Position numbers and translations under genes: made by a program. From Flavobacterium sandaracinum (GTDB lineage: Bacteria; Bacteroidota; Bacteroidia; Flavobacteriales; Flavobacteriaceae), in assembly GCF_004349135.1 (NCBI RefSeq), contig NZ_SMFN01000010.1:62001-126000 (forward strand): a stretch of DNA of 64,000 bases, given 5' to 3'. This document shows positions 1 to 64,000 of this stretch, in pieces (position 1 is the first letter of the stretch; the number at the start of each line of letters is the position of its first letter). Below the pieces are notes generated by a model. It worked only from the letters and a program-made list of their open reading frames with translations. It was not told the DNA's origin and did no database searches.

Positions 1-270
1 GATTTAAGTAAGGCGTATGTGTATCCAAATCCAGTAAGGCCCGAGTATACAGGAACCGTTAAGATTGCAGGTTTAATAGATAGAGCGAATGTTAAGATTA
101 CGGATATTGGAGGAAATTTGGTTTATGAAACTACTTCGCAAGGAGGTACAATAGAATGGGATACCACCGCTTTTGGCAAATATAAAGTAGCCTCTGGTGT
201 GTATATGATTTTTATTTCGGCGCAAGACGGTGTAGAAACCAAAGTAAAAAAAGTAATGATAATCAGGTAA
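1..270 (+). CDS. C-terminal end of a T9SS-secreted protein (PorZ-like, partial)
   Basis: The frame is open from the first base, so this is the 3' end of a gene cut by the window edge; about 89 codons remain. The visible part is a type A C-terminal signal of the type IX secretion system. It begins with a YPNPV motif, continues with the usual beta-strand pattern (VKITDIGGNLV, then SGVYMIF) and ends in KVKKVMIIR. Such domains are cleaved when the cargo reaches the surface. In flavobacteria the gene just before recO is commonly the beta-propeller protein PorZ, and that is my guess here. The propeller part lies outside the window, so only the sorting domain is directly supported. Confidence 0.75.
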   Translation, partial: DLSKAYVYPNPVRPEYTGTVKIAGLIDRANVKITDIGGNLVYETTSQGGTIEWDTTAFGKYKVASGVYMIFISAQDGVETKVKKVMIIR

Positions 271-329
271 TTGACAAGGATGGACTTATTTTTTCAACCT
301 TTAAATTTTTCAATCTTTAAATTAAAATT

Positions 330-1043
330 GTGCAAGTCAAAACAAAAGCGATAGTTCTCTCCTCCTTAAAATTTCAGGAAAAAAGCCTGATTGTAAAATG
401 TTTTACGCTATCTCATGGGTTGAAATCGTACTTTGTTCGGGATGCTTTTTCGAGCCGAAAAGCCAATCAAAAAATCGCTTACTTCCAGCCACTCACGATT
501 CTTGAAATAGAAGCCGTTCATAAAAACAAAGGCACTTTGGAAAATTTCAAGGAAATAAAAATCGCTTCGGCTTTTCATTCCATTCACTCGGATATTTATA
601 AAAGTACGATCGTGATGTTTATCTCCGAAATGCTGCACCATTCCATTCACGAAGAAGAGACAAATGAGGCACTTTTTAATTTTCTTGAGGCCGCTTTAAA
701 TTGGTTAGACAACCATGACGAAATTGCTAATTTTCATTTAATTTTATTGTTAGAAACCACAAAATATTTAGGTTTTTATCCGGACACTTCAGATATGGAT
801 ATGCCTTTTTTCGAAATGAATGAAGGTGTTTTCACGCCTTTTCATGCAATCAGTTCGCTCACAGAACACGAAAGTAATTTGTTTAAAAAACTGATTGACT
901 TAAAATTCGATAACAATCAAAAAACATTTCATGTCCTCGAAAGACAAATTGTTTTACGAATTCTTATTGATTATTATAGTTTTCATTTGGATGGTTTCAA
1001 AAAACCAAAATCTTTGGATGTTTTGAAGGAAGTTTTTTCTTGA
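330..1043 (+). CDS. recO: DNA repair protein RecO
   Basis: RecO loads RecA on SSB-coated single-stranded DNA together with RecR in the RecF recombination pathway, in the cytoplasm. The 237-residue product starts with the family's OB-fold strands (TKAIVLSSLKFQEKSLIV, residues 5-22) and continues into the alpha-helical C-terminal half. It has almost no cysteine, so the four-Cys zinc site found in some RecO proteins is absent. The start is GTG at 330; no ATG suits the conserved N-terminus. It follows the secreted-protein tail after 59 bases. Length and N-terminal pattern fit well. Confidence 0.9.
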   Translation: MQVKTKAIVLSSLKFQEKSLIVKCFTLSHGLKSYFVRDAFSSRKANQKIAYFQPLTILEIEAVHKNKGTLENFKEIKIASAFHSIHSDIYKSTIVMFISEMLHHSIHEEETNEALFNFLEAALNWLDNHDEIANFHLILLLETTKYLGFYPDTSDMDMPFFEMNEGVFTPFHAISSLTEHESNLFKKLIDLKFDNNQKTFHVLERQIVLRILIDYYSFHLDGFKKPKSLDVLKEVFS

Positions 1044-1153
1044 AGGTAAATAGTAATTAAAATTTATTTTTTTATTTCAAAAAGTAAAGTATATTTGTCT
1101 TTTAATCTAGTTTGTTGTTCTTTATGGAAAGCAAGCTTTAACTAATTAACTTT

Positions 1154-1615
1154 ATGGAACCAAAAGCAAAACAAGAAGGAGATATTGAAAAAATAGATAA
1201 GTTTACAGGTTATCAATTACCTAATAAATTTAAAATTGTTGGGTTAGTATTGTTTATTATTTCATTTATCTCAGTTCCTGTTATCTCTATCTATTTAGAA
1301 AATAATAAATACCAAGATTTATACCAGAGGATAGGTTCGACGATAGCTATTTTAAGTTTGCTCACGATAGCAATTTCTAAGGAAAAAGTAGAGGACGAAT
1401 TAATCGCCAAAATACGCATGCAATCGTATCATTACGCTGTCATTGCAACTGTTCTTACGTATCTAACTATCCCATTTATTAATTTTATAATCATTTCAGT
1501 TTTTTCCTCAACATTAAAAATGGAAGGGAGTGAAGATATTCCAATATTGGGATTTTTACTTACGATTCAAATTCTAACTTTCAGGAAGTTAAAAAAGGCT
1601 TATTATGAAGAATAG
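1154..1615 (+). CDS. Four-helix membrane protein paired with an XRE regulator
   Basis: I do not recognise a named family. The 153-residue product has a short charged N-terminus and four predicted membrane segments at about residues 26-48, 60-76, 91-117 and 129-144, with a short basic C-terminus. Its stop overlaps the start of the following helix-turn-helix gene by 11 bases, which implies translational coupling. Small membrane proteins coupled to a 65-70 residue XRE regulator are a common arrangement in bacteria, usually of unknown function. A sensor or anti-regulator role for the membrane partner is only inference. Confidence 0.7.
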   Translation: MEPKAKQEGDIEKIDKFTGYQLPNKFKIVGLVLFIISFISVPVISIYLENNKYQDLYQRIGSTIAILSLLTIAISKEKVEDELIAKIRMQSYHYAVIATVLTYLTIPFINFIIISVFSSTLKMEGSEDIPILGFLLTIQILTFRKLKKAYYEE

Positions 1616-1805
1616 ACTTAAAATAGAACGTGCCATTTTGAATGTAACGCAAGAAGAATTAGCAGAAAGAATAGGCGTTTCTCGACAAACTATTAATTCT
1701 ATCGAAACCAATCGGTTTGTGCCTTCAACAGTTTTGGCTTTGAAATTGTCAAAATTGTTTGGTAAATCAGTGAATGATTTTTTCGAATTAGAAGGGGATG
1801 AATAA
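1605..1805 (+). CDS. XRE-family helix-turn-helix regulator (66 aa)
   Basis: This is a minimal DNA-binding protein consisting almost only of a Cro/C1-type HTH. Residues 10-62 show the pattern of the fold: VTQEELAERIGVSRQTINSIE covers the recognition helix, and LALKLSKLFGKSVNDFF is the closing helix. It resembles the small regulators that accompany DUF2975-like or other membrane proteins. The gene overlaps its upstream membrane-protein partner by 11 bases, so the two are probably co-translated. No ligand domain is present, so any signal must come from the partner or from expression level. Confidence 0.88.
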   Translation: MKNRLKIERAILNVTQEELAERIGVSRQTINSIETNRFVPSTVLALKLSKLFGKSVNDFFELEGDE

Positions 1806-1902
1806 AAGTATTTTTTGTCTCTTTATTAAGAAAGAAATAAATCGATTTTGCCTTAAAGCGTAACTTTCGACCTACGACTTTCGACTTTCGATTTTAATTT
1901 AT

Positions 1903-1910
1903 TACTTTCG
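1903..1910 (+). promoter_or_regulatory. Candidate -7 box (TACTTTCG) for ileS
   Basis: TACTTTCG lies 25 bases before the ileS ATG and differs from the Bacteroidota -7 consensus TAnnTTTG by one base. It follows a small run of three ACTTTCGA repeats at 1863-1891. The same variant followed by CA occurs before the small lipoprotein gene on the minus strand at 6735-6742, which supports it as a used variant. Confidence 0.4.
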
Positions 1911-1935
1911 CACTTCGATTAAAGAAAAGGATAAA

Positions 1936-4900
1936 ATGAGCACAAAATTTACTGAATACAAAGGACTTGACTTACCAACAGTAGCATCAGAAGTACTAGA
2001 TTTTTGGAAGAAAGAAAATATATTTGAAAAGAGTGTAACCACACGCGAAGGCAATCAACCGTTTGTGTTTTTTGAAGGTCCGCCTTCGGCAAATGGATTA
2101 CCGGGAATTCACCACGTAATGGCACGCGCCATTAAAGATATTTTTTGCCGTTATAAAACGCAAAAAGGGTTTCAAGTAAAACGTAAAGCCGGCTGGGATA
2201 CGCATGGTTTGCCAGTTGAACTTGGAACAGAAAAAGAACTTGGAATTACCAAAGAAGATATTGGGAAAACTATTTCTATCGAGGAATATAACGAAGCGTG
2301 TAAAAAAACCGTAATGCGTTATACGGATGTATGGAATGATTTGACCGAAAAAATGGGCTATTGGGTGGATATGGAAGATCCGTATGTGACTTACAAATCC
2401 AAATACATGGAAACGGTTTGGTGGATTTTGAAACAAATCTATAATAAAGATTTGATGTACAAAGGCTATACGATTCAGCCGTACTCTCCAAAAGCAGGAA
2501 CAGGATTGTCTTCTCACGAAGTGAATCAACCAGGAAGTTACCGTGATGTAACGGATACGACTGTTGTGGCACAATTTAAAAGCCCCCTAACCCCCGAAGG
2601 GGGAACAGGAAATTCGATAGCAAAAGCTTTCGGATTAGGGTCAATTGCTTTGGAGGAGATGGGGGAAGCTTTTTTCTTAGCTTGGACGACAACCCCTTGG
2701 ACTTTGCCAAGTAACACCGCACTTACTGTAGGACCAAAAATTGATTATGTTTTAGTAGAAACCTTCAATCAATATACATTTCGTCCTACGAAAGTGATTC
2801 TGGCTAAGAATTTAGTTGGAAAACAATTCGGGAAAGGGTTCTTCGAAAGTACGGAACCTGCAGATTTTGAAAATTTCAAAGAAGGCGACAAAAAAATCCC
2901 TTATCAAGTTTTAGCAGAATGCAAAGGAGCGGATTTAGTGGATATTCGTTACGAACAATTAATGCCATTGGTACTTCCGTATCAAAATGCGGCAAATGCG
3001 TTTCGAGTGATTGCGGGTGATTTTGTTACTACCGAAGACGGGACAGGAATTGTACATACGTCACCAACTTTTGGTGCTGATGATGCAAAAGTAGCTAAAG
3101 AAGCGACACCAGAAATCCCACCAATGTTAGTTTTAGACGAAAATGGAACTCCGGTTCCGTTAGTAGATTTGCAAGGAAAATTTGTTCAAGGACTTGGGAA
3201 TTTTTCGGGAAAATATGTAAAAAATGAGTATTATAATGAAGGCGAAGCACCGGAACGTTCGGTAGATGTTGAGATTGCTATTCAGTTAAAAGAAGAAAAC
3301 AAGGCGTTCAAAGTAGAAAAATACGTGCACAGTTACCCACATTGCTGGAGAACAGACAAGCCTATTTTATATTATCCATTAGATTCTTGGTTCATAAAAA
3401 TCTCTGAAGTTAAAGACAGAATGTTCGACTTGAACGAAACGATCAACTGGAAGCCAAAAGCAACCGGAGAAGGACGTTTTGGGAATTGGTTGAAAAATGC
3501 CAATGACTGGAATTTATCGCGTTCCAGATTCTGGGGAATTCCATTGCCAATTTGGAGAACCGAAGACAAACAAGAAGAAATCTTGATTGGTTCAGTTGAA
3601 GAATTATACAACGAAATCGAAAAATCGATCGCAGCTGGTTTTCAAAAGGAAAATCCTTTTAAAGGTTTTGAAATTGGAAATATGGCCGAAACGAATTACG
3701 ATTTAGTTGATTTACATAAAAATGTAGTGGATGAAATCACTTTGGTTTCTGCTTCTGGCAAACCAATGACGCGTGAAGCGGACTTGATTGATGTTTGGTT
3801 CGATTCAGGTTCCATGCCGTATGCGCAGTGGCATTATCCTTTTGAAAACAAAGAAAAAATAGATCAAAACCAAGATTTTCCTGCTGATTTTATTGCAGAA
3901 GGAGTGGATCAAACACGTGGTTGGTTTTATACCTTGCATGCTATTGGAACATTAGTTTTTGATAAAGTAGCATACAAAAATGTAGTTTCTAACGGATTGG
4001 TTTTAGATAAAAACGGACAAAAAATGTCCAAACGTTTAGGCAATGCTGCAGATCCATTTGAAACATTAAAAGAATATGGTCCTGATGCGACGCGTTGGTA
4101 CATGATTTCAAATGCAAATCCTTGGGACAATTTGAAATTTGATTTAGAGGGAATCGCTGAGGTCCGCAGAAAATTCTTTGGCACTTTATACAATACGTAT
4201 TCGTTCTTTAGTTTATACGCAAATATTGATGGTTTTAAATATGATGAAGCGGAGATTCCCGTAAACGAAAGACCGGAAATTGACCAGTGGGTCATCTCTG
4301 AGTTGAATACTTTGATCAAAGAAGTTGATGGTTTTTATGCGGATTATGAGCCAACAAAAGCAGCTCGTGCCATCTCTGAATTTGTTCAGGAAAACCTAAG
4401 TAATTGGTACGTTCGTTTGTGTAGAAGGCGCTTCTGGAAAGGGGAATATGCACAAGATAAAATTGCGGCTTATCAAACTTTATACACCTGTTTGTTGACC
4501 ATAAGTAAACTAGGCGCACCTATTGCTCCGTTCTTTATGGATAAACTTTACAGAGATTTAACTTTAGCAACACAGTCGGAAAAGTACGACAGTGTACATT
4601 TGGCGGAGTTTCCAATTTCGGTTGACAACTATGTTAATAAAATGTTAGAAAGCAAAATGCAAAAAGCACAGACGATCTCATCACTCGTTTTATCGCTCCG
4701 AAAAAAGGAAATGATAAAGGTGCGTCAACCGTTGCAAAAGGTAATGATTCCGGTGCTTGACGACAATCAAAGAGCTGAAATTGAAGCTATTTCTGACCTT
4801 ATAAAAGCAGAGGTAAACGTGAAAGAAATCGTACTTTTGGACGATGCTTCCGGTGTTTTGGTAAAACAGATTAAACCTAATTTTAAAGCGCTCGGACCCC

Positions 4901-5379
4901 GTTTCGGAAAAGATATGGGCTTGATTTCTAAGGAAATACAAGGTTTTTCGAAAGAGCAAATTGCTCAATTAGATAAGGAAGGAAGTCTGGATATTGTTAT
5001 TGCAGGAAATAACGTAACTTTAACCGTAGAAGATGTAGAAATTACGTCACAGGATATTGAAGGTTGGCTCGTCGCCAACTCAAATGGAATAACGGTTGCG
5101 CTTGACATTACAATTTCAGAAGTCTTGAAGCAAGAAGGAATTGCTAGAGAATTAGTAAACAGAATTCAGAATATCCGTAAAGATTCTGGATTTGAAGTTA
5201 CGGATAAAATCAAGGTTCAATTGAAAAGAAATGGACTCTTAGAAGAAGCGATTCTTAAAAATGAAGACTATATTAAATCGGAAACATTAACGAGTGATTT
5301 AGTTTTTGTTGATGATTTGGAATTGGGTACAGAAATAGAATTTGACGATATAAAAACAATGCTATTAATTTCTAAATAA
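1936..5379 (+). CDS. ileS: Isoleucyl-tRNA synthetase, with in-frame repeat insertion
   Basis: The enzyme charges tRNA-Ile with isoleucine using ATP in the cytoplasm. The 1147-residue product carries the class I HIGH signature as GIHH at residues 57-60 and KMSKR at 696-700, the editing-domain entry WTTTPWTLPSNTAL near 250, and a C-terminal anticodon-binding region. Between conserved QFK (to 215) and FLAWTTTPW (from 247) sits about 31 residues of low-complexity sequence beginning SPLTPEGG. It is encoded by a C-rich hairpin repeat at 2581-2673 that keeps the frame. The insertion falls at a variable loop before the editing domain and should be tolerated. The gene leads a cluster with the TraR/DksA-type gene and lspA. 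Confidence 0.97.
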   Translation: MSTKFTEYKGLDLPTVASEVLDFWKKENIFEKSVTTREGNQPFVFFEGPPSANGLPGIHHVMARAIKDIFCRYKTQKGFQVKRKAGWDTHGLPVELGTEKELGITKEDIGKTISIEEYNEACKKTVMRYTDVWNDLTEKMGYWVDMEDPYVTYKSKYMETVWWILKQIYNKDLMYKGYTIQPYSPKAGTGLSSHEVNQPGSYRDVTDTTVVAQFKSPLTPEGGTGNSIAKAFGLGSIALEEMGEAFFLAWTTTPWTLPSNTALTVGPKIDYVLVETFNQYTFRPTKVILAKNLVGKQFGKGFFESTEPADFENFKEGDKKIPYQVLAECKGADLVDIRYEQLMPLVLPYQNAANAFRVIAGDFVTTEDGTGIVHTSPTFGADDAKVAKEATPEIPPMLVLDENGTPVPLVDLQGKFVQGLGNFSGKYVKNEYYNEGEAPERSVDVEIAIQLKEENKAFKVEKYVHSYPHCWRTDKPILYYPLDSWFIKISEVKDRMFDLNETINWKPKATGEGRFGNWLKNANDWNLSRSRFWGIPLPIWRTEDKQEEILIGSVEELYNEIEKSIAAGFQKENPFKGFEIGNMAETNYDLVDLHKNVVDEITLVSASGKPMTREADLIDVWFDSGSMPYAQWHYPFENKEKIDQNQDFPADFIAEGVDQTRGWFYTLHAIGTLVFDKVAYKNVVSNGLVLDKNGQKMSKRLGNAADPFETLKEYGPDATRWYMISNANPWDNLKFDLEGIAEVRRKFFGTLYNTYSFFSLYANIDGFKYDEAEIPVNERPEIDQWVISELNTLIKEVDGFYADYEPTKAARAISEFVQENLSNWYVRLCRRRFWKGEYAQDKIAAYQTLYTCLLTISKLGAPIAPFFMDKLYRDLTLATQSEKYDSVHLAEFPISVDNYVNKMLESKMQKAQTISSLVLSLRKKEMIKVRQPLQKVMIPVLDDNQRAEIEAISDLIKAEVNVKEIVLLDDASGVLVKQIKPNFKALGPRFGKDMGLISKEIQGFSKEQIAQLDKEGSLDIVIAGNNVTLTVEDVEITSQDIEGWLVANSNGITVALDITISEVLKQEGIARELVNRIQNIRKDSGFEVTDKIKVQLKRNGLLEEAILKNEDYIKSETLTSDLVFVDDLELGTEIEFDDIKTMLLISK
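2581..2673 (+). repeat. Miniature in-frame palindromic insertion within ileS
   Basis: The left end reads AGCCCCCTAACCCCC and then forms a hairpin with five C at 2591-2595, a GAA loop and five G at 2599-2603. The right end (about 2648-2670) read on the opposite strand starts AGCTTCCCCCATCTCCTCC, an imperfect inverted match to the left. The roughly 93-base segment is free of stops in the ileS frame and adds about 31 residues. It resembles the ends of the larger DUF559 element at 61013-61533 but has no nuclease coding region. Exact borders are uncertain by a few bases. Confidence 0.65.
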
Positions 5380-5385
5380 TATAAA

Positions 5386-5766
5386 ATGGTAGATGAAGCT
5401 ACACGATACTCTGATGCTGACTTAGCGGAGTTTAAAGTGATAATAATTAATAAAATACAAAAAGCACAATCCGATTTAGATTTGATTAAAAGTGCTTACA
5501 TGAACGATCTGAATAATGGTACAGATGATACGTCTCCAACATTCAAAGCATTTGAAGAAGGAAGTGAAACAATGTCTAAGGAAGCAAACTCACAACTGGC
5601 GATTCGTCAGGAAAAGTTTATTCGTGATTTGAAAAATGCACTCTTCCGTGTTGAAAATAAAACGTACGGAGTTTGTAAAGTTACCGGTAAACTAATTGGA
5701 AAAGAAAGATTAAAAATCGTTCCACATGCAACTATGAGTATTGAAGCAAAGAACTTGCAACGATAA
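5386..5766 (+). CDS. TraR/DksA-type zinc-finger-like protein
   Basis: The 126-residue protein has the long N-terminal coiled-coil helices and C-terminal zinc-finger region of the DksA/TraR family, which act in the secondary channel of RNA polymerase. The finger is degenerate: only Cys97 remains (YGVCKVTGKLI), Thr stands at the usual second Cys, and the second pair is replaced around His114 (VPHATMSIEAK). This form is familiar in Bacteroidota, so it probably folds without zinc. It starts 6 bases after ileS and is followed by a terminator, so it is co-transcribed with ileS. Family assignment is firm; a DksA-like role is inferred. Confidence 0.88.
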   Translation: MVDEATRYSDADLAEFKVIIINKIQKAQSDLDLIKSAYMNDLNNGTDDTSPTFKAFEEGSETMSKEANSQLAIRQEKFIRDLKNALFRVENKTYGVCKVTGKLIGKERLKIVPHATMSIEAKNLQR

Positions 5767-5787
5767 ACCTGCTGTTAAACAAGATTT

Positions 5788-5813
5788 AACGCTCCATTAG
5801 GAGCGTTTTTTTT
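5788..5813 (+). terminator. Rho-independent terminator after ileS-traR
   Basis: AACGCTCC at 5788-5795 pairs with GGAGCGTT at 5800-5807 around an ATTA loop and runs into eight T. It ends the ileS transcript before lspA. Confidence 0.85.
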
Positions 5814-5824
5814 GATTAAATTGC

Positions 5825-5832
5825 TATTTTTG
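5825..5832 (+). promoter_or_regulatory. -7 box for lspA
   Basis: TATTTTTG matches TAnnTTTG exactly, lies just after the ileS-traR terminator and 19 bases before the lspA ATG. No clear -33 TTG is seen at the usual distance. Confidence 0.5.
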
Positions 5833-5851
5833 CCCCATTAAAATTTATAAA

Positions 5852-6451
5852 ATGTCATTACGAAAAGCATATCTCCTTATTTTTATCATATTACTTGTTG
5901 ATCAAGTTTCTAAAATTTACATTAAAACTAACTTTATTTTAGGAGAAGAAGTGGAAGTCTTCAGATGGTTCAAAATTCTATTCATTGAAAATGAGGGAAT
6001 GGCCTGGGGAACAAAAATCCCGGGAACTTATGGTAAATTGTTCCTGACGCTTTTTAGATTGGTTGCCGTAGGTGGGATTGGGTATTGGTTATGGGATTCT
6101 GTGGAGAAAAAGCACAGCTCAAATTACTTAATTGTTGCAATCGCTTTAATTTTTGCGGGTGCTTTTGGTAATATTATCGATTCTGTTTTTTACGGTGTTA
6201 TTTTTGATGATAGTCAACAGCAATTGGCAACTTTGTTCTCAGATCAACCGTATGGAACTTGGTTTCACGGTCAAGTAGTAGATATGTTTTACTTCCCTTT
6301 TTGGCACGGAATTTTGCCAAGTTGGTTGCCAATTTGGGGCGGAAAAGAATTTACTTTTTTCAACGCCATCTTCAATATTGCCGATATGGCAATTTCTACT
6401 GGAGTTGGAATTTTAATTTTTTTCAACAAAAAAGCATTTCATCATAATTAG
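5852..6451 (+). CDS. lspA: Lipoprotein signal peptidase (signal peptidase II)
   Basis: An inner-membrane aspartyl protease that cleaves the signal peptide of prolipoproteins after lipidation. The 199-residue product has four predicted membrane helices (about 4-22, 63-82, 92-112 and 168-192). The conserved motifs are GNIID (106-110), VVDM with Asp144 and FNIAD with Asp178; the last two are the expected catalytic pair. A longer segment between GNIID and VVDM, containing SQQQLATLFSDQPYG, is typical of the Bacteroidota form. It has its own -7 box and sits just after a terminator. Several lipoproteins in this window would be substrates. Confidence 0.95.
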   Translation: MSLRKAYLLIFIILLVDQVSKIYIKTNFILGEEVEVFRWFKILFIENEGMAWGTKIPGTYGKLFLTLFRLVAVGGIGYWLWDSVEKKHSSNYLIVAIALIFAGAFGNIIDSVFYGVIFDDSQQQLATLFSDQPYGTWFHGQVVDMFYFPFWHGILPSWLPIWGGKEFTFFNAIFNIADMAISTGVGILIFFNKKAFHHN

Positions 6452-6475
6452 ATTCAACGCTTTTCACAACATACA

Positions 6476-6511
6476 AAAAAGACCTGTTCAAATCATGAAC
6501 AGGTCTTTTTG
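6476..6511. terminator. Bidirectional terminator between lspA and the small lipoprotein
   Basis: GACCTGTTCA (6481-6490) pairs with TGAACAGGTC (6496-6505). There are A residues before and T residues after, so the hairpin can stop both convergent genes. Confidence 0.85.
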
Positions 6512-6512
6512 G

Positions 6513-6710
6513 TTAATTTTTATTATGTCCCGGAGCGTAACGTTTTGCGCTTTTTCCACCGTATATTTTTTTAGCTTGACCTGGTGGAAGCCTTTTAGCT
6601 TTGTAGGTAGATCTGCTCGTTCCAGTGTGAATGCTGCAGTTTGAAAAGGAAACTGCAAAAAGAAGTACCATGATGCTTACCGCTACTCTTGAATTTTTAA
6701 ATGTTCTCAT
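6513..6710 (-). CDS. Small lipoprotein with PPGQAKK and YAPGH motifs
   Basis: The 65-residue product has a signal peptide ending in a lipobox-like SFSNC (Cys25), then a short basic tail containing LPPGQAKK, GGKSAKRYAPGH. Small lipoproteins with this tail are widespread in flavobacteria. Some databases label them 'quinol oxidase subunit 4', a name I would not rely on. The coding end abuts the shared terminator. A TACTTTCG -7-like box lies on the minus strand at 6742-6735. Function is unknown. Confidence 0.75.
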   Translation of the reverse strand: MRTFKNSRVAVSIMVLLFAVSFSNCSIHTGTSRSTYKAKRLPPGQAKKIYGGKSAKRYAPGHNKN

Positions 6711-6753
6711 AACTTGATTAAATTTTATCTGCTGCGAAAGTACAGATTAAAAG

Positions 6754-7323
6754 TTAAAACGAGTGAATTGAATTTGGCGTCACACAATAATTCAGTTGTA
6801 TATCACCTTCAAAAACATCGGTAATTAGTTCTTCGGGTTCGAAGAAAGAAAGGCCAATCTTGATGGTATCTGGTTTGCATTCGGATAGAAATTTATCATA
6901 AAATCCTTTTCCATAACCCACGCGATGTCCTTTTTTATCGAAAGCCAAAAGCGGAACAAAAACGATATCAATCTTATTGGAGGGAACTTCAATACCATCT
7001 ACAGGTTCTGGAATATTGTATTGGTTTTTCTTTATTTTAGTATTGTCTGTCAGAAGAAAATGTCTCATGTTTCTCGTCAAAAAATCACTTTTAGAAATAA
7101 TAATGTCCTTGTCTTTTCCAGATAGCAAGTGTAAAATAAATTCGGTGTTGACTTCTTTGTGTTCGGAAATGGGCAGGAAAATATGAAAATAGGTTTTCTC
7201 CCAAATCGGAATGGTAAGCAGTTTATTGGCTATAGCCAAACTCATTTCTTCCACTTCATCTTCCGAAAGGTTTTGTCGAAGATTTTTGTATTTTATTCTT
7301 AATTCTTTTTTAGTGCTTTGCAT
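6754..7323 (-). CDS. 5-formyltetrahydrofolate cyclo-ligase
   Basis: The enzyme converts 5-formyl-THF to 5,10-methenyl-THF with ATP, returning a storage folate to the one-carbon pool. The 189-residue protein shows the basic N-terminal helix (KKELRIKYKNLR) and the family signature FDKKGHRVGYGKGFYDKFL near residues 130-148, which binds ATP and folate. Its first 14 bases overlap the 3' end of the upstream deacylase gene, so the two are translationally coupled. Length is normal. Confidence 0.93.
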   Translation of the reverse strand: MQSTKKELRIKYKNLRQNLSEDEVEEMSLAIANKLLTIPIWEKTYFHIFLPISEHKEVNTEFILHLLSGKDKDIIISKSDFLTRNMRHFLLTDNTKIKKNQYNIPEPVDGIEVPSNKIDIVFVPLLAFDKKGHRVGYGKGFYDKFLSECKPDTIKIGLSFFEPEELITDVFEGDIQLNYCVTPNSIHSF

Positions 7324-8287
7324 TTAAAATGGTCTTTGAAATATGATAAATGGCATCGCCTTGATACACAATTGGAGCTTGATTTCCGTTAATGATAAAC
7401 CCGTCATTTGGAGCTTTTATTTTGCGTTCAAATTTTCCAAATGGATCTGTTATTGTTGCTAAAATAGTGCCTTTTGCTACAAATAGACCTATAAAGCCGT
7501 TGTCGTGCAGTAAGCCTGAACATTTTGCACGGACCCAGGCTGATTTTTGAATGTAAATGGTCTTTTTTTCTGGACTCTTGAGAACATGATGCTCAGCTAA
7601 CATGTTAAGATGTGACAGAATGCGTTTAGCACCTTCAACCCCAGCATGGGCTACTGGATAATCGATATTTAGTGATTTTCCACCTTCAAAAAGGAGCATT
7701 TTTACATCTAGCTTTTGACTGGCATTTCTAAAACTTCCAGCAATATTATTGGAAAACAAAGTGAAGGGAGCATTAAAGACATCGGCTAAATCTTTAAGCG
7801 CTTCGTTATTTGGAGCTAACCTGATTTGCGGAGCATTAAATCGACTGGCGCCACCAGCATGAAAATCAACTGCATAATCTATAAGTGGCATTATTTCAGT
7901 TAGAATGTGATAGGCAAATCGACTCGCTAAAGAACCTTTTTTGCTTCCTGGAAAGACTCTATTTAAGTCTCTGCCGTCAGGAAATTCCCTAGATTGATTT
8001 ACAAAACCAAACATATTGATTACGGGAATACAGATGATAGTGCCTATCTTTGGTTTGTTTATCTTTTTTGTAATTAACTGCCTTACAATTTCAACTCCAT
8101 TTATTTCATCACCATGAATTCCTGCTGAAAACAGTATGGTAGGTCCTTCAATTTTTGACCGTTGAACAACTATAGGGATTTTGAGTTTTGTAGCGTTGTG
8201 AAGTTTCGCAATTTCCATGTAAATAGTTTTACTTTGTCCAGGCAAAATAGTTTCTCCTAATATACTTATGGTTTTTGAGTTTTTCAT
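7310..8287 (-). CDS. Succinylglutamate desuccinylase/aspartoacylase family deacylase
   Basis: A zinc carboxypeptidase-fold hydrolase of the AstE/AspA family. The 325-residue sequence shows GIHGDEINGVE, giving zinc ligands His58 and Glu61, the substrate arginine region FPDGRDLNR (103-111), and VDFHAGG with the third ligand His143. The C-terminal part (from about 245) is a small beta domain that resembles a lipoyl/HlyD-like fold (GFIGLFVAKGTILATI). Members of this subgroup often act on amino-acid-like amides; the substrate here is unknown. It overlaps the cyclo-ligase by 14 bases and diverges from uvrC. Confidence 0.88.
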   Translation of the reverse strand: MKNSKTISILGETILPGQSKTIYMEIAKLHNATKLKIPIVVQRSKIEGPTILFSAGIHGDEINGVEIVRQLITKKINKPKIGTIICIPVINMFGFVNQSREFPDGRDLNRVFPGSKKGSLASRFAYHILTEIMPLIDYAVDFHAGGASRFNAPQIRLAPNNEALKDLADVFNAPFTLFSNNIAGSFRNASQKLDVKMLLFEGGKSLNIDYPVAHAGVEGAKRILSHLNMLAEHHVLKSPEKKTIYIQKSAWVRAKCSGLLHDNGFIGLFVAKGTILATITDPFGKFERKIKAPNDGFIINGNQAPIVYQGDAIYHISKTILNAKH

Positions 8288-8424
8288 ATTGAATTAAAAG
8301 CTAAAAATAGAAATAATTATTTTGAATTCGTAAATTTGAAACGAAATAAGTAAAGGTTTGTAAAAGTAACAACCTTGCTAGAGAAAGTGGCATAAAACGA
8401 CCCTTTTTTTGAAATAAATAAACC

Positions 8425-10227
8425 ATGCAAAACCCAACTCTTGAACTTCAAATCCAAACTTTACCAGACAATCCCGGCGTATATCAATATTACGATAAGG
8501 AAGGTAAAATCCTGTATGTGGGCAAAGCCAAAAATCTAAAAAAAAGAGTCTCTTCTTATTTCAATAAAATTCATGACACGGCCAAAACTAATGTGCTCGT
8601 AAAGAAAATTGTAACCATCAGACACATTGTTGTTCCTACGGAAACCGATGCGCTGTTGCTAGAAAATAACCTTATAAAAACGCTGCAGCCACGCTATAAC
8701 GTATTGCTGCGAGATGACAAAAGTTATCCTTGGTTGTGTATTAAGAAAGAACCTTTTTCCCGAATTTTTGCCACCAGAAGAATGGTCAAAGATGGGTCGG
8801 AATATTTTGGGCCGTATACCAGTTTCAAAACCGTAAGTACTATTCTGGATCTGATTAAAGAATTGTATCCGCTTCGAACTTGTAATTATGATTTGAGTAA
8901 AAGCAATATTGAAAGCGGGAAATTCAAGGTGTGTCTCGAATATCATATTGGTAATTGCATGGGTCCTTGTGAAGGTCATGAAACGCTTGAAAATTATCAA
9001 AAACAAGTAGATGCGATTCGGGAAATCTTGAAAGGGAACTTCAAGGAAAGCATGAAGGATTTTAAGCGAGTCATGACGAATCTGGCAGCCGACATGCATT
9101 TTGAAGAAGCACAAAAAATTAAGGAAAAAATAGAAATTCTGGAGAATTACCAATCGCGATCCACGATTGTTAATCCAAAAATTACCAACATCGATGTGTT
9201 TTCGATTGTTTCAGATGAAAGTGCGGCGTATGTGAATTTTTTGCAAATTTCACATGGTTCGATTATTCGTTCGCACACAATGGAAATCAAAAAGAAATTA
9301 GACGAGCCAGATGAAGAATTACTAGAATTGGCGATTATTGAATTGAGAGAGCGTTTTCAATTGTTGTCTCGAGAAGTGGTTGTCCCTTTTCATGTGGATT
9401 TGGGGGAGAATATAAAAATAACAGTTCCACAATTGGGAGACAAAAAGCAAATTCTGGATTTGTCGATTCGGAATGCTAAGTTCTACCGAATTGAACAACT
9501 CAAACAACTACAAATTGTAGATCCTGATCGCCATACCAAGAGAATTATGGCGCAAATGCAAAAAGACTTGAGGTTGCCGGTGGAGCCCAGACACATCGAA
9601 TGTTTTGACAATTCGAATATTCAGGGAACCAATCCTGTGGCGGCTTGTGTAGTTTTTAAAGATGGAAAACCTAGCAAGAAGGATTACCGTCATTTTAATA
9701 TAAAAACAGTCGAAGGACCGGATGATTTTGCTTCGATGACCGAAGTAGTTTACAGAAGATACAAACGATTATTGGACGAAAATCAACCATTGCCCAATTT
9801 AATAATTATTGATGGGGGAAAAGGACAATTGTCATCGGCGTTGAAAAGTATTGATGAATTGGGTTTGAGAGGAAAAATAACTATTATTGGTATTGCCAAA
9901 AGACTGGAAGAACTATTTTATCCAGGAGATTCTATTCCGCTGTATTTGGATAAAAGATCGGAAACCTTAAAAATAATTCAGCAATTGCGAAACGAGGCGC
10001 ACCGTTTTGGGATTACGCATCACCGCGATAAAAGGAGTAAAGCGGCATTAAATTCCTCGATAGAATCCATTCCTGGCATTGGAGAAAAAACAATGCTGAC
10101 TTTGATTCAACACTTTAAAAGTGTTAAAAGATTGAAATTAGCAACAGAAAAAGAAATTTCCGACGTTATAGGTGTATCAAAAGCCAAAAAAATTTCCGAA
10201 TTTTACAAAGCAACAAACGAAAATTAA
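8425..10227 (+). CDS. uvrC: Excinuclease ABC subunit C
   Basis: UvrC makes both incisions around DNA lesions in nucleotide excision repair. The 600-residue product has, in order, the GIY-YIG nuclease (PGVYQYY through LYVGKAKNL, residues 17-40), a Cys-containing segment (CLEYHIGNCMGPC, about 172-184), the UVR helix pair that binds UvrB (EEAQKIKEKIEILENY), the RNase H-like C-terminal nuclease (IECFDNSNIQG, about 391; later HRFGITHHRDKR) and a terminal helix-hairpin-helix (SIPGIGEKTMLTL). All parts are present and length is standard. Confidence 0.97.
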   Translation: MQNPTLELQIQTLPDNPGVYQYYDKEGKILYVGKAKNLKKRVSSYFNKIHDTAKTNVLVKKIVTIRHIVVPTETDALLLENNLIKTLQPRYNVLLRDDKSYPWLCIKKEPFSRIFATRRMVKDGSEYFGPYTSFKTVSTILDLIKELYPLRTCNYDLSKSNIESGKFKVCLEYHIGNCMGPCEGHETLENYQKQVDAIREILKGNFKESMKDFKRVMTNLAADMHFEEAQKIKEKIEILENYQSRSTIVNPKITNIDVFSIVSDESAAYVNFLQISHGSIIRSHTMEIKKKLDEPDEELLELAIIELRERFQLLSREVVVPFHVDLGENIKITVPQLGDKKQILDLSIRNAKFYRIEQLKQLQIVDPDRHTKRIMAQMQKDLRLPVEPRHIECFDNSNIQGTNPVAACVVFKDGKPSKKDYRHFNIKTVEGPDDFASMTEVVYRRYKRLLDENQPLPNLIIIDGGKGQLSSALKSIDELGLRGKITIIGIAKRLEELFYPGDSIPLYLDKRSETLKIIQQLRNEAHRFGITHHRDKRSKAALNSSIESIPGIGEKTMLTLIQHFKSVKRLKLATEKEISDVIGVSKAKKISEFYKATNEN

Positions 10228-10263
10228 CACCATCAGATTCTTTTACGGAACAAATTGCTGCTT

Positions 10264-12462
10264 ATGAAGAAAATCACACTATTATTCATCGTTTTTATAA
10301 GTTTGGCTGTGTTTTCTCAAGAACAAAAAAGACCTAAAATAGGTTTGGTTTTAAGTGGTGGTGGTGCAAAAGGTTTTGCTCATATTGGAGTTTTGAAAGT
10401 ATTGGAAGAAGCAGGTGTCAAGATCGATTACATTGGCGGAACTAGTATGGGTGCAGTTATTGGCGGTCTTTATGCCTCGGGATATAACGCATCCCAAATA
10501 GATTCTATTTTTCAAGCAACAGATTTCAATGAGTTAATCAACGATTTTATTCCCAGATCATCCAAGAATTTTTACGAAAGAAGAAACGACGAATTGTATG
10601 CGCTGGTTTTGCCCTTTAATAAAATGAAGATTGGAATTCCAGAAGCCTTGTCTAAAGGCATGTATAATTATAATTTATTGAGCAGAATAACCAGAAACGT
10701 AAGACACATCAAGGATTTTAACCAACTTCCCATTCCTTTTTTATGTATTGGAACCAATATTGAAACCGGCGAAGAAGTATTATTAAATAAAGGAAATTTA
10801 GCTCAGGCAATGATTGCAAGCTCTGCATTTCCCTCTTTGTTTTCTCCTGTAGAAATAGATGGAAAAATTTTAGTAGACGGTGGCGTTGTAAATAATTATC
10901 CAATTGAGGAAGTACGAAAATTGGGCGCTGATATCATTATTGGTGTCGATGTGCAAAATGATTTATTGGACCGGACTCAACTTAAGGATGCTACTAAGAT
11001 TTTGGTACAAATCACTAATCTTCAGTCGATAGAGCGAATGAAAAAAAATGTAACCAACACGGATATTTATATTAAACCCGATATTACACAATACGGTGTA
11101 ATCTCTTTTGATAAGGGAAGTGAAATTATAAGAAAGGGAGAGGAAGCCGCATTTGCTGTTTATGAACAAATAGAACGAATTGTTGAATTATCCAATCCGT
11201 ACAGGAAGCCAAAGTTGGAGTTGCATTCAGACAGTCTGCAGATAAGAGCTATAAATAGTAATGAATTAGATAATTACACGAAAGAGTATGTCATTGGAAA
11301 ATTAAGATTTAAGCCTGGTGCAAAAACGGGTTATGATGATTTGTTAAAAGGTATTAATAACATCAATGCGACTAAAAATTTTAGTGCTATATCGTATTCC
11401 TTAGAACCAAACAAAAACGATGTGGATTTGAATATTAATTTAAAAGAGAATCCAACAAAAACATATTTGAAATTTGGATTGCATTATGATAATTTGTTCA
11501 AAAGTGGTGTTTTAGTGAATTTGACACGTAAAAAAACACTTTTTAAAAATGATATTGCTTCTCTGGATATTGTTTTAGGCGATAATATCAGGTATAATTT
11601 AGATTATTATATCGAAAATGGATTTAATCTGAGTTTTGGGTTTAAATCGAATTACAATCAATTCAATAGAAATGTAGCGAAGGAAATAAGTAGTGCGACT
11701 TTTAATAATCCGGATATCAATTCTTTGAATATAGATTTTACAGACCTGACCAATCAGGCGTATTTCCAGTCTTTATTTGTTCAGAAATTTTTAATTGGAG
11801 GCGGAGTCGAGCTCAAATATTTAAAAATAAAATCGGAGACACTTGCTAATGTAGATCCCATAATTGACAATAGTAATTATCTGAGTCTTTTTGGATACAT
11901 GAAATACGATTCTTTCGATAATAAATATTTTCCTAAAAAAGGATGGTATTTTTCAGGGGATATTCAATCCTATTTGCTGTCTTCAAATTATACCGGTGAT
12001 TTTAAGCCGTACTCCATTGCCAAAGGAGATTTTGGAGTAGCGGCTACTCTATTTAAAAATGCTACCATCAAATTACAAACCGATGCCGGATTTTCTTTCG
12101 GTCAGGAAAGTGTGGCCTTTTTTAATTTTATTTTAGGGGGCTACGGATATAATCCATTGAATAATTTCAAATATTTATATGGATATGATTATTTGAGCAT
12201 TGCAGCCAATAGTTATATAAAGTCAACTGGAACCATAGATTATGAGTTTTACAAAAAGAATCACGTCAATTTTTCGGCAAATTTTGCTAATATTGGAGAT
12301 CGGATTTTTGAATCGGTAGATTGGATTTCAATACCAAAATATTCTGGTTATGCTGTTGGATATGGATTAGAAACGGTCATTGGGCCCATCGAAATAAAAT
12401 ATTCTTGGTCCCCGGAACAGCCCAAAGGATTTACATGGTTTAGCATTGGGTTTTTGTTTTAA
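10264..12462 (+). CDS. Patatin-like phospholipase with outer-membrane barrel
   Basis: From the ATG at 10264 the product has 732 residues; an upstream TTG at 10255 is possible but less likely. A signal peptide is followed by a patatin domain with oxyanion motif SGGGAKGFAH, nucleophile motif GTSMG and catalytic DGG (LVDGGVVNNYP). A POTRA-like region and a C-terminal beta-barrel of the BamA/TamA type end in a hydrophobic aromatic residue (SIGFLF). This is the PlpD-like type Vd autotransporter layout, which exposes or releases a lipase at the outer membrane. It lies 36 bases after uvrC. The catalytic dyad looks intact; the lipid substrate is unknown. Confidence 0.92.
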   Translation: MKKITLLFIVFISLAVFSQEQKRPKIGLVLSGGGAKGFAHIGVLKVLEEAGVKIDYIGGTSMGAVIGGLYASGYNASQIDSIFQATDFNELINDFIPRSSKNFYERRNDELYALVLPFNKMKIGIPEALSKGMYNYNLLSRITRNVRHIKDFNQLPIPFLCIGTNIETGEEVLLNKGNLAQAMIASSAFPSLFSPVEIDGKILVDGGVVNNYPIEEVRKLGADIIIGVDVQNDLLDRTQLKDATKILVQITNLQSIERMKKNVTNTDIYIKPDITQYGVISFDKGSEIIRKGEEAAFAVYEQIERIVELSNPYRKPKLELHSDSLQIRAINSNELDNYTKEYVIGKLRFKPGAKTGYDDLLKGINNINATKNFSAISYSLEPNKNDVDLNINLKENPTKTYLKFGLHYDNLFKSGVLVNLTRKKTLFKNDIASLDIVLGDNIRYNLDYYIENGFNLSFGFKSNYNQFNRNVAKEISSATFNNPDINSLNIDFTDLTNQAYFQSLFVQKFLIGGGVELKYLKIKSETLANVDPIIDNSNYLSLFGYMKYDSFDNKYFPKKGWYFSGDIQSYLLSSNYTGDFKPYSIAKGDFGVAATLFKNATIKLQTDAGFSFGQESVAFFNFILGGYGYNPLNNFKYLYGYDYLSIAANSYIKSTGTIDYEFYKKNHVNFSANFANIGDRIFESVDWISIPKYSGYAVGYGLETVIGPIEIKYSWSPEQPKGFTWFSIGFLF

Positions 12463-12646
12463 TTGTAATTTATTTCAATAATAATTCCGATATTTGTTAT
12501 AATGAAAACAAAATGGCTAGGTTTATTAGAATATCTTCAATTCCTTATCAAGAGAAATCCGGAATAAGTACCCTTTTTTTGATTTATCATAGCACATTAT
12601 AAAGTAATCTTAACTTTAATTTGTTACACTTTTAAACAAAAAAATC

Positions 12647-13804
12647 ATGCCTTTATATCATAAATTAGGGAGTTTTCCCCAAAAAAGACACACGCAATTC
12701 GAAAAACCAAACGGCGGTTTGTACTACGAACAACTCTTTGGAACAGAAGGTTTTCATGGTCATTCGTCATTGCTATATCACGTTCACAGGCCTACGCAAG
12801 TCAAGGAAATTCTAAAATCTTATTCGGTTGAACCTAAAATCGCCATTGGAAAAAACATTAAATCATTACTGTTAAAAGGATTTGAGTTAAAACCAGAAGA
12901 TGATTTTCTAGACAGTCGGAAAGCGATGTTGGTCAACAAGGATTGTACGATAGGATTAGCCGCTCCAAGACAATCGTTGCGCAACTATTTCTATAAAAAT
13001 GCTGATGCCGATGAAATGATTTTCATTCACAAAGGAAAAGGGAAACTGCGTACCATGATGGGAAATATTCCTTTTGAATATGGCGATTACTTGATTATTC
13101 CTCGCGGAATGATTTACCAAATTGACTTTGAAACTTCGGAAAACAGATTGTTCTACGTCGAATCCTTTGCGCCTTTTTACACACCTAAACGCTATAAAAA
13201 CGAATCAGGGCAACATTTAGAGCATTCGCCATTTTGCGAACGCGACTTTATTTTGCCAAACGAGTTAGAGACCCACGATGAAAAAGGCGATTTTCTCATC
13301 AAAATCAAAAAAGAAGGTATGATGCATGAAGTGGTTTATGCCACGCATCCTTTTGACGTTGTGGGTTGGGACGGATATAATTTCCCTTACGGATTCAGCA
13401 TTCACAATTTTGAGCCTATAACGGGGCGCGTTCATCAGCCGCCACCGGTGCATCAAACCTTCGAAACGGCAACTTTTGTGGTTTGTTCTTTTGTTCCAAG
13501 GTTGTACGATTACCATCCAAAATCTATTCCAGCGCCTTACAATCATAGCAATATCGACAGTGATGAGGTTTTGTATTATGTAGATGGCGATTTCATGAGT
13601 CGTAATAATATTGAGCAAGGTCACATTACATTGCACCCAAAAGGGATTCCGCACGGACCAGCGCCAGGAGCTATGGAACGCAGTATTGGTCATACAGAAA
13701 CACACGAACTGGCAGTTATGGTCGATACATTTCGCCCGTTGATGGTCACCGAAGAAGCCATGGGTCTAGACGATGGTCAGTACTATAAATCTTGGGTGGA
13801 ATAG
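12647..13804 (+). CDS. hmgA: Homogentisate 1,2-dioxygenase
   Basis: An iron(II) enzyme that opens the ring of homogentisate to maleylacetoacetate in tyrosine/phenylalanine breakdown. The 385-residue cupin-type protein begins MPLYHKLGSFPQKRH and contains the characteristic LYHVHRPTQV and the conserved C-terminal block NSNIDSDEVLYYVDG-like (seen as HSNIDSDEVLYYVDG) followed by HPKGIPHGPAPG, which carry the iron ligands. The shorter length and alternative N-terminus match the bacterial form. hppD, the preceding pathway enzyme, follows after about 250 bases that hold a dispersed repeat. Confidence 0.95.
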   Translation: MPLYHKLGSFPQKRHTQFEKPNGGLYYEQLFGTEGFHGHSSLLYHVHRPTQVKEILKSYSVEPKIAIGKNIKSLLLKGFELKPEDDFLDSRKAMLVNKDCTIGLAAPRQSLRNYFYKNADADEMIFIHKGKGKLRTMMGNIPFEYGDYLIIPRGMIYQIDFETSENRLFYVESFAPFYTPKRYKNESGQHLEHSPFCERDFILPNELETHDEKGDFLIKIKKEGMMHEVVYATHPFDVVGWDGYNFPYGFSIHNFEPITGRVHQPPPVHQTFETATFVVCSFVPRLYDYHPKSIPAPYNHSNIDSDEVLYYVDGDFMSRNNIEQGHITLHPKGIPHGPAPGAMERSIGHTETHELAVMVDTFRPLMVTEEAMGLDDGQYYKSWVE

Positions 13805-13944
13805 TCATTGCGAGGAACGAAGCAATTACATTACAATTGTCAGCCTGAGCGTAGTGGAAGTAAGGAGCTGTTTCCTGCTGTACGTTATATCTTTTCCTGG
13901 CTAAAGAAGCCAGAAAAAGGATGCCACTTCCATCAGGGCTAGGA
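13804..13944. repeat. Dispersed intergenic hairpin repeat, copy A
   Basis: The segment between hmgA and hppD starts with the widespread GTCATTGCGAGGAACGAAG-type repeat. It is followed by AGGAGCTGTTTCCTGCTGT, TATATCTTTT, an inner hairpin (CTGGCT 13897-13902 with AGCCAG 13908-13913), AAAAAGGATGCC and ATCAGGGCTAGG. The same order of blocks recurs near 58.8 kb and, partly, near 52.3 and 40.6 kb. No protein is encoded. Confidence 0.7.
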
Positions 13945-14053
13945 TGTAGAATAATCAACAACATTTTTTTAAATTCATAAATCCGTGTACATCAGTTTAA
14001 TCCGCGTCATCCGCTTTCCAAAACTGTACGTACCGAATCAAAAAATAAATATC

Positions 14054-15214
14054 ATGTCAAAAGAAGTAAAATCAGTAGAATACGGACTAGAAAAAATATT
14101 TGAAGGAGCGCAAGATTTTCTTCCTTTACTAGGAACCGATTATGTAGAATTCTACGTAGGAAATGCAAAACAATCGGCACATTATTACAAAACGGCTTTT
14201 GGTTATCAGTCATTGGCGTACGCCGGATTAGAAACCGGAGTTCGAGACAGAACATCGTATGTGTTAAAACAAGATAAGATTCGTATTGTTTTAACGACGC
14301 CTTTAACACAGGATTCTCCTATTCACGAACATTTGCAAAAGCATGGTGATGGAGTGAAAGTGGCGGCGCTGTGGGTTGAAGACGCGACAAGTGCTTACGA
14401 AGAAACAATGAAACGTGGCGCGCGCTCTTTTATGGAGCCAACGGTTGAGAAAGATGAATTTGGAGAAGTAGTACGTTCCGGAATTTATACCTACGGGGAA
14501 ACGGTGCATATTTTTGTGGAGCGTAAAAATTATACGGGTGTTTTCCTTCCGGGCTACAAGGAATGGAAATCCGATTACAATCCAGAACCAACAGGATTAA
14601 AATACATCGATCACATGGTAGGAAATGTAGGTTGGAACGAAATGAATACTTGGGTGAAGTTCTATGAAGACGTGATGGGATTTGTGAATTTCCTTTCTTT
14701 TGATGACAAACAAATCAATACGGAATATTCGGCGTTGATGAGTAAAGTAATGTCTAATGGAAACGGAAGAATTAAATTTCCAATCAACGAACCTGCTGAA
14801 GGAAAGAAGAAATCACAAATTGAGGAATATTTAGATTTTTATGGCGGACCTGGAATTCAGCATATCGCTATTGCTACGGATGATATTATCAAAACGGTAT
14901 CGCAACTCAAGGCAAGAGGAATCGAATTCTTATCTGCTCCGCCGCATACGTATTATGAAGCTATACCAGAGCGATTGGGTGATCACATGAAAATGATGAA
15001 AGAAGACCTGAATGAAATCGAGAAACTGGCAATCATGGTTGATGCAGATGAAGAAGGATATTTATTGCAAATTTTTACAAAACCGGTGCAAGACAGGCCT
15101 ACCTTGTTTTTTGAGATTATTCAAAGAATGGGAGCCAAAGGGTTTGGTGCAGGGAACTTTAAAGCACTATTTGAATCAATTGAGCGTGAACAACAATTGC
15201 GAGGAACGTTATAG
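14054..15214 (+). CDS. hppD: 4-hydroxyphenylpyruvate dioxygenase
   Basis: A non-heme iron enzyme that converts 4-hydroxyphenylpyruvate to homogentisate. The ATG at 14054 gives 386 residues starting MSKEVKSVEYG; an in-frame upstream ATG would add an unlikely leader. The two vicinal-oxygen-chelate modules are visible. The iron ligands are expected at the His of IDHMVGN, the His of IQHIAIATDDI and the Glu of FFEIIQRMG, all present, as is the conserved C-terminal GFGAGNFKALFESIE. With hmgA it forms the core of the homogentisate pathway. Confidence 0.96.
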   Translation: MSKEVKSVEYGLEKIFEGAQDFLPLLGTDYVEFYVGNAKQSAHYYKTAFGYQSLAYAGLETGVRDRTSYVLKQDKIRIVLTTPLTQDSPIHEHLQKHGDGVKVAALWVEDATSAYEETMKRGARSFMEPTVEKDEFGEVVRSGIYTYGETVHIFVERKNYTGVFLPGYKEWKSDYNPEPTGLKYIDHMVGNVGWNEMNTWVKFYEDVMGFVNFLSFDDKQINTEYSALMSKVMSNGNGRIKFPINEPAEGKKKSQIEEYLDFYGGPGIQHIAIATDDIIKTVSQLKARGIEFLSAPPHTYYEAIPERLGDHMKMMKEDLNEIEKLAIMVDADEEGYLLQIFTKPVQDRPTLFFEIIQRMGAKGFGAGNFKALFESIEREQQLRGTL

Positions 15215-15322
15215 AAACGCATTATTTTTACATATTGTGAAAAAATAACCGATGAACAGCACGTTTTTTTATAAATGTTGTGTTAAACTTTATTTTTTGC
15301 AAAAATAACTGAATTTGTTAGC

Positions 15323-15447
15323 TACCTTTGCACTCGCAAAAAGGGAAGGGGTGGTTTCCTTCCTAATTTCATATAAATTTCATAGTTTATAGTTTTTTGG
15401 TTAGTTAATAGCATAAAAACTCAGTCATTATTTGACTGAGTTTTTTT
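15323..15447 (+). ncRNA. Candidate small RNA or leader with its own promoter and terminator
   Basis: A perfect -7 box, TACCTTTG at 15323-15330, is followed by a GC-rich stretch (GGAAGG pairing with CCTTCC around 15344-15363), an AT-rich middle and a clear terminator. In the terminator CTCAGTCA (15420-15427) pairs with TGACTGAG (15433-15440), flanked by A4 and T7. A TTG near 15297-15299 could be the -33 element with a 23-base spacer. No ORF of useful length lies between. The predicted transcript is about 110 nt from about 15337. It may be a free RNA or an attenuated leader for the DUF3108 gene 60 bases downstream. Confidence 0.45.
15416..15447 (+). terminator. Rho-independent terminator of the candidate small RNA
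   Basis: An eight-pair stem (CTCAGTCA/TGACTGAG) extended by A4/T4, with a TTATT loop and a seven-T tail. Confidence 0.85.
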
Positions 15448-15506
15448 GTTTTAATATATTTGGAACAAATTTTGCTAATACATTCAATAAATTGACAAAA
15501 TAAGTA

Positions 15507-16274
15507 ATGAAAAAACTAATCTTATTCTTCATATTGATTGTAACAGTAAGCTTTGATTCTCCTCAGGAAGATGCTTACGGTGTGGGAGAATATTTCAAAT
15601 TCAGAATCCATTACGGAATAGTGAATGCTGGATATGCCACTTTAGAAGTGAAAGATGCCACGCTAAATAGCAAAAAAACGTTTCATGTTGTTGGTAGAGG
15701 ATACACCACGGGAATGTCACGATTTTTCTTCAAAGTAGATGATTTATACGAAAGTTATATCGACAAGGAAACTAGAAATCCATATCAATTTGTTCGGAAA
15801 ATTGATGAAGGTGGTTATACCAAAAATCAAGAAGGTTTTTTCAATCAATCCAGTAATAGGGTGGTGGTGAAGGATTATAAACATAAAACGGAAAAAACGC
15901 TTTATATTCCAAAAAACACTCAAGATATATTATCAACTTTTTATTATTTAAGGAATCATCCTAATATTGATAAGTTAAAAATAGGCGAAGCCGTTGCTAT
16001 TGACATGTTTTTTGATGATGAAACTACAAAATTTAAGCTAAAGTTTATAGGACGAGAAAATATTACCACTAAATTTGGCGTTGTTCCAGCTATGATTTTT
16101 AGACCTTTAGTACAATCAGGACGTGTTTTTAAAGAACAAGAAAGTCTAACCGTTTGGATTTCGGATGATGATAATAAAGTGCCGCTCAGGATAAAAGCTA
16201 GTTTAGCTGTAGGTTCAATTAAGGCAGATATTGATGCATACAAAGGATTAAAGACTCCTTTCAAAAAAAAATAA
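15507..16274 (+). CDS. DUF3108 domain protein, exported
   Basis: The 255-residue product has an N-terminal signal peptide (MKKLILFFILIVTVSF) and then the DUF3108 pattern: GEYFKFRIHYGIVNAGYATLEV near residues 27-48, a YESYIDKETRNPYQFVRKI segment, a central IPKNTQDILSTFYYLR and a C-terminal VPLRIKASLAVGSIKADI. Family members are periplasmic or surface beta proteins of unknown biochemical role. It precedes tryptophan 2,3-dioxygenase by two bases, and probably shares a transcript with it and the M23 peptidase. Confidence 0.85.
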   Translation: MKKLILFFILIVTVSFDSPQEDAYGVGEYFKFRIHYGIVNAGYATLEVKDATLNSKKTFHVVGRGYTTGMSRFFFKVDDLYESYIDKETRNPYQFVRKIDEGGYTKNQEGFFNQSSNRVVVKDYKHKTEKTLYIPKNTQDILSTFYYLRNHPNIDKLKIGEAVAIDMFFDDETTKFKLKFIGRENITTKFGVVPAMIFRPLVQSGRVFKEQESLTVWISDDDNKVPLRIKASLAVGSIKADIDAYKGLKTPFKKK

Positions 16275-16276
16275 AA

Positions 16277-17212
16277 ATGAATAACAATGAGAATTCAGAA
16301 GCTATCTTAAAAGAAATTGAGCTTAAATACAATGCGATAAATCAAAAAACAGAGACGCAGTTAGAAGGATTGCTTTGGTCTAAACCTATTACGTATTGGG
16401 ATTACATTCAAACAGATGCTTTGTTGAATCTGCAAATTCAAAGAACGACGCTTCCTGATGAAATGGTTTTTATTATGTATCACCAAGTAAATGAATTAAT
16501 ATTTAAAATGATTCTTTGGGAAATGCAGCAAATTGCGTATTGTAAGGACATCAATACAGTTTTTTTTACAGAAAGATTGATGCGAATTAGTCGTTATTTT
16601 GATATGTTAACTACCTCCTTCAGTATTATGGGAGATGGAATGGAAGTGGAACAATACATGAAATTTAGAAATACATTGACGCCTGCTAGTGGTTTTCAGA
16701 GCGCGCAGTACCGCTTAATAGAATTTTCTTCCACTGACCTAATAAACCTGATTGACCACCGTTATAGAGACACCATCGACAGAAATACTCCGTATGAGTT
16801 TGCATTGGAGCATTTGTATTGGCAAGCAGCTGGTAAAGATTATCAAACTGGAAAAAAATCTTTCCTATTGGAGGAATTTGAAAAAAAATACAAAAAGGAA
16901 TTCCTAGCGTACATGGAGGAATACAACACCATAAATATTTGGCAAAAATTCAAGCAATTACCTGAATTAGATCAAAAAAATCCTGAATTAGTTCAAGCGA
17001 TGCGTCATTATGATCATACGGTCAATATCACTTGGGTAATGCAACATTTGAATACAGCAAAAAAATACATTGATCAAAGCGGAAAAGGAGATGGCGAAGC
17101 TACTGGTGGAAGTGACTGGAAAAAATACATGCATCCTAAATACCAAAGAAGAATTTTCTTCCCGGAATTATGGAGTAGCCATGAACTAGAAAATTGGGGA
17201 GTAGAAAAGTAA
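16277..17212 (+). CDS. Tryptophan 2,3-dioxygenase family protein
   Basis: A heme enzyme that opens the indole ring of tryptophan to N-formylkynurenine. The 311-residue helical protein shows family landmarks: ITYWDYIQTDALLNLQ, the heme-pocket MYHQVNELIFKMILWEM near residues 73-89, FRNTLTPASGFQSAQYR (substrate loop), and the late GEATGGSDWKKYM with the ATGGS-type motif over the heme. Overall the pattern matches the TDO family in Bacteroidota. Kynurenine-pathway partners are not in the window, but the adjacent hppD/hmgA genes also degrade aromatic amino acids. Confidence 0.9.
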   Translation: MNNNENSEAILKEIELKYNAINQKTETQLEGLLWSKPITYWDYIQTDALLNLQIQRTTLPDEMVFIMYHQVNELIFKMILWEMQQIAYCKDINTVFFTERLMRISRYFDMLTTSFSIMGDGMEVEQYMKFRNTLTPASGFQSAQYRLIEFSSTDLINLIDHRYRDTIDRNTPYEFALEHLYWQAAGKDYQTGKKSFLLEEFEKKYKKEFLAYMEEYNTINIWQKFKQLPELDQKNPELVQAMRHYDHTVNITWVMQHLNTAKKYIDQSGKGDGEATGGSDWKKYMHPKYQRRIFFPELWSSHELENWGVEK

Positions 17213-17232
17213 GTTGAATTAAAAAACACGGT

Positions 17233-18453
17233 TTGAAAAAAATATTTATAGTTATAATAGCACTATTTTCTTTAGTATCATGTAAAAAAACGGAGGAAAT
17301 AGTTCCGGAAAAAGTAGTACAACTTGTTCCTAAAAAAAGCGAATTTGGATTTGTTCTTTCTGATTTTAATATAGTTAATGACACAATCGAAAGAGGGGAT
17401 ACTTTTGGGACTCTTTTAGAAGAACAAAATATAGGAGATCGGCAAGTATATGATATTATTGCAAAAGTCCGTGATTCATTTGATGTGCGAAGTATTAGAA
17501 TCAACCGACCTTTTACATTGTTGAGATCCAAAGACAAAAAACATAATTTAGAGGTTTTTATCTATCAGCCTGACAACTTAAGTTATTATGTAATTGATTT
17601 TCGAGATACAGCGGTGGCTGTATTCAAAAAAACAAAACCCATTACAATTAAACGCCGAACCATTGGTGGAGTATTAAAAGAATCATTGTCTGAAACCTTA
17701 GGCAATGCCAAGATAGAAGGAGCGCTAGCTAGCAAAATTGCTAAAATTTATGCCTATTCTATTGATTTTATGAAGCTCAAAAAAGGAGATCGCTTTGCAA
17801 TAACTTTTACTGAGCGTTTTATAAATGACTCCATTTATGATGGAGTAGAAGAACTCGAAGCTTCTTTTTTTGAATACCGAGGAAAAATTATTTATGCATT
17901 TCCTTTTGCTCAAAATTCCAATTCAGATAAAAAAGAATACTACGACGAGCAAGGAAAAACACTGAAAAATTTCTTTCTAAAATCGCCTATAAAATTCAGC
18001 AGAATTTCGTCCCGATTTTCGTCCAGTCGCTTTCATCCGGTTCAACACCGATGGAAAGCGCACAAAGGAACAGATTATGCAGCGCCACGCGGAACTCCTA
18101 TTACCGTTACAGCTGGAGGTGTTGTAGAGCAAAGTGGATTTACGGCCGGAAATGGAAATTTTGTAAAAGTAAAACACAATGGAACTTATTCTACGCAATA
18201 CCTGCACATGTCAAAAATTTTAGTAAGACGAGGTCAGCGTGTCAGTCAAGGTCAAGTTATTGGTTTGGTTGGAAGTACAGGTCTTGCAACTGGACCACAT
18301 GTGTGTTATCGTTTTTGGAAAAATGGAAAACAAGTGGATGCGCTCAGGCTTAAATTACCTACTGGTGAACCTATGACCGGAAGCAATAAAAGCCGTTTTC
18401 TAGCACAAATAAGTCCGTTGAAGTTTGAATTAGACAGTGTAGCTAATTTGTAA
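17233..18453 (+). CDS. M23 family metallopeptidase lipoprotein
   Basis: A 406-residue lipoprotein with TTG start at 17233; the signal peptide ends in a lipobox at LVSC (Cys17). A long N-terminal part precedes an M23/LytM endopeptidase domain near the C-terminus with HKGTDYAAPRGTPI (zinc ligands His and Asp) and YLHMS. The final motif is GPHVCYRFW, where the usual second His of HxH is Cys. This variant occurs in Bacteroidota relatives and may still bind zinc. Such enzymes cut peptidoglycan crosslinks in the periplasm. It follows TDO by 20 bases. Confidence 0.9.
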   Translation: MKKIFIVIIALFSLVSCKKTEEIVPEKVVQLVPKKSEFGFVLSDFNIVNDTIERGDTFGTLLEEQNIGDRQVYDIIAKVRDSFDVRSIRINRPFTLLRSKDKKHNLEVFIYQPDNLSYYVIDFRDTAVAVFKKTKPITIKRRTIGGVLKESLSETLGNAKIEGALASKIAKIYAYSIDFMKLKKGDRFAITFTERFINDSIYDGVEELEASFFEYRGKIIYAFPFAQNSNSDKKEYYDEQGKTLKNFFLKSPIKFSRISSRFSSSRFHPVQHRWKAHKGTDYAAPRGTPITVTAGGVVEQSGFTAGNGNFVKVKHNGTYSTQYLHMSKILVRRGQRVSQGQVIGLVGSTGLATGPHVCYRFWKNGKQVDALRLKLPTGEPMTGSNKSRFLAQISPLKFELDSVANL

Positions 18454-18591
18454 TTGGACAGTTTATTCAGGTAAAGAAATCCTAAAGAAACAGATTTAGC
18501 TTAATTGGATTCTACAATAGCGCAATTCAATGGTTTTAACGCTAAATTGTTATATAAATCAAAACCCATTTTTCATTAAAACAAATTTGAG

Positions 18592-18599
18592 TATTTTTG
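18592..18599 (+). promoter_or_regulatory. -7 box for pgi
   Basis: TATTTTTG, an exact TAnnTTTG match, 33 bases before the pgi ATG. Confidence 0.5.
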
Positions 18600-18632
18600 T
18601 CCCAATTTTAACAATACTACAACTCCTTTATA

Positions 18633-20291
18633 ATGGCTTTAAATACTAAAAACCCAACAGAAACAAACGCTTGGAAGAAACTGGAATTGCATTACAGCGA
18701 AATGCAAAAGGCTTCTATGCAAGAATTATTTCAATTGGATTCTTCGAGAGCGAACACTTTTAACTTACAATGGAATGATTTTTTAATCGATTATTCTAAA
18801 AACATTATCAATACAGAGACGATTCAGCTGTTGTTAGAGTTGGCTGATGAAGTTGGACTTAAAAGCGCCATTGCTGACTATTTTGAAGGTGAAGTAATCA
18901 ATCAAACTGAAAATAGAGCGGTGCTTCATACTGCGCTACGTGCTACTGATTCCGCAGTTGTTAAAGTGGAAGGAATTGATGTGATTCCTGAAATTTATGA
19001 AGTAAAAGAGAAAATAAAAGCATTTACAAATGAAGTAACTTCGGGTGAGAGAACTGGTTTTACGGGCAAAGCATTTACAGATATTGTAAATATTGGTATT
19101 GGAGGATCTGATTTAGGGCCTGCAATGGTTGTTGAGGCCTTACAATTCTATAAAAATCATCTTAATATCCATTTTGTTTCAAATGTGGACGGGGATCATG
19201 TTAATGAGATTATCAAAAAACTGAATCCGGAAACTACACTGTTTGTAATCGTTTCCAAGACATTTACCACACAAGAAACATTGACTAATTCTGAAACAAT
19301 CAGAAAATGGTTTTTATCAAAAGACTTTGGTACAACTCAAGAAGATGTTGCTAAACATTTTGTGGCGGTTTCCACCAATATTGATAAGGTAACTGAGTTT
19401 GGTATAAATGCAGCTAATGTTTTTCCGATGTGGGATTGGGTTGGCGGACGATTCTCTTTGTGGAGTGCTGTTGGACTTACGATAAGTTTAGCTGTAGGGT
19501 ACGATAATTTTGATGAATTGTTACAAGGAGCCAATGAAATGGACGAGCATTTCAAGATGGAAGATTTTGATAAAAACATGCCCGTTATCTTGGCGTTATT
19601 GAGTGTCTGGTACAATAATTTTTTTGGTGCCGAAAGTGAAGCCTTGATTCCATACACACAATACTTGCAAAAATTAGCGCCTTATTTGCAGCAAGGAACG
19701 ATGGAAAGCAATGGTAAGAGTGTTGGTCGTGACGGAAAGCCAGTGAATTATCAAACGGGAACTATAATCTGGGGAGAACCGGGAACCAATGCGCAACATG
19801 CTTTTTTTCAGTTAATTCATCAGGGAACAAAATTGATTCCTGCAGATTTTATTGGTTTCATAACTCCTTTATACGGAGACAATGATCATCATGATAAATT
19901 GATGTCTAACTTTTTTGCCCAAACGGAAGCCTTAATGCATGGAAAATCAGGAGTGCAAGTTCAAGCAGAATTTGACAAACAAGGCATTTCAGAAGAAAAA
20001 GCTAAATTTCTTTTGCCTTTTAAAATATTCTCAGGTAACAAACCAACGAATACTATTTTAATTCAAAGGCTGACACCAAAAACTTTAGGTTCTTTGATTG
20101 CTCTGTATGAGCACAAAATTTTTGTTCAAGGTATCATTTGGAATATTTTCAGTTTTGATCAATGGGGAGTGGAGTTAGGTAAACAATTGGCAAACTCTAT
20201 ATTAGCGGAAATTGATACGGAAAAAGTGCAAAGTCATGATAGTTCTACAGCATTTTTATTGAATCATTTTTTAAGGAATAAAAAGAATTAA
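18633..20291 (+). CDS. pgi: Glucose-6-phosphate isomerase
   Basis: Interconverts glucose-6-phosphate and fructose-6-phosphate in glycolysis and gluconeogenesis. The 552-residue protein contains the SIS-domain signatures: [37 protein letters not shown], and the active-site block [15 protein letters not shown] with the catalytic Glu and His. The C-terminal [21 protein letters not shown]-type motif is also present. It is preceded by its own promoter and followed by a strong terminator, so it is a single-gene unit. Confidence 0.97.
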
Positions 20292-20368
20292 AAAATTTAT
20301 ATTCTTAATAAATTTTGATATAATTTGAACTCAACGCTCTTTTTAGAGTTATTAATATAGTTTTCAAG

Positions 20369-20399
20369 GCCCTGATTGGAGTGAAATCAGGGCTTTTTT
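20369..20399 (+). terminator. Rho-independent terminator after pgi
   Basis: GCCCTGATT (20369-20377) pairs with AATCAGGGC (20385-20393) and is followed by six T. Confidence 0.85.
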
Positions 20400-20530
20400 A
20401 TGGCTAAGTATCTCTGTTTTAATAGTTTTTTTAAGATTATTAAGTTTTTTTTCATCTTAAAAATTTGTCAATAAATGAATATAATTCAATAAAAGTAGTT
20501 TTCTATTGATAAAAAATCTATTTTTTATAA

Positions 20531-20564
20531 AAAAAACAATTAAAATTAATTTTAATTGTTTTTT
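20531..20564. repeat. Perfect 34-bp palindrome upstream of the TonB receptor gene
   Basis: The two 17-base halves (20531-20547 and 20548-20564) are exact reverse complements: six A, then CAATTAAAATT, then AATTTTAATTG and six T. It sits in a 372-base gene-free, very AT-rich stretch, about 60 bases before the -7 box of the receptor gene. It could be an operator, a cruciform or a rho-independent terminator acting both ways. Confidence 0.7.
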
Positions 20565-20623
20565 GGTTTTTTTTTAAATGGCAATTCTTAACGTTGTGTT
20601 AACTTATTAAACTAAAAATGTTA

Positions 20624-20631
20624 TAATTTTG
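20624..20631 (+). promoter_or_regulatory. -7 box for the TonB-dependent receptor
   Basis: TAATTTTG matches TAnnTTTG and lies 32 bases before the ATG. The -33 region is not clear. Confidence 0.5.
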
Positions 20632-20663
20632 CCAAATATTTTTAAACTAAACAAAAAACAAAA

Positions 20664-23600
20664 ATGAAAAGAATTATTTTTATTTTGATTATTTTTTTAT
20701 CAGTTGTAGGTCATTCGCAGGTTACTAGTTCTGCTATGTCTGGTACTGTTAAATCAAATGCTGGAGAAACTCTTCCGGGAGCTTCGGTTGAGGTTGTTCA
20801 TAAGCCAACAGGAACTAAGTACTATTCTACTACGGATGGTAATGGACGGTATGCAGTTCAAGGAATTAGACCAGGAGGACCTTATACCATTAAGGTGACT
20901 TACGTTGGTTATAAAACAACAGAGATTACAGATATTACTGCTCCTTTAGGTAATAACTTAACTGTAAATGTTGTTGTTGAAGAAGAGTCAAATGCTTTAA
21001 GTGAAGTAATTGTTTCTACAAAATCAAAAGGTAATTTCAATAAAGGAAGAACCGGAGCTTCTCAACAATTTTCTAATAGAGAAATAACTGCGGTGCCAGT
21101 AACAGGTGCGCGTTCAATAAATTCAATCACAAAGTACAATGCCAATGCAGGTAGTAATGGTACTTTTGGAGGACAGGATTCAAGATTAAATAACTTTACT
21201 ATTGATGGTTCTGTATTTAATAATGGTTTTGGTTTAGGTAGTGATTCACAAGCAGGGGGTAGAACAGGGTCTACAGCAATCTCTTTAGATGCAATTGAAC
21301 AACTACAAGTAAGTATTGCTCCTTATGATGTACGTCAATCTGGATTTTTAGGATCCGGAATAAATGCCGTTACAAAAAGTGGAACAAATGAAGTAGAGGG
21401 ATCAGTTTATAATTCATTCCGTAGCAATAAAAAAGATTTTATTGGTACTAAAGCGGGAGAAACAGTTGTTGTTCCAGGAAAATTTGAAGAAAAAATCTGG
21501 GGTGCTAGAATTGGAATGCCTATCATAAAAGATAAATTGTTTTTCTTTGGAAATTTTGAAACTATAGAAAATTTAAGCCCAGCTACAACTTGGACTTCTA
21601 CAGGTTCACCACAGCCAAGTGGTCAGGTTTCGGCTCCTACTTTTGCACAAATGGAAACACTTTCTAATTTCTTGCAAGAGAAATTTAATTATACTACTGG
21701 ACCATGGGAGAATTACGATTCTGAGAGAATTTCTAAAAAGTTCCTTGCTAGAATTGACTGGAATATCAATGCCAATCATCAATTAACAGCACGTTATGTG
21801 CATCACGATTCTAATTCTGATGAGTTAACGTCAAACTCTTTTTCATTAGGGAATGGTAATAGGAGAACAAGTCCGCTTGCAATGTCATTCAAAAATAGTG
21901 GTTATGTCATACAAGATAATACGAGATCAGCTGTTTTGGAATTGAATAGTAAATTAAGCAATTCTTGGTACAATAACTTCATCGCAGGTTATGACAAACA
22001 AATAGAAGATAGAGCTTTACAAGGTGGTGGTTTATTCCCAACAATTGACATCTTAAACGGATCGAATACATTTATTTCGGCTGGTTTAGACCCTTTTACA
22101 CAAGGTAATAAATTGTCTTATTCTACATTGCACTTCACAAATAATTTAACTAAAACGGTAGGGAAACATTCTTTATTGTTTGGTACTAACTTTGAATATT
22201 TTAAATCAAGTAACTTGTTTTTCTCTGGATCAAACGGTGTTTACGTTTTTAACTCTTTAACTGATTTTTACGCTGCGGCAAATCAATCAGCTAATACTGG
22301 AGGATTGCCATCTACAACTGCACTTCCTTCACGTTTCCAATTTAGATACTCTGCTTTGCCGGGTGCTCAAGAGCCATTGCAAATATTTAAATCTAATAAA
22401 TTCGATTTGTATACGCAAGATGAAATGAAATTGAGTGATAGATTCAAATTAACGGTAGGTATTCGTGCTACAGCAGTTTGGTTTGCTGATACCGCTCTTG
22501 AAAATCCTGCAGTTACGGCATTGACGTTTGCAGAAGGGCAAAAGTTCAATACAGGAGATATGCCTGATACACAATATTTATTTGAGCCTAGAGTTGGTTT
22601 CAACTTAGACTTAAATGGAGATGCATCTACTTTACTTCGTGGAGGTAGTGGTGTATTTACAGGTAGAGCACCATCAGTTTATTTGTCTAATGCTATTGGA
22701 AATAATGGTGTACTTACAGGTTTTGTAGACGTTAGTGGTGCTGCATTAGCAAATGGAGGATATGGTTTTACGCCTAATCCTAATGATTATTTTATTCCTG
22801 ATACTCCAACTCTTCCTACTACATTTGAATTGGCTTTTTCAGATAAAAAATTTAAGTTTCCACAAGTTTGGAAAACAAACATAGCTGTTGATCAAAAACT
22901 TCCTTTTGGTTTTGTAGGTACAGTTGAGGGGATTTTTCAAAGAAACATTAATGCAATCAACTATTATAACGCAAACTTTGATGCTCCTGTTGGAACGTTT
23001 AGCGGACCAGATAACAGACCAAGATATGCACGTAATGATGCAGGTGTTCGTGTAAATGATAATGTTTCTAGTGCTGTTGTTTTAAGTAATACGGACAAAG
23101 GATATTTTTATTCTACAACTTTTAAATTAGAGTATCCTTATAAAAAAGGTCTTTGGGGATCTTTTGCATACACGCACTCAAGTGCTAACGATTTATTGTC
23201 TCCTGGTTCTATTGCTTCTGGTTCATGGACTGGAGCTAGATCTGTAAATGGAAATAATGATTTGCCATTAGCATTGTCTAATAACAATACACCACATAGA
23301 TTAGTAGGTATTGTAGGTTATAAAATTGAATATGGTAAAAATGTAGGAGCAGCTACATCAATCAACTTAGGTTATATTGGTGAGCAATCAGGTCCGTTTT
23401 CATATTCTTATGGAGGTGACATGAATGGAGATAGAGTAAATAATAATGATTTGATTTATGTGCCAAATAGCGCTAGTGAAATTCGTTTCCAACCACTTTC
23501 AATAACAAATGGTACTGTTGTGACAGCTTACACAGAAGCACAACAGCAATTAGCTTATGATGCATACATCAACCAAGACAAATATCTTTCTACAAGAAGA

Positions 23601-23957
23601 GGGCAGTATGCTGAAAGAAATGGTGGGGTTTTACCAATGTTACATAGATTAGATTTATCTGCAACTCAAGATTTTTATATTACGATTGCTGGTAAAAAGA
23701 ATAACTTCCAATTTAGAGCTGATATCTTAAACTTCACCAATTTTATCAATAAAGATTGGGGTGTAACGCAAAGAGTTACTAATGCGAATGTTTTAAATTA
23801 CAGAACTACAACTTCTAATGTTCCTTTTTATCAATTAGCAACTCAAGTAGAAGCTGACGGAACTAGAGTTTTAATTAAAGATACTTTTCAAAAAAATGCA
23901 TCAACATTTGATGTTTGGCAAGCACAATTTACTTTGAGATATATTTTTGGAAAATAA
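20664..23957 (+). CDS. TonB-dependent receptor, Oar-like
   Basis: A 1097-residue outer-membrane protein. A signal peptide ending near GHSQ is followed by a carboxypeptidase-regulatory-like beta-sandwich (residues about 25-105: SGTVKSNAGETLPGASVEV, YAVQGIRPGG), a plug domain (GARSINSITKYNANAGSNG, NFTIDGSVFN, GINAVTKSGTNEVEGS) and a long C-terminal beta-barrel ending FTLRYIFGK. The plug style and length match the Oar family rather than the SusC family, and no SusD partner follows. The transported substrate is unknown. It has its own promoter and terminator. Confidence 0.93.
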   Translation: MKRIIFILIIFLSVVGHSQVTSSAMSGTVKSNAGETLPGASVEVVHKPTGTKYYSTTDGNGRYAVQGIRPGGPYTIKVTYVGYKTTEITDITAPLGNNLTVNVVVEEESNALSEVIVSTKSKGNFNKGRTGASQQFSNREITAVPVTGARSINSITKYNANAGSNGTFGGQDSRLNNFTIDGSVFNNGFGLGSDSQAGGRTGSTAISLDAIEQLQVSIAPYDVRQSGFLGSGINAVTKSGTNEVEGSVYNSFRSNKKDFIGTKAGETVVVPGKFEEKIWGARIGMPIIKDKLFFFGNFETIENLSPATTWTSTGSPQPSGQVSAPTFAQMETLSNFLQEKFNYTTGPWENYDSERISKKFLARIDWNINANHQLTARYVHHDSNSDELTSNSFSLGNGNRRTSPLAMSFKNSGYVIQDNTRSAVLELNSKLSNSWYNNFIAGYDKQIEDRALQGGGLFPTIDILNGSNTFISAGLDPFTQGNKLSYSTLHFTNNLTKTVGKHSLLFGTNFEYFKSSNLFFSGSNGVYVFNSLTDFYAAANQSANTGGLPSTTALPSRFQFRYSALPGAQEPLQIFKSNKFDLYTQDEMKLSDRFKLTVGIRATAVWFADTALENPAVTALTFAEGQKFNTGDMPDTQYLFEPRVGFNLDLNGDASTLLRGGSGVFTGRAPSVYLSNAIGNNGVLTGFVDVSGAALANGGYGFTPNPNDYFIPDTPTLPTTFELAFSDKKFKFPQVWKTNIAVDQKLPFGFVGTVEGIFQRNINAINYYNANFDAPVGTFSGPDNRPRYARNDAGVRVNDNVSSAVVLSNTDKGYFYSTTFKLEYPYKKGLWGSFAYTHSSANDLLSPGSIASGSWTGARSVNGNNDLPLALSNNNTPHRLVGIVGYKIEYGKNVGAATSINLGYIGEQSGPFSYSYGGDMNGDRVNNNDLIYVPNSASEIRFQPLSITNGTVVTAYTEAQQQLAYDAYINQDKYLSTRRGQYAERNGGVLPMLHRLDLSATQDFYITIAGKKNNFQFRADILNFTNFINKDWGVTQRVTNANVLNYRTTTSNVPFYQLATQVEADGTRVLIKDTFQKNASTFDVWQAQFTLRYIFGK

Positions 23958-23981
23958 TATTTTAAGATTTTGAATATTTTA

Positions 23982-24010
23982 AAAACCACGTTGAGAGACG
24001 TGGTTTTTTT
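23982..24010 (+). terminator. Terminator after the TonB receptor
   Basis: AAAACCACG (23982-23990) pairs with CGTGGTTTT (23999-24007), followed by further T. Confidence 0.85.
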
Positions 24011-24024
24011 ATGCCTTTTTTTAT

Positions 24025-24032
24025 TATATTTG
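24025..24032 (+). promoter_or_regulatory. -7 box for the four-helix membrane protein
   Basis: TATATTTG is an exact -7 match 20 bases before the ATG at 24053. It lies downstream of the ATG at 24011, which therefore cannot be the start. Confidence 0.55.
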
Positions 24033-24052
24033 TTAAAATAAAAATATTAAAT

Positions 24053-24487
24053 ATGTACGATTTTATTCAAAAATTCCATTCTGGCTGGGCTTATTTGGCT
24101 CTTTTAGTATTGGTGGTTGCGGTGGTAAATTCCTTAATTGGAATGTTTTCTAAAAAAGAATTTCTTTCCAAAGATCGAAAAATTGCCTTGTTTGCCTTGA
24201 TAGCAATTCACATTCAATTTTTAGTGGGTATCATTTTATATTTTGTTTCTCCTAACGGATTAAATATGATAAAAGCGGTGGGAATGGGAGGCTTAACAAC
24301 GGAAAGCCGATTGTTAGCACTTGAGCATCCATTAATCAATGTTATTGCTATTGCATTAATCACTATAGGTTGGTCTAAACATAAAAAATTGATGACTAGT
24401 GAGTCAAAATTTAAAACCTTCTCTATTTTATATGGTTTGGGATTATTACTTATATTGAGTAGAATTCCATGGAAAATATGGTTATAA
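24053..24487 (+). CDS. Small four-helix membrane protein (cytochrome b-like annotation)
   Basis: The 144-residue product starts MYDFIQKFHSGWAY and has four membrane segments (about 9-29, 45-64, 92-108 and 122-138). Histidines near helix ends (His8, His50 in AIHIQFLVG, His92 in LEHPLINV, His111) could bind heme, and relatives in flavobacteria are often called 'cytochrome B'. I cannot confirm heme binding. The start is fixed by a -7 box at 24025-24032. The gene is monocistronic, followed by a strong terminator. Confidence 0.75.
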   Translation: MYDFIQKFHSGWAYLALLVLVVAVVNSLIGMFSKKEFLSKDRKIALFALIAIHIQFLVGIILYFVSPNGLNMIKAVGMGGLTTESRLLALEHPLINVIAIALITIGWSKHKKLMTSESKFKTFSILYGLGLLLILSRIPWKIWL

Positions 24488-24495
24488 AAAACCTA

Positions 24496-24527
24496 AAAAA
24501 AAGCTCTAGAAATAGAGCTTTTTTTTT
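24496..24527 (+). terminator. Terminator after the four-helix membrane protein
   Basis: AAGCTCTA (24501-24508) pairs with TAGAGCTT (24513-24520) around a GAAA loop, with A before and eight or more T after. Confidence 0.85.
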
Positions 24528-24571
24528 CTAGGTATGGTTTTTGTAAAATAGATTTAACTAACACAAGATAT

Positions 24572-25048
24572 ATGAAAAAATCAATTACTTTATTTTTTTT
24601 ACTGGTAATAAGTTGCGCAGTCTATAGTCAAAGTTCAGTAAGACAGAAAACCTTAGTTCAAAAAGATTCCATCAAAAAGAGTAAAATGGCAATTGAAATT
24701 GAGGAAAAAAAATTGGATTCTTTAGTAGCGGTATTAGGCGTTTTTAAGCCTTTCAAAAAAGCGGCTCATGCGTCATATTACGCAGATAAATTCAACGGAA
24801 GACGCACTACTAGTGGTACAAAATTTGACAATAACAAATATACTGCCGCACATAAAAAACTTCCTTTTGGTACAAAAGTTAGAGTCACCAATGAGAAAAA
24901 TGGAAAATGGGTAGTTGTGGAAATCACCGATAGAGGGCCTTTTGTAAAGTCTAGAGAAATTGACCTTTCAAAACGAGCATTTATGGATATTACTTCCAAT
25001 AGAGGCAGTGGGGGAATGCTGGTAACTATTGAAGTATTGAATAAATAA
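24572..25048 (+). CDS. RlpA-like double-psi beta-barrel protein
   Basis: A 158-residue exported protein. The signal peptide (to about residue 20, AVYSQ) is followed by a short coiled segment rich in Lys/Glu, then the RlpA domain: HASYYADKFNGRRTTSG, AAHKKLPFGTKVRVTN, VVEITDRGPF and REIDLSKRAFMDI. RlpA proteins are septal or cell-wall lytic transglycosylases that act on denuded glycan. There is no SPOR domain here, so localisation by glycan binding is not expected. The Asp of TDRGPF, important in the family, is present. Confidence 0.9.
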   Translation: MKKSITLFFLLVISCAVYSQSSVRQKTLVQKDSIKKSKMAIEIEEKKLDSLVAVLGVFKPFKKAAHASYYADKFNGRRTTSGTKFDNNKYTAAHKKLPFGTKVRVTNEKNGKWVVVEITDRGPFVKSREIDLSKRAFMDITSNRGSGGMLVTIEVLNK

Positions 25049-25516
25049 TTACCATTTTTGGAAGGGAATTTTGCTTAAATAAGCATTGTAATAGCGTATG
25101 TCCCCGGTGACTTCAGTACCAAGCCATTCAGGTTTATCAAAAGAATCCGTCTCAGCGTTAAGTTCGATTTCTGCAACTATTAATCCTTCATTTTTACCAT
25201 AAAACTCGTCTACTTCAAAAGTGTGATTCCCAGATTTTATTTCAAAACGGGTTTTCTCAATGACACCTTCTTCACATATTACTAGTAATGCTTTAGCCTC
25301 AGCAATAGGAATTTCTTTTTCCCATTCAAATCGGGACATCCCTGTTTTATTTGAATTTCCTTTTATAGTCAAAAATCCTTTGTCACCTTTGATGCGTATG
25401 CGAACCGTACGTTCAGGAACTGAACTCAAGTAGCCTTGCGCAATATGATTTTGAGCAAAAGCATCTGCTTTGAACGATTCGTTTTTAACCAAAAATTTTC
25501 TTTCTATTTCAATCAT
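25049..25516 (-). CDS. CYTH-domain protein (triphosphate tunnel metalloenzyme family)
   Basis: From the ATG at 25516 the product is 155 residues and starts MIEIERKFLV, the ExExK signature of CYTH enzymes; an upstream in-frame ATG would bury this motif. Later motifs include RTVRIRIKGDKGFLTIKG and FEVDEFYG, and the family's acidic strand IVAEIEL. Bacterial members hydrolyse inorganic triphosphate or similar substrates with divalent metal inside a beta tunnel. It converges tail to tail with the RlpA gene with no gap. A minus-strand TACCTTTG at 25680-25673 may be its promoter. Confidence 0.9.
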   Translation of the reverse strand: MIEIERKFLVKNESFKADAFAQNHIAQGYLSSVPERTVRIRIKGDKGFLTIKGNSNKTGMSRFEWEKEIPIAEAKALLVICEEGVIEKTRFEIKSGNHTFEVDEFYGKNEGLIVAEIELNAETDSFDKPEWLGTEVTGDIRYYNAYLSKIPFQKW

Positions 25517-25936
25517 ATTATTTTGATTTTTGTAATACTTGCGATTGTTTATTTGGTCAGCAATAGTAAGTTTATTTGCTGAAACAGACAATCTCTAATC
25601 TCCTTTTTTCTATTTAAAAAACAGTTTTAGTATTGGAAGGTCTTCTTTGTTATTGTTTCTAATCTCAGAATTCAAAGGTATTGAATATTTTTACTTTAGT
25701 CGGTTTCTATTTTTTTATAGCAAATGAAGTGCTACTTTAGTTTGTAGATGCGAAGTTGCGTTTCATTTCTTAGGTTGTGTAGCACTATAATTATAATCTC
25801 GAAAGCATAAAGGAAGCCAATTCAAAAAAGTAAGGGTGTTTATTTGCTTTTTTGCCCTTTTGAATCAATTTTTTATGAATTAGTTCGCTGAATTTGTTTG
25901 GCCTATTTGTATTTTTACAAAAATTGAACTAAAAGA
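25517..25936. other. 420-base gene-free stretch between divergent genes
   Basis: The stretch separates the CYTH gene (minus) from the large membrane protein gene (plus). The only clear signal is TACCTTTG on the minus strand (25680-25673), a perfect -7 box about 157 bases before the CYTH start. I see no ORF, hairpin terminator or repeat. Confidence 0.4.
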
Positions 25937-28024
25937 ATGAAGGTATTTTTCAAAGTTAAGCCTAAGGCCACTATTGCAGGACTTTTAACTGAATTTTTTG
26001 GTGAAGCACAATCTTGGCGCGAGACAAGCGACAGCTTGGAGCCTTTAGTTGAATTAATTCGTCTGATACGTCCTTTAAAAGTCAAAAAGGGACAAAAGGT
26101 GGATTTACAAGAAATTATTTCTTTTTTAAAAGTAAATTATGCTTGTAGAAAACAGTTTTCTATCTACCTCAAAGAGATTTTAAAAGACAGGAAATTTAAT
26201 AAAATTCTTTCTGACGCCGCCATTTTGCAAGATGTAGATTTTCTCTTTGAAGTAAAAAAGAGAATCTTCGCTAAGTTCTTGCCTTATCAGCCACAAATAG
26301 ATACTTTAGAATATATTCTGAATCAGGTTTTTTATCTTGCCAATGATGGGATTTGGATTAACCAAATACCATTAAACCAATTAGGAGAAGTGTACGATCT
26401 TTTGAGGTTCAAATCTATTTATGATACGGCGCAGCCCAATTCTATTCTGTCGGAGTTATTAGTTGCTATGCATTTGATTACGCAGCGCATCAGTGGTCGA
26501 GCAATGGAAACGGATGTAATCAAAATGGTGCCCGAATTTGATGATCTCGAAAGTCCATTTTCTGCTTTTGAAAAGGAATTGTTTTTAATGGAAGATCGAA
26601 TTAGAATCTCCCACAGACACTACATTACCTCAGATGATTTATCGTATGCGCAGTTATTAGTTTTGCACAAGCAATGCGAAGAATTTGTGGAGAAGGCATT
26701 TCATAATAGTTCAAAATACGGCATTTCACTTCGGGTAAACCAGAATTTATTAAAAATTAGTCAGCAATTAGAGCGACTTAAATTTTTAATTTCGTTACTG
26801 ATAGTAGATAGTGAGAAAGATAAAAAGAACAATGGGATCATATTAGCTTCGCGACTAATAAAGTTTAACTGCTACAAAAATAATGTTCGAAAATTTGTAG
26901 CAGAAAGCACCCAATTGATTTCCTACGAGATTACACAACATACCGCTAAAACGGGGGAGCAATACATTACAGAAGGTCGTAAGGAATATTTTAAAATGTT
27001 CAAAACAGCGCTAGGAGGTGGATTCATAGTAGGGATTTTGTGTGTTATAAAAGTGTTTCTTTCTAAGGCAGACACCAGTTTTTTTGGACATGCTTTTCTT
27101 TACAGTATGAATTATGCTTTTGGTTTTATAGCGATTTATCTTTTAGGCTTTACTTTAGCGACTAAGCAACCGGCAATGACTGCGGCGGCCTTGATTAAAG
27201 CACTTGAAGAGGGTGTATTGAAGCAGGGAAAAGATGCTGAAAAGTACAAAGCTTTTGCTATTCTATTTGCAAGGGTATTTCGTTCTCAGTTTATCGCTTT
27301 CGTGGGAAATGTAATTATGGCTTTTCCAGTTTCCTTATTGGGAATTTGGCTTATTGATTACATGATGCAGTACAATATTGCTGCAACTAAATGGGAAGGT
27401 TTACTTATTGATTTGAGTCCTATTCACTCTTTGGCTATTCTTCATGCAGCTATAGCTGGAGTTTTTCTGTTTTTATCGGGAATTATCTCGGGCAGTGTGG
27501 CCAATAGAGACAAGCACAATCAGGTCTATTTTAGAATTACAGAACATCCTTTCCTTAAAAGGAATTTAGGAAAAACAAAAACGGTAAAACTAGCAAAATT
27601 GTATGAAAAAAGATGGGCAGGAATTATTTCTAATTTCTGGTTTGGTATATTCATGGGTAGCACGGCGTCTATTGGATTGTTTTTAGGATTAAATCTTGAC
27701 ATTAGACACATTACTTTTGCCAGTGGGAACCTTGCTTTAGCATTGTATGGAGCTAATTATGAAGTTAGCGATTCGATGTTGTTTTGGGGTGTTTTCGGTA
27801 TTGGAATTATAGGATTGGTTAACTTTATGGTAAGTTTCAGTCTCTCATTAGGCTTGGCATTCCGTTCACGAGCGATCTCACTATTTGAACTTCGATTCGT
27901 AACCGTGTCTATTTTCAATCATTTCAAATCAAGACCCTTTAGTTTCTTTTTTCCAACAGAAATTAAAAATAAATCAAGCGTGGCTGATAATTACTTACAG
28001 GTCAAAGAGGTCAAAGATTTGTAG
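25937..28024 (+). CDS. Large membrane protein of the 'SpecificRecomb' (Gcr-like) family
   Basis: The 695-residue product has a long soluble N-terminal half (1-350) and a membrane half with about six to seven helices between residues 355 and 655 (GGFIVGILCVIKVFL, AFGFIAIYLLGFTLA, FVGNVIMAFPVSLLGIWL, LHAAIAGVFLFLSGIISG, FGIFMGSTASIGLFLGL, GVFGIGIIGLVNFMVSF). It matches proteins annotated 'site-specific recombinase' after a neisserial gcr gene. The sequence contains no visible tyrosine or serine recombinase catalytic motif, and the membrane topology makes recombinase activity doubtful. It is followed closely by dinB. Confidence 0.8.
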   Translation: MKVFFKVKPKATIAGLLTEFFGEAQSWRETSDSLEPLVELIRLIRPLKVKKGQKVDLQEIISFLKVNYACRKQFSIYLKEILKDRKFNKILSDAAILQDVDFLFEVKKRIFAKFLPYQPQIDTLEYILNQVFYLANDGIWINQIPLNQLGEVYDLLRFKSIYDTAQPNSILSELLVAMHLITQRISGRAMETDVIKMVPEFDDLESPFSAFEKELFLMEDRIRISHRHYITSDDLSYAQLLVLHKQCEEFVEKAFHNSSKYGISLRVNQNLLKISQQLERLKFLISLLIVDSEKDKKNNGIILASRLIKFNCYKNNVRKFVAESTQLISYEITQHTAKTGEQYITEGRKEYFKMFKTALGGGFIVGILCVIKVFLSKADTSFFGHAFLYSMNYAFGFIAIYLLGFTLATKQPAMTAAALIKALEEGVLKQGKDAEKYKAFAILFARVFRSQFIAFVGNVIMAFPVSLLGIWLIDYMMQYNIAATKWEGLLIDLSPIHSLAILHAAIAGVFLFLSGIISGSVANRDKHNQVYFRITEHPFLKRNLGKTKTVKLAKLYEKRWAGIISNFWFGIFMGSTASIGLFLGLNLDIRHITFASGNLALALYGANYEVSDSMLFWGVFGIGIIGLVNFMVSFSLSLGLAFRSRAISLFELRFVTVSIFNHFKSRPFSFFFPTEIKNKSSVADNYLQVKEVKDL

Positions 28025-28070
28025 TGTATAATAAGTCATTGAAAAAGCAGGATGGTTATTCAATTCTATT

Positions 28071-29156
28071 ATGATGCATGATTTAAATCCAAATAGGAAA
28101 ATTATACACGTTGACATGGATGCTTTCTATGCTTCGGTTGAGCAATTGGATAATCCGGATTTGCGCGGAAAACCCATTGCTGTTGGAGGTTCAGAAAGCC
28201 GAGGGGTAGTTGCTGCAGCAAGTTACGAGGCTAGGAAATTTGGTGTTCGTAGTGCCATCAGTGGTGTTATGGCTAAAAAAAATTGTCCAGAGCTTATTTT
28301 TGTGCCACCTCGGTTTGATCGGTACAAGGAAATATCCAGCAAAATTCAAAAAATATTTTATGAGTATACAGATCTTGTGGAGCCCCTTTCGCTTGATGAA
28401 GCGTACCTTGACGTTACGGTTAATAAAAAAGGGATCCCAAGCGCTACTTTATTAGCGCAGGAAATTAGGAAACGCATTTTTGATGAAGTTGGTTTAACCG
28501 CTTCAGCCGGAATATCAGTTAATAAGTTCGTAGCTAAAATCGCCAGTGATTACAATAAGCCGAACGGTCAGAAAACAGTTAATCCAGAGGAGGTTGTTTC
28601 TTTTTTAGAAGAACTAGCCATTCGGAAATTTCATGGTGTTGGGAAAGTCACAACAGAAAAAATGTACCAGCTGGGAATTTTTACAGGATTGGAGTTAAAA
28701 AATAAGTCCTTAGATTTTTTAGAGAAACACTTTGGTAAAGCAGGTAATTTTTATTACAATGTGGTGAGAGGGATTCATAATAGTGAAGTTAAATCAAATC
28801 GAATCACTAAATCGGTGGCTGCAGAGCATACTTTTGATGTTAATCTTTCTTCCGAAATTTTTATGATGGAGAAATTGGAGAACATAGCACATTCCCTAGA
28901 AAAAAGATTAAAAAAACACACTGTTGCCGGCAAAACAATAACTTTAAAAATAAAATACAGTGACTTTTCACAGCAAACCCGCAGCAAAACGATGCCTTAT
29001 TTTATATCGGATAAAACTTTAATATTAGAAATTGTAAGCGAACTTTTGTATCAAGAACGAATGAAAGATTCTGTACGATTGCTTGGTATTTCAGTGAGTA
29101 ATTTGAATACAGAGCAAAAGAAATTCGTGGTGGTGCAGTTAAAATTTGATTTCTAA
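28071..29156 (+). CDS. dinB: DNA polymerase IV
   Basis: A Y-family translesion polymerase. The 361-residue protein contains the catalytic motifs HVDMDAFYASVEQ (residues 14-26) and SLDEAYLDVT (about 104-113), the finger motif YEARKFGVRSAISG, the thumb helix-hairpin-helix (KFHGVGKVTTEKMYQLG) and a C-terminal little-finger domain. The start is the first or second ATG of ATGATG at 28071. It lies 46 bases after the membrane-protein gene; no SOS box was recognised. Confidence 0.95.
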   Translation: MMHDLNPNRKIIHVDMDAFYASVEQLDNPDLRGKPIAVGGSESRGVVAAASYEARKFGVRSAISGVMAKKNCPELIFVPPRFDRYKEISSKIQKIFYEYTDLVEPLSLDEAYLDVTVNKKGIPSATLLAQEIRKRIFDEVGLTASAGISVNKFVAKIASDYNKPNGQKTVNPEEVVSFLEELAIRKFHGVGKVTTEKMYQLGIFTGLELKNKSLDFLEKHFGKAGNFYYNVVRGIHNSEVKSNRITKSVAAEHTFDVNLSSEIFMMEKLENIAHSLEKRLKKHTVAGKTITLKIKYSDFSQQTRSKTMPYFISDKTLILEIVSELLYQERMKDSVRLLGISVSNLNTEQKKFVVVQLKFDF

Positions 29157-29223
29157 TGAATACTTAGTGCGTTCAACAAGGGTTAAAGTTTAAAAAGTAT
29201 TATTTTATTATTATAAATAAAAT

Positions 29224-29231
29224 TACATTTG
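29224..29231 (+). promoter_or_regulatory. -7 box for the PAS protein
   Basis: TACATTTG, an exact TAnnTTTG match, lies 19 bases before the ATG at 29251. Confidence 0.5.
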
Positions 29232-29250
29232 AACTTTAAATCAATTTATC

Positions 29251-29766
29251 ATGAGTGATTTTAGACAATATGAAGAGGCTATTTACTTGTATCACAATCG
29301 TTTAAGCGTTAAAACTGTGCCGGTATATTCGTGGGATTTCCACAATGATTTTTTACGCGCAATGAAGAGCTTTTTTTTGGATTTGGATAAACTGAATACA
29401 ATTGCCTTGCAAAATAAATGGGCTCAAAACAATTGGGATCTTAAAAACAGCCTTAAAGAGGAGGTAATTGTTGTGACGGATGTCAAATTACAAATTGTTT
29501 TTGCATCACATAACATGATAGCAATGAACGGGTATACGGCAGCAGAAGTCTTAGGGAAAAGTCCAAAAATGTTTCAAGGTGAAGCGACAAACCAGATTAC
29601 CTCAAATGAAATTCGTAAGGCAATATTAAAGCATGAGCCTTTTGAAAAAACAGTTATGAATTATAAAAAAAATGGTGAAGTTTATGTTTGTCTGATAAAA
29701 GGTTTCCCGGTTTTTAACAATAAGGGGGAATTAAGGCATTACATAGCTTTTGAAAAAGCCGCATAA
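29251..29766 (+). CDS. Single PAS-domain protein, LOV-like but lacking the flavin cysteine
   Basis: The 171-residue protein has an N-terminal helical region (1-65) and one PAS domain (about 70-170: EEVIVVTDVKLQIVFASHN, MNGYTAAEVLGKSPKMFQG, FEKTVMNYKKNGEVYVCLI). The segment GKSPKMFQGEATN resembles the LOV motif GRNCRFLQG, but Ser-Pro stands where the photoactive Cys would be. It may bind another ligand, or flavin without adduct formation. No output domain follows, so it probably works through protein contacts. It is a single-gene unit with its own promoter and terminator. Confidence 0.8.
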   Translation: MSDFRQYEEAIYLYHNRLSVKTVPVYSWDFHNDFLRAMKSFFLDLDKLNTIALQNKWAQNNWDLKNSLKEEVIVVTDVKLQIVFASHNMIAMNGYTAAEVLGKSPKMFQGEATNQITSNEIRKAILKHEPFEKTVMNYKKNGEVYVCLIKGFPVFNNKGELRHYIAFEKAA

Positions 29767-29770
29767 TATA

Positions 29771-29806
29771 AAAACCCTTTCTAAATCTATTCTAGAAAGG
29801 GTTTTT
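29771..29806 (+). terminator. Terminator after the PAS gene
   Basis: AACCCTTTCTA (29773-29783) pairs with TAGAAAGGGTT (29793-29803) and runs into T residues. Confidence 0.85.
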
Positions 29807-29831
29807 CTATTTTTAATTTTGTACGAGGGTC

Positions 29832-30602
29832 TTAATTTTTACTGTTCAGTTTAGAAAGCAGTCTTAAAAATTCAATATATAGCCAAACTAAGGTTATCAT
29901 CAAACCCATAGCACTATACCATTCCATGTATTTTGGCATTTTTTGCTCAGCTCCTTTTTCAATTCGGTCAAAATCTAAGAATAAGTTCAAAGCAGCTATA
30001 ACGATTACAAAAATACTGATTCCGATACTCATCAGTGAGTTCCCATAATGCACGGGTGTAAAACTGCTAAACATTGAAAAAACCCAAGAAATAAGGTAGT
30101 ATGTTGCAATGGCAAGAGTTGCAGCCACAACAACTGATTTGAATTGTTCTGTTACTTTGACAATTTTATATTTATACAATACTAGGCAAACCATAAAAGT
30201 TACAAATGTAGCAGCAACAGCTTGAATTACAATTCCAGGATACTTTGCTTCAAATATTGCTGAAATTCCACCAATAAATAAACCTTCGAACAAAGCATAA
30301 CCTGGAGCAAGGTAAGGAGAATAGTGTGGTTTGAAAGCAGCTATGAGAACTAAAACTAATCCCATGATGGCGCCTCCAATTGCTGGAGCTATTGGATTCA
30401 TGCCATTAAACGCCATCCACCAAATTACGGTTGCAGAAGCTGTGAGTAGTAAGAATAAAATCAAACTTCTATTTATAGTTCCTGATAACGTCATCTCGTC
30501 ATTATAATCGATAATAGTGGCTTGATGTACTTGGTCTTTTTTAGAAACTGCAGTCGAAAAAGTTTTATTATTTAAAAATGGATTTTTAGAACTAAAATTC
30601 AT
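29832..30602 (-). CDS. Bax inhibitor-1/YccA family membrane protein
   Basis: The 256-residue protein has a 45-residue soluble N-terminus and then seven hydrophobic helices, as in the BI-1/TMBIM family. Landmarks are the glycine-rich GGAIMGLVLVLIAAF, APGYALFEGLFIGGISAIFE and the late helix with LFLDFDRIE, containing the Asp pair thought to sense pH or calcium in BI-1 proteins. Bacterial members such as YetJ leak calcium; the role here is not known. The gene converges on the PAS gene. Confidence 0.92.
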   Translation of the reverse strand: MNFSSKNPFLNNKTFSTAVSKKDQVHQATIIDYNDEMTLSGTINRSLILFLLLTASATVIWWMAFNGMNPIAPAIGGAIMGLVLVLIAAFKPHYSPYLAPGYALFEGLFIGGISAIFEAKYPGIVIQAVAATFVTFMVCLVLYKYKIVKVTEQFKSVVVAATLAIATYYLISWVFSMFSSFTPVHYGNSLMSIGISIFVIVIAALNLFLDFDRIEKGAEQKMPKYMEWYSAMGLMITLVWLYIEFLRLLSKLNSKN

Positions 30603-30705
30603 AATTGGAGTGATTTTTTGTTAGTCAAATATAAATTTTATTTTGCATAACCGTGTTTAATTGTTCTTAATTTTTTTGCCAAAGAATAGATTTTATGAAA
30701 CCAAA

Positions 30706-30738
30706 AAAACCGTCTTACAGCATTAGCAAGACGGTTTT
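30706..30738 (-). terminator. Terminator after pyk
   Basis: AAAACCGTCTT (30706-30716) pairs with AAGACGGTTTT (30728-30738). On the minus strand the hairpin is followed by a T run, just past the pyk stop. Confidence 0.85.
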
Positions 30739-30764
30739 ATGATGGCTTTCCATATACGGATTGC

Positions 30765-32195
30765 CTATTCTATTTCTGAAACTCTTAAGGTATTTACCAT
30801 TCCTTTTTCCTTAATTGGCATTGCTGCTAAATTAATAAGAAAGTCTCCTTTTTTGACAAAACCTTTTTGTTTTACAATCTCGTTAACGTCAGTAACTGTA
30901 TCATCTGTACTTTCATCCTTGTTGTAAATAAAGGATTTTACTCCCCATAGCAGATTAAGTTGGGTAAGGATTCTTTTATTTGAAGTAAAAACTAAAATAT
31001 GTGCATTTGGTCTCCAAGCTGAAATTTGAAAAGCAGTATATCCACTGTTAGTCAATGTACAAATGGCTTTTGCCTTGATTACATTTGCCATAGTAGCTGC
31101 GTGATGACAAATCGTTTTAGTAATAAATCGTTTTGTTTTTATTTGTGGAGTGTTTTGTGGTACTTGAATAAGTGGAGAATCCTCAACTGCTTCTATAATT
31201 TGTGTCATTTTTTGAATTACTTGAACTGGATAATTTCCAGTAGCAGTTTCTCCAGAAAGCATTACTGCATCAGCACCATCCATAACGGAGTTGGCTACAT
31301 CATTTACTTCGGCACGCGTTGGTGTCAAGCTAGTGATCATTGTTTCCATCATTTGCGTGGCGACAATTACAGGAATACGAGCAGTTTTAGCTCTGCGAAT
31401 TAATTCTTTTTGAACTAAAGGTACTTCATGAGCAGGGAGTTCAACACCTAAATCCCCACGTGCTACCATTAAACCATCGCAGTAAGCAACAATTTTGTCT
31501 ATATTTTCTAGTGCTTCTGGCATTTCGATTTTGGCAATGATTGGAATTTTATAGTCCGAATGTTTGGCTATTAATTCCTGTAAGTCTTGTAAGTCTTCTG
31601 GTGTTTTTACAAATGATAATGCAATCCAGTCTACATGTTGTTCAATAGCAAATATGGCATCTGCAATATCTTTCTCTGTCATCGCAGGAAGAGATATTTT
31701 AGTGTTTGGTAAATTAACTCCTTTTTTAGATTTCAATTCACCACCTTGTATTACTCTTGCAATAACTTCTGATTTTTTATCAGTCTCTACAATTTCAAAG
31801 ATAAGTTTACCGTCATCCAGTAAGATTCTTTCGCCAGGATTTACATCATTAGGAAAGTTTTTATATTTCATGAAAACTTTTTTGGCTGTACCAAGGATGT
31901 CTTCAGCGGTAGTAAACGTAATTAAATCTCCGTCATGCACTACAACTCCTTCTTCCATTACTCCTACACGAAGTTTAGGACCTTGTAAATCGCCAAGGAT
32001 AGCAGTGGTATAACCAAACTCTTCATTTAAACCTCGTATAAGGTTTATCTTTTCTTTTACATCTTCGTAGTCAGCATGTGAAAAATTTACTCTGAACACA
32101 TTTACACCTGCGTCAATCATGTCTTTTATGATTTCTCTTGTACTACATGCGGGCCCAAGTGTGGCTACAATTTTAGTTTTTTTGTTTGTAAGCAT
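30765..32195 (-). CDS. pyk: Pyruvate kinase
   Basis: Converts phosphoenolpyruvate and ADP to pyruvate and ATP in glycolysis. The 476-residue protein shows the N-terminal TKIVATLGPACSTRE, the FRVNFSHADYEDV motif, the active-site IIAKIEMPEALENIDKIV with the catalytic Lys, MVARGDLGVELPAHEVP and the TRAEVNDVANSVMDGADAV block. The C-terminal domain is complete. It follows the IPExxxVDY gene by 5 bases, so both are on the long minus-strand operon from acpP downward. Confidence 0.97.
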   Translation of the reverse strand: MLTNKKTKIVATLGPACSTREIIKDMIDAGVNVFRVNFSHADYEDVKEKINLIRGLNEEFGYTTAILGDLQGPKLRVGVMEEGVVVHDGDLITFTTAEDILGTAKKVFMKYKNFPNDVNPGERILLDDGKLIFEIVETDKKSEVIARVIQGGELKSKKGVNLPNTKISLPAMTEKDIADAIFAIEQHVDWIALSFVKTPEDLQDLQELIAKHSDYKIPIIAKIEMPEALENIDKIVAYCDGLMVARGDLGVELPAHEVPLVQKELIRRAKTARIPVIVATQMMETMITSLTPTRAEVNDVANSVMDGADAVMLSGETATGNYPVQVIQKMTQIIEAVEDSPLIQVPQNTPQIKTKRFITKTICHHAATMANVIKAKAICTLTNSGYTAFQISAWRPNAHILVFTSNKRILTQLNLLWGVKSFIYNKDESTDDTVTDVNEIVKQKGFVKKGDFLINLAAMPIKEKGMVNTLRVSEIE

Positions 32196-32200
32196 TTGTA

Positions 32201-32689
32201 TTAAAAAATTAAATTGTTTTTAGATTTTATTTGATTTGTTTCTACTTTGTAAACAGTGGATATGCTGTCTATGGTATTTAATAGTAGCTGTATTTTGGAT
32301 ATGTCCATAGTATCGTTGTCCTTTTCTATTTTCAAAAAATAATCTACTTTCTTAAACTCAGGAAGTAAAAAAACTTTTGTAGCCACTTCTAGTGTCACAT
32401 TTGAAAATAGATTTTGAGTGTTTCCTTTTTTATATTGAATCACTTCATTTTTATTTTGAATTAAATTCCAGGAAATGGAACTTGTTTCATCATTATAGTA
32501 AAACCTAGAAAAATTGGTTTGTCCTTCTTTTATATTAATCTGAATTTCATTTTCACTTTTACTGAGATTTACCGGCAATTTTTGATTAATAAAAAAGGCC
32601 AATCGGTAGTCTTCTAACGAAGTATGAATTGCAAAAAGATAGTAATCTATTTCGTCAAATTCGTCAAGATCCAGTTTATGAATAGCCAT
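32201..32689 (-). CDS. IPExxxVDY family protein
   Basis: A 162-residue cytoplasmic protein of a Bacteroidota-specific family named after a C-terminal motif, seen here as LPEFKKVDYFL. The N-terminal half has the family's LDEFDEIDYYLFAIHTSLEDYRLAF. The function is unknown. Its fixed place between rnc and pyk in many Bacteroidota genomes, as here, supports the assignment but does not reveal a role. Confidence 0.85.
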   Translation of the reverse strand: MAIHKLDLDEFDEIDYYLFAIHTSLEDYRLAFFINQKLPVNLSKSENEIQINIKEGQTNFSRFYYNDETSSISWNLIQNKNEVIQYKKGNTQNLFSNVTLEVATKVFLLPEFKKVDYFLKIEKDNDTMDISKIQLLLNTIDSISTVYKVETNQIKSKNNLIF

Positions 32690-32803
32690 TTCATGAAAAA
32701 ATAAGATGTAAATATAGTATTTCTATCGAAGTATTAGTCTCTTGAGAGAGGATGTTTTTGTTAATTTATGAACGATAACGTTATAGTTTTGTGGAAATTG
32801 ATA

Positions 32804-33544
32804 TTATTTCCTATCCATTTTTTCTTGAAATGCAAAATAAGCACGTTGGGATGCTTTTTCTTCTGCCTTCTTTTTAGAAGTTGCTCTGGCTTTTGCAATT
32901 ACTTTGTCATCGATGCTTAATTTTACACCAAACAAGCGTTGTCCATCGATCGCGTTGTCTTCGAAAATATCAAAATGAAATATTTTCTTCTCTTTTTGAC
33001 ACCATTCTATAATTAGACTTTTATAGCTGATTACTTTTCCTTCGAGTCTTGCAATATCTACATAAGGAATTATGACTCTCTTTTGAATAAATTTTTCGCA
33101 ATACACGTAACCTCGATCTAGGTAGATTGCTCCAACTAATGATTCAAAGATATTGCCATGAATGTTTTCTCCAAAATGCTGCAGCGGCACTTTGCTTTCA
33201 ATATATTGGACTAGATTTAAATCTTTTCCTAATTCGTTTAAATGTTCTCTACTTACAATTTTGGAACGCATTTTTGTAAGATACCCTTCGTCACCAGCAG
33301 GGGCTTTATTGAATAAATGAGCAGCAATGACAGAACTTAGCATTGCATCTCCTAAGAATTCTAAGCGTTCGTAATTGATCGGATTTCCTAAAATATCTAG
33401 GCGATTTGAAGAACGATGGGTAAATGCTTTTTTATAACAATCAAGATTTACAGGAGCAAATCCTAAGATTTTCTGAATAGAATCAAAAAAAATCCCGTCT
33501 TCTGTAGAACGGGATTTTGAAAATATTTTTCTGATTATACGCAT
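32804..33544 (-). CDS. rnc: Ribonuclease III
   Basis: Cleaves double-stranded RNA during rRNA and mRNA processing. The 246-residue product has the signature ERLEFLGDAMLSSVIA (about residues 61-76) with the catalytic Glu/Asp, the second acidic pair around GNIFESLVGAIYLD, and a C-terminal double-stranded-RNA-binding domain (YKSLIIEWCQKEKK through KKKAEEKASQRAYFAF). It starts 6 bases after fabF, in the usual Bacteroidota order acpP-fabF-rnc. Confidence 0.96.
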   Translation of the reverse strand: MRIIRKIFSKSRSTEDGIFFDSIQKILGFAPVNLDCYKKAFTHRSSNRLDILGNPINYERLEFLGDAMLSSVIAAHLFNKAPAGDEGYLTKMRSKIVSREHLNELGKDLNLVQYIESKVPLQHFGENIHGNIFESLVGAIYLDRGYVYCEKFIQKRVIIPYVDIARLEGKVISYKSLIIEWCQKEKKIFHFDIFEDNAIDGQRLFGVKLSIDDKVIAKARATSKKKAEEKASQRAYFAFQEKMDRK

Positions 33545-33550
33545 CTATAA

Positions 33551-34804
33551 TTAGATTTCTAATTTTTTTACTAAAACACAAGCATTGTGACCTCCAAAAC
33601 CGAAAGTATTACTCATAACAACATTCATTTCTCTTTTCTGTGCTTTATTAAAGGTGAAGTTGAGTTTAGAATCGATGTTTTCATCATCTGTAAAATGATT
33701 AATTGTAGGAGGTATTATTCCATGTTTCAACGAAAGAATCGAAGAAATGGTCTCTACTGCTCCGGCTGCGCCAAGTAAATGACCGGTCATGGATTTAGTA
33801 GAATTTAGGTTCATCGTGTAGGCATGTTCACCAAAAACATGCAATATTGCTTTAGATTCTGCCATGTCACCAAGGGGAGTAGAAGTTCCGTGCATATTTA
33901 CACCATCTACATCAGTGGCTTGCAAACCAGCATCTCTTAAACAATTTAGCATAACGTTCTTAGCGCCTAATCCATCAGGATGTGGAGCCGTAATGTGATA
34001 GGCATCAGCTGACATTCCGCCGCCGCCTATTTCACAATAAATTTTTGCACCACGTGCTATTGCATGTTCATACTCTTCCAGTACTAATGCTCCAGCTCCT
34101 TCTCCTAAAATAAAACCATCACGGTCTTTATCCATTGGTCTTGAAGCAGTTTTAGGATCATCGTTTCTGGTAGATAAAGCATGCATGGCATTAAAACCTC
34201 CCATCCCGGCTATTGTTACTGCTGCTTCAGATCCTCCAGTTATCATGGCATCTGCATGACCTAATCGGATGTAATTAAAGGCATCAATAATAGCATTTGT
34301 GGAAGATGCACAAGCTGAAACAGTGGTAAAGTTTGGACCTCTGAATCCATATTTTATAGAAATATGGCCACCGGCAATATCCGAAATCATTTTTGGTATA
34401 AAGAAAGGATTAAATTTTGGTGTACCATCGCCGGCTGCAAAGTTCAACATTTCAATTTGAAACGTTTCTAGTCCGCCAATCCCTGAACCCCAAATAACTC
34501 CAACTCTGTCTTTGTCTAATTTTTCGAAATTAAAACCAGCATCAAGCACCGCTTCATCAGATGAAACCATTGCGTATTGTGCATAGCGGTCCATTTTTCT
34601 GGCTTCTTTTCTGTCTAAAAAATCTTCAGCATTAAAATTTTTCAATTCGCAAGCAAATTGAGTTTTAAATTTTGAAGCGTCAAAATAAGTGATTGGTGCT
34701 GCTCCACTAACGCCGTTAATAAGTCCGTTCCAATATTCTTCAATGTTATTTCCAATGGGTGTAAGAGCGCCTAAACCTGTTACAACAACTCGTCTTAATA
34801 CCAT
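33551..34804 (-). CDS. fabF: Beta-ketoacyl-ACP synthase II
   Basis: Elongates acyl-ACP by condensation with malonyl-ACP. The ATG at 34804 gives 417 residues beginning MVLRRVVVTGLGALTPIG, which is the normal family start; an upstream ATG would add ten residues. The catalytic Cys is in VSACASSTNAI, and the two His are in MHGTSTPLG and SMTGHLLGAAGAVE. It is separated from acpP by a strong hairpin at 34949-34978, which may reduce its expression relative to acpP. Confidence 0.96.
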   Translation of the reverse strand: MVLRRVVVTGLGALTPIGNNIEEYWNGLINGVSGAAPITYFDASKFKTQFACELKNFNAEDFLDRKEARKMDRYAQYAMVSSDEAVLDAGFNFEKLDKDRVGVIWGSGIGGLETFQIEMLNFAAGDGTPKFNPFFIPKMISDIAGGHISIKYGFRGPNFTTVSACASSTNAIIDAFNYIRLGHADAMITGGSEAAVTIAGMGGFNAMHALSTRNDDPKTASRPMDKDRDGFILGEGAGALVLEEYEHAIARGAKIYCEIGGGGMSADAYHITAPHPDGLGAKNVMLNCLRDAGLQATDVDGVNMHGTSTPLGDMAESKAILHVFGEHAYTMNLNSTKSMTGHLLGAAGAVETISSILSLKHGIIPPTINHFTDDENIDSKLNFTFNKAQKREMNVVMSNTFGFGGHNACVLVKKLEI

Positions 34805-34934
34805 AAATTCTTTATTTTTGTTATCTTTAAACAAATAAAACCCATGCTTTCTTTACTGTATTACTATTACGAAAGAGCCATGGGTATTACAATAAATATA
34901 GTTTTTGATTGAAATTCAATCTCGAATTTAATTT

Positions 34935-34978
34935 TAAAAAAAATAATAACACCCGTTTGCAAGATTGCAAACGGGTGT
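34935..34978 (-). terminator. Terminator or attenuator between acpP and fabF
   Basis: ACACCCGTTTGC (34949-34960) pairs with GCAAACGGGTGT (34967-34978) around AAGATT. On the minus strand it is followed by a T-rich run. Placed after acpP and before fabF, it probably ends most acpP transcripts. Confidence 0.8.
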
Positions 34979-34986
34979 GTACTTTA

Positions 34987-35223
34987 TTATTTTTTAGCTT
35001 CCTCGATGTAAGAGATTGCTTGACCTACAGTAGCGATGTTTTCTGCTTGATCGTCTGGAATTTGAATGTCAAATTCTTTTTCGAATTCCATAATAAGCTC
35101 AACAGTGTCTAATGAGTCAGCTCCTAAATCATTAGTGAAGCTTGCTTCTGTTACAACTTCGTTTTCGTCAACGCCTAATTTGTCTACGATAATCGCTTTT
35201 ACTCTTGATGCAATGTCTGACAT
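34987..35223 (-). CDS. acpP: Acyl carrier protein
   Basis: Carries growing fatty acyl chains on a 4'-phosphopantetheine arm. The 78-residue acidic protein has the attachment motif [15 protein letters not shown], with the modified Ser in DSL. It is the first gene of the minus-strand group. Its promoter is among the clearest in the window: TTG at 35282-35280, an 18-base spacer, and TATTTTTG at 35261-35254 on the minus strand. It diverges from purN. Confidence 0.98.
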
Positions 35224-35253
35224 AATCTTTAATTTTAGAATTTAATTTGTTGG

Positions 35254-35282
35254 CAAAAATAAAAAACTTTATTTTAAAACAA
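35254..35282 (-). promoter_or_regulatory. acpP promoter
   Basis: On the minus strand, TTG (35282-35280) is followed after 18 bases by TATTTTTG (35261-35254), matching the Bacteroidota -33/-7 consensus. The acpP ATG lies about 30 bases further on. Confidence 0.65.
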
Positions 35283-35399
35283 CTATTTAGTTAATAAATG
35301 TGACATCTAATTTATGAAATTTATTTCAACAAAGGTATCTGAATGTTATTTATTTTCGATTTTTATGCCTTTTTTTGCGTAAATAAAATTTGATAGGTT

Positions 35400-35969
35400 A
35401 TGAAAAAAATTGTGATTTTTGCTTCTGGATCGGGGACTAATGCTGAAAACATCATAAAATATTTTGCGAAAACACAAATTGGAACCGTCGAAGCGGTGTT
35501 TACAAATAACCAAAGTGCTCAAGTGATAGAAAGAGCAAAAAACTACGGAGTTCCATCTATAAATTTATCAAAAGGAGAGTTAAATGATGGAATTGTATTA
35601 CAAAAAATAAATAAAATTCAACCAGATTTGATTGTTTTAGCCGGATTTTTATTAAAATTTCCTGAAAATATCATTACAGCCTATCCAGATAGGATAGTAA
35701 ATATTCATCCAGCATTGTTGCCAAAGTATGGAGGAAAAGGAATGTATGGCATGAACATTCACAATGCAATTGTTGCCAATAATGAGAAGGAAACCGGAAT
35801 TACCATTCATTTTGTAAATGAAAATTATGATGAAGGCAATATTATTTTTCAAAAAAGTGTTGCTTTAACGGGCGACGAAACACCGGAGGAAGTTGCTGCG
35901 AAAATACACGGATTAGAACAAGAATATTTTCCAACGGTAATTGAAGGAATCCTAAATCATAAAATTTAA
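35400..35969 (+). CDS. purN: Phosphoribosylglycinamide formyltransferase
   Basis: Transfers a formyl group from 10-formyl-THF to GAR in purine synthesis. The 189-residue protein has the N-terminal VIFASGSGTNAENIIKYF and the catalytic region NIHPALLPKYGGKGMYG with Asn and His, then TGITIHFVNENYDEGNII with the catalytic Asp. It diverges from acpP and is followed 7 bases later by rnhA. The formate donor links it to the folate enzyme at 6.8-7.3 kb in function. Confidence 0.95.
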   Translation: MKKIVIFASGSGTNAENIIKYFAKTQIGTVEAVFTNNQSAQVIERAKNYGVPSINLSKGELNDGIVLQKINKIQPDLIVLAGFLLKFPENIITAYPDRIVNIHPALLPKYGGKGMYGMNIHNAIVANNEKETGITIHFVNENYDEGNIIFQKSVALTGDETPEEVAAKIHGLEQEYFPTVIEGILNHKI

Positions 35970-35976
35970 TTTATAG

Positions 35977-36456
35977 ATGGATCACGACGTACACATATAT
36001 ACGGATGGCGCTGCCAAAGGTAATCCTGGAAACGGTGGTTATGGAGTAGTCATGGAATGGGTAGGAAAACCGTATAGGAAAGAATTCTATGAAGGGTTTC
36101 GGAGAACTACTAATAACAGAATGGAACTTTTAGCTGTTATTGTTGGTCTTGAGAAATTAAAAAATCCAAACACAAGAGTATTGGTTGTTTCTGATTCTAA
36201 ATATGTAGTTGATTCGGTAGTTAAAAAATGGGTTTTAGGCTGGGAGAAAAAAGGTTTTGTGGATAGGAAAAATTCCGACTTGTGGAAACGTTTTTTAATA
36301 GTCTACAGAAAACACAAAGTAGACTTCAAATGGATCAAAGGGCATAACAATCATGTTCAAAACGAAAGGTGTGATGAATTAGCCGTTATGGCTTCGATGC
36401 AAAAGCAACTTTCTATCGATGCTTTCTATGAAAAAGAAGAGGCGAAGCTGTTGTAA
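35977..36456 (+). CDS. rnhA: Ribonuclease HI
   Basis: Degrades the RNA strand of RNA-DNA hybrids. The 159-residue product carries the four acidic residues of the active site in IYTDGAAKGNPGNGG (Asp), NNRMELLAVI (Glu), VVSDSKYVVDSV (Asp) and NERCDELA (Asp). The substrate-handling region WVLGWEKKGFVDRKNSDLW is also present. It starts 7 bases after purN and probably shares its transcript. Confidence 0.96.
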   Translation: MDHDVHIYTDGAAKGNPGNGGYGVVMEWVGKPYRKEFYEGFRRTTNNRMELLAVIVGLEKLKNPNTRVLVVSDSKYVVDSVVKKWVLGWEKKGFVDRKNSDLWKRFLIVYRKHKVDFKWIKGHNNHVQNERCDELAVMASMQKQLSIDAFYEKEEAKLL

Positions 36457-36497
36457 TTCAAGGATATAAATTGGCAAAACTTTACGCTTTAGACTCT

Positions 36498-36528
36498 TTG
36501 CAACTTTACAACTTATAAACTATCTTTG
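36498..36528 (+). promoter_or_regulatory. Promoter of the PfkB kinase gene
   Basis: TTG (36498-36500), a 20-base spacer and TATCTTTG (36521-36528) match the -33/-7 consensus; the ATG is at 36552. Confidence 0.6.
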
Positions 36529-36551
36529 CGCCTTAATTCGAAACGTATATA

Positions 36552-37475
36552 ATGAATAAATTATTGATTGTTGGAACAGTAGCTTTCGACGCAATTGAAA
36601 CTCCATTTGGAAAAACAGACAAAATTTTAGGTGGTGCAGCAACTTATATTGGTCTATCTGCTTCTTTTTTTAATGTACAATCAGCGATAGTCTCTGTAGT
36701 TGGGGATGATTTTCCACAAGAATATTTAGATTTATTGACTGCAAGAAACATTGATATTTCTGGTCTTGAAGTGGTAAATGGTGGAAAAACCTTTTTCTGG
36801 AGTGGTCGTTACCACAATGACTTGAATTCTAGAGATACACTCGATACTCAATTAAACGTTTTGGCTGATTTTCAACCAAAAGTTCCTCAAGACTACAAAA
36901 ATGCCGAAATAGTAATGTTAGGAAACTTACATCCACTAGTACAAAGCAGTGTTTTGGACCAAATGGAAACACAACCTAAATTGACAGTATTGGATACTAT
37001 GAACTTTTGGATGGATTGTGCATTGCCGGAATTGATGGACGTAATAAAACGGGTAGATGTAATTACGATTAACGACGAGGAAGCAAGACAGCTTTCAGGA
37101 GAATATTCATTAGTGAAAGCAGCTGCAAAAATTCACACGATGGGACCTAAATATGTGGTCATAAAAAAAGGGGAACACGGAGCACTTATCTTTCATAATA
37201 AAGAAGTTTTCTTTGCACCAGCTTTACCACTGGAAGAAGTTTTTGATCCAACTGGAGCAGGAGATACTTTTGCAGGAGGATTTGCAGGATATTTAACGCA
37301 GAGCGAAAATATTTCTTTCGAAAACATGAAAAATGCAATTATTCAGGGATCTAATTTGGCTTCCTTCTGTGTGGAGAAATTTGGAACCGATAGAATGCTG
37401 GATTTAGATAAAACAGAAGTAGTGTCCAGATTACAACAATTCAAATCACTGACACAATTTGACATAGAATTATAA
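36552..37475 (+). CDS. PfkB family carbohydrate/nucleoside kinase
   Basis: The 307-residue protein is a ribokinase-fold kinase. The N-terminal LGGAATYIGLSASFF and the C-terminal DPTGAGDTFAGGFAGYL, with the catalytic Asp and anion hole, are clear. The central segment INDEEARQLSGEYS is the usual PfkB signature. The substrate (sugar or nucleoside) cannot be told from sequence alone. It has its own promoter and a terminator, between purN-rnhA and the PurF-type gene. Confidence 0.88.
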   Translation: MNKLLIVGTVAFDAIETPFGKTDKILGGAATYIGLSASFFNVQSAIVSVVGDDFPQEYLDLLTARNIDISGLEVVNGGKTFFWSGRYHNDLNSRDTLDTQLNVLADFQPKVPQDYKNAEIVMLGNLHPLVQSSVLDQMETQPKLTVLDTMNFWMDCALPELMDVIKRVDVITINDEEARQLSGEYSLVKAAAKIHTMGPKYVVIKKGEHGALIFHNKEVFFAPALPLEEVFDPTGAGDTFAGGFAGYLTQSENISFENMKNAIIQGSNLASFCVEKFGTDRMLDLDKTEVVSRLQQFKSLTQFDIEL

Positions 37476-37482
37476 TGTATTG

Positions 37483-37507
37483 AAACCTCGGAAACGGGGT
37501 TTTTTTG
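37483..37507 (+). terminator. Terminator after the PfkB kinase
   Basis: AAACCTCG (37483-37490) pairs with CGGGGTTT (37495-37502) with one G-T pair and a GAAA tetraloop, then a T run. Confidence 0.8.
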
Positions 37508-37602
37508 TCACCAAAAATTAGCAGGGAAATTCATCTGATTTATCATTTTTTTAATCAGGTCAAATTATTTTAGAATAACACAACAACACAAACAACCTTA
37601 CA

Positions 37603-39501
37603 ATGAGCGATGCTTTAAAACACGAGTGTGGTATAGCCTTAATTAGATTACTTAAACCGCTTGAATTTTACAAAGAGAAATACGGAACGGCATTCTACGG
37701 AATCCAGAAAATGTATCTTTTGATGGAAAAGCAACACAATCGAGGTCAAGATGGTGCTGGTTTTGCAAGCATAAAACTAGATGTGGAACCAGGAGAACGG
37801 TACATCAGTCGTGTACGTTCCAATCACGCACAACCCATTCAAGATGTTTTTGCTCAAATTAACGACAGAATCAATGAGGAAATGGCGGCTCATCCAGAGT
37901 ACGCAGATGACGTCGCACTTCAAAAACACAAGATACCATATTTAGGCGAATTGTTTTTAGGACATGTGCGGTATGGAACTTTTGGAAAAAACAGTATAGA
38001 AAGCGTCCACCCTTTTTTACGTCAGAACAATTGGATGCATCGAAACCTAATTTTGGCTGGAAATTTCAACATGACCAATGTGAAAGAGCTTTTTCAAAGT
38101 TTGGTTGAACTAGGTCAGCATCCAAAAGAAATGGCAGATACCGTTACGGTAATGGAAAAAATAGGTCATTTTTTGGATGATGAAGTTACTGATTTATACC
38201 AAGAATGTAAAAATGAGGGTCTTACCAAAAGAGAAGCGTCGCCAGTAATTGCAGAGCGATTAGATGTAGCAAAAATTTTGACGCGAGCTTCAAAAAATTT
38301 AGATGGTGGTTACGCGATGGCAGGGCTTTTAGGTCACGGTGATTCCTTTGTTTTTAGAGATCCGGCTGGAATACGTCCCGCTTACTTTTATCAAGATGAT
38401 GAGATCGTGGTAGTGGCTTCCGAAAGACCTGTTATTCAAACGGTATTTAATGTGCCTTTTGATAAAGTTCAGGAAATTGAGCCTGGAAATGCCTTAATAA
38501 TTAAGAAGAACGGAACCATTTCAATGAAAGAAATTCTTCCACCAACGGTTAAAAAAGCATGTTCCTTTGAACGTATTTATTTTTCCAGAGGAAGTGATGC
38601 TGAAATATATCAAGAAAGAAAAACATTGGGAAGACTTATTCTTCCAGCAGTTTTAAAATCAATTGATCAAGATACAGACAATACGGTTTTCTCTTATATT
38701 CCAAATACGGCTGAAACTTCTTTCTACGGATTGGTAGAAGCAGCACAGGATTTCTTGAATCAAAGAAAGAACAATTATATTCTGCAAAACAGAAATACCT
38801 TAACAAAGGAATCACTGCAAGAATTATTGGCAGTAAAAATTCGTACCGAAAAAGTAGCCATTAAAGATGCAAAACTGAGAACCTTTATTACAGAAGATAG
38901 CAGTCGTGACGATTTAGTTGCCCACGTATATGATGTTACCTATGGCGTGATTAAACCAACAGATAATTTGGTTATTATTGATGATAGTATTGTTCGGGGA
39001 ACTACCTTGAAAATGAGTATCATCAAAATGATGGATCGTTTGAATCCAAAGCGAATTGTTGTCGTGTCATCGGCACCGCAAATTAGATATCCGGATTGTT
39101 ACGGAATTGACATGGCTAAACTAGAAGGTTTAGTGGCTTTCAAAGCAGCATTAGAATTGTTAAAGGAAAGAAACTTGTATCATATTGTTGATGAAGTGTA
39201 TGCAAAATGTAAAGCACAGGAAAACTTTAAAGATAGTGAGGTCGTTAATTACGTGACGGCAATATACGCTCCTTTTGAACCACAAGAGGTTTCAGATAAG
39301 ATCGCACAAATGTTAAGCTCCCCTGAAATCAAGGCTGAGGTGAAAATTATTTTTCAAACCGTGGAGGATTTACATGTCGCTTGTCCAAAGAATTTAGGCG
39401 ATTGGTATTTTACCGGAGACTATCCTACGCCAGGAGGTAACCGAGTAGTAAACCGTGCCTTCATGAATTTTTATGAAGGAAAAGACGCAAGAGCATACTG
39501 A
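37603..39501 (+). CDS. Amidophosphoribosyltransferase-type protein (PurF family, long form)
   Basis: The 632-residue protein combines a class II glutaminase with a phosphoribosyltransferase domain. HECGIALIRL puts the glutaminase nucleophile at Cys9, so an eight-residue propeptide would have to be removed. Later motifs are QHNRGQDGAGFAS, GHVRYGTFG and the PRPP loop LVIIDDSIVRGTTLK. It is longer than classical PurF (about 500) through insertions between the domains (a segment with SYIPNTAETSFYGLVEAAQDF). Flavobacteria often carry this long form besides a canonical PurF, so a first-step purine role is likely but not certain. Confidence 0.85.
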   Translation: MSDALKHECGIALIRLLKPLEFYKEKYGTAFYGIQKMYLLMEKQHNRGQDGAGFASIKLDVEPGERYISRVRSNHAQPIQDVFAQINDRINEEMAAHPEYADDVALQKHKIPYLGELFLGHVRYGTFGKNSIESVHPFLRQNNWMHRNLILAGNFNMTNVKELFQSLVELGQHPKEMADTVTVMEKIGHFLDDEVTDLYQECKNEGLTKREASPVIAERLDVAKILTRASKNLDGGYAMAGLLGHGDSFVFRDPAGIRPAYFYQDDEIVVVASERPVIQTVFNVPFDKVQEIEPGNALIIKKNGTISMKEILPPTVKKACSFERIYFSRGSDAEIYQERKTLGRLILPAVLKSIDQDTDNTVFSYIPNTAETSFYGLVEAAQDFLNQRKNNYILQNRNTLTKESLQELLAVKIRTEKVAIKDAKLRTFITEDSSRDDLVAHVYDVTYGVIKPTDNLVIIDDSIVRGTTLKMSIIKMMDRLNPKRIVVVSSAPQIRYPDCYGIDMAKLEGLVAFKAALELLKERNLYHIVDEVYAKCKAQENFKDSEVVNYVTAIYAPFEPQEVSDKIAQMLSSPEIKAEVKIIFQTVEDLHVACPKNLGDWYFTGDYPTPGGNRVVNRAFMNFYEGKDARAY

Positions 39502-39631
39502 TAATCTAGGGTTGTAAGTTTTTAATCGGTTTTCTAAGTTGTTCATCTAATTTATTTGGTGGCAACGAAGAACTATTATAATTTTGACTCACCATAATAT
39601 TAGTAGGTTAAGTTTATGGTAGATTTGGGGC

Positions 39632-39661
39632 AAAAAAGGTGGAAGAGATTCCACCTTTTTT
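39632..39661 (+). terminator. Terminator after the PurF-type gene
   Basis: AAAAAAGGTGGAA pairs with TTCCACCTTTTTT around GAGA. Confidence 0.8.
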
Positions 39662-39707
39662 ATTGGAATAAAGTCTGATAAAAAGAAAACAGAAGAAAGA
39701 GAATAGA

Positions 39708-39742
39708 AAAAGACGAATAAGCCAAGAGTTTATTCGTCTTTT
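39708..39742. terminator. Second hairpin terminator in the gene-free stretch 39502-39827
   Basis: AAAAGACGAATAA pairs with TTATTCGTCTTTT. It lies between two other terminators. Apart from these hairpins the 326-base stretch shows no gene. Confidence 0.6.
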
Positions 39743-39774
39743 TTGATACAAAATGTGGGCAATCTATGAGGCAT

Positions 39775-39816
39775 AAAAAAAATAGACAAACTAACTTTTA
39801 AGCTATTTTGTCTATT
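39775..39816 (-). terminator. Terminator after sod
   Basis: AATAGACAAA (39781-39790) pairs with TTTGTCTATT (39807-39816). The minus-strand T run comes from the A6 at 39775-39780. Confidence 0.8.
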
Positions 39817-39827
39817 CTCTTAAAAGA

Positions 39828-40436
39828 TTATTTCTCTAAAGCATATCTTCTTGCTACTTCCGTCCAGTTAATTACATTGAAAAAAGCTTCGATATAATCT
39901 GGTCTTCTGTTTTGATAATGCAAATAGTAAGCATGTTCCCAAACGTCCATTGCTAAAATTGGAGTTCCGCCACAACCTACGCCTGGCATTAATGGATTGT
40001 CTTGGTTTGGAGTACCGCAAACATCCACTTTTCCACCTTTATGAACACAAAGCCAAGCCCAACCAGAACCAAATTGTGTTGCTCCAGCTTTGCTGAAACT
40101 TGCTTTAAATTCTTCAAAAGTTCCAAAAGCAGCTTCAATTGCAGCCAATAGATCACCTGTTGGAAGTCCGCCACCGTCTGGTGTCATAACCGTCCAAAAC
40201 AAATTATGATTGTAAAAACCACCACCATTGTTACGAACTGGCATGTTTTTCATATCAAGATTAATCAAGATGTTTTCAATAGTTTTGCCTTCCATATCTG
40301 TTCCTGCAACAGCAGCATTCAAATTTGTAGTGTAGGCGTTGTGATGTTTCGAATGATGGATTTCCATTGTACGAGCATCAATATGAGGTTCTAATGCGTC
40401 ATACGCATAAGGTAATTGTGGTAATTCAAAAGCCAT
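39828..40436 (-). CDS. Superoxide dismutase (Fe/Mn family)
   Basis: Converts superoxide to oxygen and hydrogen peroxide. The 202-residue product starts with [19 protein letters not shown]. The metal ligands lie in the [14 protein letters not shown] region, the His of NHNLFW, and Asp/His of [26 protein letters not shown] is also present. The metal (Fe, Mn or cambialistic) cannot be decided safely from sequence. A minus-strand TAAATTTG -7 box lies at 40483-40476. Confidence 0.95.
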
Positions 40437-40475
40437 AATATGATTGTTTAAATTAATTTATGTTATTATATTATT

Positions 40476-40483
40476 CAAATTTA
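40476..40483 (-). promoter_or_regulatory. -7 box for sod
   Basis: CAAATTTA on plus is TAAATTTG on minus, an exact -7 match about 40 bases before the sod ATG. Confidence 0.5.
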
Positions 40484-40577
40484 AACATTAAACTTTGGAA
40501 ACGGAAATTCTATTTCGTTATAATTTCATTAAATTAATTGATAGTATGCTTTTTGTAATTGTAACAGACTTGTTTTC

Positions 40578-40690
40578 AGGAGGCTTTACTCCGTCAGTTC
40601 GGTCCGCTCTTGTCTTGCTTGCTGCTACAAATCAAATGCACTGAACTCCTATGAGAATAAAAGTTATTGAAGTAATCAGGGCTCAATACG
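40578..40690. repeat. Degenerate intergenic hairpin repeat, copy B
   Basis: CAGGAGGCTTTACTCCGTCAG and the following TTCGGTCCGCTCTTGTCTTGC resemble the block order of the copy at 58780-58909, and the segment ends in ATCAGGGCTC. The inner ATCTTTT/AAAAGGAT stem is not preserved. It fills most of the 314-base stretch between sod and the ComF gene. Confidence 0.45.
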
Positions 40691-40750
40691 GTTGCGTTTT
40701 AAATCGTCGTTCTGTTTCTAAATACATGTTTCAAAACCAAAACTCTAACA

Positions 40751-41434
40751 TTATGATTGCGCCATTGCCATACAAACAATACTGATTTTTGTGCCGGGAA
40801 TTTTTAATAAAGCGCGGGAACAGGCTTCTAATGTTGATCCTGTAGTAATAACATCGTCAATTAAAAGAAAATGTTTATTGTGGTCTTTTTCAGTAAATAC
40901 AACATCAAAAATAGTTTCGATTCCTTCCGTCCTGCCTAGTAAATTTTTCTTGGATTGTGTTTTTGAATACACATTACGAAGCAAGAGAGAATCGTTATAG
41001 GCTACATTTAAACTCGAAGAAAGTGCTTTTCCAAAAGTAGTTGCCTGATTGTACCCTCTTTCTTTGAGTTTTCTTCGATGCAAAGGAACCGGAATAATTT
41101 CATCAATAGATTCTAATGATTCGATATCTTTTAAATCTTCGGCGTACCATTCGCCAAAAATTGTTCCTATTTCTTCATGCCCTTTGTATTTCAAATTATG
41201 AATGAGTTCTTGGACAATGCCCTTTTTATGAAAATAAAATAATGCTGAGGTATGGATTACAGGAATTCGCCCATAAAACTTTTTGAAAGCTTCATTTTCT
41301 GGATGAAGATGATGATTCGTTAACGGAATATCATGTCTGCATACGGTACAAATCACATTTTCATTGGTCAATAAAAAAGAGCTGCAACCAGAACAGACTT
41401 TTGGGAAAAAGAGATTAATAAGGCTTTCAAACAT
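40751..41434 (-). CDS. ComF family phosphoribosyltransferase-like protein
   Basis: The 227-residue protein has an N-terminal zinc ribbon with two Cys pairs (CSGCSSFLL and CTVCRHDIP) and a phosphoribosyltransferase domain with the PRPP loop LLIDDVITTGSTLEAC. ComF proteins take part in DNA uptake during competence in some bacteria, and close relatives (GntX) exist widely. Whether this organism is competent is not shown by the window. Length and motifs are normal. Confidence 0.9.
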   Translation of the reverse strand: MFESLINLFFPKVCSGCSSFLLTNENVICTVCRHDIPLTNHHLHPENEAFKKFYGRIPVIHTSALFYFHKKGIVQELIHNLKYKGHEEIGTIFGEWYAEDLKDIESLESIDEIIPVPLHRRKLKERGYNQATTFGKALSSSLNVAYNDSLLLRNVYSKTQSKKNLLGRTEGIETIFDVVFTEKDHNKHFLLIDDVITTGSTLEACSRALLKIPGTKISIVCMAMAQS

Positions 41435-41516
41435 GTAATCAGGGATTTATTTATAAAAATAGACAAATCAATGCTTCAATCTTTAACAATTTTCTTTTTT
41501 TTAAGTTCACTTTTTA

Positions 41517-41524
41517 TATTTTTG
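41517..41524 (+). promoter_or_regulatory. -7 box directly before glyS
   Basis: TATTTTTG matches exactly and ends 7 bases before the glyS ATG at 41532, so the transcript may have almost no leader. Confidence 0.5.
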
Positions 41525-41531
41525 CATCATT

Positions 41532-43073
41532 ATGGCAAAACAAGAAGATTTATTTAAGAATGTAGTTTCGCACGCAAAAGAATACGGATTTATTTTTCCG
41601 TCAAGCGAAATATACGATGGTTTAAGTGCAGTCTATGATTATGCACAAAACGGAGTAGAATTAAAAAAGAACATACGTGAATATTGGTGGAAAGCGATGG
41701 TTCAAATGAACGATAACATTGTTGGCCTTGACGCGTCAATTTTGATGCATCCAACCACTTGGAAAGCATCAGGCCACGTAGATGCTTTCAACGATCCATT
41801 GATTGATAATAAAGATTCGAAAAGAAGATATAGAGCCGATGTTTTGATTGAAGATTATGCCGAAAAGCTAAATCAGAAAGCAATCAAAGAAATCGAAAAA
41901 GCAAGAGCTCGTTTTGGAGATGCGTTCAATGAGCAAGAATTTGTGACGACAAATGCTCGTGTTATGGAGTACAAGGCCAAAGAAAGAGAAATTCTAGAAA
42001 GAATGGCGCGTTCTCTTGGTAATGAAGATTTGGAAGATGTAAAAGCATTAATTGAAGAATTAGAAATTGCTTGTCCGGAATCAGGTTCACGAAATTGGAC
42101 TGAAGTGCGTCAATTCAACTTGATGTTTGGAACAAAATTAGGCGCTTCAGCTGATTCAGCAATGGATTTATATTTGCGTCCAGAGACAGCTCAAGGTATT
42201 TTTGTCAATTTCTTGAATGTACAAAAGTCAGGGCGAATGAAAGTTCCTTTTGGAATTGCACAAACTGGAAAAGCGTTTAGAAATGAAATCGTTGCAAGAC
42301 AATTTATTTTCCGTATGCGAGAATTTGAACAAATGGAAATGCAATTTTTTGTACGTCCAGGCGAAGAAATGAAGCATTACGAATTCTGGAAAGAAGCTCG
42401 TTTAAAATGGCATTTATCACTTGGTTTAGGAAGAGAAAATTACCGTTTCCACGATCATGAAAAACTAGCCCATTATGCAAATGCTGCGGCTGATATAGAA
42501 TTTAATTTTCCTTTTGGATTCAAAGAATTAGAGGGAATTCACTCCAGAACTGATTTTGACTTGAAAGCACACGAACAGTTCTCCGGTAGAAAATTACAGT
42601 ATTTTGATGCGGAATTAAATCAGAATTATGTTCCTTATGTGGTGGAAACTTCAGTAGGATTAGACAGAATGTTCTTGGCAGTTTTTGCCACTTCATTAAA
42701 AGAAGAAACATTAGAAGACGGTTCTACAAGAACAGTACTGAAACTACCATCCGTTTTAGCACCAACTAAAGCAGCTATTTTGCCATTGGTGAAGAAAGAC
42801 GGATTACCAGAAATTGCACATAAAATCATTGATGATTTACGTTGGGATTTCAATGTTTCATATGATGAAAAAGATGCGGTAGGAAGACGTTATAGAAGAC
42901 AAGATGCACTTGGAACTCCGTTTTGTATTACGGTAGATCACCAAACAATCGAGGATCAAACCGTAACGATTCGTCATAGAGATACCATGAAACAAGATCG
43001 TGTAGCGATTGCAGACTTGAAATCCATTATTGAGAATGAAGTTTCAATGAAAAACTGGTTGATGAAAATGTAA
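41532..43073 (+). CDS. glyS: Glycyl-tRNA synthetase (dimeric type)
   Basis: Charges tRNA-Gly. The 513-residue single-chain enzyme is the alpha2 class II type also found in archaea and eukaryotes, not the alpha2beta2 bacterial type. Motif 2 is seen in AFRNEIVARQFIFRMREFEQMEMQFF-like sequence, motif 3 in VVETSVGLDRMFLAV, and the anticodon domain in the C-terminal 120 residues (KAAILPLVKKDGL). A -7 box lies right before the ATG and a strong terminator follows. Confidence 0.96.
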   Translation: MAKQEDLFKNVVSHAKEYGFIFPSSEIYDGLSAVYDYAQNGVELKKNIREYWWKAMVQMNDNIVGLDASILMHPTTWKASGHVDAFNDPLIDNKDSKRRYRADVLIEDYAEKLNQKAIKEIEKARARFGDAFNEQEFVTTNARVMEYKAKEREILERMARSLGNEDLEDVKALIEELEIACPESGSRNWTEVRQFNLMFGTKLGASADSAMDLYLRPETAQGIFVNFLNVQKSGRMKVPFGIAQTGKAFRNEIVARQFIFRMREFEQMEMQFFVRPGEEMKHYEFWKEARLKWHLSLGLGRENYRFHDHEKLAHYANAAADIEFNFPFGFKELEGIHSRTDFDLKAHEQFSGRKLQYFDAELNQNYVPYVVETSVGLDRMFLAVFATSLKEETLEDGSTRTVLKLPSVLAPTKAAILPLVKKDGLPEIAHKIIDDLRWDFNVSYDEKDAVGRRYRRQDALGTPFCITVDHQTIEDQTVTIRHRDTMKQDRVAIADLKSIIENEVSMKNWLMKM

Positions 43074-43092
43074 TTGATTTTTGAAATGTATA

Positions 43093-43122
43093 AAAAAAGC
43101 TTCTCGATGGAGAAGCTTTTTT
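43093..43122. terminator. Terminator between convergent glyS and the barrel protein gene
   Basis: GCTTCTC (43099-43105) pairs with GAGAAGC (43110-43116), with A6 before and T6 after, so it can work in both directions. Confidence 0.85.
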
Positions 43123-43131
43123 GTTTATTGT

Positions 43132-43647
43132 TTAGAATCGGTAGCCGAAAGTTATTCCACCGCGACCAACGATCTCATAATCGGTATCACTACTATTGAA
43201 TAAATTTCTTCCAACGCCTGCATTTATTTCAAAAACAAAACCTTTACTAGTAATCCATTTAGAGCCTAAACCAAAACCAAGAGCAAAATCAGTTCTGTTT
43301 TCTATATTTGAATTATTAGTATTGCTATAAATGTAGCTTTCATAAGAGTTTAACATACCAAATCCTTCCGCAAAAAATCCTGCAGCGGGTTTTTTACCAA
43401 AAAAATAACGGTAGTAAGGTGTTAACTGAAAGTTTGGTTCAATGTCTTCAATTATTGGAACAAATACCGAAACTCCAAAAGCGGATTCTTCGTTTATTAT
43501 TCTTTCAAAAGTACCTTCAAAAGCACCTGCAACTAAAAACGCAACATTTAGTTTGATCTCGTTTCTTTTGAAATCAATTGTTTCTTTTTCTTGGCTAAAA
43601 CCAGATAAAAAAGAGGAGAAGCACAATACAATAAATAGTTTTTTCAT
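43132..43647 (-). CDS. Small outer-membrane beta-barrel protein
   Basis: The 171-residue product has a signal peptide (MKKLFIVLCFSSFLSGFSQ) followed by alternating hydrophobic strands (NEIKLNVAFLVAGAFEGTFE, FQLTPYYRYFFG, ALGFGLGSKWI, FVFEINAGVGRNL) and ends in GGITFGYRF with the terminal Phe usual for outer-membrane barrels. It resembles DUF3575-like eight-strand barrels. The function is unknown. Confidence 0.8.
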   Translation of the reverse strand: MKKLFIVLCFSSFLSGFSQEKETIDFKRNEIKLNVAFLVAGAFEGTFERIINEESAFGVSVFVPIIEDIEPNFQLTPYYRYFFGKKPAAGFFAEGFGMLNSYESYIYSNTNNSNIENRTDFALGFGLGSKWITSKGFVFEINAGVGRNLFNSSDTDYEIVGRGGITFGYRF

Positions 43648-44126
43648 AGGATTGGTTTTTTTGCGTAAAAGTAAGATAAATTTGTAAAATATGTATTTTT
43701 TGTGAAAATTTTTTACATGTTAATTCGGACAAGTTTTAATTAAGGTGTAAAATGCCACCACTAAGCGGTATTAGTATAAGAAATAATTGCTAGCAGATGC
43801 TTTTTTTATTGCTGACTCACAGTTTTTTAGGTAGGATTCACGCTAGGTGTCCGATTTTCAATTTCTTGCGAAACAGAAAAAATGCTCTTTATCGGATATA
43901 TTTGCATTTCATCATAATGTATCAACATTTGTTAATAACATATTAACAACCTTTATTGAAAAATGGTTAAATGCTTATTTTTAGAATGTTAAATAAGAGT
44001 TTTTTAGCTAATATAACAAGTTTTTATTTAATAATTTCTTAAATCTATCCTATTAAGTTAATGTTTTGAAGTGAGTTTTGCTTCAGCTATTTAAGATAAT
44101 GCCTAACAATTCCAGGAAAACCGTTG
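43648..44126. other. 479-base gene-free stretch before the LytTR regulator
   Basis: The stretch lies between the barrel gene (minus) and the LytTR gene (plus). It contains an exact plus-strand -7 box, TATATTTG at 43897-43904, over 200 bases before the LytTR start. It also holds an AT-rich region with repeated TTAATAACATATTAACAAC-like sequence. I see no ORF. Confidence 0.4.
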
Positions 44127-44939
44127 ATGAATTATTCGTACATTATTATTGATGCTAATCAAGAAGATGTTTTGAAAACAAAAGGCATTGCTGATCGTTT
44201 TTCGGAGCTGGAATTTATAGCATCCGCAAATAATTATTCAGAGGCACTAAATCTTATATTGGAACATACCCCTGCACTAGTATTTCTTGAAATAGATCCT
44301 GTTGATACAGCTAGTAATTTGTCCTTGGCATTGATCAATGAACTGCACAGGTATTTAAAAGTCATCCCTAAAATTATTGTTACAACCAGCAAAAAAGACT
44401 TAGCCTTTGAGGCAATACAACACGGAGTCACGGATTATTTATTAAAACCGTTGCTGCGAATCGATTTGATAAAATTGACTTTAAAATTGAATAAGTCCCA
44501 AGCTGAAAAGGAAGAGGATGTAGATGAACCTGTTCTTGAGGATAATAAACCAGTATTTCTGCCCCAACAGGAGACAGTAAGTCAAGGACAATCATTGACT
44601 TTATGTATTAAGTCTTATGGAGATTATCGCTACATTGATGCAAAAGACATCTGTTACCTTCGGGCGGATAATAACTCAACGGACCTTCATTTGTACAATG
44701 GAGAAATGATAACCGCATTTAAGACCCTAAAACATTTTGAGGGTGTATTGTCCTATCCATTCATCAGAATCCATAACAGTTATATTGTTAATCGCAATTA
44801 TATTTCAAGAATTCATAGTGGAAATTCAGTTTGTTATATTAAAAACAGTACTGTTAAACTTCCTTTTTCTAAGTCTTACAAGGTAAATATTGATCTTATT
44901 ATCTCTGAATTTGCCAACGGGAATTATCTTGAAATCTAA
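44127..44939 (+). CDS. LytTR-type response regulator with altered receiver
   Basis: The 270-residue protein (ATG at 44127; an upstream TTG is in frame) has an N-terminal receiver-like domain (1-125) and a C-terminal LytTR DNA-binding domain (about 160-265: DICYLRADNNSTDLHLYNGE, YPFIRIHNSYIVNRNYI). In the receiver, ALVFLEID places Glu55 where the phospho-accepting Asp is expected. The acidic pair near the N-terminus is also weak (IIIDANQED), while the Thr and Lys switch residues (VTTSK, LLKPL) remain. It may act as a constitutive or ligand-controlled regulator. It is followed by the repeat-peptide gene. Confidence 0.88.
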   Translation: MNYSYIIIDANQEDVLKTKGIADRFSELEFIASANNYSEALNLILEHTPALVFLEIDPVDTASNLSLALINELHRYLKVIPKIIVTTSKKDLAFEAIQHGVTDYLLKPLLRIDLIKLTLKLNKSQAEKEEDVDEPVLEDNKPVFLPQQETVSQGQSLTLCIKSYGDYRYIDAKDICYLRADNNSTDLHLYNGEMITAFKTLKHFEGVLSYPFIRIHNSYIVNRNYISRIHSGNSVCYIKNSTVKLPFSKSYKVNIDLIISEFANGNYLEI

Positions 44940-45115
44940 AAAATAGTCATCTACTTTAATTTGGTGGTCATTCACTCTCAAACGACTACATTCTACCATA
45001 AACGCTTATTTTTAGAGGAAAAACTGATGTTGTCTGTGTAGTTTTACAAAAGAAATCGCCGCTGTGTGGTTCTAAAACAAACAAACAAATAACAAAAACA
45101 TAAAATCCCCAAATT

Positions 45116-45361
45116 ATGAAAAAAGCAATCTTAACAATCGGTTTATTCTCTTTAGTAATGGTATTGACTTCATTCACAACGCCAAAAACAGACCTTATAG
45201 TAGTAATTGATGCAAATGGCAATGTTGAAATTGTTGGAGCGGGATCTACTGGAGGAAATAAAAAAGTAGATATAGTTGGTGCTGGGTCAACGGGAGGAAA
45301 TAAAAAAGTGGACATAGTTGGAGCTGGGTCAACGGGAGGAAATAAAAAAGTTGACGAATAA
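45116..45361 (+). CDS. Secreted repeat peptide, three 14-residue units
   Basis: I do not recognise a family. The 81-residue product has a signal peptide (MKKAILTIGLFSLVMVLTSF), a short spacer and three repeats at residues 37-50, 51-64 and 65-78 of the form V(E/D)IVGAGSTGGNKK, then VDE. The first unit differs from the third at several synonymous sites in the GAGSTGG part but not in protein sequence. It sits between the LytTR regulator and the TPR histidine kinase, and is followed by a terminator. A pheromone-like precursor or surface adhesion peptide are possibilities; neither is shown. Confidence 0.75.
   Translation: MKKAILTIGLFSLVMVLTSFTTPKTDLIVVIDANGNVEIVGAGSTGGNKKVDIVGAGSTGGNKKVDIVGAGSTGGNKKVDE
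45224..45349 (+). repeat. Three tandem 42-bp units coding the peptide repeats
   Basis: Units at 45224-45265, 45266-45307 and 45308-45349 have an exact 42-base period. Units 2 and 3 are nearly identical. Unit 1 has diverged mainly at synonymous positions. Confidence 0.9.
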
Positions 45362-45389
45362 GAGCCGTTTTCTCTGAAAAAATTAATTA

Positions 45390-45420
45390 AAAGCTGTCAA
45401 TTTTATTGACAGCTTTTTTT
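45390..45420 (+). terminator. Terminator after the repeat-peptide gene
   Basis: AAAGCTGTCAA (45390-45400) pairs with TTGACAGCTTT (45406-45416) and is followed by T residues. Confidence 0.85.
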
Positions 45421-45444
45421 ATGTCAATAGTTTTACTATTTTTG

Positions 45445-47499
45445 ATGAAACTCAAAAGGGAACTATTGAAAAGTATTTATCCTATTTTCCTTCTTCTAGT
45501 ATTTGTCTTTTTTGGATGTACCCAAAAAAATAAATTCAATACTGCAAATAATTCATCAGAGGATAGTCTAGCCTCTTATCTTTCTATGGCAAACGACTTC
45601 AATTTGTCGCCGGAAAAAAGAAAACAATTCAACCACAAAGCATTTTCGATTATCAGTAATCAACCTGATGATTCATTAAATAAAGCAAATTTATTCAAGG
45701 TAGCCAATCGCTATTACAATATGGACAATTGGGCCGATTTTAAAAAAACGGTTGATATTATTTTGGAGAAATCAATAATTAGTGAAGATACAATCAGTAA
45801 AACAAAAGCGTATACCTATTTGGGTGATTTTTATGTTTCACAAGCAATCTCGGATAGTGCTTTTATGTATTTTTCTAAAGCCGAAAAGATGTATTTGCAG
45901 CGCTCTGACAATTATAACTTAGCGAGAACTCGTCTGAATAAATCCATACTACAATTTAACGAAGGAGATTTTTTAGGGAGTGAGATTGCGGTTTTTAATG
46001 CTTTGCGTGTAATGAAGGGGGAGAAGGCGAGTGATGTTATCTATATTTCTTATAATCATTTGGGGTTAATACATAATGAATTGGGGAATTATGATCGAGC
46101 AATTGAATACAATTCCAAAGCGCTGGCTAGTATAAATGATAATACGATACCCACTGTTTTTCAATCCAAAGCTACTTCTTTAAATAATATGGGGTACGTG
46201 TATCAGAATATGAATCGGCACGATAAAGCGATAACTTATTTCCGAGAAGGATTAAAACAAGAAAATTTAAAAACAGACAAGCCATCTTTATATGCGATGT
46301 TAGTAGATAATTTTGCGTATTCTAAATTTAAAACGGGAGATGATAGCGGCTTGCCTGAACAGTTTTATCAATCGCTTGAACTTCGTGAGAGTTTGCAATT
46401 AACTGCAGGGATTCTTGTTAGTAAAATGCGATTGTCAGAATATTTTGCTTCTAAAAAAGATTCAATCAAATCGTTGAAATATGCAAGAGAATCGCTAGTT
46501 CTAGCGAAACAAATCAAAAACTATAAAAGTGTCTTGTTAGCATTAAAACAACTGTCAGCTATAGAACCCCAAAACGCTTCAAATTACACCAAACAATACA
46601 TTCATATCAATGATAGTCTCCAAACGGCAGAGCGTAAAATGGGAGATAAGTTCACTCGTATTGAGTATGAAACAGATCAAATAAAGGACGAAAACACTGA
46701 TTTAGTAGCACAAAATAGAAATTTAGTGTTTCTTTTTACTGGATTAGGAGTATTGGTACTGTTTATTTTTGTTATTAAAACCCAAAAGGCAAAAAACAGA
46801 GAGTTGCTGTTCAAACAGCAGCAGCAAATTGCGAATGCCGAAATCTACAATTTGATGATCTCACAACAGAATACGATTGAAACGGGCAGAATTGAAGAGA
46901 AGAAAAGAGTGGCAAGGGAGCTGCATGATGGTGTTTTGGGAAGAATGTTTGGTGTGCGAATGAACCTAGATGGATTAAACGGATTTCAAGATGAACTAGC
47001 AGTTAACCAGAGAACGAACTATTTGTCGGAATTGAAAAATATTGAGCAAGACATTCGTGAAATTTCGCATGATCTAAATAGAGAGAAGTCGGAATTAATT
47101 AATAACTTCGTCGCTATTGTTGATGGTTTATTCGAAGAGCAAAAAAAGACTTACAAATCAAAATTAATTTCAATTGTTGATTCTGGTATAAAATGGGAAG
47201 TCATAAGCAATTCTGTAAAAATTAATTTGTATCGGATTCTTCAAGAATCACTTCAAAATATCAATAAATATGCTCTGGCTAGTACTATTCACATCGAATT
47301 TAGAAAGGCTGAAGATCATCTCATTTTGAAAATGAGCGACGATGGAATAGGTTTTAATGTTAAAACTGCAAAGAAAGGAATAGGATTACAAAACATCCTT
47401 TTTCGTACAAATGAATGCGATGGTGTTGTCGATATAAAATCAAAAAAAGGCGAAGGAACAATCATAATAGTTACCTTGCCAATAGAATATAAAAAATAA
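45445..47499 (+). CDS. TPR-containing sensor histidine kinase (NarX-type, lipoprotein-like N-terminus)
   Basis: From the ATG at 45445 the product has 684 residues. In-frame starts upstream overlap the preceding terminator. The N-terminus is a signal-like helix ending FFGC, suggesting lipid attachment. A tetratricopeptide region (about 90-400: AFMYFSKAEKMYL, YNHLGLIHNELGNYDRAIEY) is followed by a membrane helix (LVFLFTGLGVLVLFIFVI), a HisKA_3 domain (KKRVARELHDGVLGRMFG) and an HATPase (LYRILQESLQNINKYA, SDDGIGF, KGIGLQNI). The phospho-accepting His is in RELHDG. It is the partner of the response regulator 10 bases downstream. Confidence 0.92.
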   Translation: MKLKRELLKSIYPIFLLLVFVFFGCTQKNKFNTANNSSEDSLASYLSMANDFNLSPEKRKQFNHKAFSIISNQPDDSLNKANLFKVANRYYNMDNWADFKKTVDIILEKSIISEDTISKTKAYTYLGDFYVSQAISDSAFMYFSKAEKMYLQRSDNYNLARTRLNKSILQFNEGDFLGSEIAVFNALRVMKGEKASDVIYISYNHLGLIHNELGNYDRAIEYNSKALASINDNTIPTVFQSKATSLNNMGYVYQNMNRHDKAITYFREGLKQENLKTDKPSLYAMLVDNFAYSKFKTGDDSGLPEQFYQSLELRESLQLTAGILVSKMRLSEYFASKKDSIKSLKYARESLVLAKQIKNYKSVLLALKQLSAIEPQNASNYTKQYIHINDSLQTAERKMGDKFTRIEYETDQIKDENTDLVAQNRNLVFLFTGLGVLVLFIFVIKTQKAKNRELLFKQQQQIANAEIYNLMISQQNTIETGRIEEKKRVARELHDGVLGRMFGVRMNLDGLNGFQDELAVNQRTNYLSELKNIEQDIREISHDLNREKSELINNFVAIVDGLFEEQKKTYKSKLISIVDSGIKWEVISNSVKINLYRILQESLQNINKYALASTIHIEFRKAEDHLILKMSDDGIGFNVKTAKKGIGLQNILFRTNECDGVVDIKSKKGEGTIIIVTLPIEYKK

Positions 47500-47508
47500 A
47501 CCGAGAAG

Positions 47509-48204
47509 ATGATGATTGATTCTACTGAAAAAGAAATAATAACGAATAATATACTAATTGTTGATGACCATCCTTTTATTATTGAAGGATATAAAAATGC
47601 AATCACAAGATACAATCCTAAAGAATTTGAATTTGTTATAACACAAGCTAAAGATTGTCAATCAGCGTATGGCATTATTACAAATCCCGACATTTCTCAT
47701 TTTGATATCGCTTTCCTAGACATTAGCATGCCTCCTTATGAAGAAAAAGGCATCTTTTCTGGAGAAGATTTAGCTAAATTGTTGTCTGAATACATGCCAA
47801 ATTGCAAAATTATTTTGCTTACCATGTACACAGAGTTGCTGAAGATAAAAACGATTATTAATACCATAAACCCAAATGGGTTGGTTATTAAAAACGATTT
47901 AACTTTTGATGAATTGCTTTTTGCCTTTGATAAGGTTATAAAAAATGAAAAATATTATAGTGAATCGGTTCTTAAAATGTTGAATCAATCCGAAGCGGAC
48001 GCTATAGAAATAGACCAATTTGACAAACAAATTTTATTTCACATTTCTAAAGGCACCACTTTAAAGGATATGACGCAGTACATTCCAATTTCACTTGGTG
48101 CAATAGAAAGAAGAAAAATAAATTTAAAAGAATTATTAAAAATAGAAGAGGGTAGTGATAGCGACTTAGTTCGAGTGGCCAAAAGCAAAGGTTTACTTTT
48201 CTAG
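47509..48204 (+). CDS. NarL/LuxR-type response regulator
   Basis: The 231-residue protein has a receiver domain (ILIVDDHPFIIEGY near residues 14-27, phosphoacceptor Asp in IAFLDISMPP, switch residues LLTMYT and VIKND) and a shorter helix-turn-helix output region (DQFDKQILFHISKGTTLKDM, GAIERRKINLKELL). Unlike the neighbouring LytTR protein its phosphoacceptor is intact. It lies 10 bases after the histidine kinase, so the two form a two-component pair. Targets are unknown. Confidence 0.9.
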   Translation: MMIDSTEKEIITNNILIVDDHPFIIEGYKNAITRYNPKEFEFVITQAKDCQSAYGIITNPDISHFDIAFLDISMPPYEEKGIFSGEDLAKLLSEYMPNCKIILLTMYTELLKIKTIINTINPNGLVIKNDLTFDELLFAFDKVIKNEKYYSESVLKMLNQSEADAIEIDQFDKQILFHISKGTTLKDMTQYIPISLGAIERRKINLKELLKIEEGSDSDLVRVAKSKGLLF

Positions 48205-48228
48205 TGGTTTATAAATCTAATGAAAAAC

Positions 48229-48258
48229 AAAAACGACACTTTTTAGGTGTCGTTTTTT
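48229..48258. terminator. Terminator between the response regulator and thiL
   Basis: AAAACGACAC pairs with GTGTCGTTTT around TTTTTAG-like loop sequence, with A before and T after. It serves the two convergent genes. Confidence 0.8.
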
Positions 48259-48275
48259 GTTGTTTCAATTGTTTT

Positions 48276-49322
48276 TTATTCGCTCAAAGCATCCCAACCA
48301 CGAGCTTTTAAAGCAATTTTAGTATTGGCACGCGTAACTAAATGAATCCCTTCGCTTTCTTGTGTCATATGACCAATAATAGTGAAATTTGGATTTGCTT
48401 TGATTTTTTCAAAATCTTCCATGGCAATGGTAAAAAGTAATTCGTAGTCTTCACCGCCGTTTATGGCAACAGTTGTGCTGTCAATATTGAATTCTTCGCA
48501 AACATTAATAAATGTTGGATCGATAGGTAATTTATCTTCATATAAATTACAACCCACTTTGGACTGTTTGCACAAATGCATAATTTCCGATGACAATCCA
48601 TCCGAAATGTCGATCATTGAAGTTGGTTTTATTTCTAAAGCATGCAATAAAGTACGTACATCTTTACGGGCTTCCGGCTTCAATTGACGTTCGATTAAAT
48701 ACGTATACGCATCTAAATCGGGTTGTGAATTTGGATTCACCTGAAAAACTTGCTTTTCGCGTTCCAAAACTTGTAATCCCATATACGCAGCACCAATATC
48801 TCCGGTGACCACTAATAAATCAGTTTCTTTGGCACCGTTTCTATAAACAATCTCCTCTGCATCTGCTTCACCAATAGCGGTAATACTGATAATTAATCCT
48901 TTTTGTGAGGAAGTCGTGTCGCCACCTATAACATCTACATTATATTCACGGGCTGCATGTGTAATTCCTTCAAATAATTCATCTAATGCTTCCAGTGGAA
49001 AACGATTGGAAACTGCAACAGAAACCGTGATTTGTGTTGGTTTGGCGTTCATCGCACAGATATCAGAAACATTGACTACCACAGCTTTATAGCCTAAATG
49101 TTTTAACGGCATATACGCCAAATCAAAATGTACTCCTTCGATCAGTAAATCTGTAGAAACAACTACTTTTTTATCTTTGAAATCCAAAACGGCAGCGTCA
49201 TCTCCAATCCCTTTTAGAGTAGAAGGTTGATTGATTTCAAAGTTTTTTGTCAAATGGTCTATCAATCCAAATTCTCCTAATTGAGCAATACTTGTACGTT
49301 GTGGGCTTTTATCTTCGATCAT
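48276..49322 (-). CDS. thiL: Thiamine-monophosphate kinase
   Basis: Phosphorylates thiamine phosphate to thiamine pyrophosphate. The ATG at 49322 gives 348 residues starting MIEDKSPQRT; an upstream ATG adds an AT-rich non-conserved leader. Family motifs include KGIGDDAAVLDF, VVSTDLLIEGVHFD, VVNVSDICAMNAKP, VIGGDTTSS and MIDISDGLSSEI, which bind Mg-ATP and substrate in the AIRS/PurM fold. No other thi gene is nearby, and I see no TPP riboswitch. Confidence 0.95.
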   Translation of the reverse strand: MIEDKSPQRTSIAQLGEFGLIDHLTKNFEINQPSTLKGIGDDAAVLDFKDKKVVVSTDLLIEGVHFDLAYMPLKHLGYKAVVVNVSDICAMNAKPTQITVSVAVSNRFPLEALDELFEGITHAAREYNVDVIGGDTTSSQKGLIISITAIGEADAEEIVYRNGAKETDLLVVTGDIGAAYMGLQVLEREKQVFQVNPNSQPDLDAYTYLIERQLKPEARKDVRTLLHALEIKPTSMIDISDGLSSEIMHLCKQSKVGCNLYEDKLPIDPTFINVCEEFNIDSTTVAINGGEDYELLFTIAMEDFEKIKANPNFTIIGHMTQESEGIHLVTRANTKIALKARGWDALSE

Positions 49323-49427
49323 TATTTTTATTGTTTTGAAGTTGCAAATATACAAAGAAATATTCGCCTCAAATTGTATCAATTTTCGCCATTTTTTCGC
49401 ATCTTTAAATTATTAAATTCATCAACA

Positions 49428-50360
49428 ATGGAATCATTTGATATCGTTACTATAACAGTCAACTCGGCTTTGGATAAGAGCACTCATTTTAAAGGATTAG
49501 TCCCAGAACAGAAAATACGATGTGAAGAACCTCGCTTTGATGCTGGTGGAGGAGGAATCAACGTATCTAAAGCAATCTCCCGTCTGGGCGGAACTTCATT
49601 AGCGGTTTTTACTTCTGGCGGACCAACAGGTAAAATGCTGGAAGATCTAGTTGCAAAAGAATTAATTCCTTTTAAAGCCGTTGCTGTTCAGAGTTGGACC
49701 AGAGAAAGTTTTGTTGCCGTGGATGATAACACGAATTCACAATACCGATTCGGGTTTACAGGCGGAAAAATTTCCGAAGAGGAAAGCAATAGAGTACTTG
49801 AGACAATAGCAGCTTTAAAGCCAAAATTCTTAGTAGCCAGTGGTAGTTTGAATGAAGGTTTGTCCGATGGTTTTTATTCGAAAATTGCAGAAATTTCAAA
49901 AAAATCAAAAGCTAAACTAATTGTGGACACTTCAGGCGAAGCATTAAAAAAAGCATTAGAAGTTGGGGTTTATATGATAAAACCTAATGTTGGTGAACTC
50001 GCAAAACTGATTGGCGTAGACCGATTGGAACTAGAAGAAGTAAACGAAGCCGCAAAACAAATCATCGCTAAAGGTGGAGCCGAAATCGTGGTCGTTTCTC
50101 TTGGGCCACAAGGTGCAGTTTTGGTAACGAAAGATGCTTACGAATTTGTTCCAGCTCCAAATGTTGCTAAAAAAAGTACCGTTGGTGCCGGTGACAGTAT
50201 GGTGGGCGGAATGGTTTGGGCGCTTTCGCAAAATAAAAGTCTGAAAGAAGTCATTCGTTGGGGAGTTGCTTGTGGTAGTGCAGCAACGATGAATGAAGGA
50301 ACCCAATTATTTAAAGGTGAAGATGCAAAACGATTATTTGAATGGTTGAAAAGTAAGTAA
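49428..50360 (+). CDS. 1-phosphofructokinase family hexose kinase
   Basis: The ATG at 49428 gives 310 residues starting MESFDIVTITVNSALDKS. The protein is a PfkB-fold kinase of the FruK/LacC/PfkB group: the N-terminal DAGGGGINVSKAISRLGG, the substrate region VASGSLNEG, and the C-terminal STVGAGDSMVGGMVWAL with catalytic Asp. It could phosphorylate fructose-6-phosphate, fructose-1-phosphate or tagatose-6-phosphate. No transporter or PTS genes adjoin, so a general glycolytic fructose-6-phosphate role is as likely as sugar-specific use. It diverges from thiL. Confidence 0.88.
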   Translation: MESFDIVTITVNSALDKSTHFKGLVPEQKIRCEEPRFDAGGGGINVSKAISRLGGTSLAVFTSGGPTGKMLEDLVAKELIPFKAVAVQSWTRESFVAVDDNTNSQYRFGFTGGKISEEESNRVLETIAALKPKFLVASGSLNEGLSDGFYSKIAEISKKSKAKLIVDTSGEALKKALEVGVYMIKPNVGELAKLIGVDRLELEEVNEAAKQIIAKGGAEIVVVSLGPQGAVLVTKDAYEFVPAPNVAKKSTVGAGDSMVGGMVWALSQNKSLKEVIRWGVACGSAATMNEGTQLFKGEDAKRLFEWLKSK

Positions 50361-50366
50361 AACAAA

Positions 50367-50397
50367 AAAACCTGATAATTTTACATTATCAGGTTCT
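50367..50397. terminator. Hairpin terminator between the hexose kinase and lepA
   Basis: AACCTGATAAT (50369-50379) pairs with ATTATCAGGTT (50385-50395), with an A run on the left side that serves minus-strand transcripts. Confidence 0.75.
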
Positions 50398-50438
50398 ATC
50401 TTAATACTTTATACTTAAATCTTAATACTCAAAAAAAT

Positions 50439-52235
50439 CTAATCATTCAATTTCAAAACAGCCATAAACGCTTCTTGTGGAATTTCAACATTACCAACCA
50501 ATCTCATACGTTTCTTGCCTTTTTTCTGTTTTTCCAATAATTTACGTTTACGAGAAATATCTCCACCATAACATTTGGCAGTAACATCTTTACGCAACGC
50601 TTTTATCGTTTCGCGAGAAATTACTTTTACTCCAATCGCAGCTTGAACAGGAATATCAAATTGTTGTCTTGGAATCAATTCTTTCAACTTCTCACACATT
50701 TTTTTTCCTATTTGATAAGCATTATCGGCATGCATCAATGAGGACAAAGCATCAACAATGGTAGCATTTAATAAAATATCTACTTTAACCAGATTAGAAG
50801 TTCGCATTCCAATTGGGGTATAATCAAACGAAGCATAACCTTTAGAAACGGTTTTCAAACGGTCGTAAAAATCAAATACAATTTCAGCCAACGGCATATC
50901 AAAAGTCAACTCGACACGTTCCGTAGTCAAATACGTTTGGTTGGTAATCAGCCCACGTTTTTCGATACACAGACTCATTACATTTCCAACATAATCAGAT
51001 TTGGTGATGATCGTAGCCTTGATAAAAGGTTCTTCAACATGATCTAAACGCGAAGGCTCCGGCAAGTCCGAAGGATTATTTACGATAAGTGGTGTTGTCG
51101 GATCTTTTTTGGTGTAAGCCAAATAGGAAACGTTGGGAACGGTAGTAATCACCGTCATGTTGAACTCTCTCTCTAAACGTTCTTGGATAATTTCCATGTG
51201 CAACATTCCTAAGAATCCACAACGGAAACCAAATCCCAAAGCGGCTGAACTTTCCGGCAAAAATACTAGCGAAGCATCATTCAACTGCAATTTTTCCATA
51301 GAGTTTCTCAACTCCTCATAATCTTCAGTATCTACAGGATAAATTCCAGCAAAAACCATTGGTTTTACATCTTCAAAACCTGTAATGATATTCGTTGTCG
51401 GTGTTTTTGCATCCGTCAACGTATCACCTACTTTGACTTCTTTGGCTTCCTTAATTCCTGAAATCAAATACCCAACATCACCTGCAGAAATGACTTGTTT
51501 TGGAACTTGATTTAGTTTTAATGTACCAATTTCGTCTGCAAAATATTCATTGCCGGTAGCCATGAATTTAATCTTCTGGCCTTTTTTAATTTGCCCGTTT
51601 TTTACACGGAAAATAACTTCAATTCCACGAAACGGATTGTAATGCGAGTCAAAAATCAATGCTTGTAATGGTTCATCCACATTTCCTGATGGAGGTGGAA
51701 TTTTTTCGATAATCGCGGCTAATATATTTTCTACACCAAAACCAGTTTTACCCGAAGCATGAATAATATCTTCTAATTTACATCCCAATAAATCAATAAT
51801 ATCGTCACTAACTTCCTCTGGATTGGCACTCGGTAAATCCACTTTATTCAAAACCGGAATAATTTCCAAGTCATTTTCTAAAGCCAAATACAAATTCGAA
51901 ATCGTTTGTGCCTGGATACTTTGCGCTGCATCTACAATCAAAAGCGCGCCTTCACAAGCCGCAATAGATCGAGAAACCTCATACGAAAAATCTACATGTC
52001 CCGGAGTATCAATCAAGTTCAGGATGTATTCCTGTCCTTTATACGTATATTCCATTTGAATTGCGTGACTCTTAATCGTAATACCACGTTCGCGCTCCAA
52101 GTCCATGTTATCTAACAATTGCGCCTTTTCTTCACGAGCCGTAACCGTTTGCGTAGCCCCAAGTAAACGGTCAGCCAATGTACTTTTCCCGTGGTCAATA
52201 TGTGCAATAATGCAAAAATTCCTTATGTGTTTCAT
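50439..52235 (-). CDS. lepA: Elongation factor 4 (LepA)
   Basis: A ribosomal GTPase that remodels or back-translocates stalled ribosomes. The ATG at 52235 gives 598 residues starting [19 protein letters not shown]; a second in-frame ATG lies two codons upstream. G1 is [10 protein letters not shown]3 DTPGHVDF and G4 NKVDLPSA. Domains II-V follow, with the unique LepA C-terminal domain ([13 protein letters not shown]). Length is standard. Confidence 0.97.
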
Positions 52236-52267
52236 CTTCAATAAATATCAATAAATTTGCTTGTCCA

Positions 52268-52372
52268 CTTGTGGGCGTGCCGGCAGAAAAAGCCGTCGGG
52301 CTATGCGCTATATCTTTTGTTCCGTTAGCACTTCACAAAAGGATGCCGCTGCTATCCCTCACGCAAAAACCC
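52268..52372. repeat. Intergenic hairpin repeat, copy C
   Basis: The segment contains GGGCTATGCGCTATATCTTTT, a small inner stem (TTTTGT with ACAAAA) and AAAAGGATGCC, the core of the repeat seen at 13863-13944 and 58780-58909. The flanks differ, starting GGGCGTGCCGGCAG. It occupies part of the 401-base stretch before the PNPOx gene. Confidence 0.6.
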
Positions 52373-52585
52373 CTCAAACAGTCCATTAATCTGCAAATAT
52401 AAGGTAAAAGTTTTGATTGAGGATTGAACAAAAGCTAATGTTAAGGAACTGAAATTTATTTTTATTAAAAGCATCATAATTAGGAACAGCTTGTTTTTGG
52501 GTAGTAGCCTAAAAATCATTTTCCTTGAGGATCAGTTACATACAAATACAAGAACAATACAGTCGCTTTGTAAGGCTGTTTTTGT

Positions 52586-52593
52586 ATTTTTGA
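52586..52593 (+). promoter_or_regulatory. -7 box for the PNPOx-like gene
   Basis: TATTTTTG, exact -7 match, 43 bases before the ATG at 52637. Confidence 0.45.
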
Positions 52594-52636
52594 TAAACGC
52601 TTTATAATACATTTTTGATCCATAAAAAAACGTTCC

Positions 52637-53275
52637 ATGACTAAACAAGACTCATATTTTATTACCATCAATGCTACTAATTACAATTTGCAAGGCATTG
52701 AATCATTAGCATGGAAAAAATTAGTAAATGGATCCGTCAAGAAAAAAAATGGTTTTCGCACCATGTGCGTAGGAACGGTAGATGTCAATAACAGCGCTGC
52801 TTTGCGAATCGTAGTCAATAGAAAAGTAGACGAATCACAAAAAACAATTTATTTTTATACGGATAATCGTTCTAGAAAATTTTCCGATTTACAAAAAGAC
52901 AATCGCATTACTCTCTTGTTTTACGATGCGCGCCAAAGAGTTCAAATTGTCGTAAAAGCAACTGCTGCAATTCACACCAGCAATACTGTTTCACACGAGC
53001 GTTGGAAAGCTACAAGTCCGCAAGCCCGATTGGGATATATGACGATTGAAGTTCCAAACACAAAGTCAGAGCAACCCACTTTAGGTTATGAAGAACGTTT
53101 TGCCATTACAAAACCAACAGATGCCGAAAGCGATCTGTTTCAAGAAAATTTCACGGTTATTGCTTGTTCCGTTTATGAACTGGAGTTTTTATACCTCGAT
53201 TTTCACGGCAACCGCAAGGCTAATTTTCAGTATGAAAATGGGGTTTTGGTTCAAGGGCATTGGGCAGTTCCGTAA
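52637..53275 (+). CDS. Pyridoxamine 5'-phosphate oxidase family flavoprotein
   Basis: A 212-residue split-barrel protein. RTMCVGTVDVNNSAALRIVVN and FYTDNRSRKFSDLQKDNRITLLFYD carry the family's strands and FMN-phosphate-binding basic residues, and the C-terminal region has YELEFLYLDFHGNRKANF. True PdxH ends in a specific RLxP-type motif that I do not see, so this is more likely a PNPOx-fold protein of the general-stress or heme/flavin type. It is a single gene with its own -7 box. Confidence 0.8.
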   Translation: MTKQDSYFITINATNYNLQGIESLAWKKLVNGSVKKKNGFRTMCVGTVDVNNSAALRIVVNRKVDESQKTIYFYTDNRSRKFSDLQKDNRITLLFYDARQRVQIVVKATAAIHTSNTVSHERWKATSPQARLGYMTIEVPNTKSEQPTLGYEERFAITKPTDAESDLFQENFTVIACSVYELEFLYLDFHGNRKANFQYENGVLVQGHWAVP

Positions 53276-53293
53276 TCACAAACTCATTTAAAA

Positions 53294-53653
53294 TTATCTT
53301 TTGTTGAATGTAGCTTCATAAAAGGTGGTATCTGTTGCAGCAAAATTAACTCTTCGATTGTCTTGATTATTAAATTCCAAGCTGTCATTAACCATAAATT
53401 TCACTTCGGTAAAGGTGTAGCCGGTTTCAAATGTTGTTGTTAGTTCATACAAACTATCTTTTTTTATAACCTTCATATCAGTACTATTTTTCCATGATAA
53501 TGGTTGGTCCTTGCCGTTGATACTAACATTTTTTATACCTTTTATGTCGGATGCATCTAATTGAAAAACAACCGTTTTTTTAAATGTTTTTTGCACACAA
53601 CTAGTAAGAAATAAAGTCAGTAATGCAGCGGTTATTGTTGCTGGTATTTTCAT
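53294..53653 (-). CDS. Small lipoprotein, unknown
   Basis: I do not recognise this 119-residue product with confidence. It has a signal peptide with lipobox LTSC (Cys19), then a beta-rich domain: VVFQLDASDIKGIKNVSING, QPLSWKNSTDM, FTEVKFMVNDSLEF. The pattern resembles starch-binding-like beta-sandwiches found on some surface proteins. It lies 2 bases after the DoxX gene on the same strand, so the two are co-transcribed. Confidence 0.7.
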   Translation of the reverse strand: MKIPATITAALLTLFLTSCVQKTFKKTVVFQLDASDIKGIKNVSINGKDQPLSWKNSTDMKVIKKDSLYELTTTFETGYTFTEVKFMVNDSLEFNNQDNRRVNFAATDTTFYEATFNKR

Positions 53654-53655
53654 GT

Positions 53656-54147
53656 TTAAATATTTTTTTTAGTGAGTAAATAGTCAATTCCTAAACGGCC
53701 TGAGCCCAAGATGAGGTAAAACATAGCAATCCAAAGAAATCCCATAGCGGCCAGACAATTCCATAATCCATTTTGTATTTGTTGCATAAATATAGCCACT
53801 AGCATGGTGCAAATAACTAGGAAAGAAGCAACACGAGTTTGAAATCCAAACAATAAAAGCAATCCGCCAACAGCCTCCGCGAAAGCACCCATCCAAGCAA
53901 AAAATACTGGTGCAATAGCAAAAATTCCGCCATAACTTGCCACATCATTTGGGAACCAAAAAGCAACTTCAAAGAATCCTAAATTGGCATCAGCTGGCGA
54001 CCAAGGCATTCCAAATTTATCGGCTCCAAAGTTAAAAGCTAGTAAGTAACCACAAACAATTCGTGGAATAGCAATAAATAGATCTTGTGACCAATAAGGT
54101 AACAAAAGAGGTTTAGTTAATTTGTTTAAAAATTTCATGGTTGTCAT
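53656..54147 (-). CDS. DoxX family membrane protein
   Basis: The 163-residue protein (ATG at 54147, with a second at codon 4) has four membrane helices (about 24-45, 70-90, 95-112 and 125-145) and the DoxX landmarks FIAIPRIVCGYLLAFNFGADKFG and GAFAEAVGGLLLLFGFQTR. DoxX proteins are small membrane proteins of uncertain function, sometimes tied to thiol or quinone redox. It is followed by the lipoprotein 2 bases on, and preceded by another lipoprotein 44 bases before. Confidence 0.9.
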   Translation of the reverse strand: MTTMKFLNKLTKPLLLPYWSQDLFIAIPRIVCGYLLAFNFGADKFGMPWSPADANLGFFEVAFWFPNDVASYGGIFAIAPVFFAWMGAFAEAVGGLLLLFGFQTRVASFLVICTMLVAIFMQQIQNGLWNCLAAMGFLWIAMFYLILGSGRLGIDYLLTKKNI

Positions 54148-54191
54148 ATTTTGTGATGTTGAGAAGAATTTTAATCTCTATTCGTCAAAAG

Positions 54192-54551
54192 CTATTTATT
54201 TTTATAGGTCATTGACAATACTAAATCGCCTGTAACTTTTAAATCAACTGATGCATAGTTATTCGACTTATTTTCAAATACTAGTCCAGTGTTACGATCT
54301 ACTTTGACAATAACCGTTTCATTAGGAGTAATGATTTGTGGAGAATGAGTGCCGCCGGCAAATGGCGCTTTGTATATAGTAATATCATTTGTAGAAACAT
54401 TTTTTAGTCTCACTTTAAAGGGACCATGTTCATTGTTTCCTAACACAAAACTATCAAGGGGTTTGATGCTAGTATTGGAGTTTAAAGATTCAAAGATTCC
54501 GCATGAAGAGGTTAAAATGAATAGGGCTATTGTTACAGCAAAATTTCTCAT
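54192..54551 (-). CDS. Small lipoprotein, unknown (beta-sandwich-like)
   Basis: The 119-residue product has a lipobox at TSSC (Cys17) and then a beta-rich segment (PFKVRLKNVSTNDITIYKAP, ETVIVKVDRNTGLVFEN, ASVDLKVTGDLVLSMTY). I do not know the family. It heads a short minus-strand group with the DoxX gene and the second lipoprotein, just downstream of the membrane AraC regulator. Confidence 0.7.
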   Translation of the reverse strand: MRNFAVTIALFILTSSCGIFESLNSNTSIKPLDSFVLGNNEHGPFKVRLKNVSTNDITIYKAPFAGGTHSPQIITPNETVIVKVDRNTGLVFENKSNNYASVDLKVTGDLVLSMTYKNK

Positions 54552-54671
54552 AATTTTTTTATTTAGTGATTAATAACAGAGCAAAGTTGCGTCATAAATC
54601 AGCATCAATCGCTTCAAATTATGATTTGAGACCTAATTGTAAGTTGTTGTGAAGTATTGTAGATAAAGGGG

Positions 54672-55880
54672 TTATGCTTTTTCCAAGTACTCTTTTGGTG
54701 AAAAACCAGTATTTTTCTTGAAGGCACGGTTAAAAGTAGCTTTCGAATTAAAGCCACAGTCAAAAGCGATGCCTAGTAGGGTAGTTTTTTTATGTTCGCC
54801 TTTTTCAAGTGCTTGTTTGATGGCTTCAATTCGATATGTATTTATAAAGTCATTGAAGTTCATCTTAAAACCTTGATTGATGGTTTTAGAAATAATGGAA
54901 ACATTGGTATCTAATTTTTTAGCCACATCCGCTAATGTCAATTCAGAATTGATAAACAAGGAATGCTCCTGAACCAAGGTCTGGATTTTTGATTTCCACA
55001 AATCGATTTCAACTACATGCTTTTCTGTAATCGTTTCGAAATCAATGTCAATAGTAGCATCATTTTCAATCGCACTTTTATCATCAAACACAAGGAGAAT
55101 TTGACGCGTATTACTTGTTGAGAATGTAAAAGGAATACTAGAAGTAATAGGGTTCGAATATCCCACAATTGCGATATAATACATAACAATCGAAAAGAAG
55201 AGAAAATACCACCAACTGCCGGTATAGGATTTTAAAGCGGGATACAAATACGCCATCCCATCATAAACTATTGGCAATAATAACAGGATTAGAAACGCAA
55301 TCAAATACGTTTGTATCCATTTAAAAAGGATTCGATCTGCATAACTGACCACTTGAAAAATTACTTTTTTATAAATGGTGTAATACCGTAGGCTTAAAAC
55401 AAAATACACGATCATTGAAAATAATCCTAATTTTTGATACCAAGAATCAAAATCTTTGTCCATACCATCAGCATAAAAATAGTAGTCTTTGATGACGAAT
55501 TTGTCATAAATCCAAATAAAAAAAATATACATCAAGTATAAAATTCCGGGGATAAAATGCAACACTTGTTTTTTGGTAAAGTTAAAATTGGCATTTAATA
55601 AACTTTGGGTATAACAATAAATAGCGGGTCCAATAAAAAATAAATGCTGGAAAGGGGTGTAAAAAAGAATATCTCGATACGGCTGATTGTCATACCATCC
55701 TGCAAATCCTAGCATCCAAGGCGCAACAAATAAGGAACAAAGTAAAATAAAAAAACTCAACCAATAATTTGATTTGTTCTCCGTTCGAAACCCTTTTACC
55801 GCAAGTAAAACCGTATAAATGAGTCCTTGCGAAAAAGTGATTAATAATAAGGAAGAGTAAAACCCAAACTGAAATAGCAT
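54672..55880 (-). CDS. Membrane-anchored AraC-family regulator
   Basis: From the ATG at 55880 the product is 402 residues; another ATG eight codons upstream is equally possible. About seven membrane helices occupy the first 245 residues (LLLITFSQGLIYTVLLAV, WLSFFILLCSLFVAPWML, LHFIPGILYLMYIFFIWI, and others). A cytoplasmic AraC DNA-binding domain follows (ANVSIISKTINQGFKMNF-like, then GIAFDCGFNSKATFNRAF and GFSPKEYLEK). Such 7TM-AraC proteins are frequent in flavobacteria and probably sense an extracellular signal. The DoxX/lipoprotein group just downstream on the same strand is a plausible target. Confidence 0.88.
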   Translation of the reverse strand: MLFQFGFYSSLLLITFSQGLIYTVLLAVKGFRTENKSNYWLSFFILLCSLFVAPWMLGFAGWYDNQPYRDILFYTPFQHLFFIGPAIYCYTQSLLNANFNFTKKQVLHFIPGILYLMYIFFIWIYDKFVIKDYYFYADGMDKDFDSWYQKLGLFSMIVYFVLSLRYYTIYKKVIFQVVSYADRILFKWIQTYLIAFLILLLLPIVYDGMAYLYPALKSYTGSWWYFLFFSIVMYYIAIVGYSNPITSSIPFTFSTSNTRQILLVFDDKSAIENDATIDIDFETITEKHVVEIDLWKSKIQTLVQEHSLFINSELTLADVAKKLDTNVSIISKTINQGFKMNFNDFINTYRIEAIKQALEKGEHKKTTLLGIAFDCGFNSKATFNRAFKKNTGFSPKEYLEKA

Positions 55881-55970
55881 CCTGTCTTTTTGATAAAGAT
55901 ACATATTTTTAGAAAATTAGTATTTAAAATGCTTTTGGACTTTTTACTTTTATAACCGCTTCTTATTTAG

Positions 55971-55978
55971 TATTTTTG
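55971..55978 (+). promoter_or_regulatory. -7 box for dusB
   Basis: TATTTTTG, exact -7 match, 13 bases before the TTG start at 55992. Confidence 0.5.
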
Positions 55979-55991
55979 CAAAAAAATTCCC

Positions 55992-56984
55992 TTGATAAAG
56001 ATTGGTAACATAGTACTTCCTGATTTTCCTTTATTACTTGCTCCTATGGAGGATGTGAGTGATCCGCCTTTTCGTAGGTTATGCAAGATGCATGGTGCCG
56101 ATATGATGTATTCTGAATTTATTTCTTCCGAAGGATTAATTCGTGACGCCATCAAAAGCCGAATGAAATTAGATATTTTCGATTACGAACGTCCTGTTGG
56201 AATCCAAATTTTTGGTGGTGACGAAGAAGCAATGGCCATGTCCTCCAAAATTGTTTCTGCCGTAAATCCAGACATAATTGATATCAACTTTGGTTGCCCT
56301 GTCAAAAAAGTCGTTTGTAAAGGAGCCGGAGCCGGAGTGTTGAAAGATGTCGATTTGATGATTCGGTTAACAAAGGCCGTTATTGACAGTACGCATTTAC
56401 CAGTAACCGTAAAAACGCGTTTGGGTTGGGATGATAATTCGATTAATATTGATGAGGTTGCGGAGCGTTTGCAGGATATTGGTGTTGCGGCGCTGAGTAT
56501 TCACGCTAGAACTCGTGCCCAAATGTACAAAGGTCATTCCGACTGGTCGCACATTGCAAGAGTAAAAAATAATCCCAGAATTACAATGCCTATTTTTGGA
56601 AACGGTGATATTGATTCCCCTGAAAAAGCATTGCAGTATAAAAATGAATACGGCATCGACGGTATCATGATTGGTCGAGCCGCAATTGGTTATCCTTGGA
56701 TTTTTGACGAAATCAAACATTACTTCAAAACGGGAGAACATTTAGCAAAACCTACTGTTATAGATAGAGTTGAAGCAGTTCGAAATCACCTGACTTGGGC
56801 GATGGAATGGAAAGGAGAACGATTAGGAATTGTTGAAACGCGTCCTCATTACACCAATTATTTCAAAGGAATTCATTCTTTTAAAACCCACAAACAAAAA
56901 TTAGTAACGCTGGATCGTCCTGAAGAATTATTCGCCGCTTTGAATGAAATCGAAGAAGCGTACGCAGGATATGAGGTTGTGTAG
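55992..56984 (+). CDS. dusB: tRNA-dihydrouridine synthase B
   Basis: An FMN enzyme that reduces uridines in the tRNA D-loop. The start is TTG at 55992, giving 330 residues that begin MIKIGNIVLPDFPLLLAPM; no ATG precedes the conserved N-terminus. Signature motifs are APMEDVSDPPFRRL, the catalytic INFGCPVKKVVCKGAGAG with the second Cys, VKTRLGWDD, IHARTRAQMYKG and IMIGRAAIGYPWIF. A -7 box lies just upstream. Confidence 0.95.
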   Translation: MIKIGNIVLPDFPLLLAPMEDVSDPPFRRLCKMHGADMMYSEFISSEGLIRDAIKSRMKLDIFDYERPVGIQIFGGDEEAMAMSSKIVSAVNPDIIDINFGCPVKKVVCKGAGAGVLKDVDLMIRLTKAVIDSTHLPVTVKTRLGWDDNSINIDEVAERLQDIGVAALSIHARTRAQMYKGHSDWSHIARVKNNPRITMPIFGNGDIDSPEKALQYKNEYGIDGIMIGRAAIGYPWIFDEIKHYFKTGEHLAKPTVIDRVEAVRNHLTWAMEWKGERLGIVETRPHYTNYFKGIHSFKTHKQKLVTLDRPEELFAALNEIEEAYAGYEVV

Positions 56985-57102
56985 TCGTTAAATATTAATC
57001 CTCTTTTACCACAAATCCGATAATTTATAGTTGGTGATTATTCAAAAACCAACTGTAAATTTCAATATATTTTTAAAAATTTGCGAATTAGCGGTAAAAA
57101 AC

Positions 57103-58302
57103 TTACTCCAACAACTTCTTGCTTACGCGACTACTTGCAATTAAGGAAGCAATAAAGCCAAGCGTGACAATTGTTCCCATAACAATCAATACGTTTTCGA
57201 GAGAGAAAATCACTGGATACGCCAGTGTAGGAGTAATCATAACCAACTGAAAATATTCTTGTAACAAAACAATTATAATTCCTAGAACTAAGCCAATAAT
57301 TCCGCCAAAAACACTCAATAAAGTTCCTTGAAGCAGAAATATTTTTCGCAAATCTTTGATTTCAGTTCCCAGATTAAAAAGGGTTTTTAGGTTTCCTTTT
57401 TTGTCCAAGATCATCATGATCAGCGCGCCAATCAGGTTAAAAAGTGCCACAACAATAACTAAAGTAAATATTAAATACACGGCAATATTCTCCGTATTTA
57501 ACATTTTATAGAGCGATTCGTTGAGTTGAGCCCTGTTTTTTACGGTAATTTTATTGTTGAAAATAGTTTGAAGTTGGTCAATAATTGCACTTTCATCAGC
57601 ACCAGTTTTCGTCTTGATTTCAATTCCAGAAACCTGATTGGTTTTGTATTCCAATAATTCTTGCGCTAAACCTAAATCGGCAAAAACATATTTGGAATCC
57701 AAGTCTTCGCTGATGGCGTAAATCCCAACAGGAATTACATCGGTTTTGTTAAATGCCTGTTCCGCATTTTCGATAGTCCCTTTTCCTGGTTTTGGAACCA
57801 GAACTTCTAATTGTCGATTAAAATCAAGCAATCCCATAGAGAATTTTTGGGAAATTCCGTAACCCACAACCACTTGATACGTATTTGGTTTAAGCCATTG
57901 TCCGTTGAAAAGTTTGGTTTCCATAGCATTAACTTTGCTAAAATTAGCATCAACACCTTTCAAGTACGTAACTTCTTGTTTTCCGTCAAAAGTGAATAAA
58001 ACACGTTCTTCAATAATTTTAGTATAGGAAACTAAGCCTTCAATTTTCTTGATTTGGCCTTCCTGATTTGGAGAAATCAAAAAGGATTTTCCTAAAGTGC
58101 TGCTTATTTTTAGATCGGGATCAATATCATTGGTAAACGAAAGACTAAACACTTTCAACCCGCTAAAAACAGATAAAACCACAAACAAAGCCATGGCACC
58201 AACAATAATTCCCATGCTGGCAATGCGATTGATGATGTTTATAGCATTATTTTTACTATTGCTAAGAATGTAGCGTTTGGCTATGTAAAGGGGGAAATTC
58301 AA
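57103..58302 (-). CDS. FtsX-like ABC permease (LolC/E type)
   Basis: The 399-residue product has one N-terminal membrane helix (IASMGIIVGAMALFVVLSVFSG), a long periplasmic domain (about 45-260) and three C-terminal helices (AVYLIFTLVIVVALFNLIGA, GTLLSVFGGIIGLVLGIIIV, VLIVMGTIVTLGFIASLIA). This is the MacB/LolE layout. LolC/E permeases extract lipoproteins toward the outer membrane. No ATPase gene (LolD) is in the window. rbfA lies 3 bases upstream on the same strand, as is usual in Bacteroidota. Confidence 0.9.
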   Translation of the reverse strand: MNFPLYIAKRYILSNSKNNAINIINRIASMGIIVGAMALFVVLSVFSGLKVFSLSFTNDIDPDLKISSTLGKSFLISPNQEGQIKKIEGLVSYTKIIEERVLFTFDGKQEVTYLKGVDANFSKVNAMETKLFNGQWLKPNTYQVVVGYGISQKFSMGLLDFNRQLEVLVPKPGKGTIENAEQAFNKTDVIPVGIYAISEDLDSKYVFADLGLAQELLEYKTNQVSGIEIKTKTGADESAIIDQLQTIFNNKITVKNRAQLNESLYKMLNTENIAVYLIFTLVIVVALFNLIGALIMMILDKKGNLKTLFNLGTEIKDLRKIFLLQGTLLSVFGGIIGLVLGIIIVLLQEYFQLVMITPTLAYPVIFSLENVLIVMGTIVTLGFIASLIASSRVSKKLLE

Positions 58303-58305
58303 ATC

Positions 58306-58698
58306 TTATTGAAATCTGCGTTTGTCCAAAAGATCCCTGTTTTCGATAGGATTATCTCTATTTGCTAAAGCATTGTCAATTTTTTCAATGTAATCTAAAG
58401 AGTCATCTATAAAGAAAACCAAATTTGGAACTTTTCTTAATTGCAACCGAACGCGTTGTGATAAATCATGCTTAATGTTTTTAGCATTGGACTTAACTGC
58501 TTCTAAAATCTCTTTTGCTTTTTCCTGAGGAAAAACACTTAAATGCACCGTCGCTACTGATAAATCTGTAGTCACAGTAACCTTGGATACCGAAATGATT
58601 AAATTAGCCAATCCGTTTTTTCTCACTTCACCTTGCAGAATATCAACCAAATCTTTTTGGATAACCCCACCTATTTTTTTCTGTCTATTTGTTTCCAT
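58306..58698 (-). CDS. rbfA: Ribosome-binding factor A
   Basis: A 30S maturation factor. The 130-residue protein has the KH-type fold: N-terminal NRQKKIGGVIQKDLVDILQG, LIISVSKVTVTTDLSVATVHLSVF and KLRKVPNLVFFIDDSLDYIEKID-like C-terminus. Length is normal. It is the first gene of a two-gene minus-strand unit with the LolE-like permease. Confidence 0.95.
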   Translation of the reverse strand: METNRQKKIGGVIQKDLVDILQGEVRKNGLANLIISVSKVTVTTDLSVATVHLSVFPQEKAKEILEAVKSNAKNIKHDLSQRVRLQLRKVPNLVFFIDDSLDYIEKIDNALANRDNPIENRDLLDKRRFQ

Positions 58699-58779
58699 GC
58701 TGCAAAAATACTACTTTTAAGTTTTATCCCGAAGTTTCGAGACAAATTTTAAAAAGTAACCTATTAATACACGTCTTTT

Positions 58780-58909
58780 TAGGAGCTATTTACTTCGTCA
58801 GTTCGCTTCGCTCGTGTCCTGCTGTTCACTATATCTTTTTATAAGATGATGAAAAATCACCTTATAAAAAGGATGCCTCCCGAAGCTTCGGGATCATCAG
58901 GGCTAGGGG
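58780..58909. repeat. Intergenic hairpin repeat, copy D
   Basis: AGGAGCTATTTACTTCGTCAG, CCTGCTGTTCACTATATC, TTTT, an inner stem TTATAAG/CTTATAA, AAAAAGGATGCC, a 14-base perfect palindrome CCCGAAGCTTCGGG and ATCATCAGGGCTAGG. The order of blocks is the same as in copy A near 13.9 kb, but the inner stem differs. It sits between rbfA and the helicase gene. Confidence 0.7.
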
Positions 58910-58936
58910 ATTTGGGAAATTAGGACGCTAATTCTA

Positions 58937-58975
58937 AATCAGAAATCTAAAATCGTTAATCAGAAATCTAAAATC
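58937..58975 (+). repeat. 18-bp direct repeat just before the helicase gene
   Basis: AATCAGAAATCTAAAATC occurs exactly at 58937-58954 and 58958-58975, 21 bases apart, ending 3 bases before the ATG. Confidence 0.8.
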
Positions 58976-58978
58976 TTA

Positions 58979-61900
58979 ATGCAAAGACCTTCATTCTCTA
59001 TATACGACGCATCAGCCGGTTCCGGTAAAACCTATGCGCTTGTCAAAGAATATTTAAAAATTATTCTGGTTGCCAAGAAAAATGATGCCTATCGCAACAT
59101 TCTTGCTATTACGTTTACCAACAAAGCGGTACACGAAATGAAAAGCCGAATCGTAGGCAGTCTCTCTGAATTTGCCAAGGATGAACCAAGTGCAAAAGCA
59201 CAGGACTTAATGCAGGATTTATCTATTGATACGGAATTATCCATCATTCAAATCAAAACCAAATCACAGCAAATCATCAAGCATATTATTCATAATTATG
59301 CGGCTTTCGATATTTCGACCATTGATAAGTTTACGCATAAAGTGATTCGGGCGTTTGCTCATGATTTAGGTTTGCCTATGACTTTTGAAGTTACTTTGGA
59401 TACTGAAAATTTGTTGGTAGAAGCCGTTGATGCCATAATCGCTCAAGCCGGAGAAGATGAAACATTGACAAAGTTATTGATTGATTTCACGATGGAAAAA
59501 ACCGATGATGACAAATCATGGGATATTTCACGGGAAATTCTTGATACCGGTCGTTTGGTTTTAAACGAAAATAACCGAAACGAAATTACCCATTTCCATG
59601 ACAAGTCAATAGCTGATTTTGTAGCAATTAAAGCAAAATTGAACGAGGCCTGTAAAGTTTTGGAGAAAGAAAGTGTAGCCTTTGCAGAGGAAGCCCTTTT
59701 GCTAATAGAAAAAAACGGAATTGATAATAAGTCATTTTCTGGAGCATATTTCCCAAAACATTTGATCAGCATTCAAGAAGGTAAGTTCAATCCAAAAAAC
59801 AAAACGTATCACGAATACGATGATATAAAAATCAATAAAACTGCAAAAGATCGAGCGATTATAGAAAATATAATTCCCGAATTTTTGCAAATTCTATCGA
59901 ACGTTTATACGACTTTTGAAAAGATAAATTTTTATAAAGCGTTCCTGAAAAACATTACGCCTTTGTCATTGTTAAATACGGTGAGTAATGAATTAGCCAA
60001 AATTCAAGAAGAACAAAATGTACTTTCGATATCCGAATTTAATGCCATTATCCATCGTGAAATTCAAAACCAACCGGCTCCTTTTATATACGAACGATTG
60101 GGCGAGCGCTACCGCCATTTTTTTATTGACGAATTTCAGGATACTTCTGAAATGCAATGGCAGAACCTGATTCCGCTAATTGATAATGCGCTTTCGGGTC
60201 AGGATGATTTTGGTGTAAAGGGAACTTTGATGATTGTGGGTGATCCAAAACAATCCATTTACAGATGGCGTGGCGGTAAAGCAGAACAGTTTATTGAATT
60301 AAGTAAAGACCAAAATCCATTCAACAATCCCGATAAAAGACTTGAACATTTAGATAAAAATTACCGCTCTTATTCACAAATAATCGAATTTAATAATGAT
60401 TTTTTCAAATTGTTATCGAATGAATTCGAACATTTGGATTATAAAGATTTGTATGAAAATCACAGCCATCAAAAAACGAATGACAAAACGGGTGGCTACG
60501 TAAATATTTCTTTTATTCCAAAAGTAGAAACTTCAGAAGATCCTGATAGTTCGGGAGAAGAAATGTTAGATAAAACGGACTTGTATGTTTTGGCAACCTT
60601 AAACACCATCCAAAAAACATTAAAACAGGGTTTTCAATACAAAGACATCGTTATTTTGACCAGAAAACGAAGTCAGGGAATTGCGATTGCTAATTATTTG
60701 ACGGAGGAAGGAATTCCACTTTTGTCATCGGAAACCTTGATGATTCAAAATGCCACTGAAGTTAGATTGATTATTCATTTATTAAAATACCTGAAAAACA
60801 GTTCTGATTTGGAATCGAAAGCCAATTTTCTTCAATATTTAGCTCAAAACAGTCAGGATGAATTACCCGTTCATGATTTTATTGCCAAAGGAATGTCGTT
60901 GTTTCAAGAAACAGATTTTGAAAACTGGTTGGTGAGTTTCAATGTTGAATTATCCTTTCAAAACATTCGAAAAAAATCATTGTATGAGGCGGTGGAAACT
61001 ATAGTAGCAAAGTTCCTCCCCCCGACCCCCTCCGAAGGAGGGGGAGTCAAAGCGGTAAACGCTGTGGATAAAAATCGGCTTACTGAATTAAATAAATTAG
61101 GATACATGACAGGAGGGATTTATTCTCATCTTTCAATTGAAAAAGCAAAAGAGAAGAGAAAAGAGCCAACGCCTGCTGAGAAAGTTCTTTGGATGGAGCT
61201 TAAATCTAAATCATTAGAAGATCATAAATTCAGGCAGCAACATTTGATTAATGATTTTATAGTTGACTTTGTTTGCTTGTCCAAAAAACTGGTTGTTGAA
61301 GTGGATGGAGATTATCATTTTTCGGAAGAGCAAACTCAGTTAGATAATAATAGAACAATTACTCTAAATAAATTAGGCTTTAAAGTAATCCGATTTACTA
61401 ATGAGCAAGTTGTAAAGAGCATTTCAGAAGTTTTGAAAAAGATAAAAAAGGAGTTAGTGAGTCAAGAAATTCTTCTAGATTCTATTGGTCCAGTTTCCGC
61501 TCCCTCCCCTTCGGGGAGGGTTGGGGAGGGGAATGCTTACGTCCAATACTTCTTAGACATTGTTCTAGAACGAGATATTCGTAACCAGGCAGGAATTTCA
61601 GATTTCTTGAATTTCTGGGATAAAAATGCGGAGAAATTTAGTATTCCGTCTCCGGAAGGAACTAATGCCGTTCGGATTATGACGATTCATAAATCGAAAG
61701 GATTGGAATTTCCAGTCGTGATTTTTCCTTTTGCTGAGGAAGATTACAACAGAAAGCCAAAAGACAAATTATGGCTAAATGCTGAGGAACAGGATTTTGG
61801 TTTGCCAAAGGTTTTAATTGATAATAGCAGTGCGGTAGAGGGTTTTGGCGGAGAAGCTGCTGCCGTTTACAATCAAAAGAAACAGGAAGAATTGTTGGAT

Positions 61901-62641
61901 AATATTAATGTTTTATATGTTGCTTTAACCCGAGCCGAAGAGCAATTGTATGTGATTTCGAATATGAATTTGTCTAGTAAAGGTGAAATTCCAAAAAACA
62001 ATATGTGTTCGTTTTTTATTAATTATGTAGCTAGTAAAGGGATGTGGAATGAAAATAAATTTGAATATGAATTTGGAAATGCAACTAAATTATCTTCAGC
62101 AAAACAACACGTCGATACTTCAAAAACGATTCCTTTAGTTTCAGAAATTTTGAATCCAAAGAATATAAAAATAGCGCAACGCGAAGCTTTAATGTGGGGA
62201 ACGCATCAGCAGGAAGCAATTGAGTACGGAAATATAATTCATGAAATTTTATCTTTTGTAAAAACTAAAAATGATGTTGATTTGGCAATTACAAAATCTA
62301 TTGAAGACGGATTGATAACTTTTGCTCAAAAAGAAATAGTTTTTAATACAATTCAGGAAATTGTCAATCACAGTGAATTAGAAATTTGTTTTGCTGAAGG
62401 AAATGAAGTTTTAAATGAGCAAACAATCATTCAAAAAGAAGGTAAAACCATTAAGCCGGATCGAATGGTTTTAACGAAAAACAAAGAAGTTTTGTTGTTG
62501 GATTATAAAACAGGAATACATAATGTCAAATACCAACAGCAATTAGAAAATTATCAAACAGCAATTGAATTAATGGGTTATAAAGTGATAAAAAAAGCAC
62601 TTATTTACATCGGAAAAGAAATCGATGTAGTAAATTTGTAG
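58979..62641 (+). CDS. RecB/AddA-like UvrD helicase-nuclease with an inserted DUF559 domain
   Basis: The 1220-residue protein is a superfamily 1 helicase with a RecB-type nuclease: Walker A ASAGSGKT (11-18), AITFTNKAVHEMKSR, motif II IDEFQDTSE with Asp384/Glu385, GDPKQSIYRWRGG, motif V MTIHKSKGLEFPV, motif VI LYVALTRAEEQLY, and C-terminal YGNIIHEIL then Asp1161 and DYK at 1175-1177. It probably processes DNA ends for recombination; its AddB-like partner is not in view. Residues about 679-852 are a foreign insertion holding a DUF559 domain, between the helicase's AVETIVAKF and AYVQYFLDIV. Without it the length would be about 1046, which I would expect for the family. Confidence 0.92.
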   Translation: MQRPSFSIYDASAGSGKTYALVKEYLKIILVAKKNDAYRNILAITFTNKAVHEMKSRIVGSLSEFAKDEPSAKAQDLMQDLSIDTELSIIQIKTKSQQIIKHIIHNYAAFDISTIDKFTHKVIRAFAHDLGLPMTFEVTLDTENLLVEAVDAIIAQAGEDETLTKLLIDFTMEKTDDDKSWDISREILDTGRLVLNENNRNEITHFHDKSIADFVAIKAKLNEACKVLEKESVAFAEEALLLIEKNGIDNKSFSGAYFPKHLISIQEGKFNPKNKTYHEYDDIKINKTAKDRAIIENIIPEFLQILSNVYTTFEKINFYKAFLKNITPLSLLNTVSNELAKIQEEQNVLSISEFNAIIHREIQNQPAPFIYERLGERYRHFFIDEFQDTSEMQWQNLIPLIDNALSGQDDFGVKGTLMIVGDPKQSIYRWRGGKAEQFIELSKDQNPFNNPDKRLEHLDKNYRSYSQIIEFNNDFFKLLSNEFEHLDYKDLYENHSHQKTNDKTGGYVNISFIPKVETSEDPDSSGEEMLDKTDLYVLATLNTIQKTLKQGFQYKDIVILTRKRSQGIAIANYLTEEGIPLLSSETLMIQNATEVRLIIHLLKYLKNSSDLESKANFLQYLAQNSQDELPVHDFIAKGMSLFQETDFENWLVSFNVELSFQNIRKKSLYEAVETIVAKFLPPTPSEGGGVKAVNAVDKNRLTELNKLGYMTGGIYSHLSIEKAKEKRKEPTPAEKVLWMELKSKSLEDHKFRQQHLINDFIVDFVCLSKKLVVEVDGDYHFSEEQTQLDNNRTITLNKLGFKVIRFTNEQVVKSISEVLKKIKKELVSQEILLDSIGPVSAPSPSGRVGEGNAYVQYFLDIVLERDIRNQAGISDFLNFWDKNAEKFSIPSPEGTNAVRIMTIHKSKGLEFPVVIFPFAEEDYNRKPKDKLWLNAEEQDFGLPKVLIDNSSAVEGFGGEAAAVYNQKKQEELLDNINVLYVALTRAEEQLYVISNMNLSSKGEIPKNNMCSFFINYVASKGMWNENKFEYEFGNATKLSSAKQHVDTSKTIPLVSEILNPKNIKIAQREALMWGTHQQEAIEYGNIIHEILSFVKTKNDVDLAITKSIEDGLITFAQKEIVFNTIQEIVNHSELEICFAEGNEVLNEQTIIQKEGKTIKPDRMVLTKNKEVLLLDYKTGIHNVKYQQQLENYQTAIELMGYKVIKKALIYIGKEIDVVNL
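61013..61533 (+). mobile_element. In-frame DUF559 element with hairpin terminal inverted repeats
   Basis: The left end 61013-61045 and the right end 61501-61533 are 33-base imperfect inverted repeats (26 of 33 identical when one is reversed). Each contains a hairpin with a three-base GAA or TTC loop. Between them the host frame stays open and encodes a DUF559 domain with PTPAEKVLW, KFRQQH, Asp763 in FIVDFV and Glu774/Asp776 in VVEVDGDYH, followed by NKLGFKVIRFTNEQV. An internal ATG at 61106 could start a free copy. The 521 bases are not a multiple of three, so the true borders differ slightly from these coordinates. Confidence 0.75.
61106..61466 (+). other. DUF559 (PD-(D/E)xK-like) endonuclease domain inside the helicase ORF
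   Basis: Residues about 710-830 of the helicase protein match the DUF559 pattern found in free-standing small proteins: a helix with EKAKEKRKEPTPAEKVLW, the strand HKFRQQHLINDFIVDFVC, the strand KKLVVEVDGDYH and the final LGFKVIRFTNEQVVKSI. The acidic and polar residues of the fold are intact, so the domain may be active. It may be made only as part of the helicase or also from the internal ATG. Confidence 0.75.
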
Positions 62642-62688
62642 CCTAAAAAATGAATAATTCACAATATTGAACTTTAAAAAATATAAAA

Positions 62689-63882
62689 ATGTACGGAAAA
62701 ATAAAAGAACATCTTCAAGCAGAATTGCAAACTATTGAAGATAACGGGATTTTCAAAAAAGAAAGAATTATCACTTCACCTCAAGGAGCAGAAATTACAA
62801 TTTCTACAGGAGAAACTGTTTTAAATTTTTGTTCTAATAATTACTTAGGATTATCATCGCATCCGGAAGTGATTCAGGCTGCAAAAGACGCTTTAGACAC
62901 GCACGGTTTCGGAATGTCATCAGTACGTTTCATTTGTGGAACGCAGGATATTCATAAAACATTAGAAAGAAAGATTTCAGAATTTTACGGAACAGAAGAT
63001 ACGATTCTTTATGCTGCGGCTTTTGATGCGAATGGTGGGGTTTTTGAGCCTTTATTAGGGGAACAAGATTGTATTATTTCGGATAGTTTGAATCATGCTT
63101 CTATTATAGATGGTGTTCGATTGTGTAAAGCAGCTCGTTATCGTTATGCTAACAGTGATATGCAAGATTTAGAACAACAGTTAATTAAAGCCACCGAAGC
63201 TGGAACTCGTTTTAAATTAATCGTTACCGATGGCGTTTTCTCGATGGATGGTCTTGTAGCCCCTTTAGATAAAATTTGTGATTTAGCTGATAAGTATGAT
63301 GCGATGGTCATGGTAGATGAATGTCATGCTGCTGGATTTATTGGAGCCACGGGAAAAGGAACGCCGGAGGCCAAAGGCGTAATGGGTCGTGTTGATATCA
63401 TTACGGGGACACTTGGTAAAGCGCTTGGAGGAGCGATGGGAGGGTATACCACTGCTAAGAAAGAAATCATCGAAATATTGCGTCAGCGTTCTAGACCATA
63501 CTTGTTTTCTAATTCTTTGGCTCCTGCAATTGTTGGTGCATCGATCAAAGTATTTGAATTATTAGAAAAGGATACTTCATTGCGTGATAAATTGGAATGG
63601 AATACAAATTATTTCAAAGAAGGAATGAAAAATGCAGGATTTGACATCGTTGAAGGGGACTCTGCGATAGTTCCAGTCATGCTTTATGATGCAAAATTAT
63701 CACAGATTATGGCTGATGAACTGTTAAAAAAAGGAATATATGTGATTGGTTTCTTTTTCCCGGTAGTCCCTAAAGATAAGGCGAGAATTAGAGTTCAACT
63801 TTCTGCAGCGCACACTAAAGTTCATTTAGATAAGGCGATAGCAGCATTTATTGAGGTTGGAAAAGCCTTGAATGTTGTATAA
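62689..63882 (+). CDS. kbl: Glycine C-acetyltransferase (KBL)
   Basis: A PLP enzyme that with threonine dehydrogenase converts threonine to glycine and acetyl-CoA. The 397-residue product shows the alpha-oxoamine synthase pattern: [46 protein letters not shown] with the PLP-binding Asp, and [15 protein letters not shown] with the Lys that binds PLP. It matches KBL rather than BioF or serine palmitoyltransferase in length and in the RFICGTQ motif. The partner tdh is not in the window. Confidence 0.93.
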
Positions 63883-63927
63883 TTCCCACTTTTGGCTTTA
63901 TATATAGGCTTTTTTTAACATTTAATT

Positions 63928-63957
63928 TTGTAGTTTAAAATTTACGTACTACTTTTG
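63928..63957 (+). promoter_or_regulatory. Promoter of the gene cut by the right window edge
   Basis: TTG (63928-63930), a 19-base spacer and TACTTTTG (63950-63957) match the -33/-7 consensus exactly. An ATG follows at 63995. Confidence 0.6.
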
Positions 63958-63994
63958 CATATAATTAACTAAATTGTAATTAAAAAAATTAAGT

Positions 63995-64000
63995 ATGAAA
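63995..64000 (+). CDS. Start of a truncated gene (two codons)
   Basis: Only ATG AAA is visible, after a consensus promoter and an AT-rich leader. Met-Lys is a common beginning of exported proteins here, but nothing more can be said. Confidence 0.4.

Follow-up and report, generated by a model that had tools for sequence, protein, structure and literature searches.

The window, the whole stretch of 64,000 nucleotides analyzed here from contig NZ_SMFN01000010.1 of Flavobacterium sandaracinum, carries on its plus strand (58979..62641) a RecB/AddA-like helicase gene of the UvrD family that, including an inserted element, spans 1220 codons without a stop anywhere in the reading frame. The assignment is based on the open reading frame and on Pfam and NCBIfam searches: the Pfam UvrD-helicase domain lies on the N-terminal side of the insert, UvrD_C spans both of its sides, and the best NCBIfam matches of the 1220-residue frame are RecB-like helicases, all under their cut-offs. 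The helicase is a single match in its own genome and the gene is present in 194 out of 199 genomes of the genus. Across 36 orthologous segments, some with the insert and some without, the sequences DEFQDTS, GDPKQSIYRWRGG, TIHKSKGLEFPVV, and VLYVALTRAEEQL, which we take to be helicase motifs, reach 90% conservation or more, up to invariance. In the initial annotation, the helicase motifs on either side of the insert had been described as looking intact. Directly after the insertion site, a comparison of orthologues identifies a conserved host block (61532..61573, plus strand, NAYVQYFLDIVLER).

The inserted element occupies positions 61013..61533 (plus strand, in frame with the host), as defined by the outer edges of its inverted arms in an arm alignment and by unoccupied alleles; its outermost bases, TTC and AA, are shared with host codons. 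Arm alignment and shuffling place the left terminal inverted arm at 61013..61046 (translated FLPPTPSEGGG) and the right one at 61500..61533 (translated (A)PSPSGRVGEG), both on the plus strand. The arms contain 19-nt palindromes at 61026-61044 and 61502-61520 (CCCCCTCCGAAGGAGGGGG and CCCTCCCCTTCGGGGAGGG, respectively). Inverted ends had been claimed initially and were confirmed, but not as the 33-base repeats described: the arms are 34 nt each and imperfect, with 79% complementarity. The arm pair of the window exceeds 20 out of 20 dinucleotide shuffles, as do the arms of 73 out of 110 in-frame copies tested; in the other 37, chiefly copies within RecG, the arms did not score above all 20 shuffles. 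Terminal inverted repeats as in a DNA transposon or MITE are thus found in the family, with 42 out of 42 positions paired in one copy (L127). The arms of the window are free of stops in all six frames, which is true for 67 of the 3,763 34-nt windows of the sequence, and the whole insert including its GC-rich ends is open in the host frame, as had been noted from the uninterrupted 1220-codon frame. The first residue of the insert is P, the last is G, and the next host residue is N. The left arm (61013-61046) also gave a weak Rfam match to the whalefall-1 RNA (15.8 bits against a gathering score of 37), likely because both are GC-rich hairpins.

Between the arms lies a DUF559 nuclease domain (61139..61456, plus strand; residues 721-826), identified by Pfam, alignment, and fold, with conserved E, D-F, E-x-D-G, and H positions. 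The Pfam match (PF04480) covers residues 721-826 with an E value of 1.9e-31 and 108.6 bits against a gathering score of 20.6. The domain is full-length, as first proposed, and eleven columns are invariant among 59 copies, including D55, E66, D68, and D81. Across five sites, each represented by 3 to 11 pairs that are not independent, the median dN/dS of the element ranges from 0.09 to 0.18, indicating that the DUF559 domain is under purifying selection. A profile search of the PDB returned first 3hrl, presumably a DUF559 protein, and then 3r3p (I-Bth0305I; E = 4e-7). An AlphaFold model of the domain (pLDDT 84) gave the same order in Foldseek, with 3hrl first and the homing endonuclease I-Bth0305I (3r3p, catalytic domain, E = 3e-5) second; Vsr was a much weaker match (E = 0.018), ranked below some mitoribosomal chains. 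A model of the helicase segment together with the insert reached a pLDDT of 53.7 and was not used.

Occupancy of the helicase site (site S2) was read at 30 loci as the number of nucleotides between two host anchors. Eight loci are occupied, with 546-714 nt between the anchors (624 nt in the window), and 22 are unoccupied, comprising eight of 126 nt, twelve of 129-201 nt, and two without an in-frame N-terminal anchor. The window exceeds the 126-nt alleles by 498 nt, equal to 166 codons, and comparison with the allele of genome G010 indicates that the insert replaces approximately five linker codons (KFL-NPKVS-NAYVQ) rather than merely splitting the linker. At least 11 helicase frames with DUF559 were found in the 199 genomes searched, compared with 194 genomes that have the gene, so that most relatives are without the domain. 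Both anchors lie in one stop-free frame at 28 of the 30 loci, whether occupied, stub, or empty. The two unanchored loci (L097 in G150 and L098 in G112) are short, broken helicase frames with remnants of palindromic ends; they could have arisen by decay, by slippage in runs of C or G, or through errors in sequencing. One 201-nt allele (L103, G056) has lost the nuclease and kept both inverted ends; in L103 and L098 the insertion is shortened or broken, yet both of its ends survive at this helicase position, and two further loci (L080 in G045, L076 in G070) contain shorter in-frame insertions that resemble decayed ends. The helicase insert is also found in named isolates, including F. psychrolimnae, F. 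caseinilyticum, F. petrolei, F. glaciei, F. xueshanense, and further species (a number of which seem identical to genomes already in the genus set), and an artifact of annotation or assembly was rejected for this reason. A Flavobacterium-like helicase with the insert (L184) was found in a bin titled Rhizobium sp., which is probably misnamed.

The genome of F. sandaracinum contains two DUF559 matches, both in long frames: the one in the helicase and a second one in frame within metH (L001, 856-3327, contig C3), next to an ORF that we take to be a methylenetetrahydrofolate reductase. Among the best 75 DUF559 matches in the 199 genomes of the genus, 65 lie in frames of at least 317 residues and ten in frames of at most 164 residues. 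The host frames fetched from the genus clustered into MetH (25), LeuRS (20), helicase (11), RecG (9), and one other. Two DUF559 copies per frame occur in MetH (G131 and G138) and in LeuRS (G016); at two loci (L035, L036) a single MetH ORF carries DUF559 insertions at two sites. Within the phylum, DUF559 is present in 222 out of 395 genomes, and further in-frame hosts include HsdR, HemF, HisF, HemD, methylmalonyl-CoA mutase, an M23 peptidase, an Eco57I-type methylase, and a GATase_5 (PurL/PurQ-type) amidotransferase. In four of these hosts (HisF, HemF, HemD, and the amidotransferase), DUF559 is close to one terminus of the protein, N or C. One HsdR frame (L137, 2375-6391) contains a GIY-YIG nuclease domain (residues 251-316) in addition to DUF559.

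Empty alleles were also found in two of the other host genes. At MetH site S4, 28 out of 30 loci have exactly 75 nt and the two occupied ones 501 nt; at MetH site S0, 28 out of 29 readable loci are unoccupied (27 of 75 nt and one of 72 nt) and one is occupied; and at LeuRS site S1, four out of 30 loci are occupied and the remaining 26 measure 72-165 nt. The inserts are located just upstream of conserved blocks, namely GKILMATVKGD (S0), FTTRPDTIFG (S1), NAYVQYFLDIV (S2), and MTATPIPRTL (S3, in RecG). A search of a genome collection with the domain of the window returned 18 loci, all in frame, 12 in helicases and six in LeuRS (from Polaribacter, Winogradskyella, and a genome labeled Algicola). 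Collections of plasmids and phages yielded distant relatives only (39 and 2 records, all below 60% identity). Several free-standing DUF559 loci (L165-L169, L108, L120) are bracketed by paired GC-rich palindromes as judged by eye, and in two of them (L165, L169) the palindrome tails appear to point inward, not outward.

A tree of 140 domains was built from 142 instances after removal of two spurious domain calls with low scores in the window ORF; the duplicates L002 (identical to the window), L003, L008, and L016 were omitted. With 14 labels for sites, free copies, and other hosts, the tree requires 23 label changes (minimum 13), compared with a mean of 95.8 for shuffled labels, and none of 200 shuffles was as low. 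All 11 copies from the helicase fall on a single branch (100/99), and MetH S0 copies from three other bacterial families group with those of Flavobacterium. Two copies located at MetH S0 (L006, L007) are S4-type elements, a switch between two sites within metH. The gene-invading lifestyle proposed in the initial annotation is upheld by these site-specific lineages together with the relatives in unrelated genes. A further tree of 209 rows, to which 60 free and nine in-frame copies were added (quick method, midpoint root, 111 columns, long-frame copies fetched first), places the S0-S4 copies in a clade of 99 sampled rows, 96 of them in frame and three free. The 88 free copies in this tree are a sample of the matches listed and some long-frame matches were left out (e.g., G101:C81, G046:C94). 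In-frame copies exist outside the 99-row clade too, so the in-frame habit either arose more than once or is older.

The best reading of these data, and a probable one, is that the insert belongs to a family of non-splicing, protein-resident mobile elements of the homing type. The element combines a Vsr-like DUF559 nuclease with a palindromic, GC-rich end on either side, and would settle in a widespread gene, in a variable linker that adjoins a conserved block. Judging from the reading frame, the stop-free ends encode linkers rich in Pro, Ser, and Gly, and the nuclease would be translated as an extra domain; with ends that are stop-free and code for linkers, the host gene stays a single reading frame. 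For spread, we infer nuclease-driven cleavage and homing: the nuclease may cut or nick an unoccupied allele close to the conserved block, after which repair of the break may use an occupied copy brought by gene transfer. Patchy occupancy and discordant histories of element and host are indirect signs of such copying. As indicated by the tree, a lineage would occasionally jump to a new site and found a new site-specific lineage there. Decay, as seen at the helicase site, would proceed by internal deletion that leaves in-frame stubs. A broader proposal, which we consider evenly poised between right and wrong, is that such splicing-free homing elements occur phylum-wide, with the nuclease as a permanent domain of essential proteins (LeuRS, MetH, and RecG among them), with stop-free palindromic ends that act both as ends of mobile DNA and as flexible linkers, and with each lineage dedicated to one conserved site in a gene; the family would then form a counterpart, equipped with a nuclease gene, to the in-frame palindromic elements.

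A tentative alternative is that the palindromic ends are substrates of a transposase, either the DUF559 protein or another enzyme, and that insertion is quasi-random, such that only in-frame linker copies survive in important genes. The inverted ends and the many different hosts agree with this possibility, as do the free copies bracketed by paired palindromes. It also finds agreement in the F. sandaracinum genome, where 16 matches to the end pattern were found (two of them the arms of the window itself) compared with one control match; the repeats are hence not confined to the locus where they were first noticed. Three facing pairs of ends, approximately 105 to 330 nt in length and without DUF559, form short nuclease-less elements in this genome (L311, C1:250015-250121; L315, C9:45021-45352; L326, C12:236518-236622). 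The C9 element overlaps the start of a frame that we take to be ABC-transporter-like, and a single end (L320) overlaps the start of another, presumably exonuclease-like frame. Transposition of this kind is opposed by the repeated occupation of identical sites in different species and families and by the site-specific lineages, which exceed the expectation for random insertion. Eight copies inspected by eye showed no recognizable target duplication, which would also speak against it; the insert replaces linker codons. The alternative partly overlaps the homing-type reading, since new sites must arise somehow, and the probabilities that we attach to the different explanations do not sum to one.

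Alternatively, the domain could be an ancient in-frame insertion, inherited vertically, lost many times, and now immobile, which we consider improbable. Such a history is compatible with the many unoccupied sites of odd, relic-like length and with the distribution on the helicase host tree (36 rows, without L097 and L098, which lack the N-terminal anchor; “clean” alleles were defined as exactly 42 codons and “relic” alleles as any other unoccupied length). Occupancy on this tree is patchy and slightly clustered, with nine changes compared with a mean of 12.1 after shuffling (29 out of 500 shuffles as low). Furthermore, element and host divergence are concordant in all four host-nearest pairs at S2, the site occupied in the window itself, so that vertical inheritance with repeated loss fits this site as well. 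Across sites, however, nine out of 25 disjoint host-nearest pairs are strongly discordant (six with z ≤ -2.5 and three with z ≥ 3.4), and extremes of both signs mean that the histories of element and host conflict in both directions. In the pair L036/L028, for example, the element is the more similar partner (element pS 0.03 compared with 0.22 for the host), and the closely related LeuRS hosts L052 and L041 (host pS 0.24) contain different element lineages (element pS 0.64, z = 5.2). Immobility is also at odds with the site switch inside metH and with long arms that match almost perfectly in two genes of a single genome (G361; L127 with 42/42 and L142 with 41/42 positions paired), which point to recent insertions. 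The element shows the lower divergence in 12 out of the 25 pairs (sign test, P = 1.0), and the notion that elements are generally younger than their hosts is therefore unsupported; an earlier hint in that direction came from pairs chosen by element similarity, a biased choice, and the most extreme of those pairs (L071/L074) involves draft genomes and a locus, L074, that ends at a contig edge. Taken at the level of the family, mobility is well supported.

It is very improbable that the insert is an unrecognized splicing element taken out after expression, as an atypical intein or through bypass at the level of RNA or translation. LeuRS is essential, and the interrupted LeuRS is the only LeuRS match in 21 of the 22 carriers tested (out of 24 carriers at site S1), so that either the fusion works or it is matured by some other route; the remaining carrier (G147) has additional weak pieces. 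This tolerance of the insert by a single-copy LeuRS, which also counts in favor of the homing-type reading, and arms that could pair across the insert speak for splicing. Pfam found no splicing (Hint) domain in the ORF, however, and the insert has neither a Cys/Ser start nor a His-Asn end; its ends are rich in P and G. The best Rfam match to a group I or group II intron scored 19.8 bits on the opposite strand, with 55.2 bits needed, so no intron family came near its threshold. Identification as an intein or intron was rejected on these grounds, in agreement with the initial view that nothing suggests splicing. At the helicase loci, 28 out of 30 keep both anchors in one frame, the exceptions being the short, broken frames of L097 and L098. 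The simplest reading of the sequences is that host and nuclease are made as one fused protein. A separate nuclease protein may also be produced from an internal start: an in-frame ATG lies upstream of the domain in 50 out of 112 copies (4 out of 26 at MetH S0), and ATG, GTG, or TTG does so in 98 out of 112. Least probable of all is a domesticated host domain that adds nuclease activity to the helicase, an idea that draws on the host being a recombination helicase and on the purifying selection on the domain; it was rejected because the same clade occurs in unrelated enzymes. Members of the family lie in MetH, LeuRS, HemF, and HisF, which have no evident use for a nuclease, and most helicase orthologues are without the domain, which is bordered by repeats of a mobile type.

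Splicing is what allows inteins and introns to last in important genes. The nuclease of the homing-type element favored here appears to last as an unspliced domain, at fixed positions in LeuRS, MetH, RecG, and further proteins, throughout a phylum. The element offers a testable answer to the question of how in-frame palindromic repeats move, and it marks natural sites for domain insertion in well-studied enzymes. It also carries a warning for annotation, since a DUF559 match inside an enzyme probably represents a passenger and not a function of the host.

No description of the element was found in the open-access literature, subscription papers being mostly outside the scope of that search, but several known systems share parts of its organization. 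Rickettsia palindromic elements are described as in-frame palindromic repeats of approximately 150 bp in unrelated metabolic genes that encode a short conserved peptide and are translated with the host, with no nuclease named in that description (PMC10969869). Like them, the window element has palindromic arms in frame within a protein gene; it differs in that the full element codes for a nuclease and resides in a different phylum. The ShiLan domain or hidden-HNH insertions of phages are described as in-frame-open insertions in phage methylase genes that are neither intein nor intron, are thought to stay in the protein, and have a patchy, homing-like distribution at conserved sites (PMC11855218). 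The insertions described here are likewise open, in frame, neither intein nor intron, and patchy at conserved sites. In ShiLan, the HNH nuclease is reported to lie in a different frame from its host, and the paper does not use the term “inverted repeat” (PMC11855218). Here, by contrast, a DUF559 nuclease shares the host frame, the insertions are in housekeeping genes of the chromosome, and inverted palindromes form their ends. Short nuclease-less copies with the same type of inverted ends recall MITEs and palindromic repeats, in contrast to which full copies code for a nuclease; a target duplication was not recognized by eye in eight copies. Inteins are similarly in-frame open, patchy, nuclease-bearing insertions in conserved proteins, and the window insert differs from them by lacking a splicing domain and splicing residues. 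A homing endonuclease family of the EDxHD/Vsr type has been described (PMC12350094). The DUF559 domain resembles I-Bth0305I (3r3p) of this type by both profile and fold; unlike the mobile intron protein in PDB entry 3r3p, it is not associated with any intron or intein found at this locus. Overall, the element is judged to work like a homing element and would be a putative member of that class.
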